Assembly: GCF_947487575.1 (NCBI RefSeq) | Contig: NZ_CANKXG010000002.1 | Coordinates: forward strand, 62,001 to 126,000 | Source of the DNA: an uncultured Algibacter sp. | Lineage (GTDB): Bacteria > Bacteroidota > Bacteroidia > Flavobacteriales > Flavobacteriaceae | Direction of reading: 5' to 3' | DNA: 64,000 nt | In this document: positions 1 to 64,000 of the stretch, one piece after another | Position numbering within the stretch: the first letter of the stretch is position 1 | How the letters are laid out: each line of letters begins with the position of its first letter | Notes under the pieces: model-generated | The model's database searches: none | What the model was told of the DNA's origin: nothing | The model's input: the letters and a program-made list of their open reading frames with translations, nothing else | Translations under genes and position numbers: made by a program

Positions 1-795
1 GGCATTTATGTAGAACAAGTTATTCGCCCAACAGGATTACTAGACCCTATTATAGAAATACGCCCAAGCTTAAATCAGATAGATGATTTAATTGAAGAAA
101 TTCAGCAACGCATTGAAAAAGATGAACGTACTTTGGTTACTACCCTTACCAAACGGATGGCAGAAGAATTAACTAAGTATTTAGATAGAATTCAAATTAG
201 ATGCCGTTACATACATAGTGATGTTGACACTTTAGAGCGGGTTGAAATTATGCAAGATTTACGTAAAGGTTTATTTGATGTACTGGTTGGAGTCAACTTA
301 CTTCGTGAAGGTTTAGATTTACCCGAAGTATCTCTTGTAGCTATTTTAGATGCCGACAAAGAAGGTTTTTTACGTTCTGCGCGTTCACTAACACAAACTG
401 TTGGAAGAGCAGCAAGAAATCTAAATGGAAAGGCTATTATGTATGCGGATAAAATTACAAAAAGTATGCAAAAAACCATTGATGAAACTGAATACAGAAG
501 AGAGAAACAAATTGCATATAACACAGAACACGGCGTTATTCCAAAGGCATTAAATAAAAGTCTAGACAATGCGCTTTCAAAAAATTCTGTTAGCACTTAT
601 AGTTATGACTTGGAAGCTTTAAAAGCTGCTGAACCAGAAAGCGAGTATTTGAGTAAACCAGAACTTGAAAAGAAAATTCGTGAAAGACGAAAACTTATGG
701 AAGAAGCTGCAAAAGCTTTAGACTTTATTGTGGCGGCAAAACTTCGGGATGAGATTAAAAGCTACCAAAACAAATTAGAAAAGCTAAAAGTATAA
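1..795 (+). CDS. uvrB: UvrABC system protein B, C-terminal part (start outside window)
   Basis: Damage-recognition helicase-like subunit of nucleotide excision repair. The reading frame is open from base 1 and 264 residues are visible. They cover helicase domain 2 with [11 protein letters not shown] and the arginine-finger motif QTVGRAARN, followed by a C-terminal UVR motif ([18 protein letters not shown]) that in the family contacts UvrC and UvrA. The upstream part carries [10 protein letters not shown], also typical of UvrB. The 5' end lies outside the window, so the ATP-binding Walker A region cannot be seen. The last codons form one arm of a perfect 23-bp inverted repeat. Confidence 0.97.
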
Positions 796-817
796 GCTTT
801 TCTAATTTGTTTTGGTA
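763..817 (+). terminator. Long perfect hairpin overlapping the uvrB stop codon
   Basis: Bases 763-785 and 795-817 are exact reverse complements (23 bp) around a 9-base loop. The left arm is uvrB coding sequence and the stop codon lies in the loop/right-arm junction. There is no long T-run directly after the stem, so it may act as a terminator or as a 3' mRNA-stabilising hairpin. Confidence 0.6.
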
Positions 818-875
818 AATTATAATCAACACTAATATTGGTACTATTTTAGATAAAACCTAAAGAAAAATAATC

Positions 876-1289
876 TTAATTATATTGTGTTTTAAAAATA
901 TCTATCAAAACATCAGGTGGTACTATTTTATTTGGAAAACTTTCCATTAGGTACAATACCTTAGTAATAGACTCATGGCTTAATCCCATTCTAAGTCCAA
1001 AGTTATACAACTTTATAACACCTGCCGAATTATTATCTTCATTCGACTCTTGCTCAATATTCATTAATAAAACTAATCTATGAAACTGAACGATTCGCTC
1101 GCTATGAGATTTTAAATGCGTATAAGTAACCGGGTTCTCCAATAAATACTCAAAATCTTCACGAGAAATATCTAATTGTTTTGCTACTCCTAATAAGAAA
1201 TTATATTCTATTCGCTTAATATCTTTATCATATTTCGCAAAAGCTATCATTTCAGATAAAAGGCTTAATTTTTCTACTCTATTTACCAT
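876..1289 (-). CDS. TerB-like small alpha-helical protein
   Basis: A 137-residue soluble, all-helical protein with no signal peptide or membrane segment. The N-terminal pattern (LLSEMIAFAKYDKDIKRIEYNFLL, then acidic positions after LDISREDF) resembles the TerB/DjlA-N tellurite-resistance fold, in which acidic residues can bind metal. I infer only the fold; the function is unknown. It is convergent with uvrB, about 80 bp away, and has no partner genes of a tellurite operon nearby, so a tellurite role is not implied. The start is the only ATG near the beginning of the helical region. Confidence 0.6.
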   Translation of the reverse strand: MVNRVEKLSLLSEMIAFAKYDKDIKRIEYNFLLGVAKQLDISREDFEYLLENPVTYTHLKSHSERIVQFHRLVLLMNIEQESNEDNNSAGVIKLYNFGLRMGLSHESITKVLYLMESFPNKIVPPDVLIDIFKTQYN

Positions 1290-1670
1290 TCTTAAGGGTT
1301 TTCTTTATGGATCTATTTAATTACAATATAAAGTTACACAGAAGAGTCCTTTAATAATCGTAGATATAATGTAACTTATCGAAAAACGGCACGTATTTAG
1401 TCGTGATTTTCATCTACTTCGTCAATAATTTACTTTTATTGAACTTGTAAATTTGCACTTTATCATTTCTAATGTGAAATCCAAGAGCACTTACAAACAA
1501 CACAACTAACTGTTTATCAATATGTTAAATAGATAATTTATGTTAAAAAAAATAACTCTTAAAATCAACATTTAGGGTATCTTTACAAAAGCAGATAAAA
1601 CGTTAGCTTTGATAAAGTCAAAAAACAAAATCGATGAAATACACACCATAAAAGCCCTTCAAAAAGAATT
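1290..1670. other. Gene-free 381-bp divergent intergenic region
   Basis: This lies between the divergent TerB-like and DUF1456 genes. It is AT-rich and should hold both promoters. The only promoter-like string I see is TATCTTTA around 1579 on the plus strand, about 90 bases before the DUF1456 start. No repeat, hairpin or small ORF stands out. Confidence 0.5.
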
Positions 1671-1931
1671 ATGACAAATAATGATATTTTAAAAAAATTA
1701 AGAGTAGCTCTTAAATTGCGTGATGATGAAATAGTGAAGATTTTAGCACTTGTAGATTTTAGAATCTCAAAAAGTGAGCTCGGTGCATTTTTTAGAAGAG
1801 AAGATCACCCGAAGTACATGGAATGTGGTGATCAGATACTGCGTAACTTTTTAAATGGACTTGTTATTCATCTTAGAGGTCCAATGCCAAAAAAAGGAGA
1901 GAAAACAGCACAAAAAAAAAGCAACAATTAA
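1671..1931 (+). CDS. DUF1456 (YehS-type) protein, single-repeat form
   Basis: An 86-residue protein that matches the DUF1456/YehS pattern: MTNNDILKKLRVALKLRDDE at the N-terminus and SELGAFFRREDHPKYMECGD in the middle. Enterobacterial YehS carries two tandem copies of this unit (about 155 residues). This protein has one copy followed by a short basic tail (KKGEKTAQKKSNN). The function is unknown in the family; binding to nucleic acid is sometimes suggested but nothing here tests it. The last codons overlap the left arm of a terminator shared with the convergent sucC. Confidence 0.8.
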   Translation: MTNNDILKKLRVALKLRDDEIVKILALVDFRISKSELGAFFRREDHPKYMECGDQILRNFLNGLVIHLRGPMPKKGEKTAQKKSNN

Positions 1932-1948
1932 TAATTGTTGCTTTTTTT
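1912..1948. terminator. Bidirectional terminator between DUF1456 gene and sucC
   Basis: A-run, AGCAACAATT (1920-1929), 3-base loop, AATTGTTGCT (1933-1942), then a T-run. The stem is perfect and serves both convergent genes. The left arm encodes the end of the DUF1456 protein. Confidence 0.85.
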
Positions 1949-1982
1949 ATATGTATTACTAAAATAAATTCAGTATTAAATC

Positions 1983-3173
1983 TTAAGCTAAAACCTGCTG
2001 TACTTTATCAGCAGCTTCTTGAAACTCTGTAGCACTCATTACGTCTAGTCCAGAATTATCAATCAACTCTTTAGCTATATCTGCATTAGTCCCTTGTAAT
2101 CGAACAATTATCGGCACATTTATAGTACCCATATTTTTATAGGCATCAATAACACCCTGTGCAACGCGGTCACAACGTACAATACCTCCAAAGATATTTA
2201 TTAATATAGCCTTAACAGCTGGGTCTTTTAAAATAATCTTAAAAGCAGCCTCTACACGGGCAGCATCAGCAGTACCACCAACATCTAAAAAGTTTGCTGG
2301 CTCGCCACCAGCTTGCTTAATTAAATCCATAGTTGCCATAGCTAAACCTGCGCCATTAACCATACAACCAACATTTCCATCAAGATCCACATAGTTTAAA
2401 CCAAGCTCTCCTGCTTCAACTTCAATAGCACTCTCCTCACGAACATCACGCAAATCAACATAATTTTTATGTCTAAATAAGGCGTTATCGTCGATAGTTA
2501 CTTTAGCATCAACGGCCATTATTTTATTATCACTAGTTTTTAAAACTGGATTGATTTCAAATAAAGACGAATCAGACTTCACATAGGCAGTATAAAGATT
2601 AGAAACAAACTTTGTCATTTCTTTAAACGCTAAACCAGATAACCCTAAATTAAAAGCCACACGCCTTGCTTGAAAAGGCATTAATCCAACAGCCGGGTCA
2701 ATCTCTTCCGTAAAGATTAAATGTGGTGTTTCTTCTGCAACTGTTTCAATATCCATTCCACCTTCAGTAGAATACATAATCATATTGCGTCCTGTACCTC
2801 TATTTAATAAAACAGACACGTAAAACTCACTTGTCTCAGTTTCACCTGGATAATAAACATCTTCGGCAACTAAAACTTGATGCACGCGTTTACCTTCAGC
2901 AGAAGTCTGTGGCGTAACCAAGTCCATACCTATTATTTGTCCAGCAATCTCTTCAACCTCTTTTAAGTTTTTAGCAAGTTTAACACCACCACCTTTTCCA
3001 CGTCCTCCAGCATGTACTTGTGCCTTAATAACGTGCCAACTTGTTCCAGTTTCATTAGTTAATTGCTTAGCAGCAGCAACTGCTTCGTTTGCGTTTTGAG
3101 CTACAATACCACGTTGGATACGTACGCCAAAACTGCTTAATATTTCTTTACCTTGGTATTCGTGTAAATTCAT
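1983..3173 (-). CDS. sucC: Succinyl-CoA ligase (ADP-forming) beta subunit
   Basis: TCA-cycle enzyme that converts succinyl-CoA to succinate with substrate-level phosphorylation of ADP or GDP, acting with the SucD alpha subunit. The 396-residue length is normal. It starts MNLHEYQGKEIL, has the ATP-grasp lysine region VIKAQVHAGGRGKGGGVKLA at about residues 48-67, and the C-terminal CoA-ligase domain with LNIFGGIVRCDRVAQGV. sucD is not adjacent, so the two subunits are encoded apart as in many Flavobacteriia. About 200 bp separate its start from divergent lysA. Confidence 0.97.
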   Translation of the reverse strand: MNLHEYQGKEILSSFGVRIQRGIVAQNANEAVAAAKQLTNETGTSWHVIKAQVHAGGRGKGGGVKLAKNLKEVEEIAGQIIGMDLVTPQTSAEGKRVHQVLVAEDVYYPGETETSEFYVSVLLNRGTGRNMIMYSTEGGMDIETVAEETPHLIFTEEIDPAVGLMPFQARRVAFNLGLSGLAFKEMTKFVSNLYTAYVKSDSSLFEINPVLKTSDNKIMAVDAKVTIDDNALFRHKNYVDLRDVREESAIEVEAGELGLNYVDLDGNVGCMVNGAGLAMATMDLIKQAGGEPANFLDVGGTADAARVEAAFKIILKDPAVKAILINIFGGIVRCDRVAQGVIDAYKNMGTINVPIIVRLQGTNADIAKELIDNSGLDVMSATEFQEAADKVQQVLA

Positions 3174-3346
3174 AATATCGCTTCTGTTTTAAGAATCACA
3201 AATGTAAATAATAGCGTTTACTTACCCTAATATTTATTTACGAAAACTTGAATAATAGTTTAATCAATACTCTATGTTAAATAATTAACAAAATGTTTAA
3301 TTTGATTTATTTTTTGATTTTTTATTTTTTTATTGAACCAAAGAAA

Positions 3347-3354
3347 TATCTTTG
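3347..3354 (+). promoter_or_regulatory. Promoter -7 box (TATCTTTG) before lysA
   Basis: TATCTTTG fits the Bacteroidota -7 consensus TAnnTTTG and lies 19 bases before the lysA ATG. I found no well-spaced TTG for the -33 element, so this is a partial match. Confidence 0.45.
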
Positions 3355-3373
3355 ACAAAAAATTATTAAAACC

Positions 3374-4609
3374 ATGTTAGATAATCAGTTGCTCAAAATT
3401 GCACAAGATTTTGGAAGTCCAGTATACGTATATGATGCTGAAAAAATTGAAAACCAATACAAAAGACTTACGTCTGCCTTTAAAGGTGTTAAGAAATTAA
3501 AACTTAATTATGCTGTTAAAGCACTATCTAATATTTCCATATTAAAATTTTTAAAATCTTTGGGCTCTGGTATTGACACAGTTTCTATTCAAGAAGTACA
3601 ATTAGGTTTGGCTGCAGGTTTTTCTCCTGAGCAAATTATTTTTACACCCAATGGTGTATCATTAAATGAAATTGAAGAAGCTGCTAAGTTAGGAGTAAAA
3701 ATTAATATTGATAATTTATCTATTTTAGAACAGTTTGGAACAAAACACCCAAAAGTTCCTGTTTGTATTCGTATAAACCCACATGTTATGGCTGGTGGAA
3801 ATGCAAATATCTCTGTAGGACATATTGATTCCAAATTCGGAATTTCTATACATCAAATACCTCATATATTAAGGATTGTCGAAAATACTAAAATGACAAT
3901 TAATGGTATTCATATGCATACTGGAAGTGATATTTTAGATATTGAAGTATTCTTATATGCTAGTGAAATATTATTTGACACAGCTAAACAATTTCAAAAT
4001 TTAGATTTTATCGATTTCGGATCTGGTTTTAAAGTGCCTTATAAGCAAGGTGATATTGAAACTAACATTGAAGAATTAGGTAAAAAACTATCAACAAGAT
4101 TTAATGAATTCTGCAAGGAATATGGCAAGGATTTAACCTTAGCTTTTGAGCCTGGTAAGTTTTTAGTAAGTGAGTCTGGTCATTTTTTAACCAATGTAAA
4201 TGCTGTAAAACAGACTACATCCACCGTTTTTGCTCAAGTTGATTCTGGATTTAACCATTTAATACGTCCAATGCTTTACGGCTCGCATCATGATATCATT
4301 AATATATCCAACCCAAAAGGAAGAGAACGTTTTTATACCGTTGTAGGTTACATATGCGAAACTGACACATTTGGAAACAACAGACGCATAAATGAAATTA
4401 ATGAAGGTGATATTTTATGTTTTAAAAATGCTGGTGCTTATTGTTTCTCTATGGCTAGTAATTATAATTCAAGATATAGACCAGCAGAAGTATTATGGCA
4501 TAACAACAAAGCACATCTTATTAGAAAAAGAGAAACTTTTGAAGACATACTAAACAATCAAATTGAAGTTGATTTTTCAAATAAAAAAGAGACTGTATTA
4601 GCAAAATAA
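3374..4609 (+). CDS. lysA: Diaminopimelate decarboxylase
   Basis: Last step of lysine synthesis: decarboxylation of meso-diaminopimelate to L-lysine, using PLP. The protein has 411 residues. The PLP lysine lies in LNYAVKALSN (about residue 49). HMHTGSD (about 188) and the glycine-rich phosphate site DFGSGFKVP follow. The C-terminal part has CFKNAGAYCFSMASNYNSR, which supplies dimer-interface active-site residues. It is transcribed alone and ends in a clear terminator. The group IV decarboxylase fold is shared with arginine and carboxynorspermidine decarboxylases, but motifs and length favour LysA. Confidence 0.93.
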   Translation: MLDNQLLKIAQDFGSPVYVYDAEKIENQYKRLTSAFKGVKKLKLNYAVKALSNISILKFLKSLGSGIDTVSIQEVQLGLAAGFSPEQIIFTPNGVSLNEIEEAAKLGVKINIDNLSILEQFGTKHPKVPVCIRINPHVMAGGNANISVGHIDSKFGISIHQIPHILRIVENTKMTINGIHMHTGSDILDIEVFLYASEILFDTAKQFQNLDFIDFGSGFKVPYKQGDIETNIEELGKKLSTRFNEFCKEYGKDLTLAFEPGKFLVSESGHFLTNVNAVKQTTSTVFAQVDSGFNHLIRPMLYGSHHDIINISNPKGRERFYTVVGYICETDTFGNNRRINEINEGDILCFKNAGAYCFSMASNYNSRYRPAEVLWHNNKAHLIRKRETFEDILNNQIEVDFSNKKETVLAK

Positions 4610-4630
4610 CTGCTTTTTTAAAAACTATAA

Positions 4631-4672
4631 AATGGCTTTAAAACTATAATATGTTTTAAAGCCATTTTTTTT
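4631..4672 (+). terminator. lysA terminator
   Basis: AATGGCTTTAAAAC (4631-4644) and GTTTTAAAGCCATT (4653-4666) form a perfect 14-bp stem followed by a T-run. Confidence 0.9.
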
Positions 4673-4714
4673 GAAATAAATGCTAGTTATTATAGTTTAC
4701 AAATAAAATCATCC

Positions 4715-4722
4715 TATTTTTG
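4715..4722 (+). promoter_or_regulatory. Promoter -7 box (TATTTTTG) before the sterol-desaturase-family gene
   Basis: TATTTTTG matches TAnnTTTG and ends 16 bases before the ATG at 4739. The -33 element is not obvious. Confidence 0.45.
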
Positions 4723-4738
4723 ACAAAACGCAATTTTA

Positions 4739-5689
4739 ATGGATTTTCTAAACCCTCTAGTTTACGGTGTACCTTGTTTTCTTGGACTCATATTACTTGA
4801 ATTTACATATAGTAGACATCATAGAAAAGACAAAAAAAGCAATGAACTTTATGAGAACAAAGATTTATTAGCAAGTCTTACTATGGGTGTAGGTTCTGCA
4901 ATATTAGCTCCACTCACTAAAACTATTGCAGCCATTGTTCTTTTTAAATTTGTTTATGAAATTTTCAATCCTATTGTTGATGGTATTCGTATGAATATTA
5001 TGGGATGGGAATCTTTTGGGTATGTCTGGTATGTCTGGTTGCTTTGCCAATTAGCAGATGATTTTAGTTATTATTGGTTTCACAGACAAAATCATAATGT
5101 TCGTTTTTTATGGGCAGCACATATTGTACATCATTCATCAGACAATTTTAATTTAGGTACTGCAGTTAGAAACGGTTGGTTCACCATTTTTTACAAACCA
5201 TTCTTTTATATGTGGATTCCAGCCATTGGTTTTCCTCCAGAAATGTTAGTGGTTTGTTTAGGTATAGAAGCACTTTGGCAATTTCAATTACATTCTATTT
5301 ATATTCCTAAAATGGGTTTTATAGAAAAATTCATGAATACACATACCATGCATCAAGTACACCACGCGCAAAACCTAGAATATATGGACAAAAACCATGG
5401 CGGTTTCTTAAATATTTTCGATAAACTTTTTGGGACTTGGAAAGAACTAGATGAAACCATCGATATTAAATACGGTGTAACACATGCTCCAAATTCATAT
5501 AACCCCTTGGTTATTTTAACGCATGAATACAAAGATATTTGGAACGATATGAAAAAATCTAAAAACTGGTATCATAAATTCATGTATGCCTTTGCTGCTC
5601 CTGGTTGGAGTCATGATGGTAGTACACTTACTATAAAGCAGCAACAAAAGCTTTTATTGAAGAAAGAACAGATTAATAGAGGTAAATAA
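4739..5689 (+). CDS. Sterol desaturase / fatty acid hydroxylase family membrane protein
   Basis: A 316-residue integral membrane di-iron oxygenase of the fatty-acid-hydroxylase superfamily. The three histidine clusters that bind the iron pair are all present: HRQNH at about residue 116, HIVHH at about 130, and HQVHH at about 203. The hydrophobic segments lie mainly before residue 185, with the histidines facing one side. The substrate (sterol, carotenoid, ceramide or fatty acid) cannot be read from the sequence. It is transcribed alone, between lysA and the DUF1624 gene. Confidence 0.85.
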   Translation: MDFLNPLVYGVPCFLGLILLEFTYSRHHRKDKKSNELYENKDLLASLTMGVGSAILAPLTKTIAAIVLFKFVYEIFNPIVDGIRMNIMGWESFGYVWYVWLLCQLADDFSYYWFHRQNHNVRFLWAAHIVHHSSDNFNLGTAVRNGWFTIFYKPFFYMWIPAIGFPPEMLVVCLGIEALWQFQLHSIYIPKMGFIEKFMNTHTMHQVHHAQNLEYMDKNHGGFLNIFDKLFGTWKELDETIDIKYGVTHAPNSYNPLVILTHEYKDIWNDMKKSKNWYHKFMYAFAAPGWSHDGSTLTIKQQQKLLLKKEQINRGK

Positions 5690-5830
5690 AGTTCTCTTTT
5701 TATTGTCTGCCTTATTTAAAACTCAAAATACATCTATTTGTAATGGAAAGTTAAAATTCTACTATTACCAAAAACATAACTCAGTTTTATTTGCTAAAGC
5801 ATAATTCTTTAGCTATTTTTAAAAAATCCC

Positions 5831-5861
5831 AAGTCTTTTATTTTAAAATATTTAAAGACTT
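5831..5861 (+). promoter_or_regulatory. Hairpin directly abutting the start codon of the DUF1624 gene
   Basis: AAGTCTTT (5831-5838) and AAAGACTT (5854-5861) form an 8-bp inverted repeat that ends exactly one base before the ATG at 5862. It could restrict ribosome access, or it could be an upstream terminator lacking its T-run. Confidence 0.35.
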
Positions 5862-7040
5862 ATGCAAGTAAAAACTAACCGCATTGAATCCATAGACATT
5901 TTGAGAGGTGTTGTTATGGTCATTATGGCATTAGACCATGTTAGAGATTATTTCCATTACGGCTCTTTTTTTTCTGACCCAACAAATATAGAAACCACTA
6001 CTCCTTTTTTATTTTTCACTAGATTTATAACACATTACTGCGCACCTGTTTTTATTTTTTTAGCTGGTACATCAGCATTTTTATATGGTAGTAAAAAAAC
6101 AAAACCTGAGTTATTTAAATTTTTAATTACCAGAGGGGTTTGGTTAATTATCTTATGTTTGATAGTTAATAATTTTTTATGGAAATTTGATGTCACCTAC
6201 AGCTTTATTATTCTACAAGTTATTTGGGCTATAGGCTTATGTATGGTGCTGCTCGCATTCGCTATTTATTTACCAATTAAAATTTTACTCGCACTAGGGC
6301 TTTTATTAGTTACTAGTCACAATTTATTAGATAGCATTATCCTTCAAGGTTCTAGCTTTAAATCTATTATTTGGTATATTCTTCATCAACAACAATTTTT
6401 AATGATTGGAGACCGGTTTTTTGCTTTTGCATATCCTATTATACCATGGTTTGGTTTAATAACTCTTGGATATTGCTTAGGCATACTCTATAAAAAAGGT
6501 TACAATCCACCTCTTAGGAACAAATATTTATTAAGAATTGGATTAACGTCGATTGTTCTCTTTTTTATAATTAGAGGTATAAATATGTATGGCGATTTGG
6601 TGCCTTGGTCTGTTCAAGACACTACTACAAAAACCATATTATCATTCTTTAACGTTACTAAATATCCGCCTTCTTTAGTTTATTTACTTATAACTATTGG
6701 CCCCTCATTATTGTTTCTATATGCTATTGAAAAGGTTAAAAACAAAATAACAGATTTCTTTTTAGTATTTGGACGTGTTCCCTTATTCTATTACTTTTTA
6801 CACATTCTAGTTATTCATGTTTTAGCTATTATTGGAATGCTAATTTTTGGTGGAGACTGGAAAAATATGATTCTTACTTCGGATGTTTTTATGAATGCTA
6901 AACTTTTAAATTATGGGTATTCGTTATTTGTTGTTTATATGGTTTGGATAGGTGTAATCGCTCTACTCTATTATCCATCAAAAAAATATATGATTTACAA
7001 GGCTACTAACAAAGATAAATGGTGGTTGAGCTACCTATAA
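5862..7040 (+). CDS. DUF1624 / heparan-alpha-glucosaminide N-acetyltransferase-like membrane protein
   Basis: A 392-residue polytopic membrane protein. The N-terminus ESIDILRGVVMVIMALDHVRDYF is the signature of the DUF1624 acyltransferase-like family, whose conserved arginine-glycine and aspartate-histidine pairs are related to eukaryotic HGSNAT. About ten hydrophobic segments follow. The family is thought to transfer acyl groups to sugars across the membrane; the substrate here is unknown. The permease gene starts only 8 bp after its stop, so the two probably share a transcript. Confidence 0.8.
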   Translation: MQVKTNRIESIDILRGVVMVIMALDHVRDYFHYGSFFSDPTNIETTTPFLFFTRFITHYCAPVFIFLAGTSAFLYGSKKTKPELFKFLITRGVWLIILCLIVNNFLWKFDVTYSFIILQVIWAIGLCMVLLAFAIYLPIKILLALGLLLVTSHNLLDSIILQGSSFKSIIWYILHQQQFLMIGDRFFAFAYPIIPWFGLITLGYCLGILYKKGYNPPLRNKYLLRIGLTSIVLFFIIRGINMYGDLVPWSVQDTTTKTILSFFNVTKYPPSLVYLLITIGPSLLFLYAIEKVKNKITDFFLVFGRVPLFYYFLHILVIHVLAIIGMLIFGGDWKNMILTSDVFMNAKLLNYGYSLFVVYMVWIGVIALLYYPSKKYMIYKATNKDKWWLSYL

Positions 7041-7048
7041 CAAAATAA

Positions 7049-8350
7049 ATGAATAAAAAAGACGAAGGTTTAAAAAGACGTGTTGGTGTATTAGGTCTAT
7101 CAGCAAATATTGTTAATATTATTATTGGATCTGGTATTTTCGTATTGCCTGCTATTGTAGCTAGTTATATGGGAGCTTCAAGTATCATTGCTTATCTTTT
7201 TTGTGGCCTGTTAATGGCAATGATTATGCTTTGTTTTGCTGAAGCTGGTAGTAAAGTTACTAACACAGGAGGTCCTTACACATATATTGAAACAGCCTTT
7301 GGGGATTACGCTGGATTTCTTGGTGGTTTTTTTGCCATTGGAAGTACTTTATTTGCAGATGCTGCTGTATCAAATGCGCTTGTTAATGTAATTGGTTCTG
7401 CTTATCCCATATTTGCAGGTGGTTGGCCTCGTTTGTTATTTCTCTTTATTCTTTTTTATGGTATGGTTTATATTAATGTTATTGGATTAAATCAAGGTAT
7501 TGGCTTAGTGAAATTTAATACGCTTATAAAACTTATTCCTTTATTACTTCTAATTTTAATTGGATTTAAAGACATTTCAATATCTAACTTATACATTGAA
7601 AATATGCCTTCAATTAAAACACTTGGTGAAACATCACTTATATTGTTTTTTGCTTTTCAAGGTTGTGAAACGGGTATTGTAGTTGGTGGCGAAGTTATCA
7701 ATCCAAAACGAAATATTCCTAAAGCTATTTTAATTAGTATCACTACGGTGGTAATAATTTATGTTTTAATTCAAACGGTTTCGCAAGGTGTTTTAGGTAG
7801 CGAATTAGCTAATTTTAAAGCCGCCCCACTAGCAGAAACAGCTAAAAAAGTAATGGGCAATTTTGGATATACACTTTTAATAATTGGCGCCATAATTTCT
7901 ATGTTTGGATATATGAGCGGCACTATACTAAATAGTCCAAGAGTAGTTTACGCACTTTCTAGAGATAATGTTATTCCTATAAAGGCTCTGTCAAAAATCC
8001 ATAAAAAATTTGCAACACCTTATATCGCAATAATTGTATACGCAACCATTGGTTTTATATTTGCTATTTCTGGAAGTTTTGAGCAACTTGCAGTTATTGC
8101 TAGCAGTTCCATGCTTATTATTTATTTTGGTGTAGCTATATCTGTAATAAAGCTTAGATATTCTCAAAAAACAAAACCGGATGAATTTAAAATTCCTGGC
8201 GGTTTATTAATTCCAATTTTTGCTATGGCAATTATTGTTTATTTTCTATCTAACCTTGGAAAAAATGAAGCGATTGCAACTGTTATTTTTATTGCGATAC
8301 TATCAGTAATTTTCTTAATAATTAAAGGTCTAAAGAACAAAAAAAATTAA
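7049..8350 (+). CDS. APC-superfamily amino acid permease
   Basis: A 433-residue transporter with about 12 membrane segments. The unwound first helix shows IIIGSGIFVLPA, the substrate-backbone binding motif of the APC family, and helix 6 carries FFAFQGCETGIVVGGE. The substrate is probably an amino acid or amine; the sequence does not decide which. It starts 8 bp after the DUF1624 gene. Its stop codon overlaps the convergent DinB-like gene by 4 bp, so there is no room for a separate terminator. Confidence 0.88.
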   Translation: MNKKDEGLKRRVGVLGLSANIVNIIIGSGIFVLPAIVASYMGASSIIAYLFCGLLMAMIMLCFAEAGSKVTNTGGPYTYIETAFGDYAGFLGGFFAIGSTLFADAAVSNALVNVIGSAYPIFAGGWPRLLFLFILFYGMVYINVIGLNQGIGLVKFNTLIKLIPLLLLILIGFKDISISNLYIENMPSIKTLGETSLILFFAFQGCETGIVVGGEVINPKRNIPKAILISITTVVIIYVLIQTVSQGVLGSELANFKAAPLAETAKKVMGNFGYTLLIIGAIISMFGYMSGTILNSPRVVYALSRDNVIPIKALSKIHKKFATPYIAIIVYATIGFIFAISGSFEQLAVIASSSMLIIYFGVAISVIKLRYSQKTKPDEFKIPGGLLIPIFAMAIIVYFLSNLGKNEAIATVIFIAILSVIFLIIKGLKNKKN

Positions 8351-8901
8351 TCTCTCAACTGACCTCTAAATACACTAACCTTTGAATTAAATGGGTTTCC
8401 AGAAGTGCGTCTAAGCATTACAACTTGTCCACAATGCCATAATGCATCAGAAATTGGGCCATTAATAACATTCCAGAACGGATATTTGTTATTGTCTAAT
8501 TCAGATAAATTGTCAGTTTCTCTTAAAATATCTGAAGCTTTTTTAAAGTTAAGGAGTGTTTGTTTTCTTTTTTCGTCAAAAGTCATTTCTGAATCTTTTG
8601 CACTACTTTCATCACTAGCTATAGAACGCAAAATAAAATTTGAAAGCCCGTATAAATGATCTATGGTTTCTGAAGATGTTCGTCCAGACTCACTTGGTTT
8701 ATAACTTAAATCTTCAGACCTCAAACCTTCAGTTGCCCAAAAATATCTAAACCCCAAACCGTCAACCATTCTAGCTGCAACATTTCCAGCAGTATAAACT
8801 TCTGGATAATCAGGAATTTGATAATACGGTAATTTTTCTTCATTTTGTGCCATAACGAAGGTTGTTAAAATTAAGGCTAATATAAAAATTGAATTCTTCA
8901 T
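8347..8901 (-). CDS. Exported DinB-like protein
   Basis: 184 residues. Residues 1-18 form a signal peptide (MKNSIFILALILTTFVMAQ), so the protein is exported. The remainder is helical and fits the DinB/YfiT four-helix fold: a histidine in SSETIDHLYGLSNFI (about residue 82) and an ALWHCGQVVMLRR histidine near the C-terminus are where that superfamily binds metal. Cytoplasmic DinB relatives act as thiol-dependent transferases; an exported one has no established role. It lies 78 bp after the M28 peptidase gene on the same strand, so co-transcription is possible. Confidence 0.65.
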   Translation of the reverse strand: MKNSIFILALILTTFVMAQNEEKLPYYQIPDYPEVYTAGNVAARMVDGLGFRYFWATEGLRSEDLSYKPSESGRTSSETIDHLYGLSNFILRSIASDESSAKDSEMTFDEKRKQTLLNFKKASDILRETDNLSELDNNKYPFWNVINGPISDALWHCGQVVMLRRTSGNPFNSKVSVFRGQLRD

Positions 8902-8979
8902 TTTATTTAAGTTCTAAAGTCATAACATAGTCATAACTTCCAATTAAATATTTTAAGTTTTTTCTTCCAATACATCGTA

Positions 8980-10392
8980 CTAATTTTTTATAACGTTTTT
9001 ATTTGAAATGGGATTCACTCCATATTTATCAAACAAATAAATTAGAGAAGTCATGGTGGCTGCGCCTAATTCTAATTCGCGCTTATTAATAGCATCAAAC
9101 GTATCATTGCTAGCATGATGATGGTCGAAATAACGTTGAGAATCTGGACGTAATCCTGCTAAAACGTTCGATTCTGTTTTAAGTGGACCGACATCGGCAC
9201 CACTTCCACCCTTTTCGAAATAGTGAATAAGATAAGGTTTGAATAATTGCTGCCAGCTCAACACTTGATTAAAAGCTGCATCATTACAATCGAAACTAAA
9301 ACCACGAGGTGTAAAGCCGCCTGAATCACTTTCTAAAGCAAATACATGATTTTCATTTTTTTGTTTTGCAACTGCCGCGTATTTATTACCTCCTAGTAAA
9401 CCGTTTTCTTCATTCATAAATAATACAACACGAATACTTCGTTTTGGTGTAATACCCGATTCTTTTAATAACCTAAGTACATCCATAGATTGTACAACTC
9501 CTGCCCCATCATCATGAGAACCATCGCCTAAATCCCATGAATCTAAATGCCCACCAACAATCATATATTCATTTGGAAATTCACTTCCTGTAATTTCTCC
9601 TATTACATTATAAGATTGAACATCTTTAAGTTGCTTACAGTTTTGCTTAAAGTAAAATTTTATATTGTTATCTAATTTTAACATCGTACTTAATAACTTA
9701 GCGTCATTAGTACTAATTGCTGCCGAAGGAATACGTCTATCAACTGGCAAATTCTCATAAGTCATACTTCCTGTGTGTGGTAAATCGTCCATTCGTAAGT
9801 TCATAGAACGCACAATGACTCCAACTGCTCCGTATTTTATTGCCTCTAAAGCACCTTCATAACGTTGATTTACACAACCACCATAAGCCTCGAAAGTGTG
9901 AATCAAATCGGCTTGCATTGGGCGGTTGTAAAACACAATTTTACCTTCAATTTTTTCTGGCCCAAGTGCTTTTAATTCTTCAAAGTTTTTAACCTCAACA
10001 ACTTCGGCTTTTAAACCTAAAGCTGGAGTTGCTACTGAACCACCTAAAGCACAAATATTTACATTAGTTGTTTTTCCTGGTTCTGTTTCAATAAAAGCAA
10101 ATTCTTTTGCACCGCGAACCCATTTTGGCACCATAACGGGTTGCAACCATACTTTATCTAGGCCTAGTTTTTCTAGTTCTTCTTTGGTGTATGCTACTGC
10201 TCGTTCTGCACCTAACGATCCTGATAACCTACTACCTATTTGGTTTGATAAGTGGTTTAACCAATCGTAACTCTTTCCGTTGGTTAAGGTTTGTTTGTAA
10301 ATGGTTTTAAGAACTTCTTCATCAGTTTGCGCTGATAAGTTTAAACTTAAAAGGATTGAATATAAAAAAGTTGTAAATTTTAAAATTCTCAT
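8980..10392 (-). CDS. Exported M28-family metallopeptidase (carboxypeptidase Q-like)
   Basis: A 470-residue secreted zinc aminopeptidase/carboxypeptidase. A signal peptide ends at LSLNLSAQ (about residue 22). A PA domain (about 110-240) is inserted before the catalytic region. The metal ligands are visible in order: His in GGHLDSWD (about 282), Asp in SHDDGAG (about 294), Glu-Glu in NEENGLLGG (about 327), Asp in ESDSGG (about 355) and His in YFDHHHASND (about 435). The architecture matches M28B plasma glutamate carboxypeptidase relatives, which cleave dipeptides. Likely periplasmic. Confidence 0.9.
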   Translation of the reverse strand: MRILKFTTFLYSILLSLNLSAQTDEEVLKTIYKQTLTNGKSYDWLNHLSNQIGSRLSGSLGAERAVAYTKEELEKLGLDKVWLQPVMVPKWVRGAKEFAFIETEPGKTTNVNICALGGSVATPALGLKAEVVEVKNFEELKALGPEKIEGKIVFYNRPMQADLIHTFEAYGGCVNQRYEGALEAIKYGAVGVIVRSMNLRMDDLPHTGSMTYENLPVDRRIPSAAISTNDAKLLSTMLKLDNNIKFYFKQNCKQLKDVQSYNVIGEITGSEFPNEYMIVGGHLDSWDLGDGSHDDGAGVVQSMDVLRLLKESGITPKRSIRVVLFMNEENGLLGGNKYAAVAKQKNENHVFALESDSGGFTPRGFSFDCNDAAFNQVLSWQQLFKPYLIHYFEKGGSGADVGPLKTESNVLAGLRPDSQRYFDHHHASNDTFDAINKRELELGAATMTSLIYLFDKYGVNPISNKNVIKN

Positions 10393-10480
10393 GACATTAT
10401 TTTTATGTTTAAAGATAGTCTTTCTTATAAGTTACTTGCAAAGCTGTAACCTAAATTTGTGTTAATAACATAAGGTAAGT

Positions 10481-10624
10481 GCGTTAACGATTGCAGCGGC
10501 ATCCTTTTTAAAAACCAAAAATCACTATATTAAATTTTAGACAAATGACTGGCAGATTGTTACGTCGCTCACTCCTCACAATAACATTTTAAAAAGATAT
10601 AGCGGAAAGCGTGTTAAAACGCCC
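10481..10624 (-). repeat. Interspersed repeat R, copy 1
   Basis: Begins GCGTTAACGATTGCAGCGGCATCC and ends AAAAAGATATAGCGGAAAGC...AACGCCC. The same two ends occur at 23725-23872 and, shortened, at 41291-41374. It lies 5 bp beyond the stop codon of the PPK2 gene, in the same relative orientation as the other copies. The centre holds a sequence resembling a second short repeat (TGTTATTGTGAGGAGTGAGC on the minus strand). Confidence 0.75.
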
Positions 10625-10629
10625 AAAAA

Positions 10630-11517
10630 CTATTCGTTATTAAGTTGTTGTTTATATAATTCGATATTTGCTTTAATGTCATCGTCCAATTCAGGTTCTT
10701 TAATATCAGTATAGGCGCTTAATGCATCGAACATGATTTTTGCAACCAAATACCTTGCAGAAGGTTTATCATCGGCAGGTATGGCATACCAAGGTGCGTG
10801 GGGCTTGGATGTTCTGTTTATAGCGTCTTCATAACAGGTTTGATATTTATCCCAGAGCTTGCGTTCTTTTAAATCTCCTGGTGAAAATTTCCAGTTTTTT
10901 TCTTGCTTGCGTAAACGACGTAAAAGTCTGTTTTTTTGTTCTTCTTTCGAAAGATTTAAAAAGAATTTAAAAATAAGGGTTCCGTTTTCTGAAATATGTT
11001 TTTCGAAGTTATTTATTTGCTCAAAACGTTTATCCCAAAAGGCATCATCAATATCGCTTACTGAATTAACACTTGGAATATTTTCACCCATAATGTATCC
11101 TGGATGCACACGTGTTACCAATACATTTTCGTAGTGCGTTCTATTAAAAACTCCAAACTTACCGCGCGCAGGAAGTGCTATGTAATGACGCCATAAATAA
11201 TCGTGCTTCAGCTCCAATTCGGTTGGTACTTTAAAACTATGAACCACAACTCCTCTGGCATTAAAATCTTTAAACACCTCACGAATTAAACTGTCTTTCC
11301 CAGCCGTATCCATGCCTTGAAGACATACTAAAACTGCATATTTTCCATGTGCATATATAGTGTCTTGAAGTTTACCTAGTTGTTTTCTAACTTTTTTTAG
11401 CTCTTTGTCGGCATTATCTATTACTGCTTTTGTTTGCGAGTTTTTTAAAGATATGTTTGAAGTTACTTTGTAGTCATTCATAGTCAAATTTTTATCTGAA
11501 TTAAGTGATGAGTTCAA
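10630..11517 (-). CDS. Polyphosphate:nucleotide phosphotransferase, PPK2 family
   Basis: A 295-residue cytoplasmic kinase that uses polyphosphate to phosphorylate nucleotides (AMP or ADP). Walker A is VCLQGMDTAGKDSLIREV (about residues 61-78). The second conserved block, FNRTHYENVLVTRVHPGYI (about 124), and the KFFLNLSKEEQKNRL lid region are both intact. Length and motifs match the single-domain PPK2 subfamily annotated as polyphosphate-nucleotide phosphotransferase; class I/III specificity is not assigned here. An alternative start (MNDYKVTS) lies 12 codons in. Confidence 0.9.
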   Translation of the reverse strand: MNSSLNSDKNLTMNDYKVTSNISLKNSQTKAVIDNADKELKKVRKQLGKLQDTIYAHGKYAVLVCLQGMDTAGKDSLIREVFKDFNARGVVVHSFKVPTELELKHDYLWRHYIALPARGKFGVFNRTHYENVLVTRVHPGYIMGENIPSVNSVSDIDDAFWDKRFEQINNFEKHISENGTLIFKFFLNLSKEEQKNRLLRRLRKQEKNWKFSPGDLKERKLWDKYQTCYEDAINRTSKPHAPWYAIPADDKPSARYLVAKIMFDALSAYTDIKEPELDDDIKANIELYKQQLNNE

Positions 11518-11611
11518 TATATAAAAATGCTATCAATTTTATCATGTTAAACATTAATTGTTTCTATTTGAAATCGTCTTTTAAGATTATTAAATATTGT
11601 TATTTTGAATT

Positions 11612-12118
11612 ATGAATAAGACTGTAATAATACAAGGAAGTTCCAGAAGCAATGGAGACACAAGCAAAATTGTTAACTACATAACCACTAACAATGCTAT
11701 AGATGTTATTGACTTATACACTAAAAACATAGGTCATTATGATTATGAATATATAAACCAAGATGATGATTTTATTGAATTAATTACTGATATTATAAAT
11801 ACGTATGACACTATTATTTTTGCTACACCAGTATATTGGTATAGTATGAGTGGTGTGCTGAAAGTGTTTTTTGATAGAATTTCGGATTTAATCCGAATAC
11901 ATAAAGATACTGGCAGGCTGTTACGAGGTAAAAATATGGCTATGATTAGTACTAGTAATCATGATGATTTAATAGATGGATTTTCTATGCCCTTTGTTGA
12001 ATCTGCAAATTATTTAGGCATGAATTATTTGGGAGACATTCATACTTATGTTTTAGATAATTTGATTAATGACGAGATAAAGCTAAGAATTTCTTCTTTT
12101 ATTGAAAAGATCGTATAA
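11612..12118 (+). CDS. NAD(P)H-dependent FMN reductase / flavodoxin-fold oxidoreductase
   Basis: 168 residues with the flavodoxin-like fold of NADPH-dependent FMN reductases. The phosphate-binding loop is IIQGSSRSNGDTSKI (residues 5-19), and FATPVYWYSMSGVLKVFFDRI (about 70-90) is the flavin-binding loop of the family. No signal peptide. The substrate is unknown; relatives reduce quinones, azo dyes or FMN. It is divergent from the PPK2 gene. Confidence 0.82.
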   Translation: MNKTVIIQGSSRSNGDTSKIVNYITTNNAIDVIDLYTKNIGHYDYEYINQDDDFIELITDIINTYDTIIFATPVYWYSMSGVLKVFFDRISDLIRIHKDTGRLLRGKNMAMISTSNHDDLIDGFSMPFVESANYLGMNYLGDIHTYVLDNLINDEIKLRISSFIEKIV

Positions 12119-12215
12119 TGTGCTTAAATCGATAATTTCGACGAACGACACATCTGTTTTTAAGGTTTTCATTACATTCGTACTACCAAATTTATATTCT
12201 TAACCACCCAAACTT

Positions 12216-12953
12216 ATGAAAACCTACTACTTACTATGCTTTTTAATGGCTTCTATTGCCATGAATGCACAAACTAACTGCGACAATGCCAACTCCTACC
12301 TTGTAAATGCATATTCGCACGTTAAAGATGCTTATGATTCCAATAATATTAGTCATATAAAATATTATGCAAATAGATCTGTTGAGTCCCTTAAACTTTC
12401 AAAAGAATCTTTAATTACTTGTGGTTGTAAAACCGCTTTAAACCTAGCCAATAAAGGTATTGAATTACTTGCAAAAGTTGAGCATGTTGAAACTTTTGAG
12501 GATGGCAGATTTTATGTAAAACGCGCCCGAGATATTAGCAAAGAAAGTGTTATAGAGATAGACAAATGTGCTTTTTCTATTTACAATAATGCTACTGATA
12601 AAAATGAAGAGCTTTCTGATATACAAAATGAACAATTGAAATTAAAACAACAACAGGACGCATTACAACTTAAAGAAGAAGGTCTTAAAATAAAACTAGC
12701 ACAGCAAAAAGAAAAGGAATTAACACTTAAAAAGAAACAATTAATTACTTCTTATAATAACGCCATAGCATCAAACATTAAGACATATAACAATGCTTTG
12801 AAAATTTGTGATTGTACCCATGAGCCTATAGAAAATGTAAATACTTCTGAAAATATATCAACTAAAAGTATTGACGATATTAAGCGTTTTTACACAGATA
12901 ATTTAAAAGCATTGGCTTCAAACTATTTAAATGAATTAAACTCGTGCCACTAA
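12216..12953 (+). CDS. Exported coiled-coil protein, function unknown
   Basis: 245 residues. A signal peptide ends at MASIAMNAQ (residue 19). The mature part has conserved cysteines (TNCDNANSYL, LITCGCKTAL, KICDCTHE, NELNSCH) and a long lysine/glutamine-rich coiled coil (about residues 135-180). The cysteine spacing suggests disulphides in the periplasm. I do not recognise the family with certainty. It is monocistronic and shares a bidirectional terminator with the following convergent regulator gene. Confidence 0.75.
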   Translation: MKTYYLLCFLMASIAMNAQTNCDNANSYLVNAYSHVKDAYDSNNISHIKYYANRSVESLKLSKESLITCGCKTALNLANKGIELLAKVEHVETFEDGRFYVKRARDISKESVIEIDKCAFSIYNNATDKNEELSDIQNEQLKLKQQQDALQLKEEGLKIKLAQQKEKELTLKKKQLITSYNNAIASNIKTYNNALKICDCTHEPIENVNTSENISTKSIDDIKRFYTDNLKALASNYLNELNSCH

Positions 12954-12967
12954 GAGTATATAAAAAA

Positions 12968-13016
12968 TGCTGTTTGAAAAAACTAAACTTAATTCAGTCT
13001 TTTCAAACAGCAATTT
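12968..13016. terminator. Bidirectional terminator
   Basis: TGCTGTTTGAAAA (12968-12980) pairs exactly with TTTTCAAACAGCA (13000-13012), with A- and T-rich flanks. It lies between two convergent genes. Confidence 0.85.
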
Positions 13017-13022
13017 TATATT

Positions 13023-14186
13023 TTATTTACTTGCAAACAATTTAACATCTTGCTCACTTACTTCACTGCCACCAAGGATAATTAATCGCTCTATAACATT
13101 ACGAAGCTCCCTAATATTTCCTGTCCAATCATATTCTTGAAGTAATTTTATTGCCTTATCTGAGAACGCTTTTTTAGCTGTACCTTGTTCGCTTGCTATT
13201 TTATCTGAGAAATGTTTTACTAATAATGGAATATCATCTCGCCTGTCATTCAACGCTGGAACTTTAATTAAAATTACAGCCAGCCTGTGATATAAATCTT
13301 CACGAAACCTGCCTTCATCAATTTCCTTTTTTAAATTTTTGTTTGTTGCTGCAACCACACGAACATCAACTTTAATATCCTTATCACTACCAACACGTTG
13401 TACTCTACTTTCTTGCAAGGCACGTAAAACTTTGGCTTGTGCAGATAAACTCATATCTCCTATTTCATCCAGAAAAATGGTTCCTCCATTTGCAGCCTCA
13501 AACTTCCCTGCTCGGTCTTTATTAGCACTTGTAAAGGCTCCTTTTACATGACCAAATAATTCACTTTCTATCAATTCACTTGGTATTGCTGCACAATTCA
13601 CTTCTATTAAATTGCCTTTTGCTCGTGTGCTCTTTTCATGTAACCAATGCGCTACTAATTCTTTTCCAGTTCCATTTGGTCCTGTAATTAAAACTCGAGC
13701 ATCAGTTGGAGCTACTTTATCAATAATATCTTTGATTTGAGAAATAGCATCACTGTCACCAATCATCTCGTATTTCTTACTAACCTTCTTTTTAAGAATT
13801 TTGTTTTCTACAACTAATTCTTTTCTATCCAAAGCATTTCTAACCGTATTTAATAAACGATTTAAATCTGGCGGTTTTGAAATGTAATCGAAAGCACCAA
13901 GTCGCATTGTATTTACTGCCGTATCTAAATCACCATGCCCAGAAATCATAACTATTGGTGTTTCTGGTTTTATTTTTTTTATTGCTTCTAAAACTTCAAC
14001 ACCATCCATTTTAGGCATTTTGATATCACAAAGTACCAAATCGAAATCTACGTTTTTTATTTTTTCTATACCTAATAACCCATCTTCAGCTTCATCAACC
14101 TTATAGGTATCGTTTTCTTCTGAAAGAATCTTAACAAGCACACGTCTAATTGCTGCTTCATCTTCTATTACTAATATTTTCGACAT
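13023..14186 (-). CDS. NtrC-family response regulator with AAA+ domain, no HTH domain
   Basis: 387 residues. An N-terminal receiver domain (phosphorylatable Asp in LVLCDIKMPKMDG, about residue 53; Lys in YISKPPD) is followed by a sigma-54-activator AAA+ domain: Walker A ITGPNGTGKE (about 168), the L1 loop HVKGAFTSANKDRAG (about 210), Walker B GGTIFLDEIGD, and the arginine-finger region GRFREDLYHRL. The protein stops about ten residues after the AAA+ C-terminal helices (VIERLIILGG), so the usual Fis-type DNA-binding domain is missing. L1 reads GAFTSA, not the canonical GAFTGA. No histidine kinase gene is adjacent. Confidence 0.92.
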   Translation of the reverse strand: MSKILVIEDEAAIRRVLVKILSEENDTYKVDEAEDGLLGIEKIKNVDFDLVLCDIKMPKMDGVEVLEAIKKIKPETPIVMISGHGDLDTAVNTMRLGAFDYISKPPDLNRLLNTVRNALDRKELVVENKILKKKVSKKYEMIGDSDAISQIKDIIDKVAPTDARVLITGPNGTGKELVAHWLHEKSTRAKGNLIEVNCAAIPSELIESELFGHVKGAFTSANKDRAGKFEAANGGTIFLDEIGDMSLSAQAKVLRALQESRVQRVGSDKDIKVDVRVVAATNKNLKKEIDEGRFREDLYHRLAVILIKVPALNDRRDDIPLLVKHFSDKIASEQGTAKKAFSDKAIKLLQEYDWTGNIRELRNVIERLIILGGSEVSEQDVKLFASK

Positions 14187-14393
14187 ACTTAAATTTTAAA
14201 TTTTATTCCTGTTTATAAAATAGACTGTTCATGCATCTCCTAATTTAAAAACTTCATCTCTATTTTTTTACGCAATACACTATTTAATTTGAATGTTTAG
14301 CATGTATACAAATACCCTACCAAATGTTTTTAATTAAATATTCATTTTCATAACCTTCTAAACCAATGTTTACGACATTTTAATATTTATGTA

Positions 14394-15275
14394 TTACTCT
14401 TGCTTTGAAATAATATGAACATCTCTTTGCGGGAAAGGTATACTAATATTATTTTCTCTAAATAACTTATCTATTTCAAAACGTAAATCACTTTTTGGTA
14501 TTGCACCCTGAAAACTATCATTTAAAGTAAATACCAATTTAAACTCTAAAGCACTATCTCCAAAATTTGTGAAGAATACATAAGGAGCTGGATGTTTAAG
14601 AATTAAATCATGACCATCTGCAGCTCTTAAAAGCAATTCCTTTACAAGTTGAACATCACTACCATAAGCGACACCAACAACAACAGACTCGCGAGTTGTT
14701 GAACCATTCTGCGTCCAATTATACAAACTATTAGTAAGGTATAAATGATGCGGAATAATTAGCACTTTATTATCTATAGTTACCGCTCTTGTTGTTCTTA
14801 ATTTAACTTCATCTACCCTACCCACTTTACCATCAATTTCTATAATATCCCCTACATGAATGGTTTGATCTATTAAAATTAAAACGCCAGCAATAATATC
14901 TTGAAACAAAGTTTGTAGTGCCAAACCAACACCAATTAACAAAGCGGCCGATGCTGCAAAAACAGCAGTTACATTAACACCAATAACATTAAAAGTAATA
15001 AGTAAAATAATTAAATAAACAATCCACTTGCCATAGCCAAACAAGATTTTAAATTTTGTTTTATCATCATTTGGTAAACGCTTTGTCAACATTCTTCTTA
15101 TCAAATTAAGAAGGATAGATGTTAAAAAAACAACAACAATTACCATGATAATTCCTTTTACAGAAATGCTAATATCCTTACTAATCGACAAGTCTGTATT
15201 CAAAAACTCTAAAATATCAGACCAAACTGTACTTTCTTTAACGGTCTCCTCTATTTCTTTCAATTTTTGAATCAT
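14394..15275 (-). CDS. Small-conductance mechanosensitive channel, MscS family
   Basis: A 293-residue inner-membrane channel that opens under membrane tension to release solutes. About three N-terminal membrane segments are followed by the glycine/alanine-rich pore helix (VFAASAALLIGVGLALQTLFQDIIAG, about residues 107-132) and the MscS beta domain (IEIDGKVGRVDEVKLRTTRAV). It ends with the alpha/beta domain (ISIPFPQRDVHI). Its start is 1 bp from the stop of the upstream permease gene, so it is probably the last gene of the ABC transporter operon. Confidence 0.92.
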   Translation of the reverse strand: MIQKLKEIEETVKESTVWSDILEFLNTDLSISKDISISVKGIIMVIVVVFLTSILLNLIRRMLTKRLPNDDKTKFKILFGYGKWIVYLIILLITFNVIGVNVTAVFAASAALLIGVGLALQTLFQDIIAGVLILIDQTIHVGDIIEIDGKVGRVDEVKLRTTRAVTIDNKVLIIPHHLYLTNSLYNWTQNGSTTRESVVVGVAYGSDVQLVKELLLRAADGHDLILKHPAPYVFFTNFGDSALEFKLVFTLNDSFQGAIPKSDLRFEIDKLFRENNISIPFPQRDVHIISKQE

Positions 15276-15276
15276 A

Positions 15277-16590
15277 TTAATATCTTATCCACTTTATTAA
15301 TTCTTTATAACTCGGTTTTTTTCCATACATTAAAATACCTACTCGGTATATTTTAGCAGCAAACCAAACCGTAAACATAAAAGACCCAATCAATATTAAA
15401 AAAGACAATACCTGCTGCCAGATTGGAACACCAAATGGTATACGCATTAGCATAACCACAGGAGAAGTTAATGGTATAAACGAAAACACCGTTGAAACCG
15501 TTCCGTGCGGGTCTTCAATAACTGTAAATATACCTATATAAACAGCAAAACTTAAAATTAAAGCAATAGGAATTACAAATTGTTGTGTATCGGTTTCATT
15601 ATCCACAGCTGCTCCAATAGCTGCATAAAGCGAACTATATAGTAAGTAACCTCCAATAAAAAACAAAATAAATGCTAAAATTAAATTAGCCAATGGTAAA
15701 TTAAAAAATGCTGCAACTATATTTTGAATTTGAATATTTGCTTCTGGATTCTCCATAGCCTGCTCAACCATTTGTTGCTGTGGTGTTTGCATTTGTGCCA
15801 TATCAATGCCTAAGATTAATGACACTAAAGTCATTAAAACACCACCTAGAATAAGCCAAATTACAAATTGGGTAATTCCAGCTAACGAGGTTCCTATAAT
15901 TTTACCAAGCATTAATTGAATAGGCTTAACAGAAGAAATAATAACCTCTATAATTCTACTTGTTTTTTCTTCTATAACACTTCGCATAATCATGTTTCCA
16001 TATATTATAATAAACATGAACAGTAAATACCCAGCTGCACCTCCAAAGATAAGTTTGACAATACTATCAACCTTAGATGTTTTTTCACCATCAAAACTCT
16101 CTTGATTAATTTCAATATTTACTTTTGACGCTTTTAGTTTTTCAACATCAATACCTTCATTTATTCTATTTTGCAGTGTTAATTCTGATTGAATTTCACT
16201 TTCGATGTTAGTAATTAAAGTTAATGAGGGTGATTCCTCTGAATAGAATGTCAAGTTTTTTGAATTTATTTGTCCTTCTGAGACATCAGAAATGTATAAT
16301 AACCCATAGCCTTCAGATTCCTGAACTAATACTTTAGCATCATCGAGTGACATACCATTAAGATAGTTATATGAAGTATTCGCAGAATTTTTAAAAATAT
16401 TTTTAACTAGTCCTGATTCATCTAAAATAGATATTACTCGTGTTTTATCATTATTCATTTGTGATAAATAAGCAACTACAGCAATAAGGCTTATAAATAT
16501 AAATGGACTCAAAAACGTCATAATAACAAACGATTTGTTTTTAACCTTAGTTAAATATTCTCGTTTTATAATAAGTGGTAAATGGTTCAT
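15277..16590 (-). CDS. ABC transporter permease (NatB/ABC-2 type)
   Basis: 437 residues. One N-terminal membrane segment (about 20-43), a large extracytoplasmic domain of about 150 residues, then five to six membrane segments. The conserved VIEEKTSRIIEVIISSVKPIQLMLGKIIG (about 208-236) is the ABC-2 permease coupling region typical of NatB exporters. It pairs with the ATPase encoded just upstream. The cargo is unknown; the NatAB family includes sodium and antibiotic exporters. Confidence 0.9.
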   Translation of the reverse strand: MNHLPLIIKREYLTKVKNKSFVIMTFLSPFIFISLIAVVAYLSQMNNDKTRVISILDESGLVKNIFKNSANTSYNYLNGMSLDDAKVLVQESEGYGLLYISDVSEGQINSKNLTFYSEESPSLTLITNIESEIQSELTLQNRINEGIDVEKLKASKVNIEINQESFDGEKTSKVDSIVKLIFGGAAGYLLFMFIIIYGNMIMRSVIEEKTSRIIEVIISSVKPIQLMLGKIIGTSLAGITQFVIWLILGGVLMTLVSLILGIDMAQMQTPQQQMVEQAMENPEANIQIQNIVAAFFNLPLANLILAFILFFIGGYLLYSSLYAAIGAAVDNETDTQQFVIPIALILSFAVYIGIFTVIEDPHGTVSTVFSFIPLTSPVVMLMRIPFGVPIWQQVLSFLILIGSFMFTVWFAAKIYRVGILMYGKKPSYKELIKWIRY

Positions 16591-16702
16591 AAAAACAAAT
16601 AATTTAAAAAAACTAAAATTCTATATTTTAGGCTCCAGTCTTAGCGAGAATGGCAATTTCAACGAAAACCTAGAGACAAAGTCTCAAGGAATTCTTTTAC
16701 GA

Positions 16703-17629
16703 TTAATTATTATTAACGGCTTGAATAAAAATATCGTTTACACTTGGAATAAGTTCTACAAAATGAGAAACTTCTCCTTTTTGCGTTAAATAACTTAATA
16801 AATCATTCGGGTTTTCGCCTTGTTGAAGTTTAATATTAAGTTTCAATTCATTTTCTAAAGTTTTAAAATTGGCTACAGAAACATTGAATTTTTCAGATAA
16901 ATCTTTTTCTAATTCCAATTGATTATTGACTCTTACTCCAACTTCATAGGTATTGATTTTGTATTGACGTTTTACATCTACCAATTTACCATCAAGTATT
17001 TTATTTGATTTATGAATCAAGGCTATATCATCGCATAATTCTTCAACTGATTCCATTCGATGAGTCGAAAATATAACCGTGGCTCCATTTTCACGTAGTC
17101 TTAAAATTTCGTCTTTGATTAAATTTGCGTTTATGGGGTCGAAACCTGAAAAAGGCTCATCAAAAATTAACAACTTAGGTTCATGAAGCACAGTAACAAT
17201 AAATTGTATTTTTTGTGCCATTCCTTTTGAAAGCTCTTGAATTTTTTTATTCCACCAATCTCCAATCTCTAAACGCTCAAACCAATATTTTAATCGTTTT
17301 TTAGCTTCTGCTTTACTTAAGCCTTTTAACTGGGCTAAGTATATAGCTTGCTCTCCTACTTTCATTGATTTGTACAAACCACGCTCTTCTGGTAAGTAAC
17401 CAATATCCATAATATGCTTTTGGCTAAGTGGCTCTCCATCTAAACTTACTGAACCTGAATCTGGCATAGTTATCTGATTAATAACACGTATAAGTGTAGT
17501 TTTTCCTGCTCCATTGGGACCTAGTAATCCAAATATGCTACCCTTTGGAATGGAAATCGACACATCATTTAAAGCTTTAAAAGTTCCAAAATATTTGGAG
17601 ACATTATTAACTTCAAGTAAGTTATTCAT
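16703..17629 (-). CDS. ABC transporter ATP-binding protein (NatA type)
   Basis: 308 residues. Walker A LLGPNGAGKTTLIRV (about residue 34), signature ELSKGMAQKIQF, Walker B LLIFDEPFSGFDP and switch histidine FSTHRME are intact. A C-terminal extension of about 85 residues follows the nucleotide-binding domain, as in NatA/CcmA-like DUF4162 ATPases. First gene of the ATPase-permease-MscS unit. A 112-bp spacer to the permease gene contains GAGACAAAGTCTC and looks like a decayed short repeat. Confidence 0.93.
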   Translation of the reverse strand: MNNLLEVNNVSKYFGTFKALNDVSISIPKGSIFGLLGPNGAGKTTLIRVINQITMPDSGSVSLDGEPLSQKHIMDIGYLPEERGLYKSMKVGEQAIYLAQLKGLSKAEAKKRLKYWFERLEIGDWWNKKIQELSKGMAQKIQFIVTVLHEPKLLIFDEPFSGFDPINANLIKDEILRLRENGATVIFSTHRMESVEELCDDIALIHKSNKILDGKLVDVKRQYKINTYEVGVRVNNQLELEKDLSEKFNVSVANFKTLENELKLNIKLQQGENPNDLLSYLTQKGEVSHFVELIPSVNDIFIQAVNNN

Positions 17630-17945
17630 GTTCTTTTTTAGTTGAATAATAGTTAGTAAATATATTAAATGTTTGGGCTAGAAACTCAATGCTTTAAGTA
17701 ATAATTATGATTCAAAAAAAAAGATATTAAGCTAAAATTTGCCCTAAATAACAAAACCCACCCTTAATAAATTAAGGATGGGAAAAAAATTGCTATGAAA
17801 AAGAAAAATTATCACTAAAATAAATTAGTGATATTCAAATATAGTTTTTTTTTCAATACTAATAGCAAAACTATTAATTATCTTCTTTTTTTTGATATAA
17901 AAAATCCACTTAAAAAGTGGTTTTTTTATATTTTAGATAGATATA
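17630..17945. other. Intergenic region with three hairpins (316 bp)
   Basis: This lies between dnaJ (upstream on the minus strand) and the ATPase gene. It contains an 11/12 inverted repeat CCCACCCTTAAT/ATTAAGGATGGG (17757-17782), a short ATCACTAA/TTAGTGAT hairpin (about 17812-17832) and the dnaJ terminator (17901-17927). It should also hold the ATPase promoter. No ORF is convincing. Confidence 0.5.
17901..17927. terminator. dnaJ terminator
   Basis: CCACTT (17906-17911) and AAGTGG (17915-17920) with A- and T-runs on both sides; read on the minus strand it follows dnaJ directly. Confidence 0.7.
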
Positions 17946-19067
17946 TTAAGAAAACATATCTTTCACTTTTTCAAAGAAAGACTTATCTGAGCTTTCTGGT
18001 TTGGGTGAGAAATGCTCATCTTCCTGCATGGATTCAAAAAACTCTTTTTGTTGTTTATTTAGCGTTTTAGGGGTCCAAACATTTACGTGTACTAATAAAT
18101 CGCCTTTACCATAGCCGTTAATACTCGGAATTCCTTTTCCGCGTAAGCGCAAAATTTTACCAGACTGCACACCAGCTTCAACTTTTATACGTACCTTACC
18201 AGTAACTGTATCAATTTCTTTAGATGTTCCTAAAACAGCGTCAGGAAAACTTACATATAAATCATAATGTAAATTATCGCCTTCACGCTGCAGCTTATTG
18301 TGTGCTTCTTCTTCAATAACAACAATTAAATCACCAGAAATACCATTTCCAGGAGCTTCGTTTCCTTTCCCAGACACTTTAAGTTGCATACCATCTACAA
18401 CACCTGCTGGTATTTTTATAGAAACTGTTTCTTCTCCAACTTTTAATCCTTGTGCATCAGCATCACTAGGTTTTTTATCAATAATTTGTCCTGCACCACC
18501 ACAAACATTACATGGCGCAGAAGTCTGCATTCTTCCTAAAATGGTATTTGCTATACGTGTTACTTGCCCAGAACCATTACACGTAGAACAGGTTTTATAC
18601 GTAGTACCGGGTGCTTGAATTTTACGTTTTACTTTTACTTTTTTCTCAATGCCATTGGCTATTTCCTCTAAAGTAAGTTTAACACGAATACGAAGGTTGC
18701 TTCCCTTTACTCGACGTTGACCACCGCCACCGCCAAAACCAGAGAAACCACCACCAAAACCGCCACCACCAAAGATATCACCAAACTGACTGAATATATC
18801 GTCCATATTCATACCGCCACCGCCAAAACCACCGCCGCCGTTTTCAAAGGCTTGGTGACCGTATTGGTCATAACGTGCTTTTTTGTTGTCGTCGCTTAAT
18901 ACTTCGTATGCTTCTGCTGCTTCCTTAAATTTAGCTTCCGCACTTTTATCATCAGGGTTTTTATCAGGATGAAACTCAATCGCTTTCTTTCTATACCCCT
19001 TTTTAATTTCCGCAGCACTAGCGCCTTTATTAATACCTAATACTTCGTAATAATCTCTTTTAGCCAT
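17946..19067 (-). CDS. dnaJ: Chaperone DnaJ
   Basis: Co-chaperone that stimulates DnaK ATPase and delivers unfolded clients. 373 residues: J domain with HPDKNPDD (about residue 33), a glycine/phenylalanine region (about 75-118), a zinc-binding domain, then the C-terminal beta-barrel domains. Only two CxxCxGxG repeats are present (CSTCNGSG and CNVCGGAG), whereas E. coli DnaJ has four. One zinc site is therefore absent; I recall this as common in flavobacterial DnaJ. The start is 9 bp after the grpE stop. Confidence 0.96.
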
Positions 19068-19076
19068 ATCTTAATT

Positions 19077-19610
19077 TTATTGCCCTATAACTACTTTCGG
19101 AAAACGAATTACTTTTTCACCTAAAAGGTATCCCTTTTCGATAATGTCAATAATTTTTCCTTTCATATCATCAGTAGGAGCAGGTATTTGCGTAATTGCT
19201 TCGTGGTTGTCTGCATTAAAAACATCGCCCTTATTTACCTCCATAAGCTTTAAGCCTTTTTGTTCTAATGTTTTTATTAATTTCTGATAAATTAGTAATA
19301 CACCTTTACGCAACTCTTCGGCTTCTTTATCGTCTTCAATGTGAGTTAATGCGCGTTCAAAATCGTCTAAAACAGGTAATAATGTTTTCATAACATCTTC
19401 ACTAGCCGTCGAGAATAATTCTATACGCTCTTTTGCTGTACGTCTTTTATAATTTTCAAACTCTGCAAACAAACGTAAAAACTTATCTTTTTCTTGCTTT
19501 ACTTCAGCCTCTAGTTTTTCTTCAATAGTTTGCTCTTCAACTTCAACCGTTTCTGCTTGAGTGGATTCTACTTGCTCGTTTTCTATATCGCTTTTATCTT
19601 TTTTACTCAT
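19077..19610 (-). CDS. grpE: Nucleotide exchange factor GrpE
   Basis: Nucleotide exchange factor for DnaK. 177 residues: an acidic, disordered N-terminus (about residues 1-35), the long dimerising helix with FLRLFAEFENYKRRTAKERIEL, and the C-terminal beta domain with GYLLGEKVIRFPKVVIGQ. Forms a grpE-dnaJ operon with 9-bp spacing; dnaK is not in the window. Confidence 0.95.
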   Translation of the reverse strand: MSKKDKSDIENEQVESTQAETVEVEEQTIEEKLEAEVKQEKDKFLRLFAEFENYKRRTAKERIELFSTASEDVMKTLLPVLDDFERALTHIEDDKEAEELRKGVLLIYQKLIKTLEQKGLKLMEVNKGDVFNADNHEAITQIPAPTDDMKGKIIDIIEKGYLLGEKVIRFPKVVIGQ

Positions 19611-19778
19611 GGTAAATTCAATTTTTTCAATCTTAAATTTAAGTTGGCAAAAGTACTGCCAATATTATAAAAATGTCATAATGTCATTAAAATAATTTAA
19701 TTTTTTTTTGATAGCTTATGCCTAATTTTACGACATATCTACTTAATGATTTTAATTAATAACACTAAAACATTTAAA

Positions 19779-20432
19779 ATGAAAAAGAATTTTGTAAAAA
19801 TTTTATTTATTACTGCTTTAACAATGTCTTTTACAAGTTGTAAAGACAAAGCAAAAGAAGCTGAAACTACTGCTGCTGAAGCTGTGGAAGAAACTATAAA
19901 TTCTGAAAGCTATACTGTTAATACAGAAGCCTCAACAATAACATGGAAAGGGTTTAAGCCTACAGGATCGCATAACGGAACAATTGCTATTGATAGTGGT
20001 GTTTTGGATATTGCAAACGGAAACGTTGTTGGTGGTTCTTTTATAATTGACATGAAATCTATTACAGTAACTGATATTCCTGCTGAAGAAAAAGGAAATG
20101 CAAAACTTAAAGGGCATTTATCTAGTCCAGACTTTTTTGATATTGAAAAATACCCAAATGCAGGTTTTACAATTACAGGTTTAGAAAATGTTGAAGGTAA
20201 AATGATGCTTTCGGGTAACCTATCGCTTAAAGATGCTAAAAACAATGTAACATTTCCTGTAACTGTTACTAATGAAAATGGTGTTGTTACGCTTACTAGC
20301 GAAACGTTTACTATTGACAGAACAAAATGGAACGTGCAATACGGTTCTAAATCAATTTTTGATAATTTAGGTGATAAATTTATTAATGATGATATGGAAT
20401 TAAAAGTTATGGTTAAGGCTGCTAAGTCTTAG
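19779..20432 (+). CDS. YceI-family lipoprotein
   Basis: A lipid-binding lipocalin-like YceI protein. I start it at the ATG at 19779, because MKKNFVKILFITALTMSFTSC is a lipoprotein signal peptide; an in-frame ATG at 19746 would add 11 residues before it. The YceI domain runs from about residue 45 (TVNTEASTITWKGFKPTGSHNG) to the end (LKVMVKAA). YceI proteins bind isoprenoid-type lipids in the periplasm; the ligand here is unknown. It ends in a good terminator. Confidence 0.9.
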   Translation: MKKNFVKILFITALTMSFTSCKDKAKEAETTAAEAVEETINSESYTVNTEASTITWKGFKPTGSHNGTIAIDSGVLDIANGNVVGGSFIIDMKSITVTDIPAEEKGNAKLKGHLSSPDFFDIEKYPNAGFTITGLENVEGKMMLSGNLSLKDAKNNVTFPVTVTNENGVVTLTSETFTIDRTKWNVQYGSKSIFDNLGDKFINDDMELKVMVKAAKS

Positions 20433-20450
20433 TTAAAAATTTATTTTTTG

Positions 20451-20483
20451 AAAGCCACCTTATGAAAATAGGGTGGCTTTTTG
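20451..20483 (+). terminator. YceI gene terminator
   Basis: AAAGCCACC...GGTGGCTTTTT with an 11-12 base loop, 18 bp after the stop codon. Confidence 0.85.
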
Positions 20484-20495
20484 TTTTGGTTGAAG

Positions 20496-20572
20496 CTTGA
20501 CTTTGTAAAAAATTTCAGCTACCTTCGTTTACCGTCGGATATAAAACATTAAAAACGATTTCATATCCGACG
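20496..20572 (+). repeat. Element A1: left boundary of cassette array 1 (promoter-like sequence plus attC-like hairpin)
   Basis: About 90% identical to 36662-36742. First part: TTG and TACCTTCG 20 bases apart, resembling a Bacteroidota promoter reading into the cassette. Second part: TTCGTTTACCG (20524-20534) followed by the stem GTCGGATAT/ATATCCGAC (20534-20542, 20563-20571). It ends at the G of G^TTGGC, where the cassette begins. The TTCGTTTACCG is the exact reverse complement of 21799-21809 on the other side of the cassette. Confidence 0.7.
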
Positions 20573-20681
20573 TTGGCAATAATTAGAACGAAACCGAAAA
20601 CGAACTGCATTGAAACGAACTTATTATGGATTTCCGTAATTAAAATAAAATAAATAATCTGAAATTTGCTAAAATTAAATA

Positions 20682-21404
20682 ATGAAAAAAATAATATACT
20701 TAACTCTAATATCCATATTTCTATTTTCTTGTGTTAATCAATCTGAATACGACAAAGTAAAATTAGAAAACGATAAACTGAAAGCTGAATTAAACGAAAT
20801 TAAAAACGGAGCAGAATTTAGATTAAATCAAATTGTAGCTAATTTTGAAAATAAGAATTATTCTCAAATTGAAATTCTTGTAGACTCTCTGAAACAAATT
20901 CACCCTAACTCGGAAGAAAGTAAAAAAGCTATTTTAATAAATGAAAAATCTCAAAAAATAATTCTTGAAAGGAAAAAGAAAGAGGAAACAGAAAGATTAC
21001 TTAAAGAGAAAAATAGAGAAAAAACAAAAAAGGAAAAACTTAGACAAATAATAAGAATAAAACAATTTTATTCATCTAAACCAAATTCTGCTGGTGGTGT
21101 AGATTTTAATATAATTTGGCAAAATAAGTCTGATAAAACAGTAAAATATGCAACTTTTGAAGTAGTTCCATATAATGCTGTTGGTGATATTGTAGAATGT
21201 ACTATAAGGAATAGCTCAACATTTAGAGGGCAAGTTACAGGTCCTATTAAAAAGAATAAATGGAATGGTTATGGAACAACTTGGTCAAATGCTTGGTATA
21301 ATAATACAATAAAGAAAATAAAAATTACTGGAGTTGATATTGACTATGTAGATGGCACATCTGAAACATTATACAGTAGTGATATTGAATATGTGAAATA
21401 TTAA
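20682..21404 (+). CDS. Hypothetical lipoprotein with coiled coil, cassette 1
   Basis: 240 residues. The N-terminus MKKIIYLTLISIFLFSCVNQ is a lipoprotein signal peptide with Cys at 17. Residues 25-45 and 85-130 are predicted coiled coil, the latter very lysine/glutamate-rich. The C-terminal 110 residues (VDFNIIWQNKSDKTVKYATFEVVPYNAVGD) look like a small beta-sandwich of the kind that carries a FxxK-type extracytoplasmic domain; I do not recognise a named family. It is the first gene of cassette 1. Its more AT-rich codon use differs from neighbours, consistent with acquisition. Confidence 0.75.
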   Translation: MKKIIYLTLISIFLFSCVNQSEYDKVKLENDKLKAELNEIKNGAEFRLNQIVANFENKNYSQIEILVDSLKQIHPNSEESKKAILINEKSQKIILERKKKEETERLLKEKNREKTKKEKLRQIIRIKQFYSSKPNSAGGVDFNIIWQNKSDKTVKYATFEVVPYNAVGDIVECTIRNSSTFRGQVTGPIKKNKWNGYGTTWSNAWYNNTIKKIKITGVDIDYVDGTSETLYSSDIEYVKY

Positions 21405-21408
21405 AAAA

Positions 21409-21660
21409 ATGAAAAGAACTAAAAAATTTATAACCACAATTTTAATTATTATTGGTGTTTTATTTTCTTATGGAATTTGCAGAGGAATTTACGATGCAAA
21501 CTATAACCCAAAGTTAAGTTTACTTTCAATTGGAATGACTATAAACGGAATGAACCCAATTAGTAGTTATGGATATAAATTAGGAATTCATACAAACCCA
21601 GAAATACAAAAAAGGATTGATAATTTTAGAGAAGGTTCAGAAAAATATAATAATTATTAA
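21409..21660 (+). CDS. Small hypothetical membrane-anchored protein, cassette 1
   Basis: 83 residues. One N-terminal hydrophobic segment (FITTILIIIGVLFSYGICRG, about 7-26) followed by a short extracytoplasmic tail. It starts 4 bp after the preceding stop, so the two genes are translated from one transcript. No family recognised. Confidence 0.6.
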   Translation: MKRTKKFITTILIIIGVLFSYGICRGIYDANYNPKLSLLSIGMTINGMNPISSYGYKLGIHTNPEIQKRIDNFREGSEKYNNY

Positions 21661-21672
21661 ATATAAAAAACT

Positions 21673-21800
21673 ATTGCCAACACCGTATAAAAATAATTGC
21701 GGTTTAGTGCTTAATCAAAGGTCGTTGCGTGTTTGTAACGTCTGATTTTCCTTCGGAAAATCCTCGCATACAAACCCGCAACTATTCTTATACATAAACG
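21673..21800 (+). repeat. attC-like site B1 (3' end of cassette 1)
   Basis: Long imperfect hairpin: left arm 21677-21702 and right arm 21776-21801 share GTATAArAATArTTGCGG with two purine transitions. A nested hairpin GATTTTCC/GGAAAATC sits in the middle (about 21744-21762). The left edge is ATTGCCAAC; the right edge is ACGGTAAACGAA. Arm sequence is closely related to site B2 at 40380. Confidence 0.7.
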
Positions 21801-21820
21801 GTAAACGAACCTCGCCAAAA

Positions 21821-22726
21821 TCAACCCAATAAATCCTCTAAAGCAGATTTCAAACAGTTGTATTTAAAATAAAACCCTTTATCTTCTATTTTTTTAGAAC
21901 TTACACGTTGGCTTTCAAATAATAAAATATGCATATCTCCTAAAACGAGTTTCATAAAAAGCTTAGGAATATTTGGCATAAATAACGGTTTGTTTAAAAT
22001 TTTTGTTGCAGTTTTTGTTAGTTCCTTATTAGATACTGGGTTTGGTGCAACGCCATTGTAAATGCCATCTATCTCTTTTTCTAGAGTATATAAAAATAGA
22101 TTTGCTAAATCTTGAATATGTATCCATGATTGCCATTGCTTACCACTACCAAAAGCGGCTCCTAACCCGAATTTAATAGGTTTTACAATTTCTTGTAATG
22201 CTCCTCCTTTATTTGATAATACTAAACCAATTCTGATTTTTGAAACGGTAATGTCTAATTTTGAAAATTCATCAACAGCTTGTTCCCAAACTGAAACCAC
22301 TTGCCCTAAAAATGAGGAGCTAATTTCGTTATGGGTTTGATCGTAATAGTTAGTTAATGAATCTGGATAAATACCAATGGCACTTGCTGAAACCACTTGT
22401 TTAACTTGATGTTTTACACCTTTTAAAGAATGGATTAGTAATGCTGTGGTCTCCGTTCTACTAGATATAATTTCTTTTTTATAGCTGGAAGTCCAACGTT
22501 TTGATACGGTTGCTCCTGCTAAATGTATAATAGCATCAACATCTTGAAAGCAATATGAATCAATTTCTTTTGCTTTTGGGTTCCAATAAAATCCTTTATA
22601 ATTTTCGCTTTGTACTATCTTGGATTTACTAGTTGTTAAGTAGTTTACACTTATGTCTTTCTCATGACAAAGTTTGACTATTTCTTGACCTACCAATCCT
22701 GTTGCACCAGTTATTAAAACACGCAT
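21821..22726 (-). CDS. TIGR01777-type NAD(P)-dependent epimerase (SDR superfamily)
   Basis: 301 residues. Extended SDR of the YfcH group. Nucleotide-binding motif ITGATGLVGQEIV (residues 4-16), IIHLAGATVSKRW (about 65-77), active-site region SASAIGIYP (about 113) and C-terminal domain FMPNIPKLFMKLVLGDM. The substrate is unknown for this group; NADP binding is likely. The gene's 3' end directly borders cassette array 1, 20 bp from its boundary. Confidence 0.88.
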   Translation of the reverse strand: MRVLITGATGLVGQEIVKLCHEKDISVNYLTTSKSKIVQSENYKGFYWNPKAKEIDSYCFQDVDAIIHLAGATVSKRWTSSYKKEIISSRTETTALLIHSLKGVKHQVKQVVSASAIGIYPDSLTNYYDQTHNEISSSFLGQVVSVWEQAVDEFSKLDITVSKIRIGLVLSNKGGALQEIVKPIKFGLGAAFGSGKQWQSWIHIQDLANLFLYTLEKEIDGIYNGVAPNPVSNKELTKTATKILNKPLFMPNIPKLFMKLVLGDMHILLFESQRVSSKKIEDKGFYFKYNCLKSALEDLLG

Positions 22727-22987
22727 TTTCTTTTTTTATAAAGTTACAAAATGGTTACAGGGTTTACTAAAATTTTATAGAAGGTTTAACAGAGTTAAGA
22801 AAAATAGAAATTTTTAAGAAAAAAGAAAGAAGGTAAAAGTGAAAAGTAAAAAAATTAAATCGCGTAAAGGCTCTAAAACACAAAGCAAAACTATAACTCT
22901 CATCTGAAAACTAAGACTGTGACTGAAAACTTATTTAGTTGCCCTTAGCATTTAACTCCAATAATTATTTAATTGAGTCGTTGAATG

Positions 22988-23689
22988 TTACGCTTCTTTG
23001 CAAGCGCGTAACATTTCACGCTTTCCTGGTGGCCCTGGAAGTCTTTCAACTTTAAATCCAACAGCTTGCATCGCTCTGCGCACACTCCCTTTTGCTGAGT
23101 AGGTTACTAATATGCCATTTGGTTTTAAGGCATTGTACATTATTTCGAAAATGGTTTCTGTCCATAATTCGGGTTGTACTCTGGCTCCGAAAGCATCAAA
23201 ATAAATAATATTATGTGTTTCTGTGTCTCTAATTTCTGAAAATAATTGTTTACGCTTTACTAATATAAAACCATCTTTTATTTGATTTCTTTCTTCCCAT
23301 GGGGTTTCATGAATTTTTTGGAAAAGTATTTCGTCATTTTCGACTTTTAGTGTTTCGGTATAGTTCAACGCTTTTATTTCATCTTCTGAAACAGGATAGG
23401 CTTCTACTCCATTATAATTAATGTTTAATTTTAATTTTTTGGCTTCTAGAAGTGTTATGAAAGCGTTTAAACCTGTGCCAAATCCTATTTCTAGAATGGA
23501 TATGGATTCTTTGACCTTTCGACTGCGCTCAAGGTGACATTCTTGATTACAGAAATGATGCAAACCATGTTTAATAAATACATGATAGGCTTCTTGTATG
23601 GCGCCATGTTTAGAATGGTATTGCTCATTCCACTCTGGTATTTGAATGGTTGTTGAGCCATCTGCGGTGATTATTATTTCGCGTTTCAT
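22988..23689 (-). CDS. mnmD: tRNA U34 methyltransferase MnmD with an in-frame repeat insertion
   Basis: SAM-dependent methyltransferase that completes mnm5s2U at the wobble position of several tRNAs. 233 residues: N-terminal HGAIQEAYHVFIKHGLHHF, SAM motif I ILEIGFGTGLNAFITL (about 68-83), catalytic NIIYFDAFGARVQPELW (about 155) and C-terminal LPGPPGKREMLRA. It is the stand-alone MnmD, without the FAD-dependent MnmC1 domain. Residues 51-64 (ECHLERSRKVKESI) come from a short interspersed repeat inserted in frame just before motif I, where relatives have no such segment. Whether the enzyme works is unknown. Confidence 0.85.
   Translation of the reverse strand: MKREIIITADGSTTIQIPEWNEQYHSKHGAIQEAYHVFIKHGLHHFCNQECHLERSRKVKESISILEIGFGTGLNAFITLLEAKKLKLNINYNGVEAYPVSEDEIKALNYTETLKVENDEILFQKIHETPWEERNQIKDGFILVKRKQLFSEIRDTETHNIIYFDAFGARVQPELWTETIFEIMYNALKPNGILVTYSAKGSVRRAMQAVGFKVERLPGPPGKREMLRACKEA
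23508..23543 (-). repeat. Short interspersed repeat inside mnmD
   Basis: On the minus strand it reads TGTCACCTTGAGCGCAGTCG followed by AAAGGTCAAAGAATCC. I recognise this from memory as the widespread Bacteroidota intergenic repeat TGTCACCCTGAGCGCAGTCG (usually intergenic). Here it keeps the frame open. Confidence 0.75.
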
Positions 23690-23724
23690 TTTTATATTTT
23701 AAAGTTGAAAATTTGTTGTTTGTT

Positions 23725-23872
23725 GCGTTAGGGATTGAAGCGGCATCCTTTTTTATTAACAAGACTCAAACATTATTTTGAACTAATATTTAACAGATAA
23801 CCACGTCCTTCGTCCTCGCTATGACATTATAAAAAAGATATAGCGGAAAGCCCGACCCTTGTGGTAACGCCC
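23725..23872 (-). repeat. Interspersed repeat R, copy 2
   Basis: GCGTTAGGGATTGAAGCGGCATCC at one end, AAAAAAGATATAGCGGAAAGCCCGACCC...TAACGCCC at the other. It lies 23 bp beyond the DUF4920 stop codon. The centre contains a second short repeat (TGTCATAGCGAGGACGAAGG on the minus strand). Confidence 0.78.
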
Positions 23873-23895
23873 AAAACTTGAAATTTCATGTTTTT

Positions 23896-24399
23896 TTATT
23901 GTGCAACTAAAACACTGTTAGCCTCGAAGGAATAAGTGCGTTTTGGTGTGATAATACTCGCTATTTCTTCTGGTGATTTACCAGCATCTTCTGCATAATG
24001 ACGTTGCTCATTGACCGAGATTTCTTTAACAAAAGCTTTTCCGTTAATAATGACTTGTTTACCCGATATATCTTTAGGAACAAAAAAACCATAGTCTTTA
24101 AATTTTACCATAACTTCGTTTTCATCGTCTAAATTTAATCGCATCCAACAGCCTTTGGCTTGACAAACTTCTTTTACCTCTGCAATAATTTTTGAGTTAA
24201 TACTATCACCTGTATTCATGGTTTTATAATGTGCCGCCATGGAGCTTGCAGTAATGGCATCATTGGCGATAATTTCTTTTCCGAAAGAGGCATATTCTAT
24301 TTTTTCTGTTTTTGTTGGAGTTTCAACATCTTCTTGACTTTTATTTTTGCAAGAGTTTAACATTAAAAAGCACATAATCATTACGGTAACTGACTTCAT
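23896..24399 (-). CDS. DUF4920 lipoprotein
   Basis: 167 residues. Signal peptide with lipobox LMLNSC (Cys at 16), so membrane-anchored in the periplasm. The domain from about residue 38 has the family features: KIIAEVKEVCQAKGCWMRL with a CxxxxC pair (about 83-89), MVKFKDYGFFVPKDISGK and VKEISVNEQRHYAEDAGKS. The cysteine pair suggests a metal site or disulphide. Function unknown. Divergent from ilvE. Confidence 0.82.
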   Translation of the reverse strand: MKSVTVMIMCFLMLNSCKNKSQEDVETPTKTEKIEYASFGKEIIANDAITASSMAAHYKTMNTGDSINSKIIAEVKEVCQAKGCWMRLNLDDENEVMVKFKDYGFFVPKDISGKQVIINGKAFVKEISVNEQRHYAEDAGKSPEEIASIITPKRTYSFEANSVLVAQ

Positions 24400-24464
24400 G
24401 ATGCAAATATTTCAATTTTAGACGATTTATGTAAATATACCGCTTTTTTAAAAACGTTTTTCTT

Positions 24465-24472
24465 TAAATTTG
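24465..24472 (+). promoter_or_regulatory. Promoter -7 box (TAAATTTG) before ilvE
   Basis: Fits TAnnTTTG and ends 21 bases before the chosen ATG at 24494. This spacing supports that start over the ATG at 24470, which would overlap the box. Confidence 0.5.
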
Positions 24473-24493
24473 TATCATCTAATAACGAGACTT

Positions 24494-25561
24494 ATGAATA
24501 CCATAATCAACGATATAGAGGTTATAAAGACTAAAACTTCTAAAATCAACGATGTAGATTTTGACAATTTAAAGTTCGGGCATGTTTTTTCTGATCACAT
24601 GTTAGAATGTAATTTTAAAGATGGTAAATGGCAAGCACCTAAGGTAATGCCTTACCAACCTATTGTGTTAGATCCATCTGCTAAAATATTTCACTACGGG
24701 CAATCTGTTTTTGAGGGCATGAAAGCGTATAAAGATATTGATGAGAATGTCTGGTTATTTCGTCCGTTAGATAATTTTAAGCGTTTGAACATTTCGTCAA
24801 AGCGATTGGCTATTCCTGAACTTCCTGAAAATTATTTTATGGACGGTTTAAAGGCTTTACTGGAAATTGATAAAGATTGGATTCCTAGAAAAGATGGTAG
24901 CTCTTTATATATAAGGCCTTTTGTTTTTGCTTCTGGAAATGGTTTTCACGCCTCGCCTGCCGATGAATATAAGTTTATAATTTGTACAGCGCCTTCTGGA
25001 GCTTATTTTGCTGGAGAAGTAAGGGTTTTAATTGAAGAAAAATATTCGAGGTCTGCAAATGGCGGTGTTGGTTTTGCTAAAGCTGGAGGTAATTATGCCG
25101 GACAGTTTTACCCAACCCAATTAGCTATTGAAAAAGGCTACCAACAGGTTATTTGGACTGATGATAATACACACGAATATATTGAAGAAGCTGGTGCGAT
25201 GAATATTTTTATTCGGATTAATGATACTTTAATTACTGGACCAACTAGTGATAGGATTCTTGACGGTATTACTCGTAAAAGTATTATTGAACTCGCTGAA
25301 GCGGAAGGTATTAATGTTGAAGTTAGAAAAATAACGGTTTCGGAAGTTGTTGAAGCTGCTAAAAGTGGGGCGTTAAAAGAAATGTTTGGTGCAGGAACTG
25401 CAGCGGTTATATCTCCTATTTCTGGTTTTGGATATAAGGACGCTGATTATGAGTTACCAAAACTTGATAATACTTATGCTAGTTTCTTAAAGAAACGTAT
25501 CACTGATATACAAACTAATAAAACTGAAGACCCTTTTGGATGGCGGTATTCAGTTAAGTAA
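24494..25561 (+). CDS. ilvE: Branched-chain amino acid aminotransferase
   Basis: PLP enzyme that makes (and breaks down) leucine, isoleucine and valine by transamination with glutamate. 355 residues from the ATG at 24494; the longer start at 24470 places residues before a promoter box. The motifs fit class II BCAT: FEGMKAYKDIDENVWLFRP, the PLP lysine in GFAKAGGNYAGQFYPT (about 193), EEAGAMNIFI and GAGTAAVISPI. Its terminator has been split by an IS (25587-26976), so transcripts may now run into the element. Confidence 0.95.
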   Translation: MNTIINDIEVIKTKTSKINDVDFDNLKFGHVFSDHMLECNFKDGKWQAPKVMPYQPIVLDPSAKIFHYGQSVFEGMKAYKDIDENVWLFRPLDNFKRLNISSKRLAIPELPENYFMDGLKALLEIDKDWIPRKDGSSLYIRPFVFASGNGFHASPADEYKFIICTAPSGAYFAGEVRVLIEEKYSRSANGGVGFAKAGGNYAGQFYPTQLAIEKGYQQVIWTDDNTHEYIEEAGAMNIFIRINDTLITGPTSDRILDGITRKSIIELAEAEGINVEVRKITVSEVVEAAKSGALKEMFGAGTAAVISPISGFGYKDADYELPKLDNTYASFLKKRITDIQTNKTEDPFGWRYSVK

Positions 25562-25570
25562 TTGAAATAA

Positions 25571-25580
25571 AAAAGCAGCC
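25571..25580 (+). terminator. Left arm of a split ilvE/MazG-like terminator
   Basis: AAAAGCAGCC here and GGCTGCTTTT at 26982-26991 are exact reverse complements. In the uninterrupted genome they would form a bidirectional terminator between convergent genes; the IS now separates them by 1.4 kb. Confidence 0.7.
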
Positions 25581-25586
25581 CAATGA

Positions 25587-26976
25587 GCTAGTCATGGTCG
25601 GAAGATTTATTCTTCCGGCTTTTTTGTTTTATAAAACACAGGTGCCTGTTAATTAACTTATTGATTAACAGTTTCTTACCTTGTTTTTTAATGTGATTTT
25701 CGCATATTAATACCTGATAGCCAATATATTATGTCAGTATTTAAAGACCACAGAATTTCAGTAAGTCAATTATTAGGTGTTGTTCCAGAAGCGCTTTTAT
25801 CCAAATTATCATTAACGACCAAAGTTGATTATTACGCCAAGGTACTTCATGGCAAAAAAATGTTCTATTTGCTACTTTATGGTATTGTAGAGAATGATAA
25901 ACTAAGTCAACGCACTTTAGAAGATACTTTCAATGATTTTCTGTTTAAAACGCTTTTTGATTTAGATAAATCTGAAACTATAAGACGAAGTTCTATCTCT
26001 GAAAGATTATCTAAAATTGATTCCGATTACTTCCTCCAAATATACCAGTGTGTTTATCAGCAATTTCAAGATGCCTACCCTAACAAGGAAAAACACCATT
26101 TAATCCATGTAGATAGTTCTATGGTTAGTGAGGCTTCTTCCAAATTATTAAAAGGTTGACCATAAAAACGGAAAGAAATCTGTTAAATACAGCATGGCTT
26201 TTGATGGTTTGTTGCCTTGTCATTCTGAAGTATTTACTAAGTCGGAGTATTCTAGTGAAGATATGGCTTTACCCGAGGCTATAATGAATCATGTAAAGCA
26301 AGACGCAAATCATCAAAATATCTATGTCATTGATAGAGGACTTTAATCTACAAGAACAATGAACTCATTTACTAATGATGCTGTTACTTTTATTGTTAGA
26401 GCAAAAGAAAACCGAAAGCATGTAGAATTACAGTCATTACTTAATAAAAATCAAGACCTAGATTTAGGAGAATTAACCCTTATTAAAGACAGTAAAGTAA
26501 ATCTTTATACTGGAAAAGCGATACATAACAAAAAAGGAAATATACATTACAGAGAAGAATTAGTAGAAACTCCTTTTCGTTTAATTGTAGCAAAAACTAA
26601 AACAGAGCAACCAAAATACTTTTGGTTTATTACCAATGATTTTGATTTATCTGCAAAACAAGTAGCCCAAGCTTATAGAAGGCGATGGGATATTGAAGTA
26701 TTCTTTCGTTTTATAAAACAAGAACTCAATGCAAGCCATCTAGTCTCATTGAATAAAAATGGAATAGAAGTTATGCTATACATGACTTTAATTGTAGCAA
26801 TGTTAATATTAATCTATAAAAAAGCTAACAAAATAGGTTATAAAACAGCCAAGAGAAGATTTAAAATGGAACTCAGAAATTTAGCTATTGCTATGATTGT
26901 TGTAGACTGCAAAGGAAACTTAAACCATTTTGAGACTTAAAAAAAATGGTCGAAATTTCTTCCGACCATGACTAGC
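25587..26976 (+). mobile_element. IS4-family insertion sequence, inactivated
   Basis: 1390 bp bounded by perfect 19-bp inverted repeats: GCTAGTCATGGTCGGAAGA at 25587-25605 and its reverse complement at 26958-26976. The flanks CCCAATG (left) and CCAAATG (right) may be an imperfect target duplication. It contains one transposase gene with two inactivating lesions. Confidence 0.88.
25731..26940 (+). pseudogene. IS4-family transposase, frameshift plus nonsense
   Basis: DDE transposase. The first 142 residues are in one frame up to the TGA at 26157, including the first catalytic Asp in HVDSSMV. From 26158 the homology continues in the next frame (DHKNGKKSVKYSMAFDGLLP, then IYVIDRGL with the second Asp), reaching a TAA at 26344. 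After that stop the same frame continues to 26940, with AQAYRRRWDIEVFFRFIKQEL carrying the catalytic Glu in the YR-RW-E-FK motif. A one-base shift and an in-frame stop together make it a pseudogene; programmed frameshifting is not typical for IS4 and would not explain the second stop. Confidence 0.9.
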
Positions 26977-26992
26977 CAAATGGCTGCTTTTT

Positions 26993-27379
26993 TTATTTAT
27001 CTAAAATAGACTGAATGTTAGGTTTAAAATAATTTGGCCCTTTAAGTACCTTTCCGTCTTCACGATAAATAGGCTGTCCATTCTCTCCTAGTTTACTCAT
27101 ATTACTTCGCTGTATTTCTTCAAATACTTCTTCTATTTTATGTTGCATGCCATGCTCAATAATGGTTCCACACAAAATGTAAAGCATATCGCCTAAAGCA
27201 TCTGCAACCTCAACTAAATCATTGTTATTCGCTGCCTCGTAATACTCCTCGTTTTCCTCTTTCATTAAGTTAAAACGCAATTTGTTTTTGTCTTCTCCTA
27301 AATTAGCTTTTGGAGTTTCTCTATGTCCTATTTTAAATGCCGTATGAAAAGCCTTTACTGCTTCTATTTTATTTTTCAT
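26993..27379 (-). CDS. MazG-like NTP pyrophosphohydrolase family protein
   Basis: 128 residues, all-alpha NTP-PPase fold. The metal-binding motif KEENEEYYEA (about residues 40-49) and the second EVADALGDMLYIL (about 57-69) provide the acidic residues that hold magnesium. Relatives hydrolyse canonical or damaged nucleoside triphosphates, or phosphoribosyl-ATP; the short C-terminal IYREDGKVLKGPNYFKPN is typical of the stand-alone phage/flavobacterial type. Convergent with ilvE; its terminator was the target of the IS. Confidence 0.78.
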   Translation of the reverse strand: MKNKIEAVKAFHTAFKIGHRETPKANLGEDKNKLRFNLMKEENEEYYEAANNNDLVEVADALGDMLYILCGTIIEHGMQHKIEEVFEEIQRSNMSKLGENGQPIYREDGKVLKGPNYFKPNIQSILDK

Positions 27380-27391
27380 AAATTCTATTTT

Positions 27392-27414
27392 GTCATTCCC
27401 TTGTAGATGGGAAT
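27392..27414. repeat. Short GTCATTCC...GGAAT hairpin repeat, copy 1
   Basis: GTCATTCCC...GGGAAT palindromic unit. A similar unit on the other strand occurs at 42236-42258. Both sit in the 5' region of a gene, 25-40 bp before its start codon. Confidence 0.55.
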
Positions 27415-27451
27415 CTCATCATTATTATTAAATTTGCATAAAAATAACTAT

Positions 27452-27637
27452 ATGTTTAGTAAAGGTCAAATCATTTTTGGAATTATATTCTTCATAGTCT
27501 TTGCTATTGTAATTGCCTACACTTACCGTAAAGATTTGAAACTTCACAAACGTTTTTATGCAGGTAGCATATGGGTATTAATAGCCTTCATTGCTTTTAT
27601 TTTGTTTATTTCTGCTATTAAGTTTTTCTTTAAGTAA
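27452..27637 (+). CDS. Small two-TM membrane protein
   Basis: 61 residues from the ATG at 27452, which lies 16 bases after a TAAATTTG promoter box (27429-27436). A start at 27407 would run through a repeat and the promoter. Two hydrophobic segments (about 5-22 and 38-57) flank a basic loop (TYRKDLKLHKRF). Conserved-looking but unnamed family; function unknown. Confidence 0.72.
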   Translation: MFSKGQIIFGIIFFIVFAIVIAYTYRKDLKLHKRFYAGSIWVLIAFIAFILFISAIKFFFK

Positions 27638-27743
27638 AACATTACTCAAACTTTTAACCTGTAAAACCTTACTTCGGTTTTATTTGCTTTTAATCTAGGT
27701 TTTAGGCTTTTGGAAATTGGTTTTTCTAAATTCATGAATGAAT

Positions 27744-27761
27744 ATACCTAGTAATGGGTAT
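27744..27761. promoter_or_regulatory. Palindromic regulatory motif, site 1
   Basis: ATACCTAGTAATGGGTAT, 57 bp before the ATG of the lipoprotein gene at 27819 and followed by a T-run. One of four related sites in this locus. Confidence 0.6.
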
Positions 27762-27818
27762 TTTTTTACAACATCCTTTTCAGGAGGTTTGTAATTATTA
27801 ACTAACAAACCACAAATT

Positions 27819-28310
27819 ATGAAAATTAAACTTATTATCATTTTATTTTTTACCATTCTCTTTTCTTCATGTAATAAACTACCTCAAAGTGAAGTTAAAA
27901 TTGTCGAACAATATTTTGAGTGCGCTGGAAATCTTTCATTGGAAAATTATGACTTTTGTTCTGACACTGAAGCATTATGTGGCACAAAATTTTACAATAG
28001 CCAATACGGTTATGCTTTATTTTCTATACCCACCCCTAGAAATTCTGAACTAAAATTCAAAGAATACAGAGACGACACCATCTTTTATACTTGTAAATCA
28101 CCAAAATACTCGAATGATGTTTATTTACAGAGTAAATTTAGAACAGGACTTGATAAGGGCAAAGGAAAAACAATACATATTAGCGTAATATATGATTTTG
28201 AGAATACAGATTGTGTTCAATTGGCAAACTTGAAAGAAAAAGAGAAAACTACTCCTATTCAAGGTGTTCCTACATTTTTAGAGTTTGAAAATTGTGAATT
28301 TAAAAATTAG
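27819..28310 (+). CDS. Hypothetical lipoprotein, first gene of a two-component operon
   Basis: 163 residues; lipoprotein signal peptide with Cys at 18 (FTILFSSCNKLP). Mature part has at least five cysteines (FECAGN, FCSDTEALCGTK, YTCKSP, DCVQLA, ENCEFK), suggesting disulphides. No family recognised. The histidine-kinase gene starts inside its last codons (overlap about 17-26 bp), so the two are translationally coupled; it may be the periplasmic or surface input of the kinase, by inference from position only. Confidence 0.75.
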   Translation: MKIKLIIILFFTILFSSCNKLPQSEVKIVEQYFECAGNLSLENYDFCSDTEALCGTKFYNSQYGYALFSIPTPRNSELKFKEYRDDTIFYTCKSPKYSNDVYLQSKFRTGLDKGKGKTIHISVIYDFENTDCVQLANLKEKEKTTPIQGVPTFLEFENCEFKN

Positions 28311-29001
28311 GCTTTTAACATTTATATTTATTTCCCAATCACTCTGTTTTTCGCAGAGTGATTCTACCTTTTATTACTTTCATGAATCTACTACCGCCAA
28401 TAGAGTACTAAATCTAGTGAAGAAATCTACTAATAAAATAGATATCAACTTTTTTAGTTTAATCTACCATTCAAAACTAAAAAAACCGGATTCAATGCTG
28501 TATTATTTAAACCTTATAAAAAGTAATAAAGTATTTTTCAAAGAAAACAAAAGTAAACTCTTATATTTTGAAGGCTATTATAACAAGCTTATAGATAATG
28601 ATTCATTATTTGTTAAAAATAGTTATCAAGCCTACAAAACAGGAGTGAAATCTAATGATACGCTTTCTATTTTAAACAGTCTTGCTGCGCTTTCTCAATC
28701 CTATGATTATTTAAACGATTATTCTTATAATTTTGAATACTTAAAACTTTATAAAGAAAATGCTGAAAAATATAAAGATGAAACGCATAAAATAATTCAA
28801 CTTTTCTTATTAGGTAATTACCATTTATATAGAGACCAAACTCAACTAGCATCAAAAAACTATCATAATATTTTAAATAAATCATTGCGAAAAAAGGATA
28901 GTATTTACATTTTATCCACCTATCATAATTTAGGTGCTTTGCATGAAATGTCAACTAAAAATTCAGACTCTGCAATTTATTATTTTAATAAAAAAATTTA
29001 A
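28285..29001 (+). CDS. TPR sensor histidine kinase, N-terminal fragment (ends at in-frame stop)
   Basis: 238 residues. A signal peptide (LLTFIFISQSLCFSQ) is followed by tetratricopeptide-like helical repeats. The start is TTG at 28285 or, equally well, GTG at 28294; no ATG precedes the signal peptide. The fragment ends at TAA 28999-29001, and the same frame continues with more TPR sequence in the next entry. Together they have the architecture of flavobacterial periplasmic-TPR histidine kinases. An A7 tract lies just before the stop. Confidence 0.75.
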   Translation: MKIVNLKIRLLTFIFISQSLCFSQSDSTFYYFHESTTANRVLNLVKKSTNKIDINFFSLIYHSKLKKPDSMLYYLNLIKSNKVFFKENKSKLLYFEGYYNKLIDNDSLFVKNSYQAYKTGVKSNDTLSILNSLAALSQSYDYLNDYSYNFEYLKLYKENAEKYKDETHKIIQLFLLGNYHLYRDQTQLASKNYHNILNKSLRKKDSIYILSTYHNLGALHEMSTKNSDSAIYYFNKKI

Positions 29002-29004
29002 TTC

Positions 29005-30144
29005 ATGAATAAATACCCTGAATTGAGCAACCCTAATATATACTTTTTTACTTATTTGAGCCTTGGAAATGCCTACGCTTCAAAGAATAAAATAGAACTA
29101 GCTCAATTAAATTACAGCATTGCAGATACTATAAAAACAAATGGAAATCAACTTTACAACAAATCGTTAATAAAAGAGAACTTATCACTATTACATGCTC
29201 AATCCAAAAATTATAAATTAGCCTATGACAATTTAATTGACTTCAATGCATTAAATGATAGCCTGAACAAAAAAGATCAAAGAATAGCAGTTGCAAATAT
29301 CAAAGAACAATACGACAACGAAAAACTACGTGCAGATAACTTAGAAATCGAATCAAAAAGAAAACAAAATAAAAACTTACTAATAGGAGCATTAGTCTTC
29401 ATACTTTTCGGAGGCATAACAGGATTCCTTTTCCAAAAAAACACCAGAAAAAAACAAAAACTAGCAGAACAAGAAAAAGCACTTGAAACTCAAAAATTAG
29501 CAACCGTATTAAAAGAACAAGAATTGGTTAGTATTGATGCCATGATTGAAGGTCAAGAAAAAGAACGACAGCGTATAGCCAATGATTTACATGACGATTT
29601 AGGAGGTCTTATGGCGACAGTAAAACTACATTTTAATGTTTTAAAAGATAAACAAACACCAGAATTATTTGATAAAACTACTGGGTTACTAGATGAAGCT
29701 TATAATAAAATACGCAGTATTGCTCATGCCAAAAACTCAGGTGTAATTGCTAAACAAGGGTTGCTAAAAGCAGTACAGAATATGGCTGATAAAATTTCTG
29801 TTTCTAACAAAATAACGGTTGATGTTATAGATCATGGCTTAGAAAACAGACTTGAAAATAGCTTAGAGTTAACTATTTTTAGAATTATTCAAGAACTTAT
29901 AACCAATGTTATAAAACATGCTGATGCTAATGAAGCAACAATACATTTAACCAACCATGATGAAACTTTAAATATTATGATTGAAGACAATGGAAAAGGT
30001 TTTAACCCAAGCCAGATTACAACTAAAAATAAAGGAATGGGTATCAGTAGTATAGACAAACGCGTGGAACACTTAAATGGAACTATGACCATAGAATCTG
30101 AGCATACAAAAGGTACAACCATAATAATAGATATCCCAATATGA
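29005..30144 (+). CDS. Sensor histidine kinase, C-terminal fragment (HisKA_3 type)
   Basis: 379 residues from an ATG one codon after the in-frame stop. Further TPR-like sequence (1-95), a coiled coil, one membrane segment (LLIGALVFILFGGITGFLF, about 127-145), a second coiled coil, the phospho-acceptor helix EKERQRIANDLHDDLGGL (His at about 196), and a HATPase domain with the N box (IIQELITNVIKHADA), IEDNGKGF and GMGISSIDKRV. Without the first fragment it lacks a signal peptide, so its sensor half would have no obvious way out. It overlaps the response-regulator gene by 4 bp. Confidence 0.88.
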   Translation: MNKYPELSNPNIYFFTYLSLGNAYASKNKIELAQLNYSIADTIKTNGNQLYNKSLIKENLSLLHAQSKNYKLAYDNLIDFNALNDSLNKKDQRIAVANIKEQYDNEKLRADNLEIESKRKQNKNLLIGALVFILFGGITGFLFQKNTRKKQKLAEQEKALETQKLATVLKEQELVSIDAMIEGQEKERQRIANDLHDDLGGLMATVKLHFNVLKDKQTPELFDKTTGLLDEAYNKIRSIAHAKNSGVIAKQGLLKAVQNMADKISVSNKITVDVIDHGLENRLENSLELTIFRIIQELITNVIKHADANEATIHLTNHDETLNIMIEDNGKGFNPSQITTKNKGMGISSIDKRVEHLNGTMTIESEHTKGTTIIIDIPI

Positions 30145-30764
30145 TACGATTAGCTATAGCCGAGGACCACCAATCCTTAATTGATGGTATAAAACTACTT
30201 TTAGAATATGAAGATGGTATTTCTATTATTGGTACTGCTAATGATGGAGAGGCACTCCTTGATATTGTAGAAAAAAAACAACCCAATGTGGTGTTAACCG
30301 ATATAAGAATGCCTAAAATGGATGGTATTGAAGTCACAAAACAGATTAAGAAAAAATATCCAAAAATAAATGTTTTGGCTTTTACCATGTTCGAGCAAAT
30401 TGAGGCTATACAACAAATGATAAACGTAGGTGCTTCTGGATATATTTTAAAAAACTCATCATTAAAAGAAGTCCACAATGCTATTCTAACTGTTGCAGAA
30501 GGCGAAACCTATTTTGATGCTAACATTAATACTAATATTTTAAATTCAGAATCAAGTAACAAAACAAAAGGTATATTAACCAAACGTCAAATTGAAATAT
30601 TAGAGCTTATAAGTCAAGGAAAAACCTCTAGAGAAATTTCTGAATTACTATTTATTGGTATACATACTGTTGATACTCATCGTAAAAATATGGTGCGTAT
30701 TCTTGGACTTCAAGGTAAAGGAGAATTAATGCGTTATGCTTTGGAGAAAAAGTATAGATTTTAG
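30141..30764 (+). CDS. NarL/FixJ-family response regulator
   Basis: 207 residues. Receiver domain with phospho-acceptor Asp in VVLTDIRMPKMDGIEV (about residue 54) and Lys in GYILKNSSLKE (about 104). LuxR-type HTH: LTKRQIEILELISQGKTSREISELLFIGIHTVDTHRKNMVRIL (about 146-188). It is the cognate partner of the HisKA_3 kinase, with ATGA overlap. NarL-type proteins bind short inverted repeats, which makes it the best candidate reader of the palindromes at 27744, 30768, 31691 and 32358. Confidence 0.94.
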   Translation: MIRLAIAEDHQSLIDGIKLLLEYEDGISIIGTANDGEALLDIVEKKQPNVVLTDIRMPKMDGIEVTKQIKKKYPKINVLAFTMFEQIEAIQQMINVGASGYILKNSSLKEVHNAILTVAEGETYFDANINTNILNSESSNKTKGILTKRQIEILELISQGKTSREISELLFIGIHTVDTHRKNMVRILGLQGKGELMRYALEKKYRF

Positions 30765-30767
30765 GAT

Positions 30768-30785
30768 TTACCTAGTATTGGGTAT
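30768..30785. promoter_or_regulatory. Palindromic regulatory motif, site 2
   Basis: TTACCTAGTATTGGGTAT, 58 bp before the ATG at 30844. The inner 16 bases differ from site 1 at only one position. Confidence 0.6.
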
Positions 30786-30843
30786 TATGTCGCTTATTTT
30801 TTTAAACGAGTTTTGAAATAAAAAACCATTAAAACTTATAATC

Positions 30844-31644
30844 ATGAAAAAATTAATATTAATCGTACTCTTAACTCAAAATTACTGTTTTTCTCAATTT
30901 AAAAATTACACAATTTCTGAAAACAAAGTAGTTTGCGAAAAAATGTACTCTGATATTAGTACTTTGGAAATAATTGAAGATTACCGTATAAGTTCTAGTA
31001 TGACACTGACAAAAGCAGATGGTTTAACTTCATTTCTAGTTGGAAAAGTAGCAAAAATCCCTGATTATATTACTCAATATCTTAAAAAAAGAAAACTAAA
31101 ATTTACAGCAAATTATGAAGCAAAAAACGCACTAATTTTTGCTAGTAACAAAAGTAGCCTTCCAAAGTTAATTTTTAAAAGAAGTTTTTACAATCAGGTA
31201 AATAAAATAGCCACAAATGCTATGGAGCTTACTTTAATTCCAGAAATGGTTCAAGATGAAAAGTTTTTAGTTTTTAAAGTCGGTAAATTATCATTTGAAT
31301 ATTCAAAAGCCAAAATAAAAACAAAAGCTCCTAGAATTAATCTATTAGTGGAAATTACCGCATATTATAGTAAAGCAAAAGATAATAGTACCTTAGAAAA
31401 AACTGAGTCAAAATCTAGTGCAATAATTATTCCTGTAGATTTAAGTGTAAAAGACCAAATTACAAGTAATATATCAAACAAATTATCTGATGTTTTTATT
31501 GCTGATGGAATATCAGAAATAAGTGTAAAAGTGACAGAAATAAACCCATATAAATTAAAGCTTGAAGAATTAGAAAGTTTTATAACTGATAACAATGAAG
31601 ATTTATCAGGGTTGTTTAGCGAATTATCTAAACTATTAAAATAA
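30844..31644 (+). CDS. Exported protein of unknown function
   Basis: 266 residues. Signal peptide MKKLILIVLLTQNYCFSQ. The mature protein alternates short strands and helices and has no membrane segment or recognisable motif; the C-terminus is acidic (LSGLFSELSKLLK). It has its own upstream palindrome, so it is probably controlled by the adjacent response regulator. Function unknown. Confidence 0.75.
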   Translation: MKKLILIVLLTQNYCFSQFKNYTISENKVVCEKMYSDISTLEIIEDYRISSSMTLTKADGLTSFLVGKVAKIPDYITQYLKKRKLKFTANYEAKNALIFASNKSSLPKLIFKRSFYNQVNKIATNAMELTLIPEMVQDEKFLVFKVGKLSFEYSKAKIKTKAPRINLLVEITAYYSKAKDNSTLEKTESKSSAIIIPVDLSVKDQITSNISNKLSDVFIADGISEISVKVTEINPYKLKLEELESFITDNNEDLSGLFSELSKLLK

Positions 31645-31690
31645 TTACAAAGCAAATACTATCTAAAACCTTACAATAAGTCAATAAAAT

Positions 31691-31708
31691 ATCCCCAATA
31701 CTGGGGAT
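31691..31708. promoter_or_regulatory. Palindromic regulatory motif, site 3
   Basis: ATCCCCAATACTGGGGAT, 59 bp before the ATG at 31768. 16 of its 18 bases are self-complementary; a T-run follows. It could also be read as the terminator of the preceding gene. Confidence 0.58.
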
Positions 31709-31767
31709 TTTTTTATGCAAGATCATGTCATAGGTTTGCTGAGTTATTAACAATAAAATAAATATTT

Positions 31768-32241
31768 ATGAAAACAATTCAACAAACACTTACTCTCTTA
31801 CTTATTGCAACTTTAATCTTTTCGTGTAGTGAAGAAGAAGAACCTGAAGTTATAGTTAATGAAACTTCTGTAATTCCAGTAACAGATTTAGGAAGAACGA
31901 ATACCCTTTTAGGTTGTGTAGAAATCACAACAAGAGACACCAAAATTGAAGTTTGGGATCACGGCAAAATTGATAATGATATTGTGTCTATTATTGCAAA
32001 TGGGGAGACTATTATTAACGAACAAATTCTAGATGGTCCGTTTAATCCGATTGAAACCAATTACAATTTTGATAGTAATGGTTTTAATTATGTAACGTTA
32101 TATGCACATAATTTAGGAGATATTGCTCCTAACACTTGCACTATTGCTATTAATGGTGTTGAATTTATTCTTGAAGCAAATTTAGATGCAAATGGATCTA
32201 TTGATGTAATTGTTGGAGGCTTTGGAGTAAGTTGTAATTAA
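31768..32241 (+). CDS. Hypothetical lipoprotein
   Basis: 157 residues; lipoprotein signal peptide with lipobox LIFSC (Cys at 20) followed by an acidic linker (SEEEEPE). The linker places it in the class that may carry a surface-export signal of Bacteroidota lipoproteins (acidic residues after the Cys). The rest is beta-rich (KIEVWDHGKIDNDIVSIIANG, VTLYAHNLGDIAPNTC) and ends in GGFGVSCN. No named family. Preceded by motif site 3. Confidence 0.75.
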   Translation: MKTIQQTLTLLLIATLIFSCSEEEEPEVIVNETSVIPVTDLGRTNTLLGCVEITTRDTKIEVWDHGKIDNDIVSIIANGETIINEQILDGPFNPIETNYNFDSNGFNYVTLYAHNLGDIAPNTCTIAINGVEFILEANLDANGSIDVIVGGFGVSCN

Positions 32242-32357
32242 ACTATCATTGTATTTAGACTAATGTATTACATAGGTCATTTTACATTAAACTGGAACTA
32301 GTATTATGAATTTTCACATTCACAAGACAATAGTTTTTTGATTTAGTTAGTTTTAAA

Positions 32358-32375
32358 ATCCCCAACATTGGGGGT
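32358..32375. promoter_or_regulatory. Palindromic regulatory motif, site 4
   Basis: ATCCCCAACATTGGGGGT, 50 bp before the ATG at 32426 and followed by a T-run. Confidence 0.55.
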
Positions 32376-32425
32376 TTTTTCGTTTTATTCTAAACTCTAA
32401 ATTGCTGCTAAATCCATTATCCCAA

Positions 32426-32815
32426 ATGTTAGCCATTAAAAGTCTCTTAAAAACTATAAATGACCTAAAACAAAAAGGGCTTGAATTATCTGAAGAAGAT
32501 ATTCTGACTTTATTAAAGGCAACCAAATCGATTGCCAAAAACAAAACCGCCTTAAACTCATACATTTCATTTTTTAAAAGACTTGATAAGAAAAAACTCG
32601 ATAATATTAACTCACTTACTAAAAGAGAGCTAGAAATTCTTAAATCAATTGGAAAAGGCGAAAGTTCCTTACTGATTGCCAAAAACCTAAATTTAAGTAT
32701 TTCAACCATCGAAACTCACCGAAAAAACATTCGTAAAAAATTAGAATTGATAGGCAAAGGTAAACTCATTGAGTACGCAATTTTAAGTAATTTAAAATCT
32801 ACTGAATTAAATTAA
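32426..32815 (+). CDS. LuxR-type HTH regulator without receiver domain
   Basis: 129 residues from ATG 32426 (a TTG at 32402 would add 8). An N-terminal helical part of about 65 residues with no receiver-domain aspartate is followed by a LuxR HTH: LTKRELEILKSIGKGESSLLIAKNLNLSISTIETHRKNIRKKL. The C-terminal HTH resembles that of the upstream response regulator, including the GKGKLIEYAI ending (compare GKGELMRYAL). It therefore looks like a diverged, receiver-less relative and may bind the same palindromes. Confidence 0.85.
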   Translation: MLAIKSLLKTINDLKQKGLELSEEDILTLLKATKSIAKNKTALNSYISFFKRLDKKKLDNINSLTKRELEILKSIGKGESSLLIAKNLNLSISTIETHRKNIRKKLELIGKGKLIEYAILSNLKSTELN

Positions 32816-32919
32816 ACCTAGTCAAAACAAATAATTTCAGACTCTTAAAAATAAATATTACTTTTTAACGCAACCATTTTAAAAAAGCTGCATCTATTAA
32901 ATAAATAATCCATACAAAA

Positions 32920-33006
32920 ATGAATATTCTATTAATAATTAGTGCTCTTCTTGTTATTAATCTAATGTTATTAATCTTCAGTGTAAATAATAAAACGGAT
33001 CCTTGA
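32920..33006 (+). CDS. Possible 28-residue membrane microprotein
   Basis: ATG to TGA, encoding one hydrophobic helix (ILLIISALLVINLMLLIFSV) with a short polar tail (NNKTDP). Such composition is also likely by chance in AT-rich DNA, so this is tentative. Confidence 0.3.
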   Translation: MNILLIISALLVINLMLLIFSVNNKTDP

Positions 33007-33084
33007 AAAAGTACGTTTGGCTTCCATTTTATTATTAAAAAATCACCTGTCTTTTTATATTTTTATCAAAAATTTTAAAATGAG

Positions 33085-33092
33085 TATCTTTG
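33085..33092 (+). promoter_or_regulatory. Promoter -7 box (TATCTTTG) before the SRPBCC gene
   Basis: Perfect match to TAnnTTTG, 26 bases before the ATG at 33119. Confidence 0.5.
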
Positions 33093-33118
33093 ATTTGTAA
33101 TTTTTCAAATCATAAAAA

Positions 33119-34138
33119 ATGAAAGCTCTCAAATACATCCTATTCTTATTACTTATTGTAATTATCGGAACGGCTATATACATTGCTGTACAGCCTAATA
33201 GTTTTGAAGTAAGCAGAACTAGAACTATAAATGCTCCTGCTTCAGTGATTTACAATAATGTAATTGATTATAAAAACTGGGAAACTTGGTCTTCTTGGAT
33301 TGAAGCAGACCCAGACATGAAAATCACACTTCCAGAACAAACAAGAGGTATTAACAGCTCTTATTCTTGGGAAGATAAAGATGGTATTGGTACTATGAAA
33401 ACTATTGCTGCAATACCAAACGAATCTATTCAACAACAAATACAATTCGCAGATTTCCCACCTTCTGACATATCATGGAATTTTAAGAAAAATGAAAATG
33501 GCTCTACTGATGCAACCTGGACCATTTCTGGAAAAGATTTGCCATTTGGATTTAAAGCTTTTGCCACATTTATGGGTGGTATGGAAAAACAAATCGCACC
33601 ACATTACGAACGTAGTTTAGAAAAATTAGATAGCGTAGTTCAACAAAGTATGAAAGTTTACACTATAAAGATTGATGGTGAAACAGAATATGGTGGTGGC
33701 TTTTATATGTACAAAACAACCTCGGCTACAAGTGCAAATATTAGCCAAATAATTGGAAAGCAATTTGGTGAAATTATGAGTTATATGGCTCAAAACAATA
33801 TTGTATCTAATGGCATGCCATTTACTATATATAATGAAATGAATACAGAAAATGGAACTGTAATTATGAGCAATGCCATACCTGTAAGAGACCGCGTAGT
33901 TGTTGATAGAGCTAGTGAAATTATATGTGGTTACATTCCTAAAACAAAAGTTTTAAAAACAACTTTAAAAGGAAACTACACTTACCTCCCGAAAGCTTGG
34001 GAAACTACCATGGCTCATCTTGGAAAATACAATCTGAAACAATCAAATTTAAAACCATTTGAGATTTATACTAATGATCCTGGTGATTTTCCTAATCCAG
34101 CAAATTGGATAACTGAAATATACATCCCTATTAAATAG
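33119..34138 (+). CDS. SRPBCC-domain protein with C-terminal GyrI-like effector-binding domain
   Basis: 339 residues. One N-terminal membrane anchor (residues 4-24), then a START/polyketide-cyclase-like SRPBCC domain (SRTRTINAPASVIYNNVIDYKNWETWSSW, about 32-165), then a GyrI/AraC effector-binding-like domain (about 175-335). Both are hydrophobic-ligand binding folds. The ligand is unknown. The crcB gene begins 3 bp after the stop, so the two are co-transcribed. Confidence 0.85.
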   Translation: MKALKYILFLLLIVIIGTAIYIAVQPNSFEVSRTRTINAPASVIYNNVIDYKNWETWSSWIEADPDMKITLPEQTRGINSSYSWEDKDGIGTMKTIAAIPNESIQQQIQFADFPPSDISWNFKKNENGSTDATWTISGKDLPFGFKAFATFMGGMEKQIAPHYERSLEKLDSVVQQSMKVYTIKIDGETEYGGGFYMYKTTSATSANISQIIGKQFGEIMSYMAQNNIVSNGMPFTIYNEMNTENGTVIMSNAIPVRDRVVVDRASEIICGYIPKTKVLKTTLKGNYTYLPKAWETTMAHLGKYNLKQSNLKPFEIYTNDPGDFPNPANWITEIYIPIK

Positions 34139-34141
34139 TAA

Positions 34142-34507
34142 ATGAAAAATATCCTTTTAGTCTTTTTGGGTGGTGGTTTTGGTAGTGTTTTACGATTTGT
34201 TATTGGAAAATATCTAAACAATGCTGAAACAGGAATTCCTTACGGCACCTTTGCAGCTAATATTTTAGGAAGTTTATTAATTGGCATTATTTTAGGTTTA
34301 GCGACAAAAAATAACGCATTATCTCAAAGTCATACTTTGTTGTTGGCTACAGGATTTTGTGGTGGATTTACAACGTTTTCAACCTTTGCTTACGAGAATC
34401 ATGTGTTTTTAAAATCTGGCGATTTTACAAGTTTTGCTGTTTACAGTATTACGAGTTTTGTTATTGGATTTTTGGCTGTTTTTGCAGGAATATATTTTGT
34501 GAAATAG
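34142..34507 (+). CDS. crcB: Fluoride ion channel CrcB/FluC
   Basis: Dual-topology membrane protein that exports fluoride. 121 residues, four hydrophobic segments. Signature motifs: GGGFGSVLRFVIGKYL (about 10-25), GTFAANILGSLLIG (with the conserved Asn) and GFCGGFTTFSTFAYE (pore phenylalanines and TTFST). Only one copy is present; the homodimer is the usual form. I found no fluoride riboswitch before the operon. Confidence 0.95.
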   Translation: MKNILLVFLGGGFGSVLRFVIGKYLNNAETGIPYGTFAANILGSLLIGIILGLATKNNALSQSHTLLLATGFCGGFTTFSTFAYENHVFLKSGDFTSFAVYSITSFVIGFLAVFAGIYFVK

Positions 34508-34565
34508 TTGAAATTAATAATACTGCTTCTTAATAACACAATCGCATATTCTTATTGAGTTTTTG

Positions 34566-34573
34566 TATATTTG
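34566..34573 (+). promoter_or_regulatory. Promoter -7 box (TATATTTG) before the GH9 gene
   Basis: Matches TAnnTTTG and lies 50 bases before the chosen ATG at 34623. Confidence 0.4.
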
Positions 34574-34622
34574 ATTTTAGTAAAAAAAAATGACCATTAT
34601 AAATAAATTTACAAGAAATAAG

Positions 34623-36575
34623 ATGAAATCAAAATTACTTACAATAACTTTACTCTTAATCACAAGTGTTTGTTTTTCACAAGCTATTGAAATTAGATAT
34701 AATCAATTAGGTTATTTTAACGATAGAGATAAAATCATTAGTATCACTTCTAAAAACAGTTTCTCTCCTCAGGCATTTACCGTTTTAGATGCTAGCGATA
34801 ATGTTGTTTTATCTGGAACCTCTGAAACAGTTAATTATTGGTCGGATTCGCAAGAATATGTTTCCAAAGCAGATATATCTTCTATTAATACAGCTGGAGC
34901 ATATAAATTTCAAGCAAATGGTTTAGAGGTTTTATTCAACATTGGTACAGATATCTACCAATCTATTTCAGATGCAAGTTTAAAATATTATTATTATAAC
35001 AGAGCATCTACATCTATATCAGCGACATATGGTGGTATATACGCAAGAAGTATGGGGCATCCTGATACAAATGTTCGAGTACATAGTTCAGCAGCTTCAT
35101 CTGCAAGACCAACAAATACCATTATTTCATCGCCTAAAGGCTGGTACGATGCTGGTGATTATAACAAGTATATCGTAAATAGTGGAATTTCTACTTATAC
35201 GCTTTTAGCGGCTTATGAACATTATGAAACGTATTACCAAGCAAAAACTATAAATATACCTGAAACAGGAGGTGATTTACCTGATTTATTAGATGAAATT
35301 AAATGGAATTTAGATTGGATGCTTACCATGCAAGAACCTTTAGATGGTGGTGTTTATCATAAACTTACAGGACTAAATTTTTCAGGGAGAATAATGCCTA
35401 ACAATTATAATGCTACGCGATATGTAATTAAGAAAAGTACAGCAGCAGCATTAAACTTTGCAGCAGTTATGGCCATGGCTTCAAGGGTTTACTCTAATTA
35501 TGAAACTGAGTTACCTGGTTATAGTACTGCCTTAATAAATGCAGCTGAAGCCGCTTATGCGTGGGCAGAATCTAACCCTAATGTTTACTTCACAAACCCT
35601 GCTGGTGTTAATACTGGACAATATGGAGACACTAATGTAACCGATGAGTTTCAATGGGCAGCTGTAGAGTTATTTATTACAACAGGAAATACTAATTACA
35701 GTAACGACATTAATTTATTAAGCATTGGAAATGGCACACCGAGTTGGCAATACACAGACCCTTTAGCATTAATTTCGATGTTGTATCACGATTCTGCTTT
35801 TTCTTCAAGTGATATTAATACGGCTAAAAATATTTTTTTAAGTACTGCTGATGCACTAAAAAACCAAGTAGACAATTCTGCAATGAATATTACCATGGGT
35901 ACATCAAATGATTATGTTTGGGGCAGTAATGGTGTAGCTTCAAATCAAGTTATTCTATTAATTAGAGCTTACGAAATTACAAACGATTCATCTTATTTAG
36001 ACTCCGCCTACGTTGCTATGGACTATTTGTTGGGTAGAAACGGAACAGGGTATTGTTATGTTTCAGGATTTGGAGACATTTCACCAGTAAATCCGCATCA
36101 CAGAATATCTGATTCTGATGGTGTTACCGCACCTATTCCTGGCATGTTATGCGGTGGCCCTAATCCTGGAAGACAAGATGGTTGTTCTGGTTATATAAAC
36201 ACATCTAAAGCGGGTTCTTACGTTGACAGTTGGTGCTCTTACGCATCAAACGAAGTAACTATAAATTGGAATGCACCATTAGCATACGGATTAAATGCCT
36301 TGAATTTTTATCAAAATGGAGCTTCTTTAAGTGTTAATGATTTTGATTTATCTGATACAACATTAACTGTATACCCTAATCCTACACAAGGTGAATTTGA
36401 TTTGAAATCTACCAGAAAAATTGAATCTGTAACGGTCTATAATGCCATTGGTAAAATTGTACATACCACAACATCATCTCATATTAAATTACCAAATATT
36501 CAAGATGGGTTATACTTTCTAAGAGTTAATACTGAAGACAACAGAACGTATGTTAAAAAATTATTGAAAAGATAA
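34623..36575 (+). CDS. Secreted glycoside hydrolase family 9 (cellulase-type) with T9SS sorting domain
   Basis: 650 residues from the ATG at 34623, which begins the signal peptide (MKSKLLTITLLLITSVCFSQ); the ATG at 34590 adds 11 residues before it. An N-terminal Ig-like CelD_N domain (about 20-100) precedes the GH9 (alpha/alpha)6 barrel. The catalytic base region GWYDAGDYNKYI (about 175) and the acid in SNEVTINWNAPLAYGLNAL (about 552) are both intact. The C-terminal domain (LTVYPNPTQGEFDL to YVKKLLKR) is a type A type IX secretion sorting signal, so the enzyme is exported to the cell surface or medium. Substrate most likely a beta-glucan; no carbohydrate-binding module or PUL is adjacent. Confidence 0.93.
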   Translation: MKSKLLTITLLLITSVCFSQAIEIRYNQLGYFNDRDKIISITSKNSFSPQAFTVLDASDNVVLSGTSETVNYWSDSQEYVSKADISSINTAGAYKFQANGLEVLFNIGTDIYQSISDASLKYYYYNRASTSISATYGGIYARSMGHPDTNVRVHSSAASSARPTNTIISSPKGWYDAGDYNKYIVNSGISTYTLLAAYEHYETYYQAKTINIPETGGDLPDLLDEIKWNLDWMLTMQEPLDGGVYHKLTGLNFSGRIMPNNYNATRYVIKKSTAAALNFAAVMAMASRVYSNYETELPGYSTALINAAEAAYAWAESNPNVYFTNPAGVNTGQYGDTNVTDEFQWAAVELFITTGNTNYSNDINLLSIGNGTPSWQYTDPLALISMLYHDSAFSSSDINTAKNIFLSTADALKNQVDNSAMNITMGTSNDYVWGSNGVASNQVILLIRAYEITNDSSYLDSAYVAMDYLLGRNGTGYCYVSGFGDISPVNPHHRISDSDGVTAPIPGMLCGGPNPGRQDGCSGYINTSKAGSYVDSWCSYASNEVTINWNAPLAYGLNALNFYQNGASLSVNDFDLSDTTLTVYPNPTQGEFDLKSTRKIESVTVYNAIGKIVHTTTSSHIKLPNIQDGLYFLRVNTEDNRTYVKKLLKR

Positions 36576-36661
36576 AACTCCTTTATTAATTAAAACATAG
36601 TAACGATAATTTGTAATTGGATTTTTGTCTGTTTTACGATATGTATTTGAAAAAACAGAAA

Positions 36662-36742
36662 CTTGACTTTGTAAAAATTTTCAGCTACCTTCGTTTAACC
36701 TCGGATATAAAACATTAAAACGATTTCATATCCGTGGAACAG
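36662..36742 (+). repeat. Element A2: left boundary of cassette array 2 (promoter-like sequence plus attC-like hairpin)
   Basis: About 90% identical to A1 at 20496. TTG and TACCTTCG 20 bases apart form a promoter-like block. TCGTTTAAC (36691-36699) contains GTTTAAC, which fits the attC R'' consensus RYYYAAC, and is followed by the stem CGGATAT/ATATCCG (36702-36708, 36728-36734). It is the exact reverse complement of GTTAAACGA at 40630-40638 on the far side of the array. Confidence 0.7.
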
Positions 36743-36762
36743 TTGGCGAGCATTCAATAGAA

Positions 36763-37566
36763 ATGAATTACCATGAAACAATAGTATCAAATGAACAGCT
36801 AAAGGACAGTACTTTATGCTATTGGGAAATGAACGGTTTTATAGATCTAGAAGAGGGCATTGACTTGAGATATATCCCAGAAGGCCAAAATTTGTTAATC
36901 TTTAATTTTGGGAATCCTATTGAATTATTAGACACTTCAGAAAAAAACTCATTTTTAAGCTCTCCTTTTTTTGTCATTCCGGCGATTGCTTCAAGCAGGC
37001 TATTTAATCAAAAAGGGAAAATAGACCTTTTTGGAATTTCTTTTATTGCTGATGGACTTTTCAATTTAATACAGCAGCCCATTTCAAAACTTCAAAACAG
37101 TTTTCCAATTAATTTGAAAGATAAATGTGAAGAAATGTACGCCCAAATGGAGCAAATGACCTTTACGGATCGGTCTGAATTGGTAGAAAGTTTTTTAATC
37201 GGACATATCAAACAAAATAACGGAAATCCATCTTTCAGTAAAGCTTATAAAATGATCAAAGAGGCTAAAGGATGCATTAAGGTTAGCGACTTAGCTAAAA
37301 AGGTTTACGTAACTGAAAGGCAACTACAAAGACTATTCAGGATTCGTTTAGGAATCTCCCCAAAAGACTACTGTAAAGTGGTTCGGGTAAATAGCTATAT
37401 TGATTTTATTTTAAATAGAGAAAACCTTGTTGATTGGATGGAGCTAGTAGTTGCATTTGATTACCATGACCAGCCGCATTTAATTAATGAGGTAAAGGCT
37501 ATTTCAAAGTTATCTCCGCAAAAATTACTATCCTATCGTGATACCCTCTATGATTACTATGCTTAA
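36763..37566 (+). CDS. AraC-family transcriptional regulator
   Basis: 267 residues. An N-terminal effector-type domain (about 1-155, with the FFVIPAIASSRLFNQKGKIDLFGISF pattern seen in DUF6597-like AraC regulators) is followed by the two-helix AraC DNA-binding domain (KVSDLAKKVYVTERQLQRLFRIRLGISPKDYCKVVRVN, about 175-212, then VAFDYHDQPHLINEVKAISKLSPQKLL). First gene of cassette 2, read from the promoter-like A2 element 16 bp upstream of its cassette boundary. Its likely targets are the genes that follow. Confidence 0.88.
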   Translation: MNYHETIVSNEQLKDSTLCYWEMNGFIDLEEGIDLRYIPEGQNLLIFNFGNPIELLDTSEKNSFLSSPFFVIPAIASSRLFNQKGKIDLFGISFIADGLFNLIQQPISKLQNSFPINLKDKCEEMYAQMEQMTFTDRSELVESFLIGHIKQNNGNPSFSKAYKMIKEAKGCIKVSDLAKKVYVTERQLQRLFRIRLGISPKDYCKVVRVNSYIDFILNRENLVDWMELVVAFDYHDQPHLINEVKAISKLSPQKLLSYRDTLYDYYA

Positions 37567-37612
37567 TCTGAGATAGGTCGGATTTCTACAATTTTTACCT
37601 TTCACAAGGTTC

Positions 37613-37620
37613 TAGTTTTG
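37613..37620 (+). promoter_or_regulatory. Promoter -7 box (TAGTTTTG) before the hydrolase gene
   Basis: Matches TAnnTTTG and lies 13 bases before the ATG at 37634, so the hydrolase can be transcribed independently of the AraC gene. Confidence 0.4.
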
Positions 37621-37633
37621 TATCAAAAATTAA

Positions 37634-38556
37634 ATGAAACGAATTCTTCTGATACTAAACTTATTGATTATGTGTAACTCGGTAAAATCTCAAAGCTGGA
37701 TAGATACAACCTTATATCCATTTAAGTCAAACTTCTTAACAACTGAAACGGGTAAGTTACATTATGTTGATGAGGGGAAAGGTGATGTTATTTTATTTGT
37801 TCATGGTACGCCAACATGGTCTTTTCTTTATCGGAATTATATAAAGGAAATGTCCAAATCATACCGCTGTGTAGCCATAGATCATCTTGGTTTTGGACTG
37901 TCAGAAAAACCCAAAGATTTTGCAGGTACACCAAACGAACATTCGAATAATCTAAAACTTCTCATTGAGCATCTAAACCTAAAGGACATTACTCTAGTCG
38001 TTCATGATTTTGGTGGCCCTATTGGTTTGTCCTTTGCCATCTCCAAACCTGAGAACGTTAAAAGAATTATCATGTTCAATACCTGGCTTTGGGAAACAAA
38101 AGAAGATAAAAATGCTCAAAAGATTGATAGAATTCTTCATAGCAAACTTGGGAACTTTCTTTACTTGAATTCTAATTTTTCACCTAATGTGTTACTTAAA
38201 AAAGCTTTTTACAACAAAAAGCAACTAAGTAGAAACGTACATAAACATTACAAAGGCCCTTTTCCAAATAAGAACAGTAGGTATGGCTTGCTCAATATTG
38301 GAAAATCATTGATTGGTTCATCTAATTGGTATGGAGAATTATGGAAAAAAGCAGAAGTGATTAAAAACAAACCTGTTTTAATTCTTTGGGGAGAAAAAGA
38401 TGACTTCATCAAAAAAAAACAATTTGGAGAAGTGGCAAGATTTTCTGAGTAATGAAAAAACACACCTTTTTGAAGCAGGCCATTTTGTGCTAGAGGAAAA
38501 AACAGATGAAAGTATTGAGATTATTCGCCAATGGTTGAGTACTGAAATTCAATAAT
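37634..38556 (+). pseudogene. Haloalkane-dehalogenase-like alpha/beta hydrolase, frameshifted at an A9 tract
   Basis: The open frame runs 37634-38452: signal peptide-like N-terminus, oxyanion loop FVHGTPTWSFLY, nucleophile Asp in VVHDFGGPIGLSF (about residue 122) and acid in LILWGEKDDF. The catalytic His is missing from this frame. It lies in the next frame (WQDFLSNEKTHLFEAGHFVLEE), which runs to 38556. Reading the A9 tract at 38411-38419 as A8 joins the two frames without a gap. So the gene is either broken, phase-variable, or miscalled at a homopolymer. Dehalogenase versus other alpha/beta hydrolase activity is not decided by sequence. Confidence 0.85.
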
Positions 38557-38566
38557 TAAAATCGTC

Positions 38567-39367
38567 ATGGGAAAAATCAATAGTTTATTAGTTTCAAATC
38601 CAATTTTTGGATTTGTTATACTAACATTTTTTATCTCTGCTGCTTCATTCTTGATTATGCTAAAGATTCCTGAGGCTCAAACGCCAGAATCTATGAAAGG
38701 ATTACCTGTATGGCTCATAGCTATTTGGAGTCCAAACATTGCTGCTATTATTATATGGTTAGCTCAGAAAAAAGCACTTTTGAGTATTAAAGCTGCATTT
38801 TCAATTCCACAATTTTCATGGTGGATGTTATTAGTATTAATTCCCTTACTTGTTGCTGGGATATTATTAATTATAGAAGTTTCAAGAGGAAACACAATTC
38901 AATGGTCGAATTTTAAACTGAGTTATGTTTTACCTCTTGTATTCATCAATCTAATTATGGGACCATTGGGAGAAGAGTTGGGTTGGCGTGGATTTCTATA
39001 CCCAATACTAAAAAGTAATTATGGTTGGATGGGAGGCGCCTTGGTAATAGGTGCTATATGGGCTATTTGGCACGCCCCATTATGGTTTCTTGATTCTCCT
39101 CAATCAAAAATTCCTTTTTGGGCATTCGCTATCAATGTAGTCTTACTGAGCATCTTAATGTCTATCATTTACAATCATTCTCAAGGCTCCATTTTAGCTG
39201 TGGTTTTACTACATCTAACTTTTAATGTAAGCCTTGGCTTTATTGATATTTTAGGCTCTCATCAATCAGGAGTTTATATTATCAAAAGCTTGTACATATA
39301 TGTTCCGTTGGTATTAGTGCTGATTGGCATTCATGAAATCACAAAAACATATCAATGTGAAATTTAA
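38567..39367 (+). CDS. CPBP family intramembrane metalloprotease
   Basis: 266 residues with about eight membrane segments. The Rce1/CAAX-type motifs are present: GPLGEELGWRGFLYP (about 126-140; glutamates and arginine), AIWHAPLWFLD (about 167-177) and LLHLTFNVSLG (about 216; His and Asn). The substrate is unknown; in bacteria these proteins act in signalling, bacteriocin immunity or maturation of exported peptides. It starts 10 bp after the repaired hydrolase stop. Third gene of cassette 2, intact. Confidence 0.88.
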   Translation: MGKINSLLVSNPIFGFVILTFFISAASFLIMLKIPEAQTPESMKGLPVWLIAIWSPNIAAIIIWLAQKKALLSIKAAFSIPQFSWWMLLVLIPLLVAGILLIIEVSRGNTIQWSNFKLSYVLPLVFINLIMGPLGEELGWRGFLYPILKSNYGWMGGALVIGAIWAIWHAPLWFLDSPQSKIPFWAFAINVVLLSILMSIIYNHSQGSILAVVLLHLTFNVSLGFIDILGSHQSGVYIIKSLYIYVPLVLVLIGIHEITKTYQCEI

Positions 39368-39388
39368 TTTAAATAAAGACAAATTATT

Positions 39389-40315
39389 ATGAGTAAAAAG
39401 ACGCTTATTTATGGAATTCTAATACTGAATTTATTATACTGATGTTCCAATATTAAAGAAACTCAAGTCCTTTCGGAAAATTCGAATCATACTTCGATAA
39501 TGTTGCTTGGAGTATACCACTTTAATAACCCTGGAAAAGACAGCTACAATACAGAGGTTGATGACTATGGGACGACTAAAAGACAAAAAGAAATCAAAGA
39601 AGTAGTTCATTTGTTAGAAGAATTTAAGCCTACCAAAATTCTTGTTGAACTTTCTCCAACAGAGCAATCAAAAATAGATAGTTTATATAATCTTTATTTA
39701 ACAAATCAAATCACTCTGGAGGATATTCAAGGCGGTATTAATGAAGTATATCAAATTGGTTTTAGGCTTGGAAAGCAACTAAACGGGATTGATGTAATTG
39801 CTGTTGATTACCATGGCAACTGGCTTGCTCCTTATGCAGATTTTATTGCGGATACCTTGGTGTTTGAGGATTATTTGAACCATAGTTCTACTTATGCACA
39901 AAGTATGAAAGAAAAAAATGACTTGTTTTTAAAAAACAGCATTAGAGAGAACCTGATTTACTTGAACGAGCAAGAGCAAATATTAGACAATCACAATTAC
40001 TATAATAATATTGCTATCAAGGTTAAGGATACAGCAAATATTATGTTTACGTATCAAGAATCAGAGCAAGAAATAAACGGTCTGCATTATCAAATGAGGT
40101 CTTTTGATTTCGATAATATAGGAGTAGAACTAGTGGCAGAATGGTACAAACGTAACTTATTCATTTATCGGAATATTCTTGAAAATTCAGAAGAAAACGA
40201 TAGGATACTTTTGATAATTGGAAGTGGACATGTTTTCTATTTAAACCAATTACTCGAAAATAATTCGAAATGTAAATTGATAAGACCAAATGAGTTTATG
40301 AGTCGGCAAGATTAA
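39389..40315 (+). pseudogene. DUF5694 protein, nonsense codon in the lipoprotein signal peptide
   Basis: From ATG 39389 the frame reads MSKKTLIYGILILNLLY, then TGA at 39440-39442, then CSNIKETQ and on to the domain in the same frame. The expected lipobox would be LLY-x-C, so one stop replaces the residue before the lipidated Cys. The domain from 39500 is intact: LLGVYHFNNPGKD (about 1-13), KPTKILVELSP, IDVIAVDYHGNWL and LLIIGSGHVFYLNQLL, which resembles the TraB/DUF5694 erythromycin-esterase-like set of histidines and acids. An ATG at 39500 allows a cytosolic version. TGA could also be decoded by readthrough. Confidence 0.78.
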
Positions 40316-40379
40316 GATAAACCAATTTTCTAAAAAAACTCTTTTTAGTGATAAAAGTTGAGAATAATAATAAAAACGA

Positions 40380-40507
40380 CTCGCCAACAATGTATAAAAG
40401 CAATAGCGGTTTGGGTGTGTATTCGAGCCATTTATTGTGTTTAATTGAGTATTTTAACATCCGAAAGTTTAGTACAATATAATCCGCTACTGCTCTTATA
40501 CAGAACG
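40380..40507 (+). repeat. attC-like site B2 (3' end of cassette 2)
   Basis: Left arm 40384-40409 and right arm 40484-40511 pair over GTATAArAGCArTAGCGG with two purine transitions. Edges: CTCGCCAAC on the left, AACG^TTGG on the right. Arms closely resemble site B1. Confidence 0.72.
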
Positions 40508-40630
40508 TTGGAGTGAATTCCTGCGTCATTCACTCCAACGTCCCGCGAATAAGATTTGGAGCGACTGCCAAAAGGCACTCACACCAACAACGAATAAAAT
40601 TCATTGAAACAAATCTTATTCGCGGGGACG
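40508..40630 (+). mobile_element. Integron-like mini-cassette 3, no ORF
   Basis: Starts GTTGGAGTGAAT (40507-40518) and its reverse complement ATTCACTCCAAC follows after only 9 bases (40528-40539). The rest is the attC-like site itself. The 123-bp unit has no room for a gene. Confidence 0.62.
40528..40630 (+). repeat. attC-like site B3
   Basis: Left arm AACGTCCCGCGAATAAGATTTG (40537-40558) and right arm CAAATCTTATTCGCGGGGACGTT (40610-40632) pair perfectly apart from one unpaired G. A bulged extra base in one arm is a known attC feature. The site ends GTTAAAC, which fits the R' consensus GTTRRRY exactly. Confidence 0.75.
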
Positions 40631-40661
40631 TTAAACGAGCCTCCCAAAATCCTCATAAAAC

Positions 40662-41390
40662 TCAGTGCTTTTCAAAAGCTTTAACTCCTGCCTCTACTCT
40701 AGTTTTTAAATAATTTTTTCGGGGTACTATTGGGCAAGAATATTTATCGTTATACGCACAATATGGGTTATAAGCTTTATTGAAATCGATAATTATAGTA
40801 TCTGCTTCTGGGATTATGGCATCAATGTAGCGCCCGCCTCCGTAACTTTCTAATCCGTTGGTTTCATCTAAGAAAGGTAAAAAGAGATAATCTTTATACG
40901 CTTCTTCTTGCATTAAATCTTGGTTTTGGTATATGTTTAGTTTGTATAATTTACCTTTTAAGTTAAAAGTTAACTCGCCATATTTAACATAAATTGGTAG
41001 CCTACTGGTTGTGGTTTTCATTTTAAAAGCTTTCTCGTTAGAAGTTCTTTTAAAATTAGCTTTAACAACGTAAGTAGAATCAAACTTAAAAAAATCTAAA
41101 CTCGTAAAGTTCTTTCTATCCTTATATTTTAATGGTGATTTGCTGGCGTCTTTATAATCTGCATTTATTTCTTTTTGAAATTCTGTTTGGCCTTGTAATG
41201 GCCGTTTTTTTTGTGCGCAACTTGTACACATCATAACCAAGGTAAGTAATACTGCCAATAGCCTTTTGGGTGTTGCTGGCTGATATGCCCGCGTTAGGGA
41301 TTGAACGGCATGTTTGAAATCCCCGACGCAGGAGGGATTGAGTAGTGAAAGCCCGACCCCTTGCGGGGAACGCCAAAATAATTTATGCAT
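40662..41390 (-). CDS. DUF1684 lipoprotein; apparent 5' end formed by a repeat
   Basis: The DUF1684 domain is clear: KRTSNEKAFKMKTTTSRLPIYVKYGEL, PFLDETNGLESYGGGRYIDAIIP, and FNKAYNPYCAYNDKYSCPIVPRKN, a cysteine-containing C-terminal motif. Function unknown; periplasmic by its lipobox MMCTSC. The first in-frame ATG (41388-41390) makes an odd leader (MHKLFWRSPQGVGLSLL) that is the translation of repeat R copy 3, followed by a hydrophobic LLAVLLTLVMMCTSC. No ATG lies between the repeat and the lipobox except inside VMM. A TTG (in RLLAVLL) could serve instead. The upstream stop overlaps the ATG (TAATG). Confidence 0.82.
   Translation of the reverse strand: MHKLFWRSPQGVGLSLLNPSCVGDFKHAVQSLTRAYQPATPKRLLAVLLTLVMMCTSCAQKKRPLQGQTEFQKEINADYKDASKSPLKYKDRKNFTSLDFFKFDSTYVVKANFKRTSNEKAFKMKTTTSRLPIYVKYGELTFNLKGKLYKLNIYQNQDLMQEEAYKDYLFLPFLDETNGLESYGGGRYIDAIIPEADTIIIDFNKAYNPYCAYNDKYSCPIVPRKNYLKTRVEAGVKAFEKH
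41291..41374 (-). repeat. Interspersed repeat R, copy 3 (short form), inside the 5' end of the DUF1684 gene
   Basis: GCGTTAGGGATTGAACGGCATG...AGTGAAAGCCCGACCCCTTGCGGGGAACGCC. Shares both ends with copies 1 and 2 but is about 60 bp shorter. It lies 15 bp beyond the stop codon of the preceding gene, in the same relative orientation. Confidence 0.78.
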
Positions 41391-41917
41391 TAGTTTTCTG
41401 GATTAAAAGATGGATTTATATTGGTTTGATAGGCTTGCATTAAATTGGTTGAGAAGGTATTAAACGTTTCTTCGTCTGAGAAGGATTTAATTTTTTCTGG
41501 GTCGAAATTACCTTGTAAATAATAGGCTGTGGTTTCGGTTTTGGTACTATTAAAAATAATGACATCGGTTACAACTACTCCAAATTCTACAACTGAAATA
41601 ATTCGTGTATTATCTAATTCATTTTTTCTAAAAACATCCTTAAACCCGCTATTAGTAACAGCACTCATTTCTGCAATGAGATTTTGACGTTTTAAGGTAT
41701 CTATATTTTCGAACTTAATGTATTTAAAATCTGAAATGTTTCCGATTGCATTTTTAACTTCTGGAGAAATATTACCCAAAAGTGCTTTCATAAAATTGGG
41801 TACTTGAAAGGATGTTGTGCCTATATCTGCCTTATGATTGTTATAAAAACTCTGGAAACTACTGCCGCAGGAAACGAGCAAAAAACACACGCTAAATGAA
41901 ATTATTATTCTCTTCAT
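41390..41917 (-). CDS. DUF4252 lipoprotein
   Basis: 175 residues; lipoprotein signal peptide with Cys at 17 (CFLLVSCGSSF). The rest fits DUF4252: FMKALLGNISPEVKNAIGNISDFKYIKFEN, then SGFKDVFRKNELDNTRIISVVEFG. Function unknown; a Bacteroidota-specific family. First gene of a two-gene unit with the DUF1684 lipoprotein. Confidence 0.8.
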   Translation of the reverse strand: MKRIIISFSVCFLLVSCGSSFQSFYNNHKADIGTTSFQVPNFMKALLGNISPEVKNAIGNISDFKYIKFENIDTLKRQNLIAEMSAVTNSGFKDVFRKNELDNTRIISVVEFGVVVTDVIIFNSTKTETTAYYLQGNFDPEKIKSFSDEETFNTFSTNLMQAYQTNINPSFNPEN

Positions 41918-42100
41918 TATAAAAATTTATCATTGTAAAAATACGAGTTAAATTTATTTTACCTAGATTTGAACTTTAAAAGAAATAAAAATGCGTAATA
42001 ACGTCACTATTTATAGAAAGCAATGGACCTCTTGTTTAAAGACAAGTTGTTGGGCTGATTATATATTGTGGTGATGTTTATATAAAATATTACAATATTA

Positions 42101-42132
42101 AAAAGTCCGACTTAGTAGTCGGACTTTTTTTT
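42101..42132 (+). terminator. Strong hairpin with T-run in the intergenic region
   Basis: AAAAGTCCGACT (42101-42112) pairs with AGTCGGACTTTT (42117-42128), then more T. No coding gene ends upstream on the plus strand, so it may terminate an unseen small transcript. Confidence 0.7.
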
Positions 42133-42235
42133 TGCACTAAACTTTAAAATTTAAATGAATGATTATGACATCGATTAACAAACCCCTTAGGGCCTCTTTA
42201 GCGAAACCAAGAATGCACAACATTGACCAATTTAT

Positions 42236-42258
42236 ATTCCTGCCCGAGGAGGAATGAC
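42236..42258. repeat. Short GTCATTCC...GGAAT hairpin repeat, copy 2
   Basis: ATTCCTGCCCGAGGAGGAATGAC, a palindromic unit like 27392-27414 but on the other strand. It sits 24 bp before the MFS start codon. Confidence 0.55.
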
Positions 42259-42282
42259 TAACAACCAAAATTACTAGAACTC

Positions 42283-43485
42283 ATGAAAACACTTTACCAT
42301 AATTATCTAAACACATTTAAAGGACTATCAAAAGAAGTATGGTGGCTGGCCTTAATTACGCTTATAAACAGGGCTGGTACTATGGTAATTCCTTTTTTAT
42401 CTTTGTATTTAACCGAAGATTTACAATTTACATTGGGTAACGTTGGCACCATTATGATGTGTTTTGGACTTGGCTCTGTTGCTGGGTCTTGGCTTGGTGG
42501 CAAATTAACTGATACAATTGGTTACTATAAAGTTATGGTTAGAAGCCTTGTTAGCACAGGAGTACTTTTTATAGCTCTACAATTTTTAAATACATTTTAC
42601 GCTTTTTGTTTTGGTATATTTTTGGTAATGCTAGTTGCAGATATGTTTCGTCCTGCTATGTTTGTTGCACTAAGCGCCTATAGCAAACCAGAAAACAAAA
42701 CACGTAGCGTTACACTTATTAGATTGGCAATAAATTTAGGCTTTTCTGCAGGACCCGCTGTTGGAGGAATTATTATTACAACTTTAGGTTATGGCGGTTT
42801 ATTTTGGGTTGATGGCATAACATGTATTCTTGCCACCTTAGTTTTAATTATGGTTTTAAACCCTAAAAAATCTAAAGTATTAGATGAAGTGGTGGTTACA
42901 AATCCTGACTCAGCATATAAAGACAAAGCTTTTATCATCTTCTTGGTAGCCATGTTTTTGTTTGGAGTTATATTTTTACAATACTTCTCTACAATGCCAA
43001 TATATTATAGAGAAGCACATGTTTTATCCGAATTGGATATAGGATTATTATTGGGAGCTAATGGGTTTATTATTTTCTTGTTAGAAATGCCGCTAATTAA
43101 ATGGTTAGAAAATAGTAGGTTTTCAAAAACTGAACTTATGCTATCTGGAGCTGTTTTAACAGCATCAAGTTTCATTATATTAAATATTACAACTTGGTCT
43201 GGAATATTAATAATTGGTATGTTTTTAATGACTATTGGTGAAATGGTAGCTTTTCCTTTTTCGAATGCTTTTGCAATGGAACGGGCAAAAAAAGGAAATC
43301 AAGGTGAATATATGGCGCTATATTCCATTGCTTTTTCTATGGCACATATATTTGGTCATAAAGCAGGTATGCAAATGGTTGATGATTGGGGGTTTGATAA
43401 TACCTGGTACATGATAACAATTATTGGTGGCTTCTGTGTGCTTTTATTATTTATATTGAAAATTCATTTACGTACTAAAAGTTAA
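42283..43485 (+). CDS. MFS transporter
   Basis: 400 residues, 12 membrane segments. The cytoplasmic loop 2-3 reads GSWLGGKLTDTIGYYKVMV, matching the MFS motif A (GxxxDRxGRR-like). The general form is close to the MdtH/drug-proton antiporter group of roughly 400 residues, but the substrate is unknown. Convergent with the Lrp-type regulator. Confidence 0.88.
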   Translation: MKTLYHNYLNTFKGLSKEVWWLALITLINRAGTMVIPFLSLYLTEDLQFTLGNVGTIMMCFGLGSVAGSWLGGKLTDTIGYYKVMVRSLVSTGVLFIALQFLNTFYAFCFGIFLVMLVADMFRPAMFVALSAYSKPENKTRSVTLIRLAINLGFSAGPAVGGIIITTLGYGGLFWVDGITCILATLVLIMVLNPKKSKVLDEVVVTNPDSAYKDKAFIIFLVAMFLFGVIFLQYFSTMPIYYREAHVLSELDIGLLLGANGFIIFLLEMPLIKWLENSRFSKTELMLSGAVLTASSFIILNITTWSGILIIGMFLMTIGEMVAFPFSNAFAMERAKKGNQGEYMALYSIAFSMAHIFGHKAGMQMVDDWGFDNTWYMITIIGGFCVLLLFILKIHLRTKS

Positions 43486-43510
43486 GTAGGCTATAAATAG
43501 TCAATTTAAA

Positions 43511-43590
43511 TAACGTGAGTTCGATACAAACAAAAATATATTTTACTGGTTTTTAGTGGTTAAAACCATTGTAAGGTCGAACTCACGTTA
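43511..43590. repeat. 80-bp palindromic element with perfect 14-bp ends
   Basis: TAACGTGAGTTCGA (43511-43524) and TCGAACTCACGTTA (43577-43590) are exact reverse complements around a 52-base AT-rich centre. It lies between convergent genes and could serve as a terminator or be a small palindromic mobile repeat. Confidence 0.6.
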
Positions 43591-43594
43591 AATA

Positions 43595-44038
43595 TTATTT
43601 TATAGGAATTACTTCTTTCTGTTTTACCACTCTTGATAAAACGATTTGAGTTTTTGACTCCCCGTAACTAATTAACTGATCTATAAAAGATTCAAGATGT
43701 TTTTGATTTTTTAGAACCACTTCCATAACTATGTTTTCATCACCAGTAATTCGGTAACAATTAATAACTTCATCATAGGTTTTTACCTTTTCTAAAAATG
43801 GTTTTAGTTTCCCCATAAAGGCTCTTAATGTTATGATTGCTTTTAACTGGTATCCAATTTCAAAAGGCGATACGATAGTTTTATAACCTTCAATAATTCC
43901 TAAATCCTCCATCTTTTTAATACGCTCTGAAACAGCAGGCGAACTTATACCAACTTGCCTTCCAATTTCGGCATTAGATAATCTTGCGTTTTGTTGTAAA
44001 CACCTTAAGATCTTATCGTTAATTGAATCTACAATCAT
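43595..44038 (-). CDS. Lrp/AsnC-family transcriptional regulator
   Basis: 147 residues. N-terminal HTH (DKILRCLQQNARLSNAEIGRQVGISSPAVSERIKKME, about 8-44) and C-terminal RAM/ligand-binding domain (VINCYRITGDENIVMEVVLKN, about 90-110). It typically senses an amino acid and controls an adjacent transporter; the convergent MFS gene is one possible target. Length normal. Confidence 0.93.
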   Translation of the reverse strand: MIVDSINDKILRCLQQNARLSNAEIGRQVGISSPAVSERIKKMEDLGIIEGYKTIVSPFEIGYQLKAIITLRAFMGKLKPFLEKVKTYDEVINCYRITGDENIVMEVVLKNQKHLESFIDQLISYGESKTQIVLSRVVKQKEVIPIK

Positions 44039-44107
44039 TTAAAAGGAAATTAACTTATAATAATTAAAATCTAAAGCAAATATACGTTTTTACTTTAAAA
44101 ACTAAAG

Positions 44108-44136
44108 TTGAATTTCATTTCTTGTGAGTAATTTTG
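44108..44136 (+). promoter_or_regulatory. Bacteroidota-type promoter
   Basis: TTG (44108-44110), 18 bases, then TAATTTTG (44129-44136). Both -33 and -7 elements are present at about the expected spacing, 25 bases before the ATG at 44162. Confidence 0.6.
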
Positions 44137-44161
44137 ATAAAAATGCTATTAGAATAAGATT

Positions 44162-44557
44162 ATGTTACACAATACCCCACTAAATCTATCGGATTTACCT
44201 GTTTATCAAAAGGCATTAGAAATTTTTGCCTTATCTCAAAACATATCCATATACATGAATCACGACCTATCTAGCTTAAAAACAGATGGTTCTGAAGATA
44301 ATGATATTTATTTTTCTGGAGATATTATTCAACAATCTGTATCATTAGTTCCTGAAATTATGAATGCTGAATTGGAGCGTTACACAAATAGAAAGCATAA
44401 ACATGTGGCCTCTCTTAAGCGATTAACAAATAAGCTTTATAAAAATGCATACCGCTTAGAAAAATCAAATAGTAACGGTAAAGACTTTTTACCTATTCTT
44501 AGAAGTGAATTAAAGAAATTTAAGAAGCTTCAAAGTTCTTGGATGCTAACGTTATAA
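44162..44557 (+). CDS. Hypothetical all-helical protein
   Basis: 131 residues, no signal peptide or membrane segment. The pattern of helices (LSDLPVYQKALEIFALSQNISIYM, then DIIQQSVSLVPEIMNAELE, then HKHVASLKRLTNKLYKNAYRL, then FLPILRSELKKFKKLQSSW) suggests a four-helix bundle. No family recognised. It has a good promoter. Confidence 0.7.
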   Translation: MLHNTPLNLSDLPVYQKALEIFALSQNISIYMNHDLSSLKTDGSEDNDIYFSGDIIQQSVSLVPEIMNAELERYTNRKHKHVASLKRLTNKLYKNAYRLEKSNSNGKDFLPILRSELKKFKKLQSSWMLTL

Positions 44558-44618
44558 ATAGGTTTTGACTGTGCTCAAACCAACATTAAATAGTTCTAGT
44601 TACCTGCTTTTTTAGGCT

Positions 44619-45047
44619 TTAAATTTTCTTGAATTTTTGTGCGCACCCTTCAATACATTGATACCACAAAATTAAGTTTCCGCTTAGTGACAAATCAAAA
44701 TAAACCTTCGCAGAACGTGAGCTACAGGTGTTTGGAATTATTTCACCGTCATAAATAGTATCAGCTCTATCATCACTTGTTATCATATATGACCCCGTTT
44801 CTTTATCACCAACCTCAGACATCATAAAACATAAAACGCCGTTTATTTCAACTGTACCATCGCTCAAGAATTCAATCATTCTATTACTTTCAATTGGCTG
44901 AAACGTGCCACTTCCATCTCCAGGATCTGCAAGCTGTTCGATGAGTTTCCATTTTCCAATAAGGCCAGTTTCTTCTGTTGGTTTACCTTCGTCTGAAGTG
45001 CAACTGACTAAAAATAAAGCAAATAGAATTATGGCGAGTTTTTTCAT
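44619..45047 (-). CDS. Lipocalin-like lipoprotein
   Basis: 142 residues; signal peptide with Cys at 16 (LFLVSCTSDEG). The GLIGKWKLIEQLADPGDGSGTFQPI pattern at about residues 28-52 is typical of small flavobacterial lipocalin-like (DUF4847/lipocalin_4) proteins. It has three or four cysteines in the C-terminal half (VLCFMMS, NTCSSRS, WYQCIEGC). Function unknown. Confidence 0.75.
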   Translation of the reverse strand: MKKLAIILFALFLVSCTSDEGKPTEETGLIGKWKLIEQLADPGDGSGTFQPIESNRMIEFLSDGTVEINGVLCFMMSEVGDKETGSYMITSDDRADTIYDGEIIPNTCSSRSAKVYFDLSLSGNLILWYQCIEGCAQKFKKI

Positions 45048-45109
45048 GATTTGACAACTTTATAAGTTACCTTTTAGATGCTAAAAATAAAGAATGGTTG
45101 CGTAATAAA

Positions 45110-48100
45110 TTACATATTCCGTCTATACTGCCCTCCTACTTCAAACAAAGCATTAGTAATTTGACCTAATGAGCAAACTTTACATACATCCATTAATGCT
45201 TCAAATATGTTTTCATTATTTACAGCTTTTAGTTGAAGTGCTTTCAACATGGCTTCAGAATCATTTGCCTTATGAAGGTTTTCTAACGTTTTAATTTGAA
45301 ATTCTTTTTCTTCCTCAGTAGCTCTAATAACTTCGGCAGGTAAAACTGTTGGTGAACCTTTACTGCTTAAAAATGTATTAACTCCTATAATTGGAAACTT
45401 ACCATTATGTTTCAATGTTTCGTAATACAAGCTTTCTTCTTGAATTTTTGAACGCTGATACATGGTTTCCATAGCCCCTAAAACTCCACCTCGTTCTGTA
45501 ATTCTATCAAACTCTAATAAAACAGCTTCTTCAACTAAATCTGTTAGCTCTTCAATAATGAATGAGCCTTGAATTGGGTTTTCATTTTTAGCTAACCCTA
45601 ACTCTTTATTTATAATAAGCTGAATAGCCATAGCACGTCTTACAGATTCCTCGGTAGGTGTTGTTATAGCTTCGTCATAAGCATTAGTGTGAAGCGAGTT
45701 GCAATTATCGTAGATTGCGTACAACGCTTGCAACGTAGTTCTTATATCATTAAAATCAATTTCTTGAGCATGTAAACTTCTACCAGACGTTTGTATATGA
45801 TACTTTAACATTTGTGCTCTTGCATTGGCACCATATTTATGCTTCATTGCTTTTGACCAAATTTTACGAGCTACGCGTCCTATTACTGCATATTCTGGAT
45901 CAATACCATTTGAAAAGAAGAAAGACAAGTTAGGTCCAAATTTATTGATGTCCATACCTCTACTCAAATAATATTCAACGTAAGTAAAACCATTGGTTAG
46001 AGTCAACGCCAATTGTGTGATTGGGTTTGCGCCAGCCTCTGCTATATGGTATCCTGAAATAGATACTGAATAAAAATTACGAACATTATTTTCTATGAAA
46101 TATTCTTGAACATCACCCATTAAACGCAATGCAAATTCTGTTGAGAAAATACAGGTGTTTTGGGCCTGATCTTCTTTTAAAATATCTGCTTGCACCGTAC
46201 CTCTTACTTGAGCTATCGTTTTTGTTTTAATATCTTGATAAATAGCTTCAGGTAAAACTTGGTTTCCAGTAACACCTAATAACATGAGTCCTAAACCATT
46301 ATTACTTTCTGGTAAATCTCCATTATATTTTGGACGTTCATTACCTTTGTAAAGGTTAGCTATTTTAGCTTCTACTTCTTTTTCTAATCTATTTTCTTTT
46401 ATATAAATTTCGCATTGTTGGTCAATGGCAGCATTCATGAAAAACCCAAGAAGCATGGGAGCTGGACCGTTTATAGTCATACTCACAGAAGTCATATCAT
46501 CCGCTAAATTAAAACCTGAATACAGTTTTTTCGCATCGTCTAAACAACAAATCGAAACACCTGCATTACCGATTTTTCCATAAATATCTGGACGATAATC
46601 TGGATCGTTTCCGTAAAGTGTAACGCTGTCAAAAGCAGTAGATAATCGCTTTGCCGGCAAACCTGCACTTACATAATGAAAGCGCTTATTAGTACGTTCT
46701 GGCCCACCTTCACCAGCAAACATTCGTGCTGGATCTTCACCTGTTCTTTTAAATGGATATAACCCAGAAGTAAATGGGAATTCGCCTGGAACATTTTCTT
46801 GTAAACACCACTTTAAAATATCTCCCCAAGCTTGATATTTAGGCAATGCCACTTTTGGAATTTGGGTGTGAGATAGGGACTCAGTATGTGTCTCTATTTT
46901 TATTTCATTATCTCTTACTTTGAATGAATAAATAGGATTCTTGTATTTGTTTACTTTTTCACTCCAACCTGTAATGACTTCCCAATTATAAGTATCTAAA
47001 TCGAGTTTCACTCTATCAAATTCTGCTGTAAGTAGCCTAATAAAATTTTTGTTTTTTGAAGACTCAGTAGATTCAAAATCAATTCCTGACTTGTCTAATT
47101 TTGGAGAATTACCAACAACTGACTCTAATGTTTTATAAATACCATAAAGCTTTTGAGCAACTTCAACTTGTTCATCAGCTTTTATATCATAAGCACGATT
47201 ATTCTCTGCAATTTCAGATAAATATCGTGTTCTGGAGGGTGGAATAACAAAAATCTTTTCACTCATTACATTTGAAATAGTGAACGTAGACTTAAAATCT
47301 GAATCGGCCTTTTCAACCAACTTATCCATAACTGCTTTATACAGCGTATTCATTCCTGGGTCATTAAATTGAGACGCAATAGTCCCGAATACTGGTAAAT
47401 CTTCTTGAGCAACATTCCACAGGTTATTATTACGCATGTATTGCTTTTTTACATCACGCAAAGCATCCAAAGCCCCTCTTTTATCAAATTTATTTATAGC
47501 TACCAAATCAGCAAAATCAAGCATATCAATTTTTTCTAACTGAGTAGCAGCTCCAAATTCTGGTGTCATAACATATAAAGAAACATCTGAATGTTCTATT
47601 ATTTCAGTATCACTTTGCCCTATCCCAGAAGTTTCCAGAATAATCAAATCGTATTCAGCAGCTTTTAAAACTTCAACGGCTTCATTAACGTGTTTTGATA
47701 ATGCTAAATTAGATTGGCGTGTTGCCAAACTTCGCATGTAAACCCTTGAGTTGTTTATAGAATTCATTCTAATTCTATCTCCTAATAAAGCACCACCAGT
47801 TTTCCGTTTTGAAGGATCAACAGAAATAATTCCAACAGTTTTTTTAGGAAAATCTATTAAAAACCGTCTTACCAACTCATCCACCAAACTAGATTTTCCT
47901 GCTCCACCAGTTCCCGTAATTCCAAGCACAGGAATTTTAGAGTTTTTATTTTTTAAATAAATATCTTCTATAGTGCGCTTTGCAACCTCTGGAAAGTTTT
48001 CAGCCGAAGATATTATTCGAGCAATTTCTTTCGGGTTTTTATTATTTAAATTTTTTAATTCAATATTCAACTTATCACCAATTGCAAAATCCGATTGTTG

Positions 48101-48520
48101 AACCAAATCATTAATCATGCCTTGCAACCCCATTTCCCTACCATCATCAGGAGAATAAATTCGAGAAATCCCATAATCCATCATTTTTTTTATTTCAGAA
48201 GGCAATATTACACCACCTCCGCCGCCGAATATTTTTATATGCTCAGAACCTCTTTCTTTCAGTAAATCATACATATATTTAAAATACTCATTATGTCCTC
48301 CTTGGTATGAAGTCAAGCAAATGGCATTCACATCCTCTTGAATTGCAGTATTTACAACTTCTTCAACACTTCTATCATGACCTAAATGAATCACCTCTAC
48401 ACCTGTTGCTTGAATAATACGACGCATAATATTAATAGATGCATCATGACCGTCAAAAAGCGACGCTGCAGTTACTATTCTTACTTTGTGTTTTGGTTTG
48501 TACGGCACTTGTTGGTTCAT
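45110..48520 (-). CDS. icmF: Fused isobutyryl-CoA mutase IcmF (methylmalonyl-CoA mutase family)
   Basis: 1136 residues. N-terminal B12-binding domain ([20 protein letters not shown], about 18-37; [21 protein letters not shown] and the loop [13 protein letters not shown]). A MeaI-type GTPase chaperone follows with Walker [18 protein letters not shown] (about 201) and NKFDKRGA. The substrate domain is C-terminal ([41 protein letters not shown]). This order is the natural IcmF fusion of both mutase subunits with their G-protein. The reaction is isobutyryl-CoA to n-butyryl-CoA isomerisation, possibly also pivalyl-CoA. It needs adenosylcobalamin. Alone on its strand, 144 bp from purU (divergent). 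Confidence 0.94.
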
Positions 48521-48665
48521 TCGTAAAGATTATTGAATTTTGGTATCGCAATTTACGAAATATTCAAAAAAATCAACTGTTAACAGAAAATTATATAAAT
48601 TTTGTTTCAATATTCTAGTCTGTGTCATTTTTAAACTAATTTTAGCCCGAGATAAAAATTTATTT

Positions 48666-49520
48666 ATGAATAAGATTACTATTTTAATCCATTGCAAAGA
48701 CAGACCGAATATAATTGCATCTGTCACCAATTTTATTGCTAAAAATGGTGGTAATATTGTTTATATAGATCAGCATGTTGATAGAGAACAAGACATCTTT
48801 TTTATGCGTCTTGAAAGTGAGTTTACATCAGAATCTTTTTCAACAAATGAATTTAAATCTGTTTTTAAAAATGATTTAGCGGACAAATTTGAAATGAAAT
48901 GGCGTATTTATTCTTCTGAAAAGAAACCGAAAATGGCATTATTCATTTCTAAATATGATCATTGCTTATATGATTTACTAGGGCGGTATAATTCTGGTGA
49001 GTTAAATTTGGAAATTCCTTTTATAATTTCTAATCATATAGATTTAAAACCGATTGCTGATAATTTTAAAATACCCTTTTATCATATTCCTGTTACAAAG
49101 GACACAAAACAAGAGGCTGAAGACAAACAATTAGAATTATTAGAAAAAAATAATATTGATTTTATTGTACTTGCAAGGTATATGCAAATAGTTTCTTCTA
49201 AACTGATTAGTAGGTACCCAAATAAAATAATCAATATTCATCACTCTTTTTTACCTGCTTTTGTAGGCGCTAAACCCTACCACTCTGCATATAAGCGAGG
49301 TGTTAAAATTATTGGAGCTACAAGCCATTATGTAACAGAAGAATTGGATGCTGGTCCAATTATAGAACAAGATGTTACAAGAGTCACTCACGCTCATTCA
49401 ATATCTGACTTAATTTCAAAAGGGCGAGATTTAGAAAAAATTGTTCTGGCTAATGCCATTAAGCTTCATGCAAATAGAAAAGTTATGGTTTTCAATAATA
49501 AGACAGTTATTTTTTCTTAA
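48666..49520 (+). CDS. purU: Formyltetrahydrofolate deformylase
   Basis: Hydrolyses 10-formyl-THF to formate and THF, supplying formate for PurT and balancing one-carbon pools. 284 residues from ATG 48666; upstream in-frame codons back to 48540 have no suitable start and would precede the ACT domain. ACT domain MNKITILIHCKDRPNIIASVTNFIAKNGGNIVYID (1-35), then the formyl-transferase-like domain with NIHHSFLPAFVGAKPYHSAY (His/Asn catalytic), and ELDAGPIIEQDV (Asp). Confidence 0.94.
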   Translation: MNKITILIHCKDRPNIIASVTNFIAKNGGNIVYIDQHVDREQDIFFMRLESEFTSESFSTNEFKSVFKNDLADKFEMKWRIYSSEKKPKMALFISKYDHCLYDLLGRYNSGELNLEIPFIISNHIDLKPIADNFKIPFYHIPVTKDTKQEAEDKQLELLEKNNIDFIVLARYMQIVSSKLISRYPNKIINIHHSFLPAFVGAKPYHSAYKRGVKIIGATSHYVTEELDAGPIIEQDVTRVTHAHSISDLISKGRDLEKIVLANAIKLHANRKVMVFNNKTVIFS

Positions 49521-49582
49521 CGAAATGTTAAAAAAAAATAAGAAAAAACAGCTTTTATTGCTTAACAAATGTTAATATTCAT

Positions 49583-49590
49583 TATTTTTG
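49583..49590 (+). promoter_or_regulatory. Promoter -7 box (TATTTTTG) before the OmpA gene
   Basis: Matches TAnnTTTG and lies about 70 bases before the ATG at 49660, leaving a leader of ordinary length. A TTG 22 bases upstream is the nearest -33 candidate. Confidence 0.4.
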
Positions 49591-49659
49591 TGACTTCTTA
49601 AAAATTCATGTGTCTAAACTCATGTGGAAATATTAACCATTAACTAAATTTTAATTTTT

Positions 49660-50757
49660 ATGAAAACAAATTTATTTTTATGCCTAACTTTTTTATTAGG
49701 CTTAGGTTTTGCTCAAGCTCAAAACTTACCCTCAAGCCCAGAACCTGGGAAGTGTTATGTAAAGTGTATTACTAAGGACGAATTCAAAGATGTTCAAGAA
49801 ACTATCGAAGTTTATCCTGCATACACAAGATTAGAAGTAGTACCTGCAACTTACAAAACTGTTGAAGAACGTGTGTTAGTTAAAGAAGCTTCTAAAAAAT
49901 TAGTTTATGTACCTGCAGTATATGAAACTGTTGAAGTACCTTACGTAAAAAAAGAAGGAAGAAGTGATTTAAACATCATTCCTGCAACTTTTGGAACAAA
50001 CTCAAGAACTTTTGAAACTTACCCTGCAACTTCAGGATGGGAATACAAAGAAACTGCTTGTGATTCTCCAAACAAAGAAGATTGTATGGTAGCATGTTTT
50101 GTTGGTTATCCAGCACAATACAGAGATGTATCTTTTACTACTTTAGCTAAAGATGCTACTGTAAGTAATACTCCTGTTAATGAGAAAAATGCAACTTATA
50201 CTAAGCAAGTTGTAAAAACTCCTGCACGTATGGATCAAATTGATGTTCCTGCGCAGTACTCTACAATTAAGCGTCAAGTTTTAGCAACTTCTGCTACTAC
50301 AAGAAGCGTAACTGTTCCTGCTAAATCTCAAACTGTTACTAGAACTGTTTTAGCTAAAAAAGGTGGAATTACTACTTGGGAAGAAGTTGATTGTGGATTA
50401 TTTGATGCTAACGTTTTACCAATCTTTTATGAGTTAGGTAGCGCACGTATCACTCCTGCTTCTAAGAAAATTATAGATGAAACTTTATTACCATTATTAA
50501 ACAGCAAGCCTGTAAATATTGAGTTAATGTCTCATACAGATTCAAGAGGTAACGACGATTTCAACATGTCTTTATCACAACAACGTGCTAACTCTGTTGT
50601 AAACTATTTAGTATCTAAAGGAATCTCAAGAAGCCGTTTATCTGGTAGAGGATTTGGAGAAACTAGATTAGTAAACCGTTGTTCTAATGGAGTAGAGTGT
50701 TCTGAGAACCAACACCAGAAAAACAGAAGAACTGAGTTTAGAGTTTTAAACAACTAG
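49660..50757 (+). CDS. OmpA-family outer membrane protein with PAxY repeats
   Basis: 365 residues. Signal peptide MKTNLFLCLTFLLGLGFAQAQ. Residues about 45-235 hold at least seven copies of a PA-x-Y/F-x-T-V type unit (VPATYKTVEERVLV, VPAVYETVEVPYV, IPATFGTNSRTFE, YPAQYRDVSFTTL, VPAQYSTIKRQVL, VPAKSQTVTRTVL). The C-terminal OmpA domain (VLPIFYELGSARITPASKKIID to QQRANSVVNYLVSKGI) binds peptidoglycan. Codon use is more regular than in its neighbours, suggesting high expression. Four cysteines lie in the CDSPNKEDCMVAC region. Single gene with a strong terminator. Confidence 0.88.
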   Translation: MKTNLFLCLTFLLGLGFAQAQNLPSSPEPGKCYVKCITKDEFKDVQETIEVYPAYTRLEVVPATYKTVEERVLVKEASKKLVYVPAVYETVEVPYVKKEGRSDLNIIPATFGTNSRTFETYPATSGWEYKETACDSPNKEDCMVACFVGYPAQYRDVSFTTLAKDATVSNTPVNEKNATYTKQVVKTPARMDQIDVPAQYSTIKRQVLATSATTRSVTVPAKSQTVTRTVLAKKGGITTWEEVDCGLFDANVLPIFYELGSARITPASKKIIDETLLPLLNSKPVNIELMSHTDSRGNDDFNMSLSQQRANSVVNYLVSKGISRSRLSGRGFGETRLVNRCSNGVECSENQHQKNRRTEFRVLNN

Positions 50758-50805
50758 TATTTATAAATATTAAACTATCTATTTTATAGATGGCTTAAAA
50801 TAACT

Positions 50806-50838
50806 AAAGCCTGTGAAATTAATTTCACAGGCTTTTTT
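50806..50838 (+). terminator. OmpA-family gene terminator
   Basis: AAAGCCTGTGAAATT (50806-50820) and AATTTCACAGGCTTT (50821-50835) are exact reverse complements with a T-run following. Confidence 0.9.
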
Positions 50839-51135
50839 ACATTTCCTATTTTCTTTTAAAGAAATTAGACCCCTTAATTTATACGGCTATTCCTTAATTA
50901 GGATAATATATTCACAAATAATTATAACACCTACACATGCCTTCTTTTAGAAAAGAGTTAAAGTAAACAGAGGTTGTTATAATCTTTTAGAGTTGCATTC
51001 ACTAGGTCTAGCAGAAATAAAATTGTTTAGTAATACATGAAATACTTTCTATAAAATTAAAAAATCAAGAAAAAACCTTATAATTATGGCACAACCGTAT
51101 AAATAAAAGTAAGTGAAGACAAGATAAATGTTACT
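50839..51135. other. Intergenic stretch without identifiable features
   Basis: About 300 bp between the OmpA terminator and the 3' end of the convergent thioredoxin gene. AT-rich; no hairpin, repeat or credible ORF found. It must hold the terminator of the thioredoxin gene, if any. Confidence 0.5.
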
Positions 51136-52269
51136 CTAAAAAAAACCTCGCTTAGAAATTACATATTGAGGGTATTTCGTATTCTTTTTTGCAACATCTA
51201 TACCATAACTATCCCACATTCCAGATACCATTAAATCAAAATATTTATAATGTATATCCCAATCGTGTGTAAGATTTAAATCAATATTGTCGTGGTACAT
51301 AATAATAGGTACATTTAACAAATTAATTAACTTATATTTTACTTCTTCCAAACTAACACCATCAGCTTTTATTTCAGAATCACCTATTAAAAATTTTGGT
51401 GTATCTGGTCCCCAGTCAATTTCGTCATCACCCCAAAAACGTGGTTCTTTAATATCAAACACCAATACTTCGCCTTCCAATTCGGCCTCACTTTTCTTCA
51501 ATCGCAATTTCTTTAAAATCATCTTAGTTTTTTCATAATAAGCGCGTGAATCTAACTTAAACCGCATTTCATAAGACTTATTTAAATCTTCTGGAATATT
51601 GATTTGGTTTTTATGACTATTTAAAGTATATGCTAAAATTGACTTTAAATCGCCTTTAAGTTCTAAATAAGATTTATGCATACTAACTCTTAAATCGCTA
51701 CTTTCTTCAACAAAATTTAAATCAACTATTTCAAGTTCGTTTTCTTGCTCTTCTTCTTCAACAACCTCAACCTTTTCATAAGCATTAATCTTAAACATTT
51801 TAGAAACTGGAATACTGTGTTTATTAGTATTTAAAAAACCACCTATTTGATAACCTTTTAAATCTGCAGGATGCCCTTTCCAAAGTTCTTCGCCATAAGC
51901 ATTATATAAAATACCATAAGGTAAACTTCTAACATTATTATTATTAAAAGTCTCACCATCATAATCTATGGCAACTGCTAGTTTCATTTTATGTTTTAAC
52001 ATAAATCGCTTTACTATATCTGGCCCTTCTTTTGTTAGTGATAGTACATAAAAATTATTTGGGAATTGTTCTTGAAGTGATTCTAGATATTTTGAGACAT
52101 GAATACACGGACCGCACCAAGTAGCCCAAAAATCGACAAAATAAAGTGCATTATTATCTTGCTTTGCTAGAGATGAAGGTTGAATTTGTTCAGAAATATT
52201 TATCTGTCCGAAAATAAATGTCGAACTAAAAAAACATAATAACCAGAGCGTAATTTTATTAAATTTCAT
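51136..52269 (-). CDS. Exported thioredoxin-domain protein with DUF3738-like C-terminus
   Basis: 377 residues. Signal peptide (LLCFFSSTFIFGQ, to about 22), then a thioredoxin fold with the redox motif FVDFWATWCGPCIHVSKYLE (CGPC at about 52-55) and the cis-Pro region RSLPYGILYNAYG (about 114). The C-terminal half (about 190-377) resembles the DUF3738/TIGR03435 pattern: SLEEVKYKLINLLNVPIIMYHDNID then a DWDIHY segment near the end. Thioredoxin-DUF3738 fusions occur in Bacteroidota; the role is unknown, probably periplasmic thiol chemistry. Transcribed alone. Confidence 0.82.
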   Translation of the reverse strand: MKFNKITLWLLCFFSSTFIFGQINISEQIQPSSLAKQDNNALYFVDFWATWCGPCIHVSKYLESLQEQFPNNFYVLSLTKEGPDIVKRFMLKHKMKLAVAIDYDGETFNNNNVRSLPYGILYNAYGEELWKGHPADLKGYQIGGFLNTNKHSIPVSKMFKINAYEKVEVVEEEEQENELEIVDLNFVEESSDLRVSMHKSYLELKGDLKSILAYTLNSHKNQINIPEDLNKSYEMRFKLDSRAYYEKTKMILKKLRLKKSEAELEGEVLVFDIKEPRFWGDDEIDWGPDTPKFLIGDSEIKADGVSLEEVKYKLINLLNVPIIMYHDNIDLNLTHDWDIHYKYFDLMVSGMWDSYGIDVAKKNTKYPQYVISKRGFF

Positions 52270-52418
52270 TTTTATCTATACTTAAACTTTGCCATATTTT
52301 CAATATCATTAAATATATAACAAACATTGTGCTAAAATAGTATTTTAATAAATATAGTTTTAAACCAACATTGTTTAATACTAAAATTTATATTTGCTTA
52401 AATATAAATCCCAAAACT

Positions 52419-53123
52419 ATGATACGTAAATTTTTAGCAATTTTTTTAATATTTAACTTGACATCATGTGCCGAATTACAACAAGTCGTTAATCAATTAC
52501 CGCAAGGCGGAACTCTTGGCAATGCAGAAATAGGCTCTGGTTTAAGAGAGGCGTTAGACCTTGGCATAGACAAACAAGTAACGAAACTTACGCAAACCGA
52601 TGGTTTTTTTAAAAATGAATTAGTAAAGATTTTATTACCCGAAGAGCTTAGTAAAGTTGATAAAGCATTACGCGATATTGGATTAAGTAATTTAGCAGAT
52701 GAAGGTTTAAAAGTACTAAATAGAGCTGCTGAAGATGCTGTAAAAGAAGCGACACCTATATTTATTGATGCCGTTAAAGGCATTACTTTTAATGATGCAA
52801 AAAACATTCTTTTAGGAAACAATGATGCAGCCACTCAATATTTAACTTCAAAAACTCAAGAAGCACTTTATGCTAAATTTAATCCCGTTATTAAAAACTC
52901 ATTTAGCAAAGTGGGCGCAAATAAAATTTGGAATAATTTAATAAATAAATATAATACAATTCCATTTACCAAAAATGTAAACCCAGATTTGACTGATTAT
53001 GTTACTGGCGAAGCTCTAAAAGGTGTATATACAATGATTGCTGTTGAAGAAAAGGATATTAGAACAAAAATATCTTCTAGAACAACAGACTTACTTAGAA
53101 AGGTTTTTGCTTTACAAGATTAG
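52419..53123 (+). CDS. DUF4197 lipoprotein
   Basis: 234 residues from the ATG at 52419, which begins the lipoprotein signal peptide MIRKFLAIFLIFNLTSCAE; the ATG at 52371 adds 16 residues before it. The domain reads LREALDLGIDKQVTKLTQTDGFFKNELVKILLPEEL (about 45-80) and ends in ATQYLTSKTQEALYAKFNPVIKNSFSKVGANKIWN, then GVYTMIAVEEKDIRTKISSRTTDLLRKVF. DUF4197 is common in Bacteroidota and Proteobacteria, function unknown. Confidence 0.88.
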   Translation: MIRKFLAIFLIFNLTSCAELQQVVNQLPQGGTLGNAEIGSGLREALDLGIDKQVTKLTQTDGFFKNELVKILLPEELSKVDKALRDIGLSNLADEGLKVLNRAAEDAVKEATPIFIDAVKGITFNDAKNILLGNNDAATQYLTSKTQEALYAKFNPVIKNSFSKVGANKIWNNLINKYNTIPFTKNVNPDLTDYVTGEALKGVYTMIAVEEKDIRTKISSRTTDLLRKVFALQD

Positions 53124-53149
53124 CTTTAACACATAATAAGATTGCTTAA

Positions 53150-53178
53150 AAATCGAATATTTTTTATTCGGTTTTTTT
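53150..53178 (+). terminator. DUF4197 gene terminator
   Basis: AATCGAATA and TATTCGGTT (one mismatch) around a T-rich loop, followed by a T-run. Confidence 0.7.
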
Positions 53179-53327
53179 ATACAATCTATTGTGTTATTTT
53201 AATATTTATAAATGTTTCTTGAATTTATAGGTTCAAAAAAAACAATAAATGTTATTAAAAAAATTAGTTGGTTTTTAAAACTTATTGATAAAAAATGTAT
53301 ATTTAAATACTTGTTTATCAAACCATC

Positions 53328-53525
53328 ATGAACAGAAAAGCAGATATTAAAATCCAACAAGCCAAACTTTATACAAAGTATAAGCTTTTAGTAGAGCAAG
53401 CTTATAACCTTAGACAAACAGATTCTGCTTTGAGTGATATTTCAGAATATAGAGCTATTAAGTTACTTAACAAGTTAAATAGGTTGGAATATCTTCAGAG
53501 AGAACAACTTCAAACTAACATTTAG
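53328..53525 (+). CDS. Small helical protein (Lacal_2735-like)
   Basis: 65 residues. KLYTKYKLLVEQAYNLRQTDSALSDISEYRAIKLLNKLNRLE resembles the flavobacterial Lacal_2735 family (KYKKLLEEAY-LS-TNR...AEA pattern), which I recall rather than can verify. No signal peptide; function unknown. Confidence 0.6.
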   Translation: MNRKADIKIQQAKLYTKYKLLVEQAYNLRQTDSALSDISEYRAIKLLNKLNRLEYLQREQLQTNI

Positions 53526-53608
53526 GTTTATTTAATAATTCTTTAACATCTTCATTACATCTAAAACTCTCATTTACACGTACTTTATATATATAAAAAG
53601 AACGTAAC

Positions 53609-53755
53609 ATGAACACACAATTTTGTAGAGTTGGAAAAATTAAAGCCAACCTAAATCAGTCAATTAGTTTAAAAGAGTTTGAAAGAAGAATAGCAAACTT
53701 TGTAGATGATACTACTAAAGTTGATTATTCTGAAGATTTAAACGGAGCGTTTTAA
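53609..53755 (+). CDS. Possible 48-residue protein
   Basis: ATG to TAA: MNTQFCRVGKIKANLNQSIS followed by a helical region (LKEFERRIANFVDD) and an acidic end. It overlaps the 3' end of the convergent BtuF-like gene by 41 bp. Coding-like composition and upstream spacing from the preceding gene support it weakly; no family known. Confidence 0.35.
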   Translation: MNTQFCRVGKIKANLNQSISLKEFERRIANFVDDTTKVDYSEDLNGAF

Positions 53756-54524
53756 AGTAAACAAACGCTTTTGTTAATCTAGAGCCATACCAAGAAAACA
53801 TTTCACCATCAGCTAATATTATAGTTGCATTGGGGTAAAATTCTTGTAACCCTTTTTTATGTGTTTCTTTGAACGGAAAAGGTTCAGAAGAAAGCATTAC
53901 CAAATCTATATTTTTAGATTCTTCAGAATTTGCTAGTTCAATTTCTGGATATCGTTCTTTGTTCTCATATACATTTTGGAGTTTATTTAATAGAAGTAAA
54001 TAATTTATAAATGTATTATTTCCTGCTACCATCCATGGATTTCTCCAAATAAAATAGGCGACTTTTAATGTCGGTTTGTTTTCAATAAAGGTGTTGAAGC
54101 TATTTAATTCGGTTTCAATATCATTTATTAATGATAAGACTTTTTCTTTACAATTAAAGATTTCACCGTACTGATGAATTAGTTCTAAGCTATCTTCAAT
54201 ATTATAAATATCAGATATATGAACAGCACAGATTTGTTCGCAAAGTCCTACTATATCTCTTGTGTTTTCTTCCTTATTACAAAGAATAATATCTGGTTTA
54301 AGTGCTTTTATTTTTTCAAGATGAATTTGTTTTGTGCCTCCAACAACTGCAACATTAGTTTTAATATGATGCGGATGCACGCAGAACTTTGTAACACCAA
54401 CTAAATAGGATTCTAAACCTAAATCACAAAGTAATTCGGTTTGACTTGGGACTAATGAAATGATTCTCTTTGGAGTTTCTTTTAAATCAATACTTCTGTT
54501 CAGTTGATCTTTAAAATTCTGCAT
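53715..54524 (-). CDS. BtuF-like helical-backbone metal-receptor protein, no signal peptide
   Basis: 269 residues; class III periplasmic-binding fold (helical backbone) as in BtuF/FhuD. RIISLVPSQTELLCDLGLESYLVGVTKFCVHP (about 20-51) and LKPDIILCNKEENTRDIV (about 75-92) are typical. No signal peptide or lipobox is present, so this member is likely cytoplasmic. No BtuC/BtuD genes are adjacent. It is the last of a prfA-pyrF-this gene unit with 16-bp spacing. Cobalamin or another tetrapyrrole/iron chelate may be the ligand; unproven. Confidence 0.78.
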   Translation of the reverse strand: MQNFKDQLNRSIDLKETPKRIISLVPSQTELLCDLGLESYLVGVTKFCVHPHHIKTNVAVVGGTKQIHLEKIKALKPDIILCNKEENTRDIVGLCEQICAVHISDIYNIEDSLELIHQYGEIFNCKEKVLSLINDIETELNSFNTFIENKPTLKVAYFIWRNPWMVAGNNTFINYLLLLNKLQNVYENKERYPEIELANSEESKNIDLVMLSSEPFPFKETHKKGLQEFYPNATIILADGEMFSWYGSRLTKAFVYFKTLRLNLQNNQL

Positions 54525-54540
54525 AGTATCAGAATTTCAA

Positions 54541-55353
54541 TTAACTCAAAATAACTTCCATCTCTTTTTGAAGTTCTTCAGCTTTTTTAGCTGCAGCTTC
54601 ACCAAAGTCATCATCGTTAGAAGCATAAATAATACCTCGCGAAGAGTTTATCAATAACCCAACATTCTCACTCATTCCGTATTTACAAACGTCTTGTAAA
54701 TTTCCGCCTTGAGCGCCAACACCAGGAACTAATAAAAAACTATTAGGTATTATTTTTCTAATATCTACCAAATACTCTGCTTTAGTAGCGCCGACAACAT
54801 ACATTAAATTTTCAGAATACTTCCAAGATTTTGAAGTTTCTAAAACATGTTTGTAAACTTCTTTACCATCAATGTCTTGTGTTTGAAAATCAAAAGCTCC
54901 TTGGTTTGATGTTAAAGCTAAAAGAATAGTGTGCTTATTTTCAAAAGCTAAAAAAGGTTCTACAGAATCTTTCCCCATATAAGGTGCAACAGTAACAGAA
55001 TCGAAAGCTAAATCTTCAAAAAAGGCTTTAGCATACATGGTACTTGTATTACCAATATCTCCACGCTTAGCATCAGCAATTGTAAAAATTTCTGGATGGT
55101 TTTCGTTTAAATAGTTAATCGTTTTTTCAAGAGCTTGCCACCCTTTAATACCATAGGCTTCGTAAAACGCCGTGTTAGGCTTGTATGCAACACATAAATG
55201 ATGTGTTGCATCAATAATCGATTTATTAAAAGAAAAAATAGGATCTTCTTCTTTTAAAAGATGTTTTGGTATTTTATTTAAATCAACGTCTAACCCAATA
55301 CATAGAAAGGAGTTCTTCTTTTTGATTTGCTTAACAAGTTGGTTTGTTGTCAC
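54541..55353 (-). CDS. pyrF: Orotidine 5'-phosphate decarboxylase
   Basis: Last step of UMP synthesis. 270 residues; the long type 2 form. [18 protein letters not shown] (about 16-33), catalytic [23 protein letters not shown] (about 91-113, Asp-x-Lys-Arg-x-Asp) and [18 protein letters not shown] (about 208) are conserved. It starts 10 bp after the prfA stop on the same strand. Confidence 0.95.
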
Positions 55354-55363
55354 GTAGTTTATT

Positions 55364-56440
55364 TTAGATTACATCAGTATTAGCCTTTAACTTTTCCGTA
55401 TTGTCAGCTAGTTGTAATTCATCTATAATTTTTTGAATATCTCCATTTACTATGTTTGATAAATCATAAAGTGTTAACCCTATTCTATGATCTGTAACAC
55501 GACCTTGCGAATAGTTATATGTTCTAATTTTAGCACTTCTATCACCGCTTGTTACCATAGTACCGCGTAGAGCAGCATCTTCCTCCATCTTTTTAGCTAA
55601 CTCTAAATCGTATAAACGCGAACGCAGCACTTTAAAGGCCTTCTCTTTATTTTTATGTTGAGACTTTTGGTCTTGACATTGTGCAACCAATCCTGTTGGA
55701 ACATGCGTTAATCTAACAGCTGAATATGTAGTATTTACAGACTGACCTCCTGGACCAGAAGAACAGAAAAAATCAATTCTAACATCTTTTGGATTTATTT
55801 CTACATCAAACTCTTCGGCTTCAGGAAATACCATAACGGTTGCCGCACTTGTATGCACACGCCCTTGTGTTTCTGTTTGAGGTACTCGTTGTACACGATG
55901 CACGCCGGCTTCAAACTTTAACGTTCCGTAAACATCATTACCAGTAACTTCAAACTGAATTTCTTTAAAGCCTCCATTAGTTCCTTCACTAAAATCGACA
56001 GTATCAACCTTCCAACCTTTACTTTCACAGTATTTAGTGTACATTCTAAATAAATCGCCTGCAAAAATACTAGCTTCGTCTCCTCCAGTTCCTGCACGTA
56101 ATTCTACAACAGCATTTTTAGAATCTTCAGGGTCTTTTGGTATTAAAAGCATTTTTATTTCCTCTTCTAATTTAGGAATACCTTCTTTAGCCTCGTCATA
56201 TTGCATTTTAGCCATTTCAACCATTTCTGCATCACTTCCATCTGAAATAATCTCTTCGGCTTCAGCTAAATTATTAGTCAATTCTAAATATAATTCTCGC
56301 TTATCCATAAGAATTCGCAAGTCTTTATATTCTCTATTTAATGCAACGTACCGCTTTTGATCAGTAATAATATCTGGTTGGATAATTAAATCACTAACCT
56401 CATCAAAACGCTGTTTTACTATTTGTAATTTCTCTAACAT
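55364..56440 (-). CDS. prfA: Peptide chain release factor 1
   Basis: Reads UAA and UAG and triggers peptide release. 358 residues. The GGQ motif is in [20 protein letters not shown] (about 232-252). The stop-codon recognition tripeptide is in the PxT-type region near [17 protein letters not shown] (about 185-201), with PQT where E. coli RF1 has PxT. First of three co-directional genes (prfA-pyrF-BtuF-like). Confidence 0.96.
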
Positions 56441-56558
56441 CTGCCTTTTTAATTGGGAATCAAAAATACGATAATTTATGAATTTTCAATGATTACACAC
56501 TACCGTTATTGGCTAAATAAAAAATATTCTTTAACAAACAGCGTTATTATAGATACTT

Positions 56559-56846
56559 ATGCAACAACTAATATCCATATTAATATTTTATAGACCTTTT
56601 ATAATATGGTCTTTGGTTGTAAATATGTTCTTTTCTTTTTTAAGATTTGAAGTTGTTATGATAATGATATCGAAATTGTTTTTGTTTTTTTTATTATGGC
56701 ATATTTTAAATGAAACTCGAGCTAAAAGGGTATTAAGACTCTATAAGGGTTTGGGAGTATCTACAGCAAAATTATTTTCACTTTTATTTCTAATGGATTT
56801 AATTATAAGCATTCCTTTTTTATTAATTTTAAAAGAATTTATTTAA
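56559..56846 (+). CDS. Small hypothetical membrane protein
   Basis: 95 residues with three hydrophobic segments (about 4-26, 32-47, 69-92) and a basic loop (ETRAKRVLRLYKGLG). Not recognised. Convergent with nrdJ, sharing the terminator at 56861-56888. Confidence 0.6.
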   Translation: MQQLISILIFYRPFIIWSLVVNMFFSFLRFEVVMIMISKLFLFFLLWHILNETRAKRVLRLYKGLGVSTAKLFSLLFLMDLIISIPFLLILKEFI

Positions 56847-56860
56847 ATTTAATAAAAAAC

Positions 56861-56888
56861 AAAAGGAAGCCAATTGACTTCCTTTTAT
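56861..56888. terminator. Bidirectional terminator for nrdJ
   Basis: AAAAGGAAG (56861-56869) and CTTCCTTTT (56878-56886) with an 8-base loop, between convergent genes. Confidence 0.8.
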
Positions 56889-56905
56889 AACCAACTAACT
56901 TATTA

Positions 56906-59461
56906 TTAACCACACTTAGAGGAACCGCAATCTTTACATGTTAGGCAGCCCTCTTGGTATATTAAATTTTCAGATTTACAGTTATCGCATGTTTGTCCTT
57001 TTACCTTAGTTCCATCGGCCACGTAACGTTTTAAAGCGCGTACAACACCATTTTTCCATGTATTTATAGACTCACTATCCAATTGTAAACTATTAATTAA
57101 ATCTACAATCTTATCTATTGGCATGCCGTGGCGTAGTGTACTAGAAAACAGTTTAGCGTAATTCCAAAACTCTGGATTAAATTTATGTGACAATCCTTCA
57201 ATAGTTGTTTTATACCCTCTTGTATTCTTATATTGAAAATCGTATCGAGAAGTACCGTCTTCATTTCTATTTTTAATGATTAGCCCTTTATTTACCCAAC
57301 GCGGAATTAAAATACCGTCTTCATCATCAACAAGACCTGTAAATACTTCATATGGTTTATCATCAATTAACCCAATAAATGCAATCCACTTTTCTTTATT
57401 ATTTTGAAAGCGAACCACATCAGCTTCTAAAACTTGAGGTCGTTTTATTGGAAATGCCGTTAGTATATCCTTATTTTTTTCTTCTTTATTATCATCGTTA
57501 GAAATTAAAACCCCAGAACGTGAACCATCTCTATAAACTGTAACGCCTTTACAACCAACTTCCCAAGCTTTTAAGTATAAATCCCCAACTAAATCTTCAG
57601 TAACGTTATTTGGAAGATTAATTGTTACGCTTATAGAATGGTCTACCCATTTTTGAATAGCTCCTTGCATACTTACTTTACTTAACCAATCAACATCATT
57701 AGATGTTGCCTTATAATACGGTGATTTTTTAATCAACTCATCTATTTCGTTTTGCGAAAAATTCTTAGCGCTATCAATACCATTAACTTCCATCCATTGT
57801 TTAAAACGATGATGAAATACAACGTACTCTTCCCAAGAATCTCCAACCTCATCAACAAAATCTACCCGTGCATCCTTATCATTGGGATTAACTTTTCTTC
57901 TACGCTTATAAACAGGCATAAATACAGGTTCAATTCCAGAAGTAGTTTGAGTCATTAAACTCGTGGTTCCTGTTGGTGCAATGGTCAATAATGCAATATT
58001 TCGTCTACCATGCTCTAACATCTCGTAATACAACTTACTATCTGTTTCTTTCAAACGCTTAATAAAAGGATTGTGTTTTTCTCGTTCTGCATCAAAAATT
58101 GAAAAGGCTCCACGCTCTTTAGCCAAATGGACGGAAGCACGATAAGCTTCAATAGCAATAGTCTTGTGCACCTCTAAAGAAAAAGCATTCCCTTTTTCGC
58201 TTCCATATTGAATACCCAAGGCAGCTAACATATCACCTTCGGCAGTTATACCGACACCGGTTCTACGTCCTTCTTCGGCTTTATGCTTAATATTAACCCA
58301 TAAGTTACGCTCTGTTGCTTTTATTTCATCCAACTCTGGATCGGCATCTATTTTTTTAATGATACTATCTATTTTAATAAGCTCTAAATCTATAATATCA
58401 TCCATAATACGTTGTGCAACTGCAACGTGCTTTTTAAACAAGTTAAAGTTGAAACTAGCTTGTTTTGTAAAAGGATTTTCCACATACGAAAACAAATTAA
58501 TAGCTAATAATCGACAAGAATCATAAGGACATAGCGGTATTTCTCCACAGGGATTTGTAGATACTGTTTTGTAACCCAAATCTGCATAACAATCTGGAAC
58601 AGATTCATTTATAATAGTATCCCAAAACAAAATTCCTGGCTCTGCAGATTTCCAGGCGTTATGTACTATTTTTTTCCAAAGCACATTGGCTTTTATTGAT
58701 TTGGATACTTTTGGGTTATCACTGAATATTGGATACTTTTGAATGTAATCAGAGTTATTTTTTACAGCCTTCATAAAGCCATCATCAATTCTAACCGATA
58801 CATTTGCCCCTGTAACTTTTCCTTGTTCTAATTTAGCGTTAATAAAATCTTCTGAATCTGGATGATTAACAGAGACCGACAACATAAGTGCCCCGCGCCT
58901 TCCATCTTGAGCAACTTCTCTTGTAGAATTAGAGTAACGCTCCATAAATGGTACAATACCAGTTGAGGTTAATGCCGAGTTTTTTACAGCCGAGCCTTTT
59001 GGACGAATATGAGATAAATCATGACCAACACCACCACGACGCTTCATTAACTGTACTTGCTCTTGATCTATTTTCATGATACCACCATAGGAATCCGAAT
59101 TTCCATCATTTCCAATAACAAAACAATTAGACAATGAAGCTATTTGAAACGGATTTCCAATACCAGCCATTGGACTTCCTTGCGGAACTATATACTTAAA
59201 GTCTTTAATTAGATTAAAAATATCATCTTCAGATAAAGGATTTGCATATTTTTCTTCAACACTTGCAAGTTCTTTAGCAATACGCTTATGCATATCGTTA
59301 GGTGTTAACTCATAAATATTTCCCTCAGAATCTTTAAGGGCGTATTTATTTAACCAGACACGCGCGGCTAAATCATCGTTGTTAAAATATTTCAAAGAAG
59401 CATTAAAAGCATCTTCTGAAGTGTACGTTTGGGGAGGTTTTTGGGCAGTTTTTGTGTCCAT
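56906..59461 (-). CDS. nrdJ: Adenosylcobalamin-dependent (class II) ribonucleotide reductase
   Basis: Makes deoxynucleotides from ribonucleotides using adenosylcobalamin to form the thiyl radical. 851 residues. The active-site regions are visible: SLSNCFVIGNDGNSDSYGGI (first conserved Cys, about residue 112), PCGEIPLCPYDSCRLLAINL (about 317-336), ending in TIAPTGTTSLMTQTTSGIEP (about 516). The C-terminus CDNCKSENLIYQEGCLTCKDCGSSKCG is a cysteine-rich zinc-ribbon-like tail. No nrdA/nrdB or nrdD genes are in the window. I saw no cobalamin riboswitch in the 190 bp upstream. Confidence 0.94.
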   Translation of the reverse strand: MDTKTAQKPPQTYTSEDAFNASLKYFNNDDLAARVWLNKYALKDSEGNIYELTPNDMHKRIAKELASVEEKYANPLSEDDIFNLIKDFKYIVPQGSPMAGIGNPFQIASLSNCFVIGNDGNSDSYGGIMKIDQEQVQLMKRRGGVGHDLSHIRPKGSAVKNSALTSTGIVPFMERYSNSTREVAQDGRRGALMLSVSVNHPDSEDFINAKLEQGKVTGANVSVRIDDGFMKAVKNNSDYIQKYPIFSDNPKVSKSIKANVLWKKIVHNAWKSAEPGILFWDTIINESVPDCYADLGYKTVSTNPCGEIPLCPYDSCRLLAINLFSYVENPFTKQASFNFNLFKKHVAVAQRIMDDIIDLELIKIDSIIKKIDADPELDEIKATERNLWVNIKHKAEEGRRTGVGITAEGDMLAALGIQYGSEKGNAFSLEVHKTIAIEAYRASVHLAKERGAFSIFDAEREKHNPFIKRLKETDSKLYYEMLEHGRRNIALLTIAPTGTTSLMTQTTSGIEPVFMPVYKRRRKVNPNDKDARVDFVDEVGDSWEEYVVFHHRFKQWMEVNGIDSAKNFSQNEIDELIKKSPYYKATSNDVDWLSKVSMQGAIQKWVDHSISVTINLPNNVTEDLVGDLYLKAWEVGCKGVTVYRDGSRSGVLISNDDNKEEKNKDILTAFPIKRPQVLEADVVRFQNNKEKWIAFIGLIDDKPYEVFTGLVDDEDGILIPRWVNKGLIIKNRNEDGTSRYDFQYKNTRGYKTTIEGLSHKFNPEFWNYAKLFSSTLRHGMPIDKIVDLINSLQLDSESINTWKNGVVRALKRYVADGTKVKGQTCDNCKSENLIYQEGCLTCKDCGSSKCG

Positions 59462-59654
59462 TAGTGAAGGAAAATTTTAAGTTTAATAGATTATTAACAA
59501 TATGTAAATAAACTATAAATGCCCAACTTAAAACATGATAAATATCATGAAGTTCACCAATAAAAACAACTAACATACTGATAATAAGGTAAATAAATAT
59601 TTATCAACATTAAAAAGTTAACAAATATTTTAAACAAATAGATGGTATTATTTT

Positions 59655-60614
59655 TTAGAAATCTACAGCTACCCCTACGCCTAAAAACTGTTTCCATTGC
59701 ACTTTGGCTCCAGATTCATCAAACTCACCTTCAATCTCTGATGGTATTTGCGTTTTAACATCGTCATCATACCGTAAATGCGAACCCAAAGTAGCCCTAA
59801 CGAAAGAATTCACTTTAAAGTCAAAATCTATTCTCCAGTCTAAATCTAGATTTCCAAAGTTATTTACGTAATCTGAATATAAACTGACCTGGTTTTTTAT
59901 ATTAATGTTTTCAACTACTTCCATTTCATAGCTATTGGTAACTAAAACACCTACTTCGCTTCTAATTTGTTCGCCAGGAACTATAACATTTCCATCGGAA
60001 TCTAGAACTGCTGGGGTAACACCAAATGAGCCTGCATTAGCAAGATCTTCATCTAAAACAAATGTTGCTTTTAACGTTAATGGTGAGAAATAAAAAGATA
60101 ACTTATCTATGTTTTTCCCGTATTCCATACCACCACCAAAAAACAAATAACCTGGAGCAAATAATCTAGAAATAGGTTCATCTCTATTTGGGTAATTATA
60201 CCCGTTAGTTAATTGTGTTCTTAAGTTAAGTCTTGCAGAATAAAACCAACTAGATAAACTATCAGGCTTATAACCTATATTAGAGTTTATCTCAAATAAA
60301 TCATCGGTTTTTCTGAGTTCTCTAGCTTCTTGCTTATTTACACCATACCTAACTTCTACATTATTCTTCCAAACAAAAAACTTGTCTTTATAATTAAGCT
60401 TTGATTTTAAACCCAATAAACCAGAAATAGAATTACTACCACCAGAATTCCAGTTTACAAAAGCGACTTCACTTAAATCAAATGATGCTTTGTTTTCCTG
60501 AACCCATTCTGGGCCTGTATACTTTTGTTTCTTTTCTTTTATGTAAAGAGAATCGGGTTGAGCATTTAAGAATTGAAAGCAGAGGGAAACTATAAATAAT
60601 AGTAAATACTTCAT
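59655..60614 (-). CDS. DUF3078 outer membrane protein
   Basis: 319 residues. Signal peptide (LLLFIVSLCFQFLNAQ). The rest is beta-strand-rich and ends in VKWKQFLGVGVAVDF with a terminal Phe, an outer-membrane barrel C-terminus. ASFDLSEVAFVNWNSGGSNSISGLLGL (about 43-70) is the DUF3078 signature. Function unknown. The gene follows purM on the same strand with a 71-bp gap. Confidence 0.85.
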   Translation of the reverse strand: MKYLLLFIVSLCFQFLNAQPDSLYIKEKKQKYTGPEWVQENKASFDLSEVAFVNWNSGGSNSISGLLGLKSKLNYKDKFFVWKNNVEVRYGVNKQEARELRKTDDLFEINSNIGYKPDSLSSWFYSARLNLRTQLTNGYNYPNRDEPISRLFAPGYLFFGGGMEYGKNIDKLSFYFSPLTLKATFVLDEDLANAGSFGVTPAVLDSDGNVIVPGEQIRSEVGVLVTNSYEMEVVENINIKNQVSLYSDYVNNFGNLDLDWRIDFDFKVNSFVRATLGSHLRYDDDVKTQIPSEIEGEFDESGAKVQWKQFLGVGVAVDF

Positions 60615-60685
60615 GGTTATGTTAGATTATTTTTAAATTATCTTAATCCTCAAAAACTATACCAAATGAATGAGAATTTATGTAA

Positions 60686-61864
60686 TTAATAACTAAACTC
60701 TCCAAACTCCGATTTTATTGTAAGTTTTTTTGTTTTTGAAGCTTCAACTCTACCAATAACTTTAGCATCAACATTGAAAGATTTTGAGATTTCAATAATA
60801 TTTTCTGCAACTTCAGGAGATACATAAAGCTCCATTCTATGTCCGCAGTTAAATACTTGGTACATTTCTTTCCAATTTGTTTTTGATTGCTCTTGTATCA
60901 ATTTAAAAAGCGGCGGAATAGGAAACATATTATCTTTTATAATATGAAACTCATCAACAAAATGAAGAATTTTTGTTTGTGCACCTCCAGAACAATGTAC
61001 CATGCCGTGGATGGTATCACTATTATATTCTGATAGAATTTTTTTGATTATTGGTGCATAAGTACGTGTTGGAGACAATACTAATTTACCAGCATCAATA
61101 GGTGAGTTTTCAACATTGTCAGTTAGTTTTACACTTCCAGAATACACTAAGTCTTCAGGTACAGAAGCATCAAAACTCTCAGGATATTTTTCAGCCAAAT
61201 ATTTACTAAACACATCGTGGCGTGCAGAAGTTAACCCGTTACTTCCCATGCCGCCATTATATTGTTTTTCGTAATTAGCTTGACCAAAACTTTCTAAACC
61301 TACAATTACATCGCCAGCTTTAATATTTGCATTATCAATAACATCTGTTCGTTTCATTCTAGCTGTTACTGTAGAATCTACTATAATGGTTCTAACTAAA
61401 TCGCCAACATCGGCAGTTTCGCCACCAGTTGAATGTATGGTTACACCGAAAGATTTTAAATCTTCAAGAAGTTCCTCCGTTCCATTTATAATTGCAGAAA
61501 GCACTTCTCCTGTAATTAAGTTTTTATTTCTTCCAATGGTAGAAGACAGCATAATATTATCTGTGGCACCAACACATAATAAATCGTCAATATTCATGAT
61601 TAGAGCATCTTGAGCTATACCTTTCCAAACAGAAACATCTCCAGTTTCTTTCCAATACATATAGGCTAAAGATGATTTTGTTCCTGCACCATCTGCATGC
61701 ATAATCAAGCAATAATCATCGTCATTAGTTAAATAATCTGGGACTATTTTACAGAATGCTTTAGGAAACAATCCTTTATCTATATTCTTAATAGCATTGT
61801 GCACATCTTCTTTTGATGCAGACACACCACGTTGTGCGTATCGTTTTGAAATTTCTTGACTCAT
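60686..61864 (-). CDS. purM: Phosphoribosylformylglycinamidine cyclo-ligase (AIR synthase)
   Basis: Fifth step of purine synthesis: ATP-dependent ring closure of FGAM to AIR. 392 residues, at the longer end for the family, as in many Bacteroidota. ATP-binding ADGAGTKSSLAYMYWKETGD (about 57-76), the active-site loop VDSTVTARMKRTDVI and GMVHCSGGAQTKI (about 290) fit the PurM fold. It has no purine genes beside it. Confidence 0.92.
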   Translation of the reverse strand: MSQEISKRYAQRGVSASKEDVHNAIKNIDKGLFPKAFCKIVPDYLTNDDDYCLIMHADGAGTKSSLAYMYWKETGDVSVWKGIAQDALIMNIDDLLCVGATDNIMLSSTIGRNKNLITGEVLSAIINGTEELLEDLKSFGVTIHSTGGETADVGDLVRTIIVDSTVTARMKRTDVIDNANIKAGDVIVGLESFGQANYEKQYNGGMGSNGLTSARHDVFSKYLAEKYPESFDASVPEDLVYSGSVKLTDNVENSPIDAGKLVLSPTRTYAPIIKKILSEYNSDTIHGMVHCSGGAQTKILHFVDEFHIIKDNMFPIPPLFKLIQEQSKTNWKEMYQVFNCGHRMELYVSPEVAENIIEISKSFNVDAKVIGRVEASKTKKLTIKSEFGEFSY

Positions 61865-61992
61865 GATAATATATTGAGTTGCAAAGAAAAGGAATATTTT
61901 AAAAATTAAGAGGCTTTAATTTAATTATGAAAAGGGTTTTATTAACGGGTTTTTAACCAATTAGGAATTAAACAATTACTCTAGATTCTTCT

Positions 61993-62030
61993 ACTTAACT
62001 TTGTAAAAATTTTCAACCGCCCTAGTTTTA
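61993..62030 (+). repeat. Partial copy of the A element (promoter-like half)
   Basis: Resembles the 5' half of A1 and A2 over about 38 bases, with most mismatches near its 3' end; there is no GGATAT/ATATCC stem after it. A CCTAG/CTAGG pair at 62022-62043 replaces it. Confidence 0.5.
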
Positions 62031-62126
62031 CAATAAGCTAGGCTCCTGAAAACATTCTGTATTCAAATCATGGTGGTTCTACTTTCTAAAAATTTCGCCA
62101 TATTTAAGATTAGTTCTATGGAATCA

Positions 62127-62167
62127 AAAAAGGATAAACAAAATCTCTGATTTGGTTTATCCTTTTA
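62127..62167 (+). terminator. Strong hairpin with T-run downstream of the A-like half element
   Basis: AAAAGGATAAAC... pairs with ...GTTTATCCTTTT over a stem of about 17 bp with one mismatch. No plus-strand gene ends nearby. Confidence 0.65.
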
Positions 62168-62333
62168 AAGTTATAATAAGAATCTAACAATAGTAGGGTT
62201 TGCATTGCTAATCACAATTTATTCTATTAACATTATAGCAACATCCATGTTGGTTTACATAATAAATTAAAACACAACTAGTCATATTGACTGTGACATA
62301 TTACAATTTGCCCACACTACAGTATTTTAAAAG

Positions 62334-63593
62334 TTACTCCTCTACCTCCTTAAGGGCATAAAATGTACCATCCAATGCACCAAAGAGTACAAGCTCATCA
62401 ATGACCTCTACCGTTGAAGAAACTCCATGATCATAAAGACCTGGCACGACACTAAACTTAAATCTCCAAACTAAATCACCTGTAAGCCTGTCATACCTGG
62501 CAACGCCCCCCTTAAAGTCCCCAGAATTCGTATTTTCTAAACCTACGGCACCGCTATAATATCCTTCCTCGGTAAGTTTTGGAGTAGCATATGCCGCACC
62601 TCCAGCATCTATACTCCAGTATATTACACCTGTTCCTGGATTAATAGCAAAATTTTTAGCAAGAAAAGAAGAACCAATATAAAGCGTGTCATTATAAATG
62701 GTTGCCCCTGATTCTACCCAAGATCCGTTTTCGTAAGGTATTTTCCATGAAACTTCGCCAGTACTAAGGCTTAGGCTGTAAAGATTTTTATCTCTACTAC
62801 CTATAAAAACCTTGTTATTATAGATGGCAACGCTAGGTGTAACTGCCCCCCCAGTTTTAAACTTCCAGAGTTCAGTACCGCTATCTTTATCGATTGCATA
62901 GATATAACCATCAAAGCTACCAAAAACAACATATTGGTCAGCAATAATAGGTTTTGAACGAATAATTCCATTAGTTTTAAAATGCCATCTCTTGCTTCCG
63001 TTAGCAGCATTTAAAGCGTATAAATTATTATCAGCACTTCCTATATACACTACTCCATCTAGCTCAGTAGGTGAAGAACCTCTATAATCCCAACGGAAAT
63101 TATTTGGAGAATTATCCGCTGGAGCGTATCTTATATCAGCTTCTTCTTCATTAATATTTGCTTTCCATATTTCAATACCACTAGCAGTGCTTAGTTTATA
63201 TAAGTTACCATCATCTGAAGCAATGTATAGATAGTTATCATATACAGACACATTGCCATGAATGGGTCCATTTGTCTTATATTCCCACTTTTTAGCTCCT
63301 GTCTTTGAATCCAGTGCATAAACTTTACCATCTGTACTACCGAAATAGGTTATATTATTTTTTGTAGTTGAAGAACCCCAAATTGGTCCTCCAGTTGTAA
63401 ATTCCCATTCAGTTACTGGCTTAATTACTTTTTCCTCATTTTCTTCATTTTCCTCATTTTCTTCCATTATAATCTCGGTTTCGTTTCCACTAGCGCAACC
63501 TAAGATAAACGAGGTAGCAATAATGGCTCCAAATACGATAAGAAAATACGTTGTTTTAAATGTTTTCATTTTTGTTTTTTTTAATGTTTTCAT
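62334..63593 (-). CDS. PQQ-like beta-propeller lipoprotein
   Basis: 419 residues (411 from the second in-frame ATG at 63569). Signal peptide with lipobox LGC (VFGAIIATSFILGCASG). An acidic repeat (ENEENEENEEK) links it to a propeller of about seven or eight blades, each with an AxDxxTGxxxWxxx motif (VYALDSKTGAKKWEYKT, LYALNAANGSKRWHFKT, IYAIDKDSGTELWKFKT, LYSLSLSTGEVSWKIPY). This is a BamB-like/PQQ-repeat fold; without further motifs an enzyme role is not supported, and protein-protein scaffolding is likelier. Confidence 0.85.
   Translation of the reverse strand: MKTLKKTKMKTFKTTYFLIVFGAIIATSFILGCASGNETEIIMEENEENEENEEKVIKPVTEWEFTTGGPIWGSSTTKNNITYFGSTDGKVYALDSKTGAKKWEYKTNGPIHGNVSVYDNYLYIASDDGNLYKLSTASGIEIWKANINEEEADIRYAPADNSPNNFRWDYRGSSPTELDGVVYIGSADNNLYALNAANGSKRWHFKTNGIIRSKPIIADQYVVFGSFDGYIYAIDKDSGTELWKFKTGGAVTPSVAIYNNKVFIGSRDKNLYSLSLSTGEVSWKIPYENGSWVESGATIYNDTLYIGSSFLAKNFAINPGTGVIYWSIDAGGAAYATPKLTEEGYYSGAVGLENTNSGDFKGGVARYDRLTGDLVWRFKFSVVPGLYDHGVSSTVEVIDELVLFGALDGTFYALKEVEE
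63430..63465 (-). repeat. Tandem 18-bp repeat encoding the acidic linker
   Basis: Two copies of TTTTCCTCATTTTCTTCA, the second with a C at the end; each half also resembles the other half (9-bp period). It encodes ENEENEENEE and can change in multiples of three residues without a frameshift. Confidence 0.8.
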
Positions 63594-64000
63594 TTTTGTT
63601 CAAATTTGATTTGTTTGGACAAATATTCAAATCTTTAGCGTACAAATCGACCGAATATTAGATACTCGAACTTTTTTCAAAATTTTATTTTATTTCAGAT
63701 TAGCTCGCCAATATTTGACATTAACAATAAGGTAGAGAAGAATGAGTTCTTCCTGTATTCTTGGAAAATGCATGTATAACATGCTTGTTGATAAGTTGAA
63801 AAATAACAGCAATTTTCTATGTTCTAAAAGAACGAATGGAAAATTTACAACACGCATCAATCACTTTAGAAAACACAATAAACCCTATTTATTGAATCTC
63901 CATACTTACCCATTTATTATGTTTGGTAAACTTTTCAAGATTCCTATGAATAATCTGAGCTAAGCTCTAAAAAAACAGCTAAATCTTGTGTTGAATTTGT
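63594..64000. other. 407-bp end of window without a supported gene
   Basis: Includes an 18-bp direct repeat whose second copy ends at 63600 and which carries both candidate start codons of the propeller gene, then AT-rich sequence. A 73-codon open frame at 63742-63963 has no convincing features. The region may hold the propeller gene's promoter and the start of the next gene beyond the window. Confidence 0.4.

Follow-up and report, generated by a model that had tools for sequence, protein, structure and literature searches.

A cassette-like insert in a promoter-bearing docking site points to an integron-like system in Flavobacteriaceae

What kind of element separates a YceI-family gene (19746-20432, + strand) from an epimerase-family gene (21821-22726, - strand) in the genome of an uncultured Algibacter sp.? 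The window, by which we mean the whole 64-kb stretch of DNA analysed (64,000 nucleotides), carries an insert between them at 20572-21799. In a preliminary description it had been taken for an integron cassette that split a pre-existing attC-like site. The four boxes on which this rested were all found: the insert start GTTGGCAAT (20572-20580) with its exact reverse complement ATTGCCAAC (21673-21681), and the outer flanks TTCGTTTACCG (20524-20534) and CGGTAAACGAA (21799-21809), which are complementary across the insert. Both cargo genes had the expected orientation (20682-21404 and 21409-21660, + strand). The imperfect hairpin reported at the 3' end of the insert was also found, since 21669-21812 folded into a long, imperfect structure that was better than all 200 shuffles (bottom strand: −22.2 kcal/mol, z −3.41; top strand: −20.7 kcal/mol, z −3.75). 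A further hairpin at 20534-20571 was absent from the preliminary list; with it, the uninterrupted site would form a perfect 19-bp stem. The observation of a cassette-like insert with pair-specific complementary ends is real, and was confirmed. The locus is made up of the following features:

20497..20527, + strand: promoter-like part of the docking element, TTGA (20497-20500), 19 nt, then TACCTTCG (20520-20527)
20524..20533, + strand: left outer arm, R''-like, TTCGTTTACC, complementary to 21800-21809
20534..20571, + strand: docking-site hairpin GTCGGATAT...ATATCCGAC, L''/L'-like
20572..21799, + strand: gene cassette of about 1.2 kb
20572..20581, + strand: R'-like start of the cassette, complementary to the cassette's R'' at 21672-21681
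20682..21404, + strand: open reading frame of 240 aa, no Pfam family
21409..21660, + strand: open reading frame of 83 aa, no Pfam family
21673..21681, + strand: R''-like box ATTGCCAAC of the cassette attC
21682..21799, - strand: attC-like hairpin
21800..21820, + strand: right outer arm GGTAAACGAA, R'-like, and right flank CCTCGCCAAAA

The promoter-like part, docking hairpin, R''-like box and right arm were read from the sequence; the cassette was delimited by empty or differently filled orthologous alleles and by the junction series, and the attC-like hairpin by folding, related hairpins in the same genome and compensatory changes. The promoter-like sequence TTGA-N19-TACCTTCG overlaps the left arm TTCGTTTACC. 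Crossover probably occurs between G 20572 and T 20573 (G^TT), and the active strand of the 21682-21799 hairpin is probably the bottom strand. The 240-aa protein had no homolog at E ≤ 1e-8 in the 198 other family genomes searched.

The complementarity at the window locus alone is modest evidence. Among 2000 dinucleotide shuffles of the locus, 41 contained an 11-mer outer pair and nine contained such a pair plus extra 9-mer matches as observed, a single-locus frequency that is not negligible across a 64-kb window, so the case depends on recurrence and comparison. Intergenic hairpins are common, and ordinary transcription terminators with coincidental complementarities could look much like this. 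This reading, which the preliminary description had set against its own, is contradicted by the comparative data given below (arm pairs that have changed yet still match, empty sites at orthologous loci, and a cassette array), and we consider it extremely unlikely.

The YceI protein was present in 10/10 genomes of the genus set, and the DNA downstream of its gene was read. An empty allele, as had been predicted, was found in G002, the closest congener at this gene (95% protein identity). At its YceI-epimerase locus (L089) the promoter motif, arm and hairpin are followed by the right arm and flank, so that left arm, hairpin and right arm are joined with no insert. The cassette lies in a pre-existing palindromic site, the halves of which now flank it. 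Genomes G007 and G009 kept the docking element at the YceI locus, each with another insert; the G007 cassette starts with TTATCTCTC and ends in a GAGAGATAAC-hairpin. The locus of G005 had no recognisable element, possibly a short remnant, G008 had a different gene at this position, and by reading, the gene downstream of YceI differed in G001, G003, G004 and G006. Empty docking copies were also present elsewhere in the genome under study, at C1:416154, C9:198443 and C4:5788. The claim of a pre-existing attC-like site therefore held in that the site exists without the insert, but it is not a lone attC: it is one of a family of promoter-bearing sites dispersed over the genome.

The left half of the docking element, used as a 76-nt query, gave at least 36 matches at E ≤ 0.001 in the genome's own sequence. 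At the same threshold there were at least 37 matches in G007, 27 in G002, 22 in G009, 20 in G008 and 14 in G001, with lower counts in G004 (at least 9), G003 (at least 7) and G005 (at least 6). Among the candidates scored, no more than 40 in each genome, G006 had no match at E ≤ 0.001; the element thus occurs in nine of the ten genus genomes. Sites were parsed from the BLAST matches. The 34 own sites comprised 19 with gene cassettes, four gene-less, three empty and eight for which the script found no right end; one of these eight (C12:65694) was gene-less and closed by a changed but matching arm. None of the sites parsed in the other three genomes was classed as gene-less; they comprised 12 gene cassettes, five empty sites and seven without a right end in G002 (24 sites), 17, three and three in G007 (23 sites, from 28 hits), and five, one and seven in G009 (13 sites, from 14 hits).

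Right ends had been searched for by arm complementarity with up to two mismatches allowed. The arm pairs were exactly complementary in 44 of the 69 closed sites, changed pairs included (TTCGTTTAAC/GTTAAACGAA, n = 39; TTCGTTTACC/GGTAAACGAA, n = 4; TTCGCTAACG/CGTTAGCGAA, n = 1), and differed at one or two positions in the remaining 25. The motif TTGA-N19-TAnnTTCG adjoined the crossover in aligned copies; its spacing was 19 nt in 61 of the 69 closed sites and 17-20 nt in five, and the motif was absent in three. A Bacteroides −7 consensus of TAnnTTTG is given in a passage of PMC4747536, and we regard the docking motif as promoter-like, a putative Bacteroidetes-type promoter. The longest frame of the insert ran in the sense of this promoter in 52 of 53 inserts. 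Across 66 sites, 89.2% of the cells of the 7-bp docking stem were paired, compared with 17-51% when the stem was slid, and its covariation score exceeded all 500 shuffles, kinship being ignored. On two of five measures, doubly changed pairs and pair types, the stem was not above shuffles over the 66 sites. RNAalifold predicted no pair on the docking alignment, so the docking profile (R1) was built from sequence only and the stem was tested by naming its pairs.

The window contains a second docking site and a probable remnant of a third:

36663..36741, + strand: second docking element with promoter motif, left arm TTCGTTTAAC (36690-36699) and hairpin
36742..40506, + strand: multi-gene cassette with the frame 36763-37566, an alpha/beta hydrolase, an Rce1-like protease, DUF5694 and an attC-like end
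40507..40629, + strand: gene-less cassette, GTTGGAGTGAAT...ATTCACTCCAAC followed by a GTCCCGCG... hairpin
40630..40639, + strand: right outer arm GTTAAACGAG of the second docking site
61993..62031, + strand: probable decayed docking element, promoter part only, with no recognisable site

The start GTTGGCGAG of the multi-gene cassette matches CTCGCCAAC at 40380-40388, and the frame 36763-37566 is presumably AraC-like. The right flank of the second site (36663-40639) matched sites with other inserts in G002 and G007 at about 80%; the left flank did not match them. The gene-less cassette recurs in six own docking sites, the window's 40507-40629 included, and in three copies in an array on contig C6. 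Lying behind a promoter and having strong hairpins, it might serve as a plug or terminator. A second gene-less insert type of 267 nt, including the docking hairpin, is present as two near copies in G002 (L164, C1:1551017; L166, C1:94903). An Rfam search over the window detected two Flavo-1 RNAs above the gathering score (10479-10620 and 23720-23861) and nothing else, no attC family being among the results. A 41-nt inverted repeat (80%; 25565-25605 and 26958-26998) flanks frames at 25731-26940.

The contents of orthologous docking sites were compared between species, in pairs whose two flanks each matched over 200 nt or more (31 pairs covering 13 own sites; the pairs overlap in sites). Gene cassettes were present on both sides in 17 pairs, and none of the 17 shared cargo in blastn and tblastx comparisons of the trimmed inserts, one 48-nt match being the only insert sequence in common. 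The other pairs were occupied/empty (11), gene-less/empty (1), cassette/gene-less (1) and both empty (1). The exchange of genes can thus be measured site by site. These alignments show that the docking element can occur empty, that species share it at the same locus, and that its cassettes differ or are missing there. Among the main frames of 18 own docking inserts were a C5 DNA methylase, a redoxin, an amidohydrolase, an alpha/beta hydrolase, a phosphotransferase-family protein and a cNMP-binding protein; half of them (9/18) had no Pfam family at E ≤ 0.001.

Turnover of this kind might come about by homologous recombination or gene conversion between short homologous repeats, with no site-specific recombinase involved. 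The left halves in the genus genomes were 74-100% identical to the 76-nt query among the matches listed, which makes recombination between copies possible, and the own site C11:77964 and its counterpart in G007 (C2:670031) have flanks that are 99% and 97% identical around differing inserts. However, the conserved right half measures only about 20 nt, and inserts mostly begin at one position: the junction was (A/G)^TT in most sites read. Moreover, a start matching the insert's own R'' over at least 7 nt was found in 29 of 50 docking inserts, compared with 6.8% when tails were swapped, and insert ends are of the hairpin type found in a recombinase-headed array (see below). The 21 docking inserts without such a match count against cassette insertion, as do the own sites for which no right end was found; at least one of the 21 holds several cassettes, and others may be decayed. 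Homologous exchange is in our judgement unlikely. The promoter, cargo and right end might also move as one unit, as a composite transposon or MITE. The family is dispersed and abundant, as would be expected of such an element, but cargo did not travel with the element ends, since orthologous loci carry the element with different cargo or none. We consider this very unlikely for the cargo, while movement of the transposon or MITE type is possible for the original spread of bare docking elements. Insertion of mobile cassettes by integron-like, site-specific recombination into dispersed, promoter-bearing attC-like docking sites very probably explains the insert in the window.

The cassette hairpin of the window matched many places on one strand of contig C6 in the same genome. 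These belong to an array of about 36 kb (G000:C6:250415-286648) with 34 intervals between cassette boundaries, which extends to within 75 nt of the contig end. The head of the array, read in C6:246723-286722, consists of a gene that we take to be dnaG, a tyrosine recombinase gene (249200-250381), an attI-like sequence (...ATATAACTA^GTT) shortly after the recombinase stop codon, and the cassettes. Starts matched their own R'' over 7-10 contiguous bases in 31 of the 34 intervals (mean 9.06 over all 34). Non-cognate pairs, for which the R'' position was re-optimised in the same way, had a mean of 4.50 and reached at least 7 bases in 5.5% of 1122 cases, or 1.1% if the first seven bases differed. 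The other three intervals begin with a gene-less cassette whose inner boundary was missed by the pattern. The start-to-R'' match, proposed as a cassette signature for the window insert, thus recurs in the array as in the docking inserts. Taken together, the changes in arm pairs and the recurrence in the array (31/34 compared with 5.5%) place the complementarity beyond chance.

Folding agreed with the expected attC structure on the bottom strand. When the R''-to-L' segment was fused to the start of the same cassette, and the three gene-less starts were excluded, the bottom strand was the more stable one in 31 of 31 array cassettes (mean 3.75 kcal/mol). A bottom-strand consensus of 17 hairpins, chosen from array and docking sites, had 33 pairs, of which four were changed on both sides. 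The cassette ends thus have the R''/L''/L'/R' hairpin of attC sites, and alignment shows the same hairpin type at the ends of docking cassettes and of cassettes in the recombinase-headed array. The 34 intervals form a tandem array of presumably mobile cassettes. None of the cargo of the parsed docking sites was found in the genome's own array, so that a reservoir role of the array, like transfer between array and docking sites, is at most a possibility. A sequence of the form ..ATATAA(CTA/TAA/CAA/CAC)^GTT followed the recombinase stop in 9 of 11 loci, two of which (L102 and L260) had the same sequence; as exceptions, L263 reads GCT and L286 has no such sequence.

The recombinase at the head of the array is a tyrosine recombinase of 393 aa (C6:249200-250381). 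Its best NCBIfam model was the integron integrase TIGR02249, matched in two stretches with 212.8 bits against a cut-off of 265; the scores with XerA, XerC and XerD were 205, 183 and 179. Residues 183-246 of IntI4 (2a3v; 64 residues) face 21 residues in the recombinase, in which the IntI-specific region is thus missing, while XerA-like structures (5hxy, 4a8e) aligned to the catalytic part without a break. The spacing between RxSE and HxLRH was 127 in 16/16 classical IntI and 85 in 8/8 genus-set rows, with a median of 85 (range 85-203) in 36 flavobacterial rows; the measure dropped 5 of 21 IntI rows and one of two Xer rows, and 9 of 30 IntI loci gave no frame and were dropped. In a phylogenetic tree, the rooting of which is unsure because of long Xer branches, the recombinases fell to one side of a branch that had 55/92 support and appeared in 94% of bootstraps, and IntI formed one group (100/100). 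The protein has an added N-terminal domain, modelled by AlphaFold for the Olleya namhaensis homolog as beta-beta-alpha-beta-beta-alpha (mean pLDDT 85). The domain model weakly matched the HARP domain of SMARCAL1 (4o66, rank 4, E 0.47), and Pfam HARP was detected in 2 of 36 recombinase members at E ≤ 0.1; a HARP-like fold is a lead only.

The additional domain of IntI is treated as defining in a passage of PMC9668308 and is used to select IntI in a passage of PMC2426708. Because the recombinase is without it, the system is integron-like and a classical integron is not established. The integron cassette claim of the preliminary description is borne out with this refinement, and the mechanism that it proposed appears largely right and is supported. 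The recombinase gene was a single open frame in G001, G005 and G007 and split into two frames in G002 only, and the G008 recombinase was identical to that of the uncultured Algibacter sp. isolate 4-1434 (L260). A docking element near xerC (L023) was considered as an attI beside an integrase and dropped, as the gene in question (L032) is XerC; the gene that follows it is presumably hpf.

A classical IntI acting in trans from a plasmid or phage might carry out the recombination, with the recombinase beside the array as a bystander. Classical IntI over the cut-off was present in 84 of 296 phylum genomes, and five of six phage attC sites tested were active with IntI1 according to a section of PMC9892861. 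Against this, the genomes with IntI among the matches listed all belong to other families, and at many loci the listed recombinase is followed by array-like sequence. The seven PF00589 matches of the own genome included no IntI over the cut-off; apart from the array recombinase they were XerC, XerD and four with far lower scores against the NCBIfam models. Action of IntI in trans therefore seems improbable to us.

The docking profile R1, with up to 23 matches scored in each genome, matched in 57 of the 199 Flavobacteriaceae genomes sampled, and the recombinase profile in 123 of 199 at E ≤ 1e-70. The recombinase was present in 46 of the 57 docking-bearing genomes compared with 77 of the 142 others (Fisher p 6e-4, kinship ignored); the other 11 docking-bearing genomes had no match at this threshold. 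In the genus set, G004 had no recombinase match at E ≤ 1e-50 alongside its docking matches (at least 9), and the only match in G002 (at least 27 docking matches) at this level was the split gene. These two genomes count against the integron-like reading, as do the 11 above. The single-contig genome G179 had at least 18 docking matches and no recombinase match at E ≤ 1e-70; two of its sites were read and both were filled. Of 12 docking loci read in other genera, ten were closed by a matching right arm, two of these ten being empty. A docking-like element was also seen on a 7-kb Pontimicrobium plasmid (NZ_CP157200.1, 2041-2111).

A recombinase and attI-like sequence next to an array occurred in other genera as well. 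An alignment-based contig search yielded 80 recombinase loci (L259-L338); a single-sequence search yielded none. Applied to 74 of the 80 loci, a noisy counter found 136 array-like pairs in a total of 330,547 b on the downstream side of the recombinase, compared with 80 in 723,150 b upstream. For 12 of these 74 loci the stored contig broke off no more than 200 nt beyond the match to the recombinase; array repeats may be breaking assemblies, and such arrays may be hidden in draft genomes. A relative of the cassette hairpin was detected in Winogradskyella phage Peternella_1 (82% over 86% of the query), with shorter matches in Polaribacter phage P12002S and Cellulophaga phage phi46:3 (phage records MT732475.1, KR136260.1 and KC821622.1), so cassettes may travel on phages.

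The best reading of these data is an integron-like system of the Flavobacteriaceae with scattered, probably individually promoted docking sites. Related species appear to keep the same docking sites and to hold different genes in them. Cassettes would come in circular form, with the docking hairpin as their partner in recombination, and the array recombinase, or a close relative of it, would resolve the single-stranded hairpins in the manner of IntI. The docking promoter would then transcribe the cassette genes, making each docking site an individual expression slot. We lean, with less assurance, towards the view that the whole constitutes a distributed integron, based on a recombinase lineage other than classical IntI, possibly with a HARP-like N-terminal domain, and on dozens of individually promoted docking stations. 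In such a distributed integron the N-terminal domain may have taken over hairpin recognition from the extra domain of IntI, and each station would keep its locus by inheritance, with the genes that it holds being exchanged between species. If this is true, the genome operates many cassette slots in parallel, each expressed on its own.

Most cassettes of large chromosomal integrons are said to be non-expressed in a passage of PMC11023631; cassettes placed behind dozens of scattered promoter motifs bear on the expression and upkeep of large cassette pools. A recombinase without the IntI-defining domain that heads attC-type arrays across a family would offer a test of whether the domain is needed for hairpin recombination. 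Integrase surveys that select on the IntI domain, as in the passage of PMC2426708, would overlook a system with such a recombinase. Integrons have been reported in Bacteroidota generally (passages of PMC8618304 and PMC9668308). In the literature searched, which was mostly open-access and contained no bioRxiv preprints, we found neither a flavobacterial integron with such a recombinase nor dispersed promoter-bearing docking sites.

Several known systems share features with this one. Like XerA and archaeal Xer proteins, the recombinase has a catalytic part that aligns uninterrupted to XerA and to an XerC-like archaeal structure; unlike them, it has TIGR02249 as its best model (below the cut-off), carries an extra N-terminal domain and heads a cassette array. 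Class 1 integrons have arrays whose direction differs from that of the integrase gene, whereas here array and recombinase gene point the same way. In archaeal integrons, an attI downstream of intI is described in a passage of PMC9668308. Sites termed attG likewise receive cassettes at genomic positions outside the array; a passage of PMC12901181, citing Loot et al. 2024, defines them as non-classical genomic integration sites that diverge from classical att sites. The docking sites, in contrast, are a conserved repeat family with a promoter motif, palindromic arms and a hairpin, kept at orthologous loci where they hold different cassettes. Measured against that one passage, which has attG structure diverging from attI and attC, they are palindromic and attC-like, and their hairpins with conserved arms and stem argue against membership in attG.

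Clusters of attC sites without an integrase (CALINs) also consist of attC-bearing cassettes away from an integrase gene. Passages of PMC9892861 report a CALIN in a Polaribacter phage, and a site of Polaribacter phage P12002L among the phage attC sites active with IntI1. Unlike CALINs, docking cassettes each sit in a promoter-bearing palindromic site, often alone, and the genome has a recombinase-headed array. Sedentary chromosomal integrons have in common with the Algibacter system cassettes arranged in tandem, all oriented alike and each carrying a hairpin site on its 3' side, a start complementary to R'', a G^TT-type junction, a bottom strand that folds better, and a recombinase with an attI-like site at the head of the array. 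The Algibacter recombinase differs from theirs in being without the IntI-specific region and in having the extra N-terminal domain, and the genome differs in carrying dozens of extra landing sites with promoter motifs outside the array.
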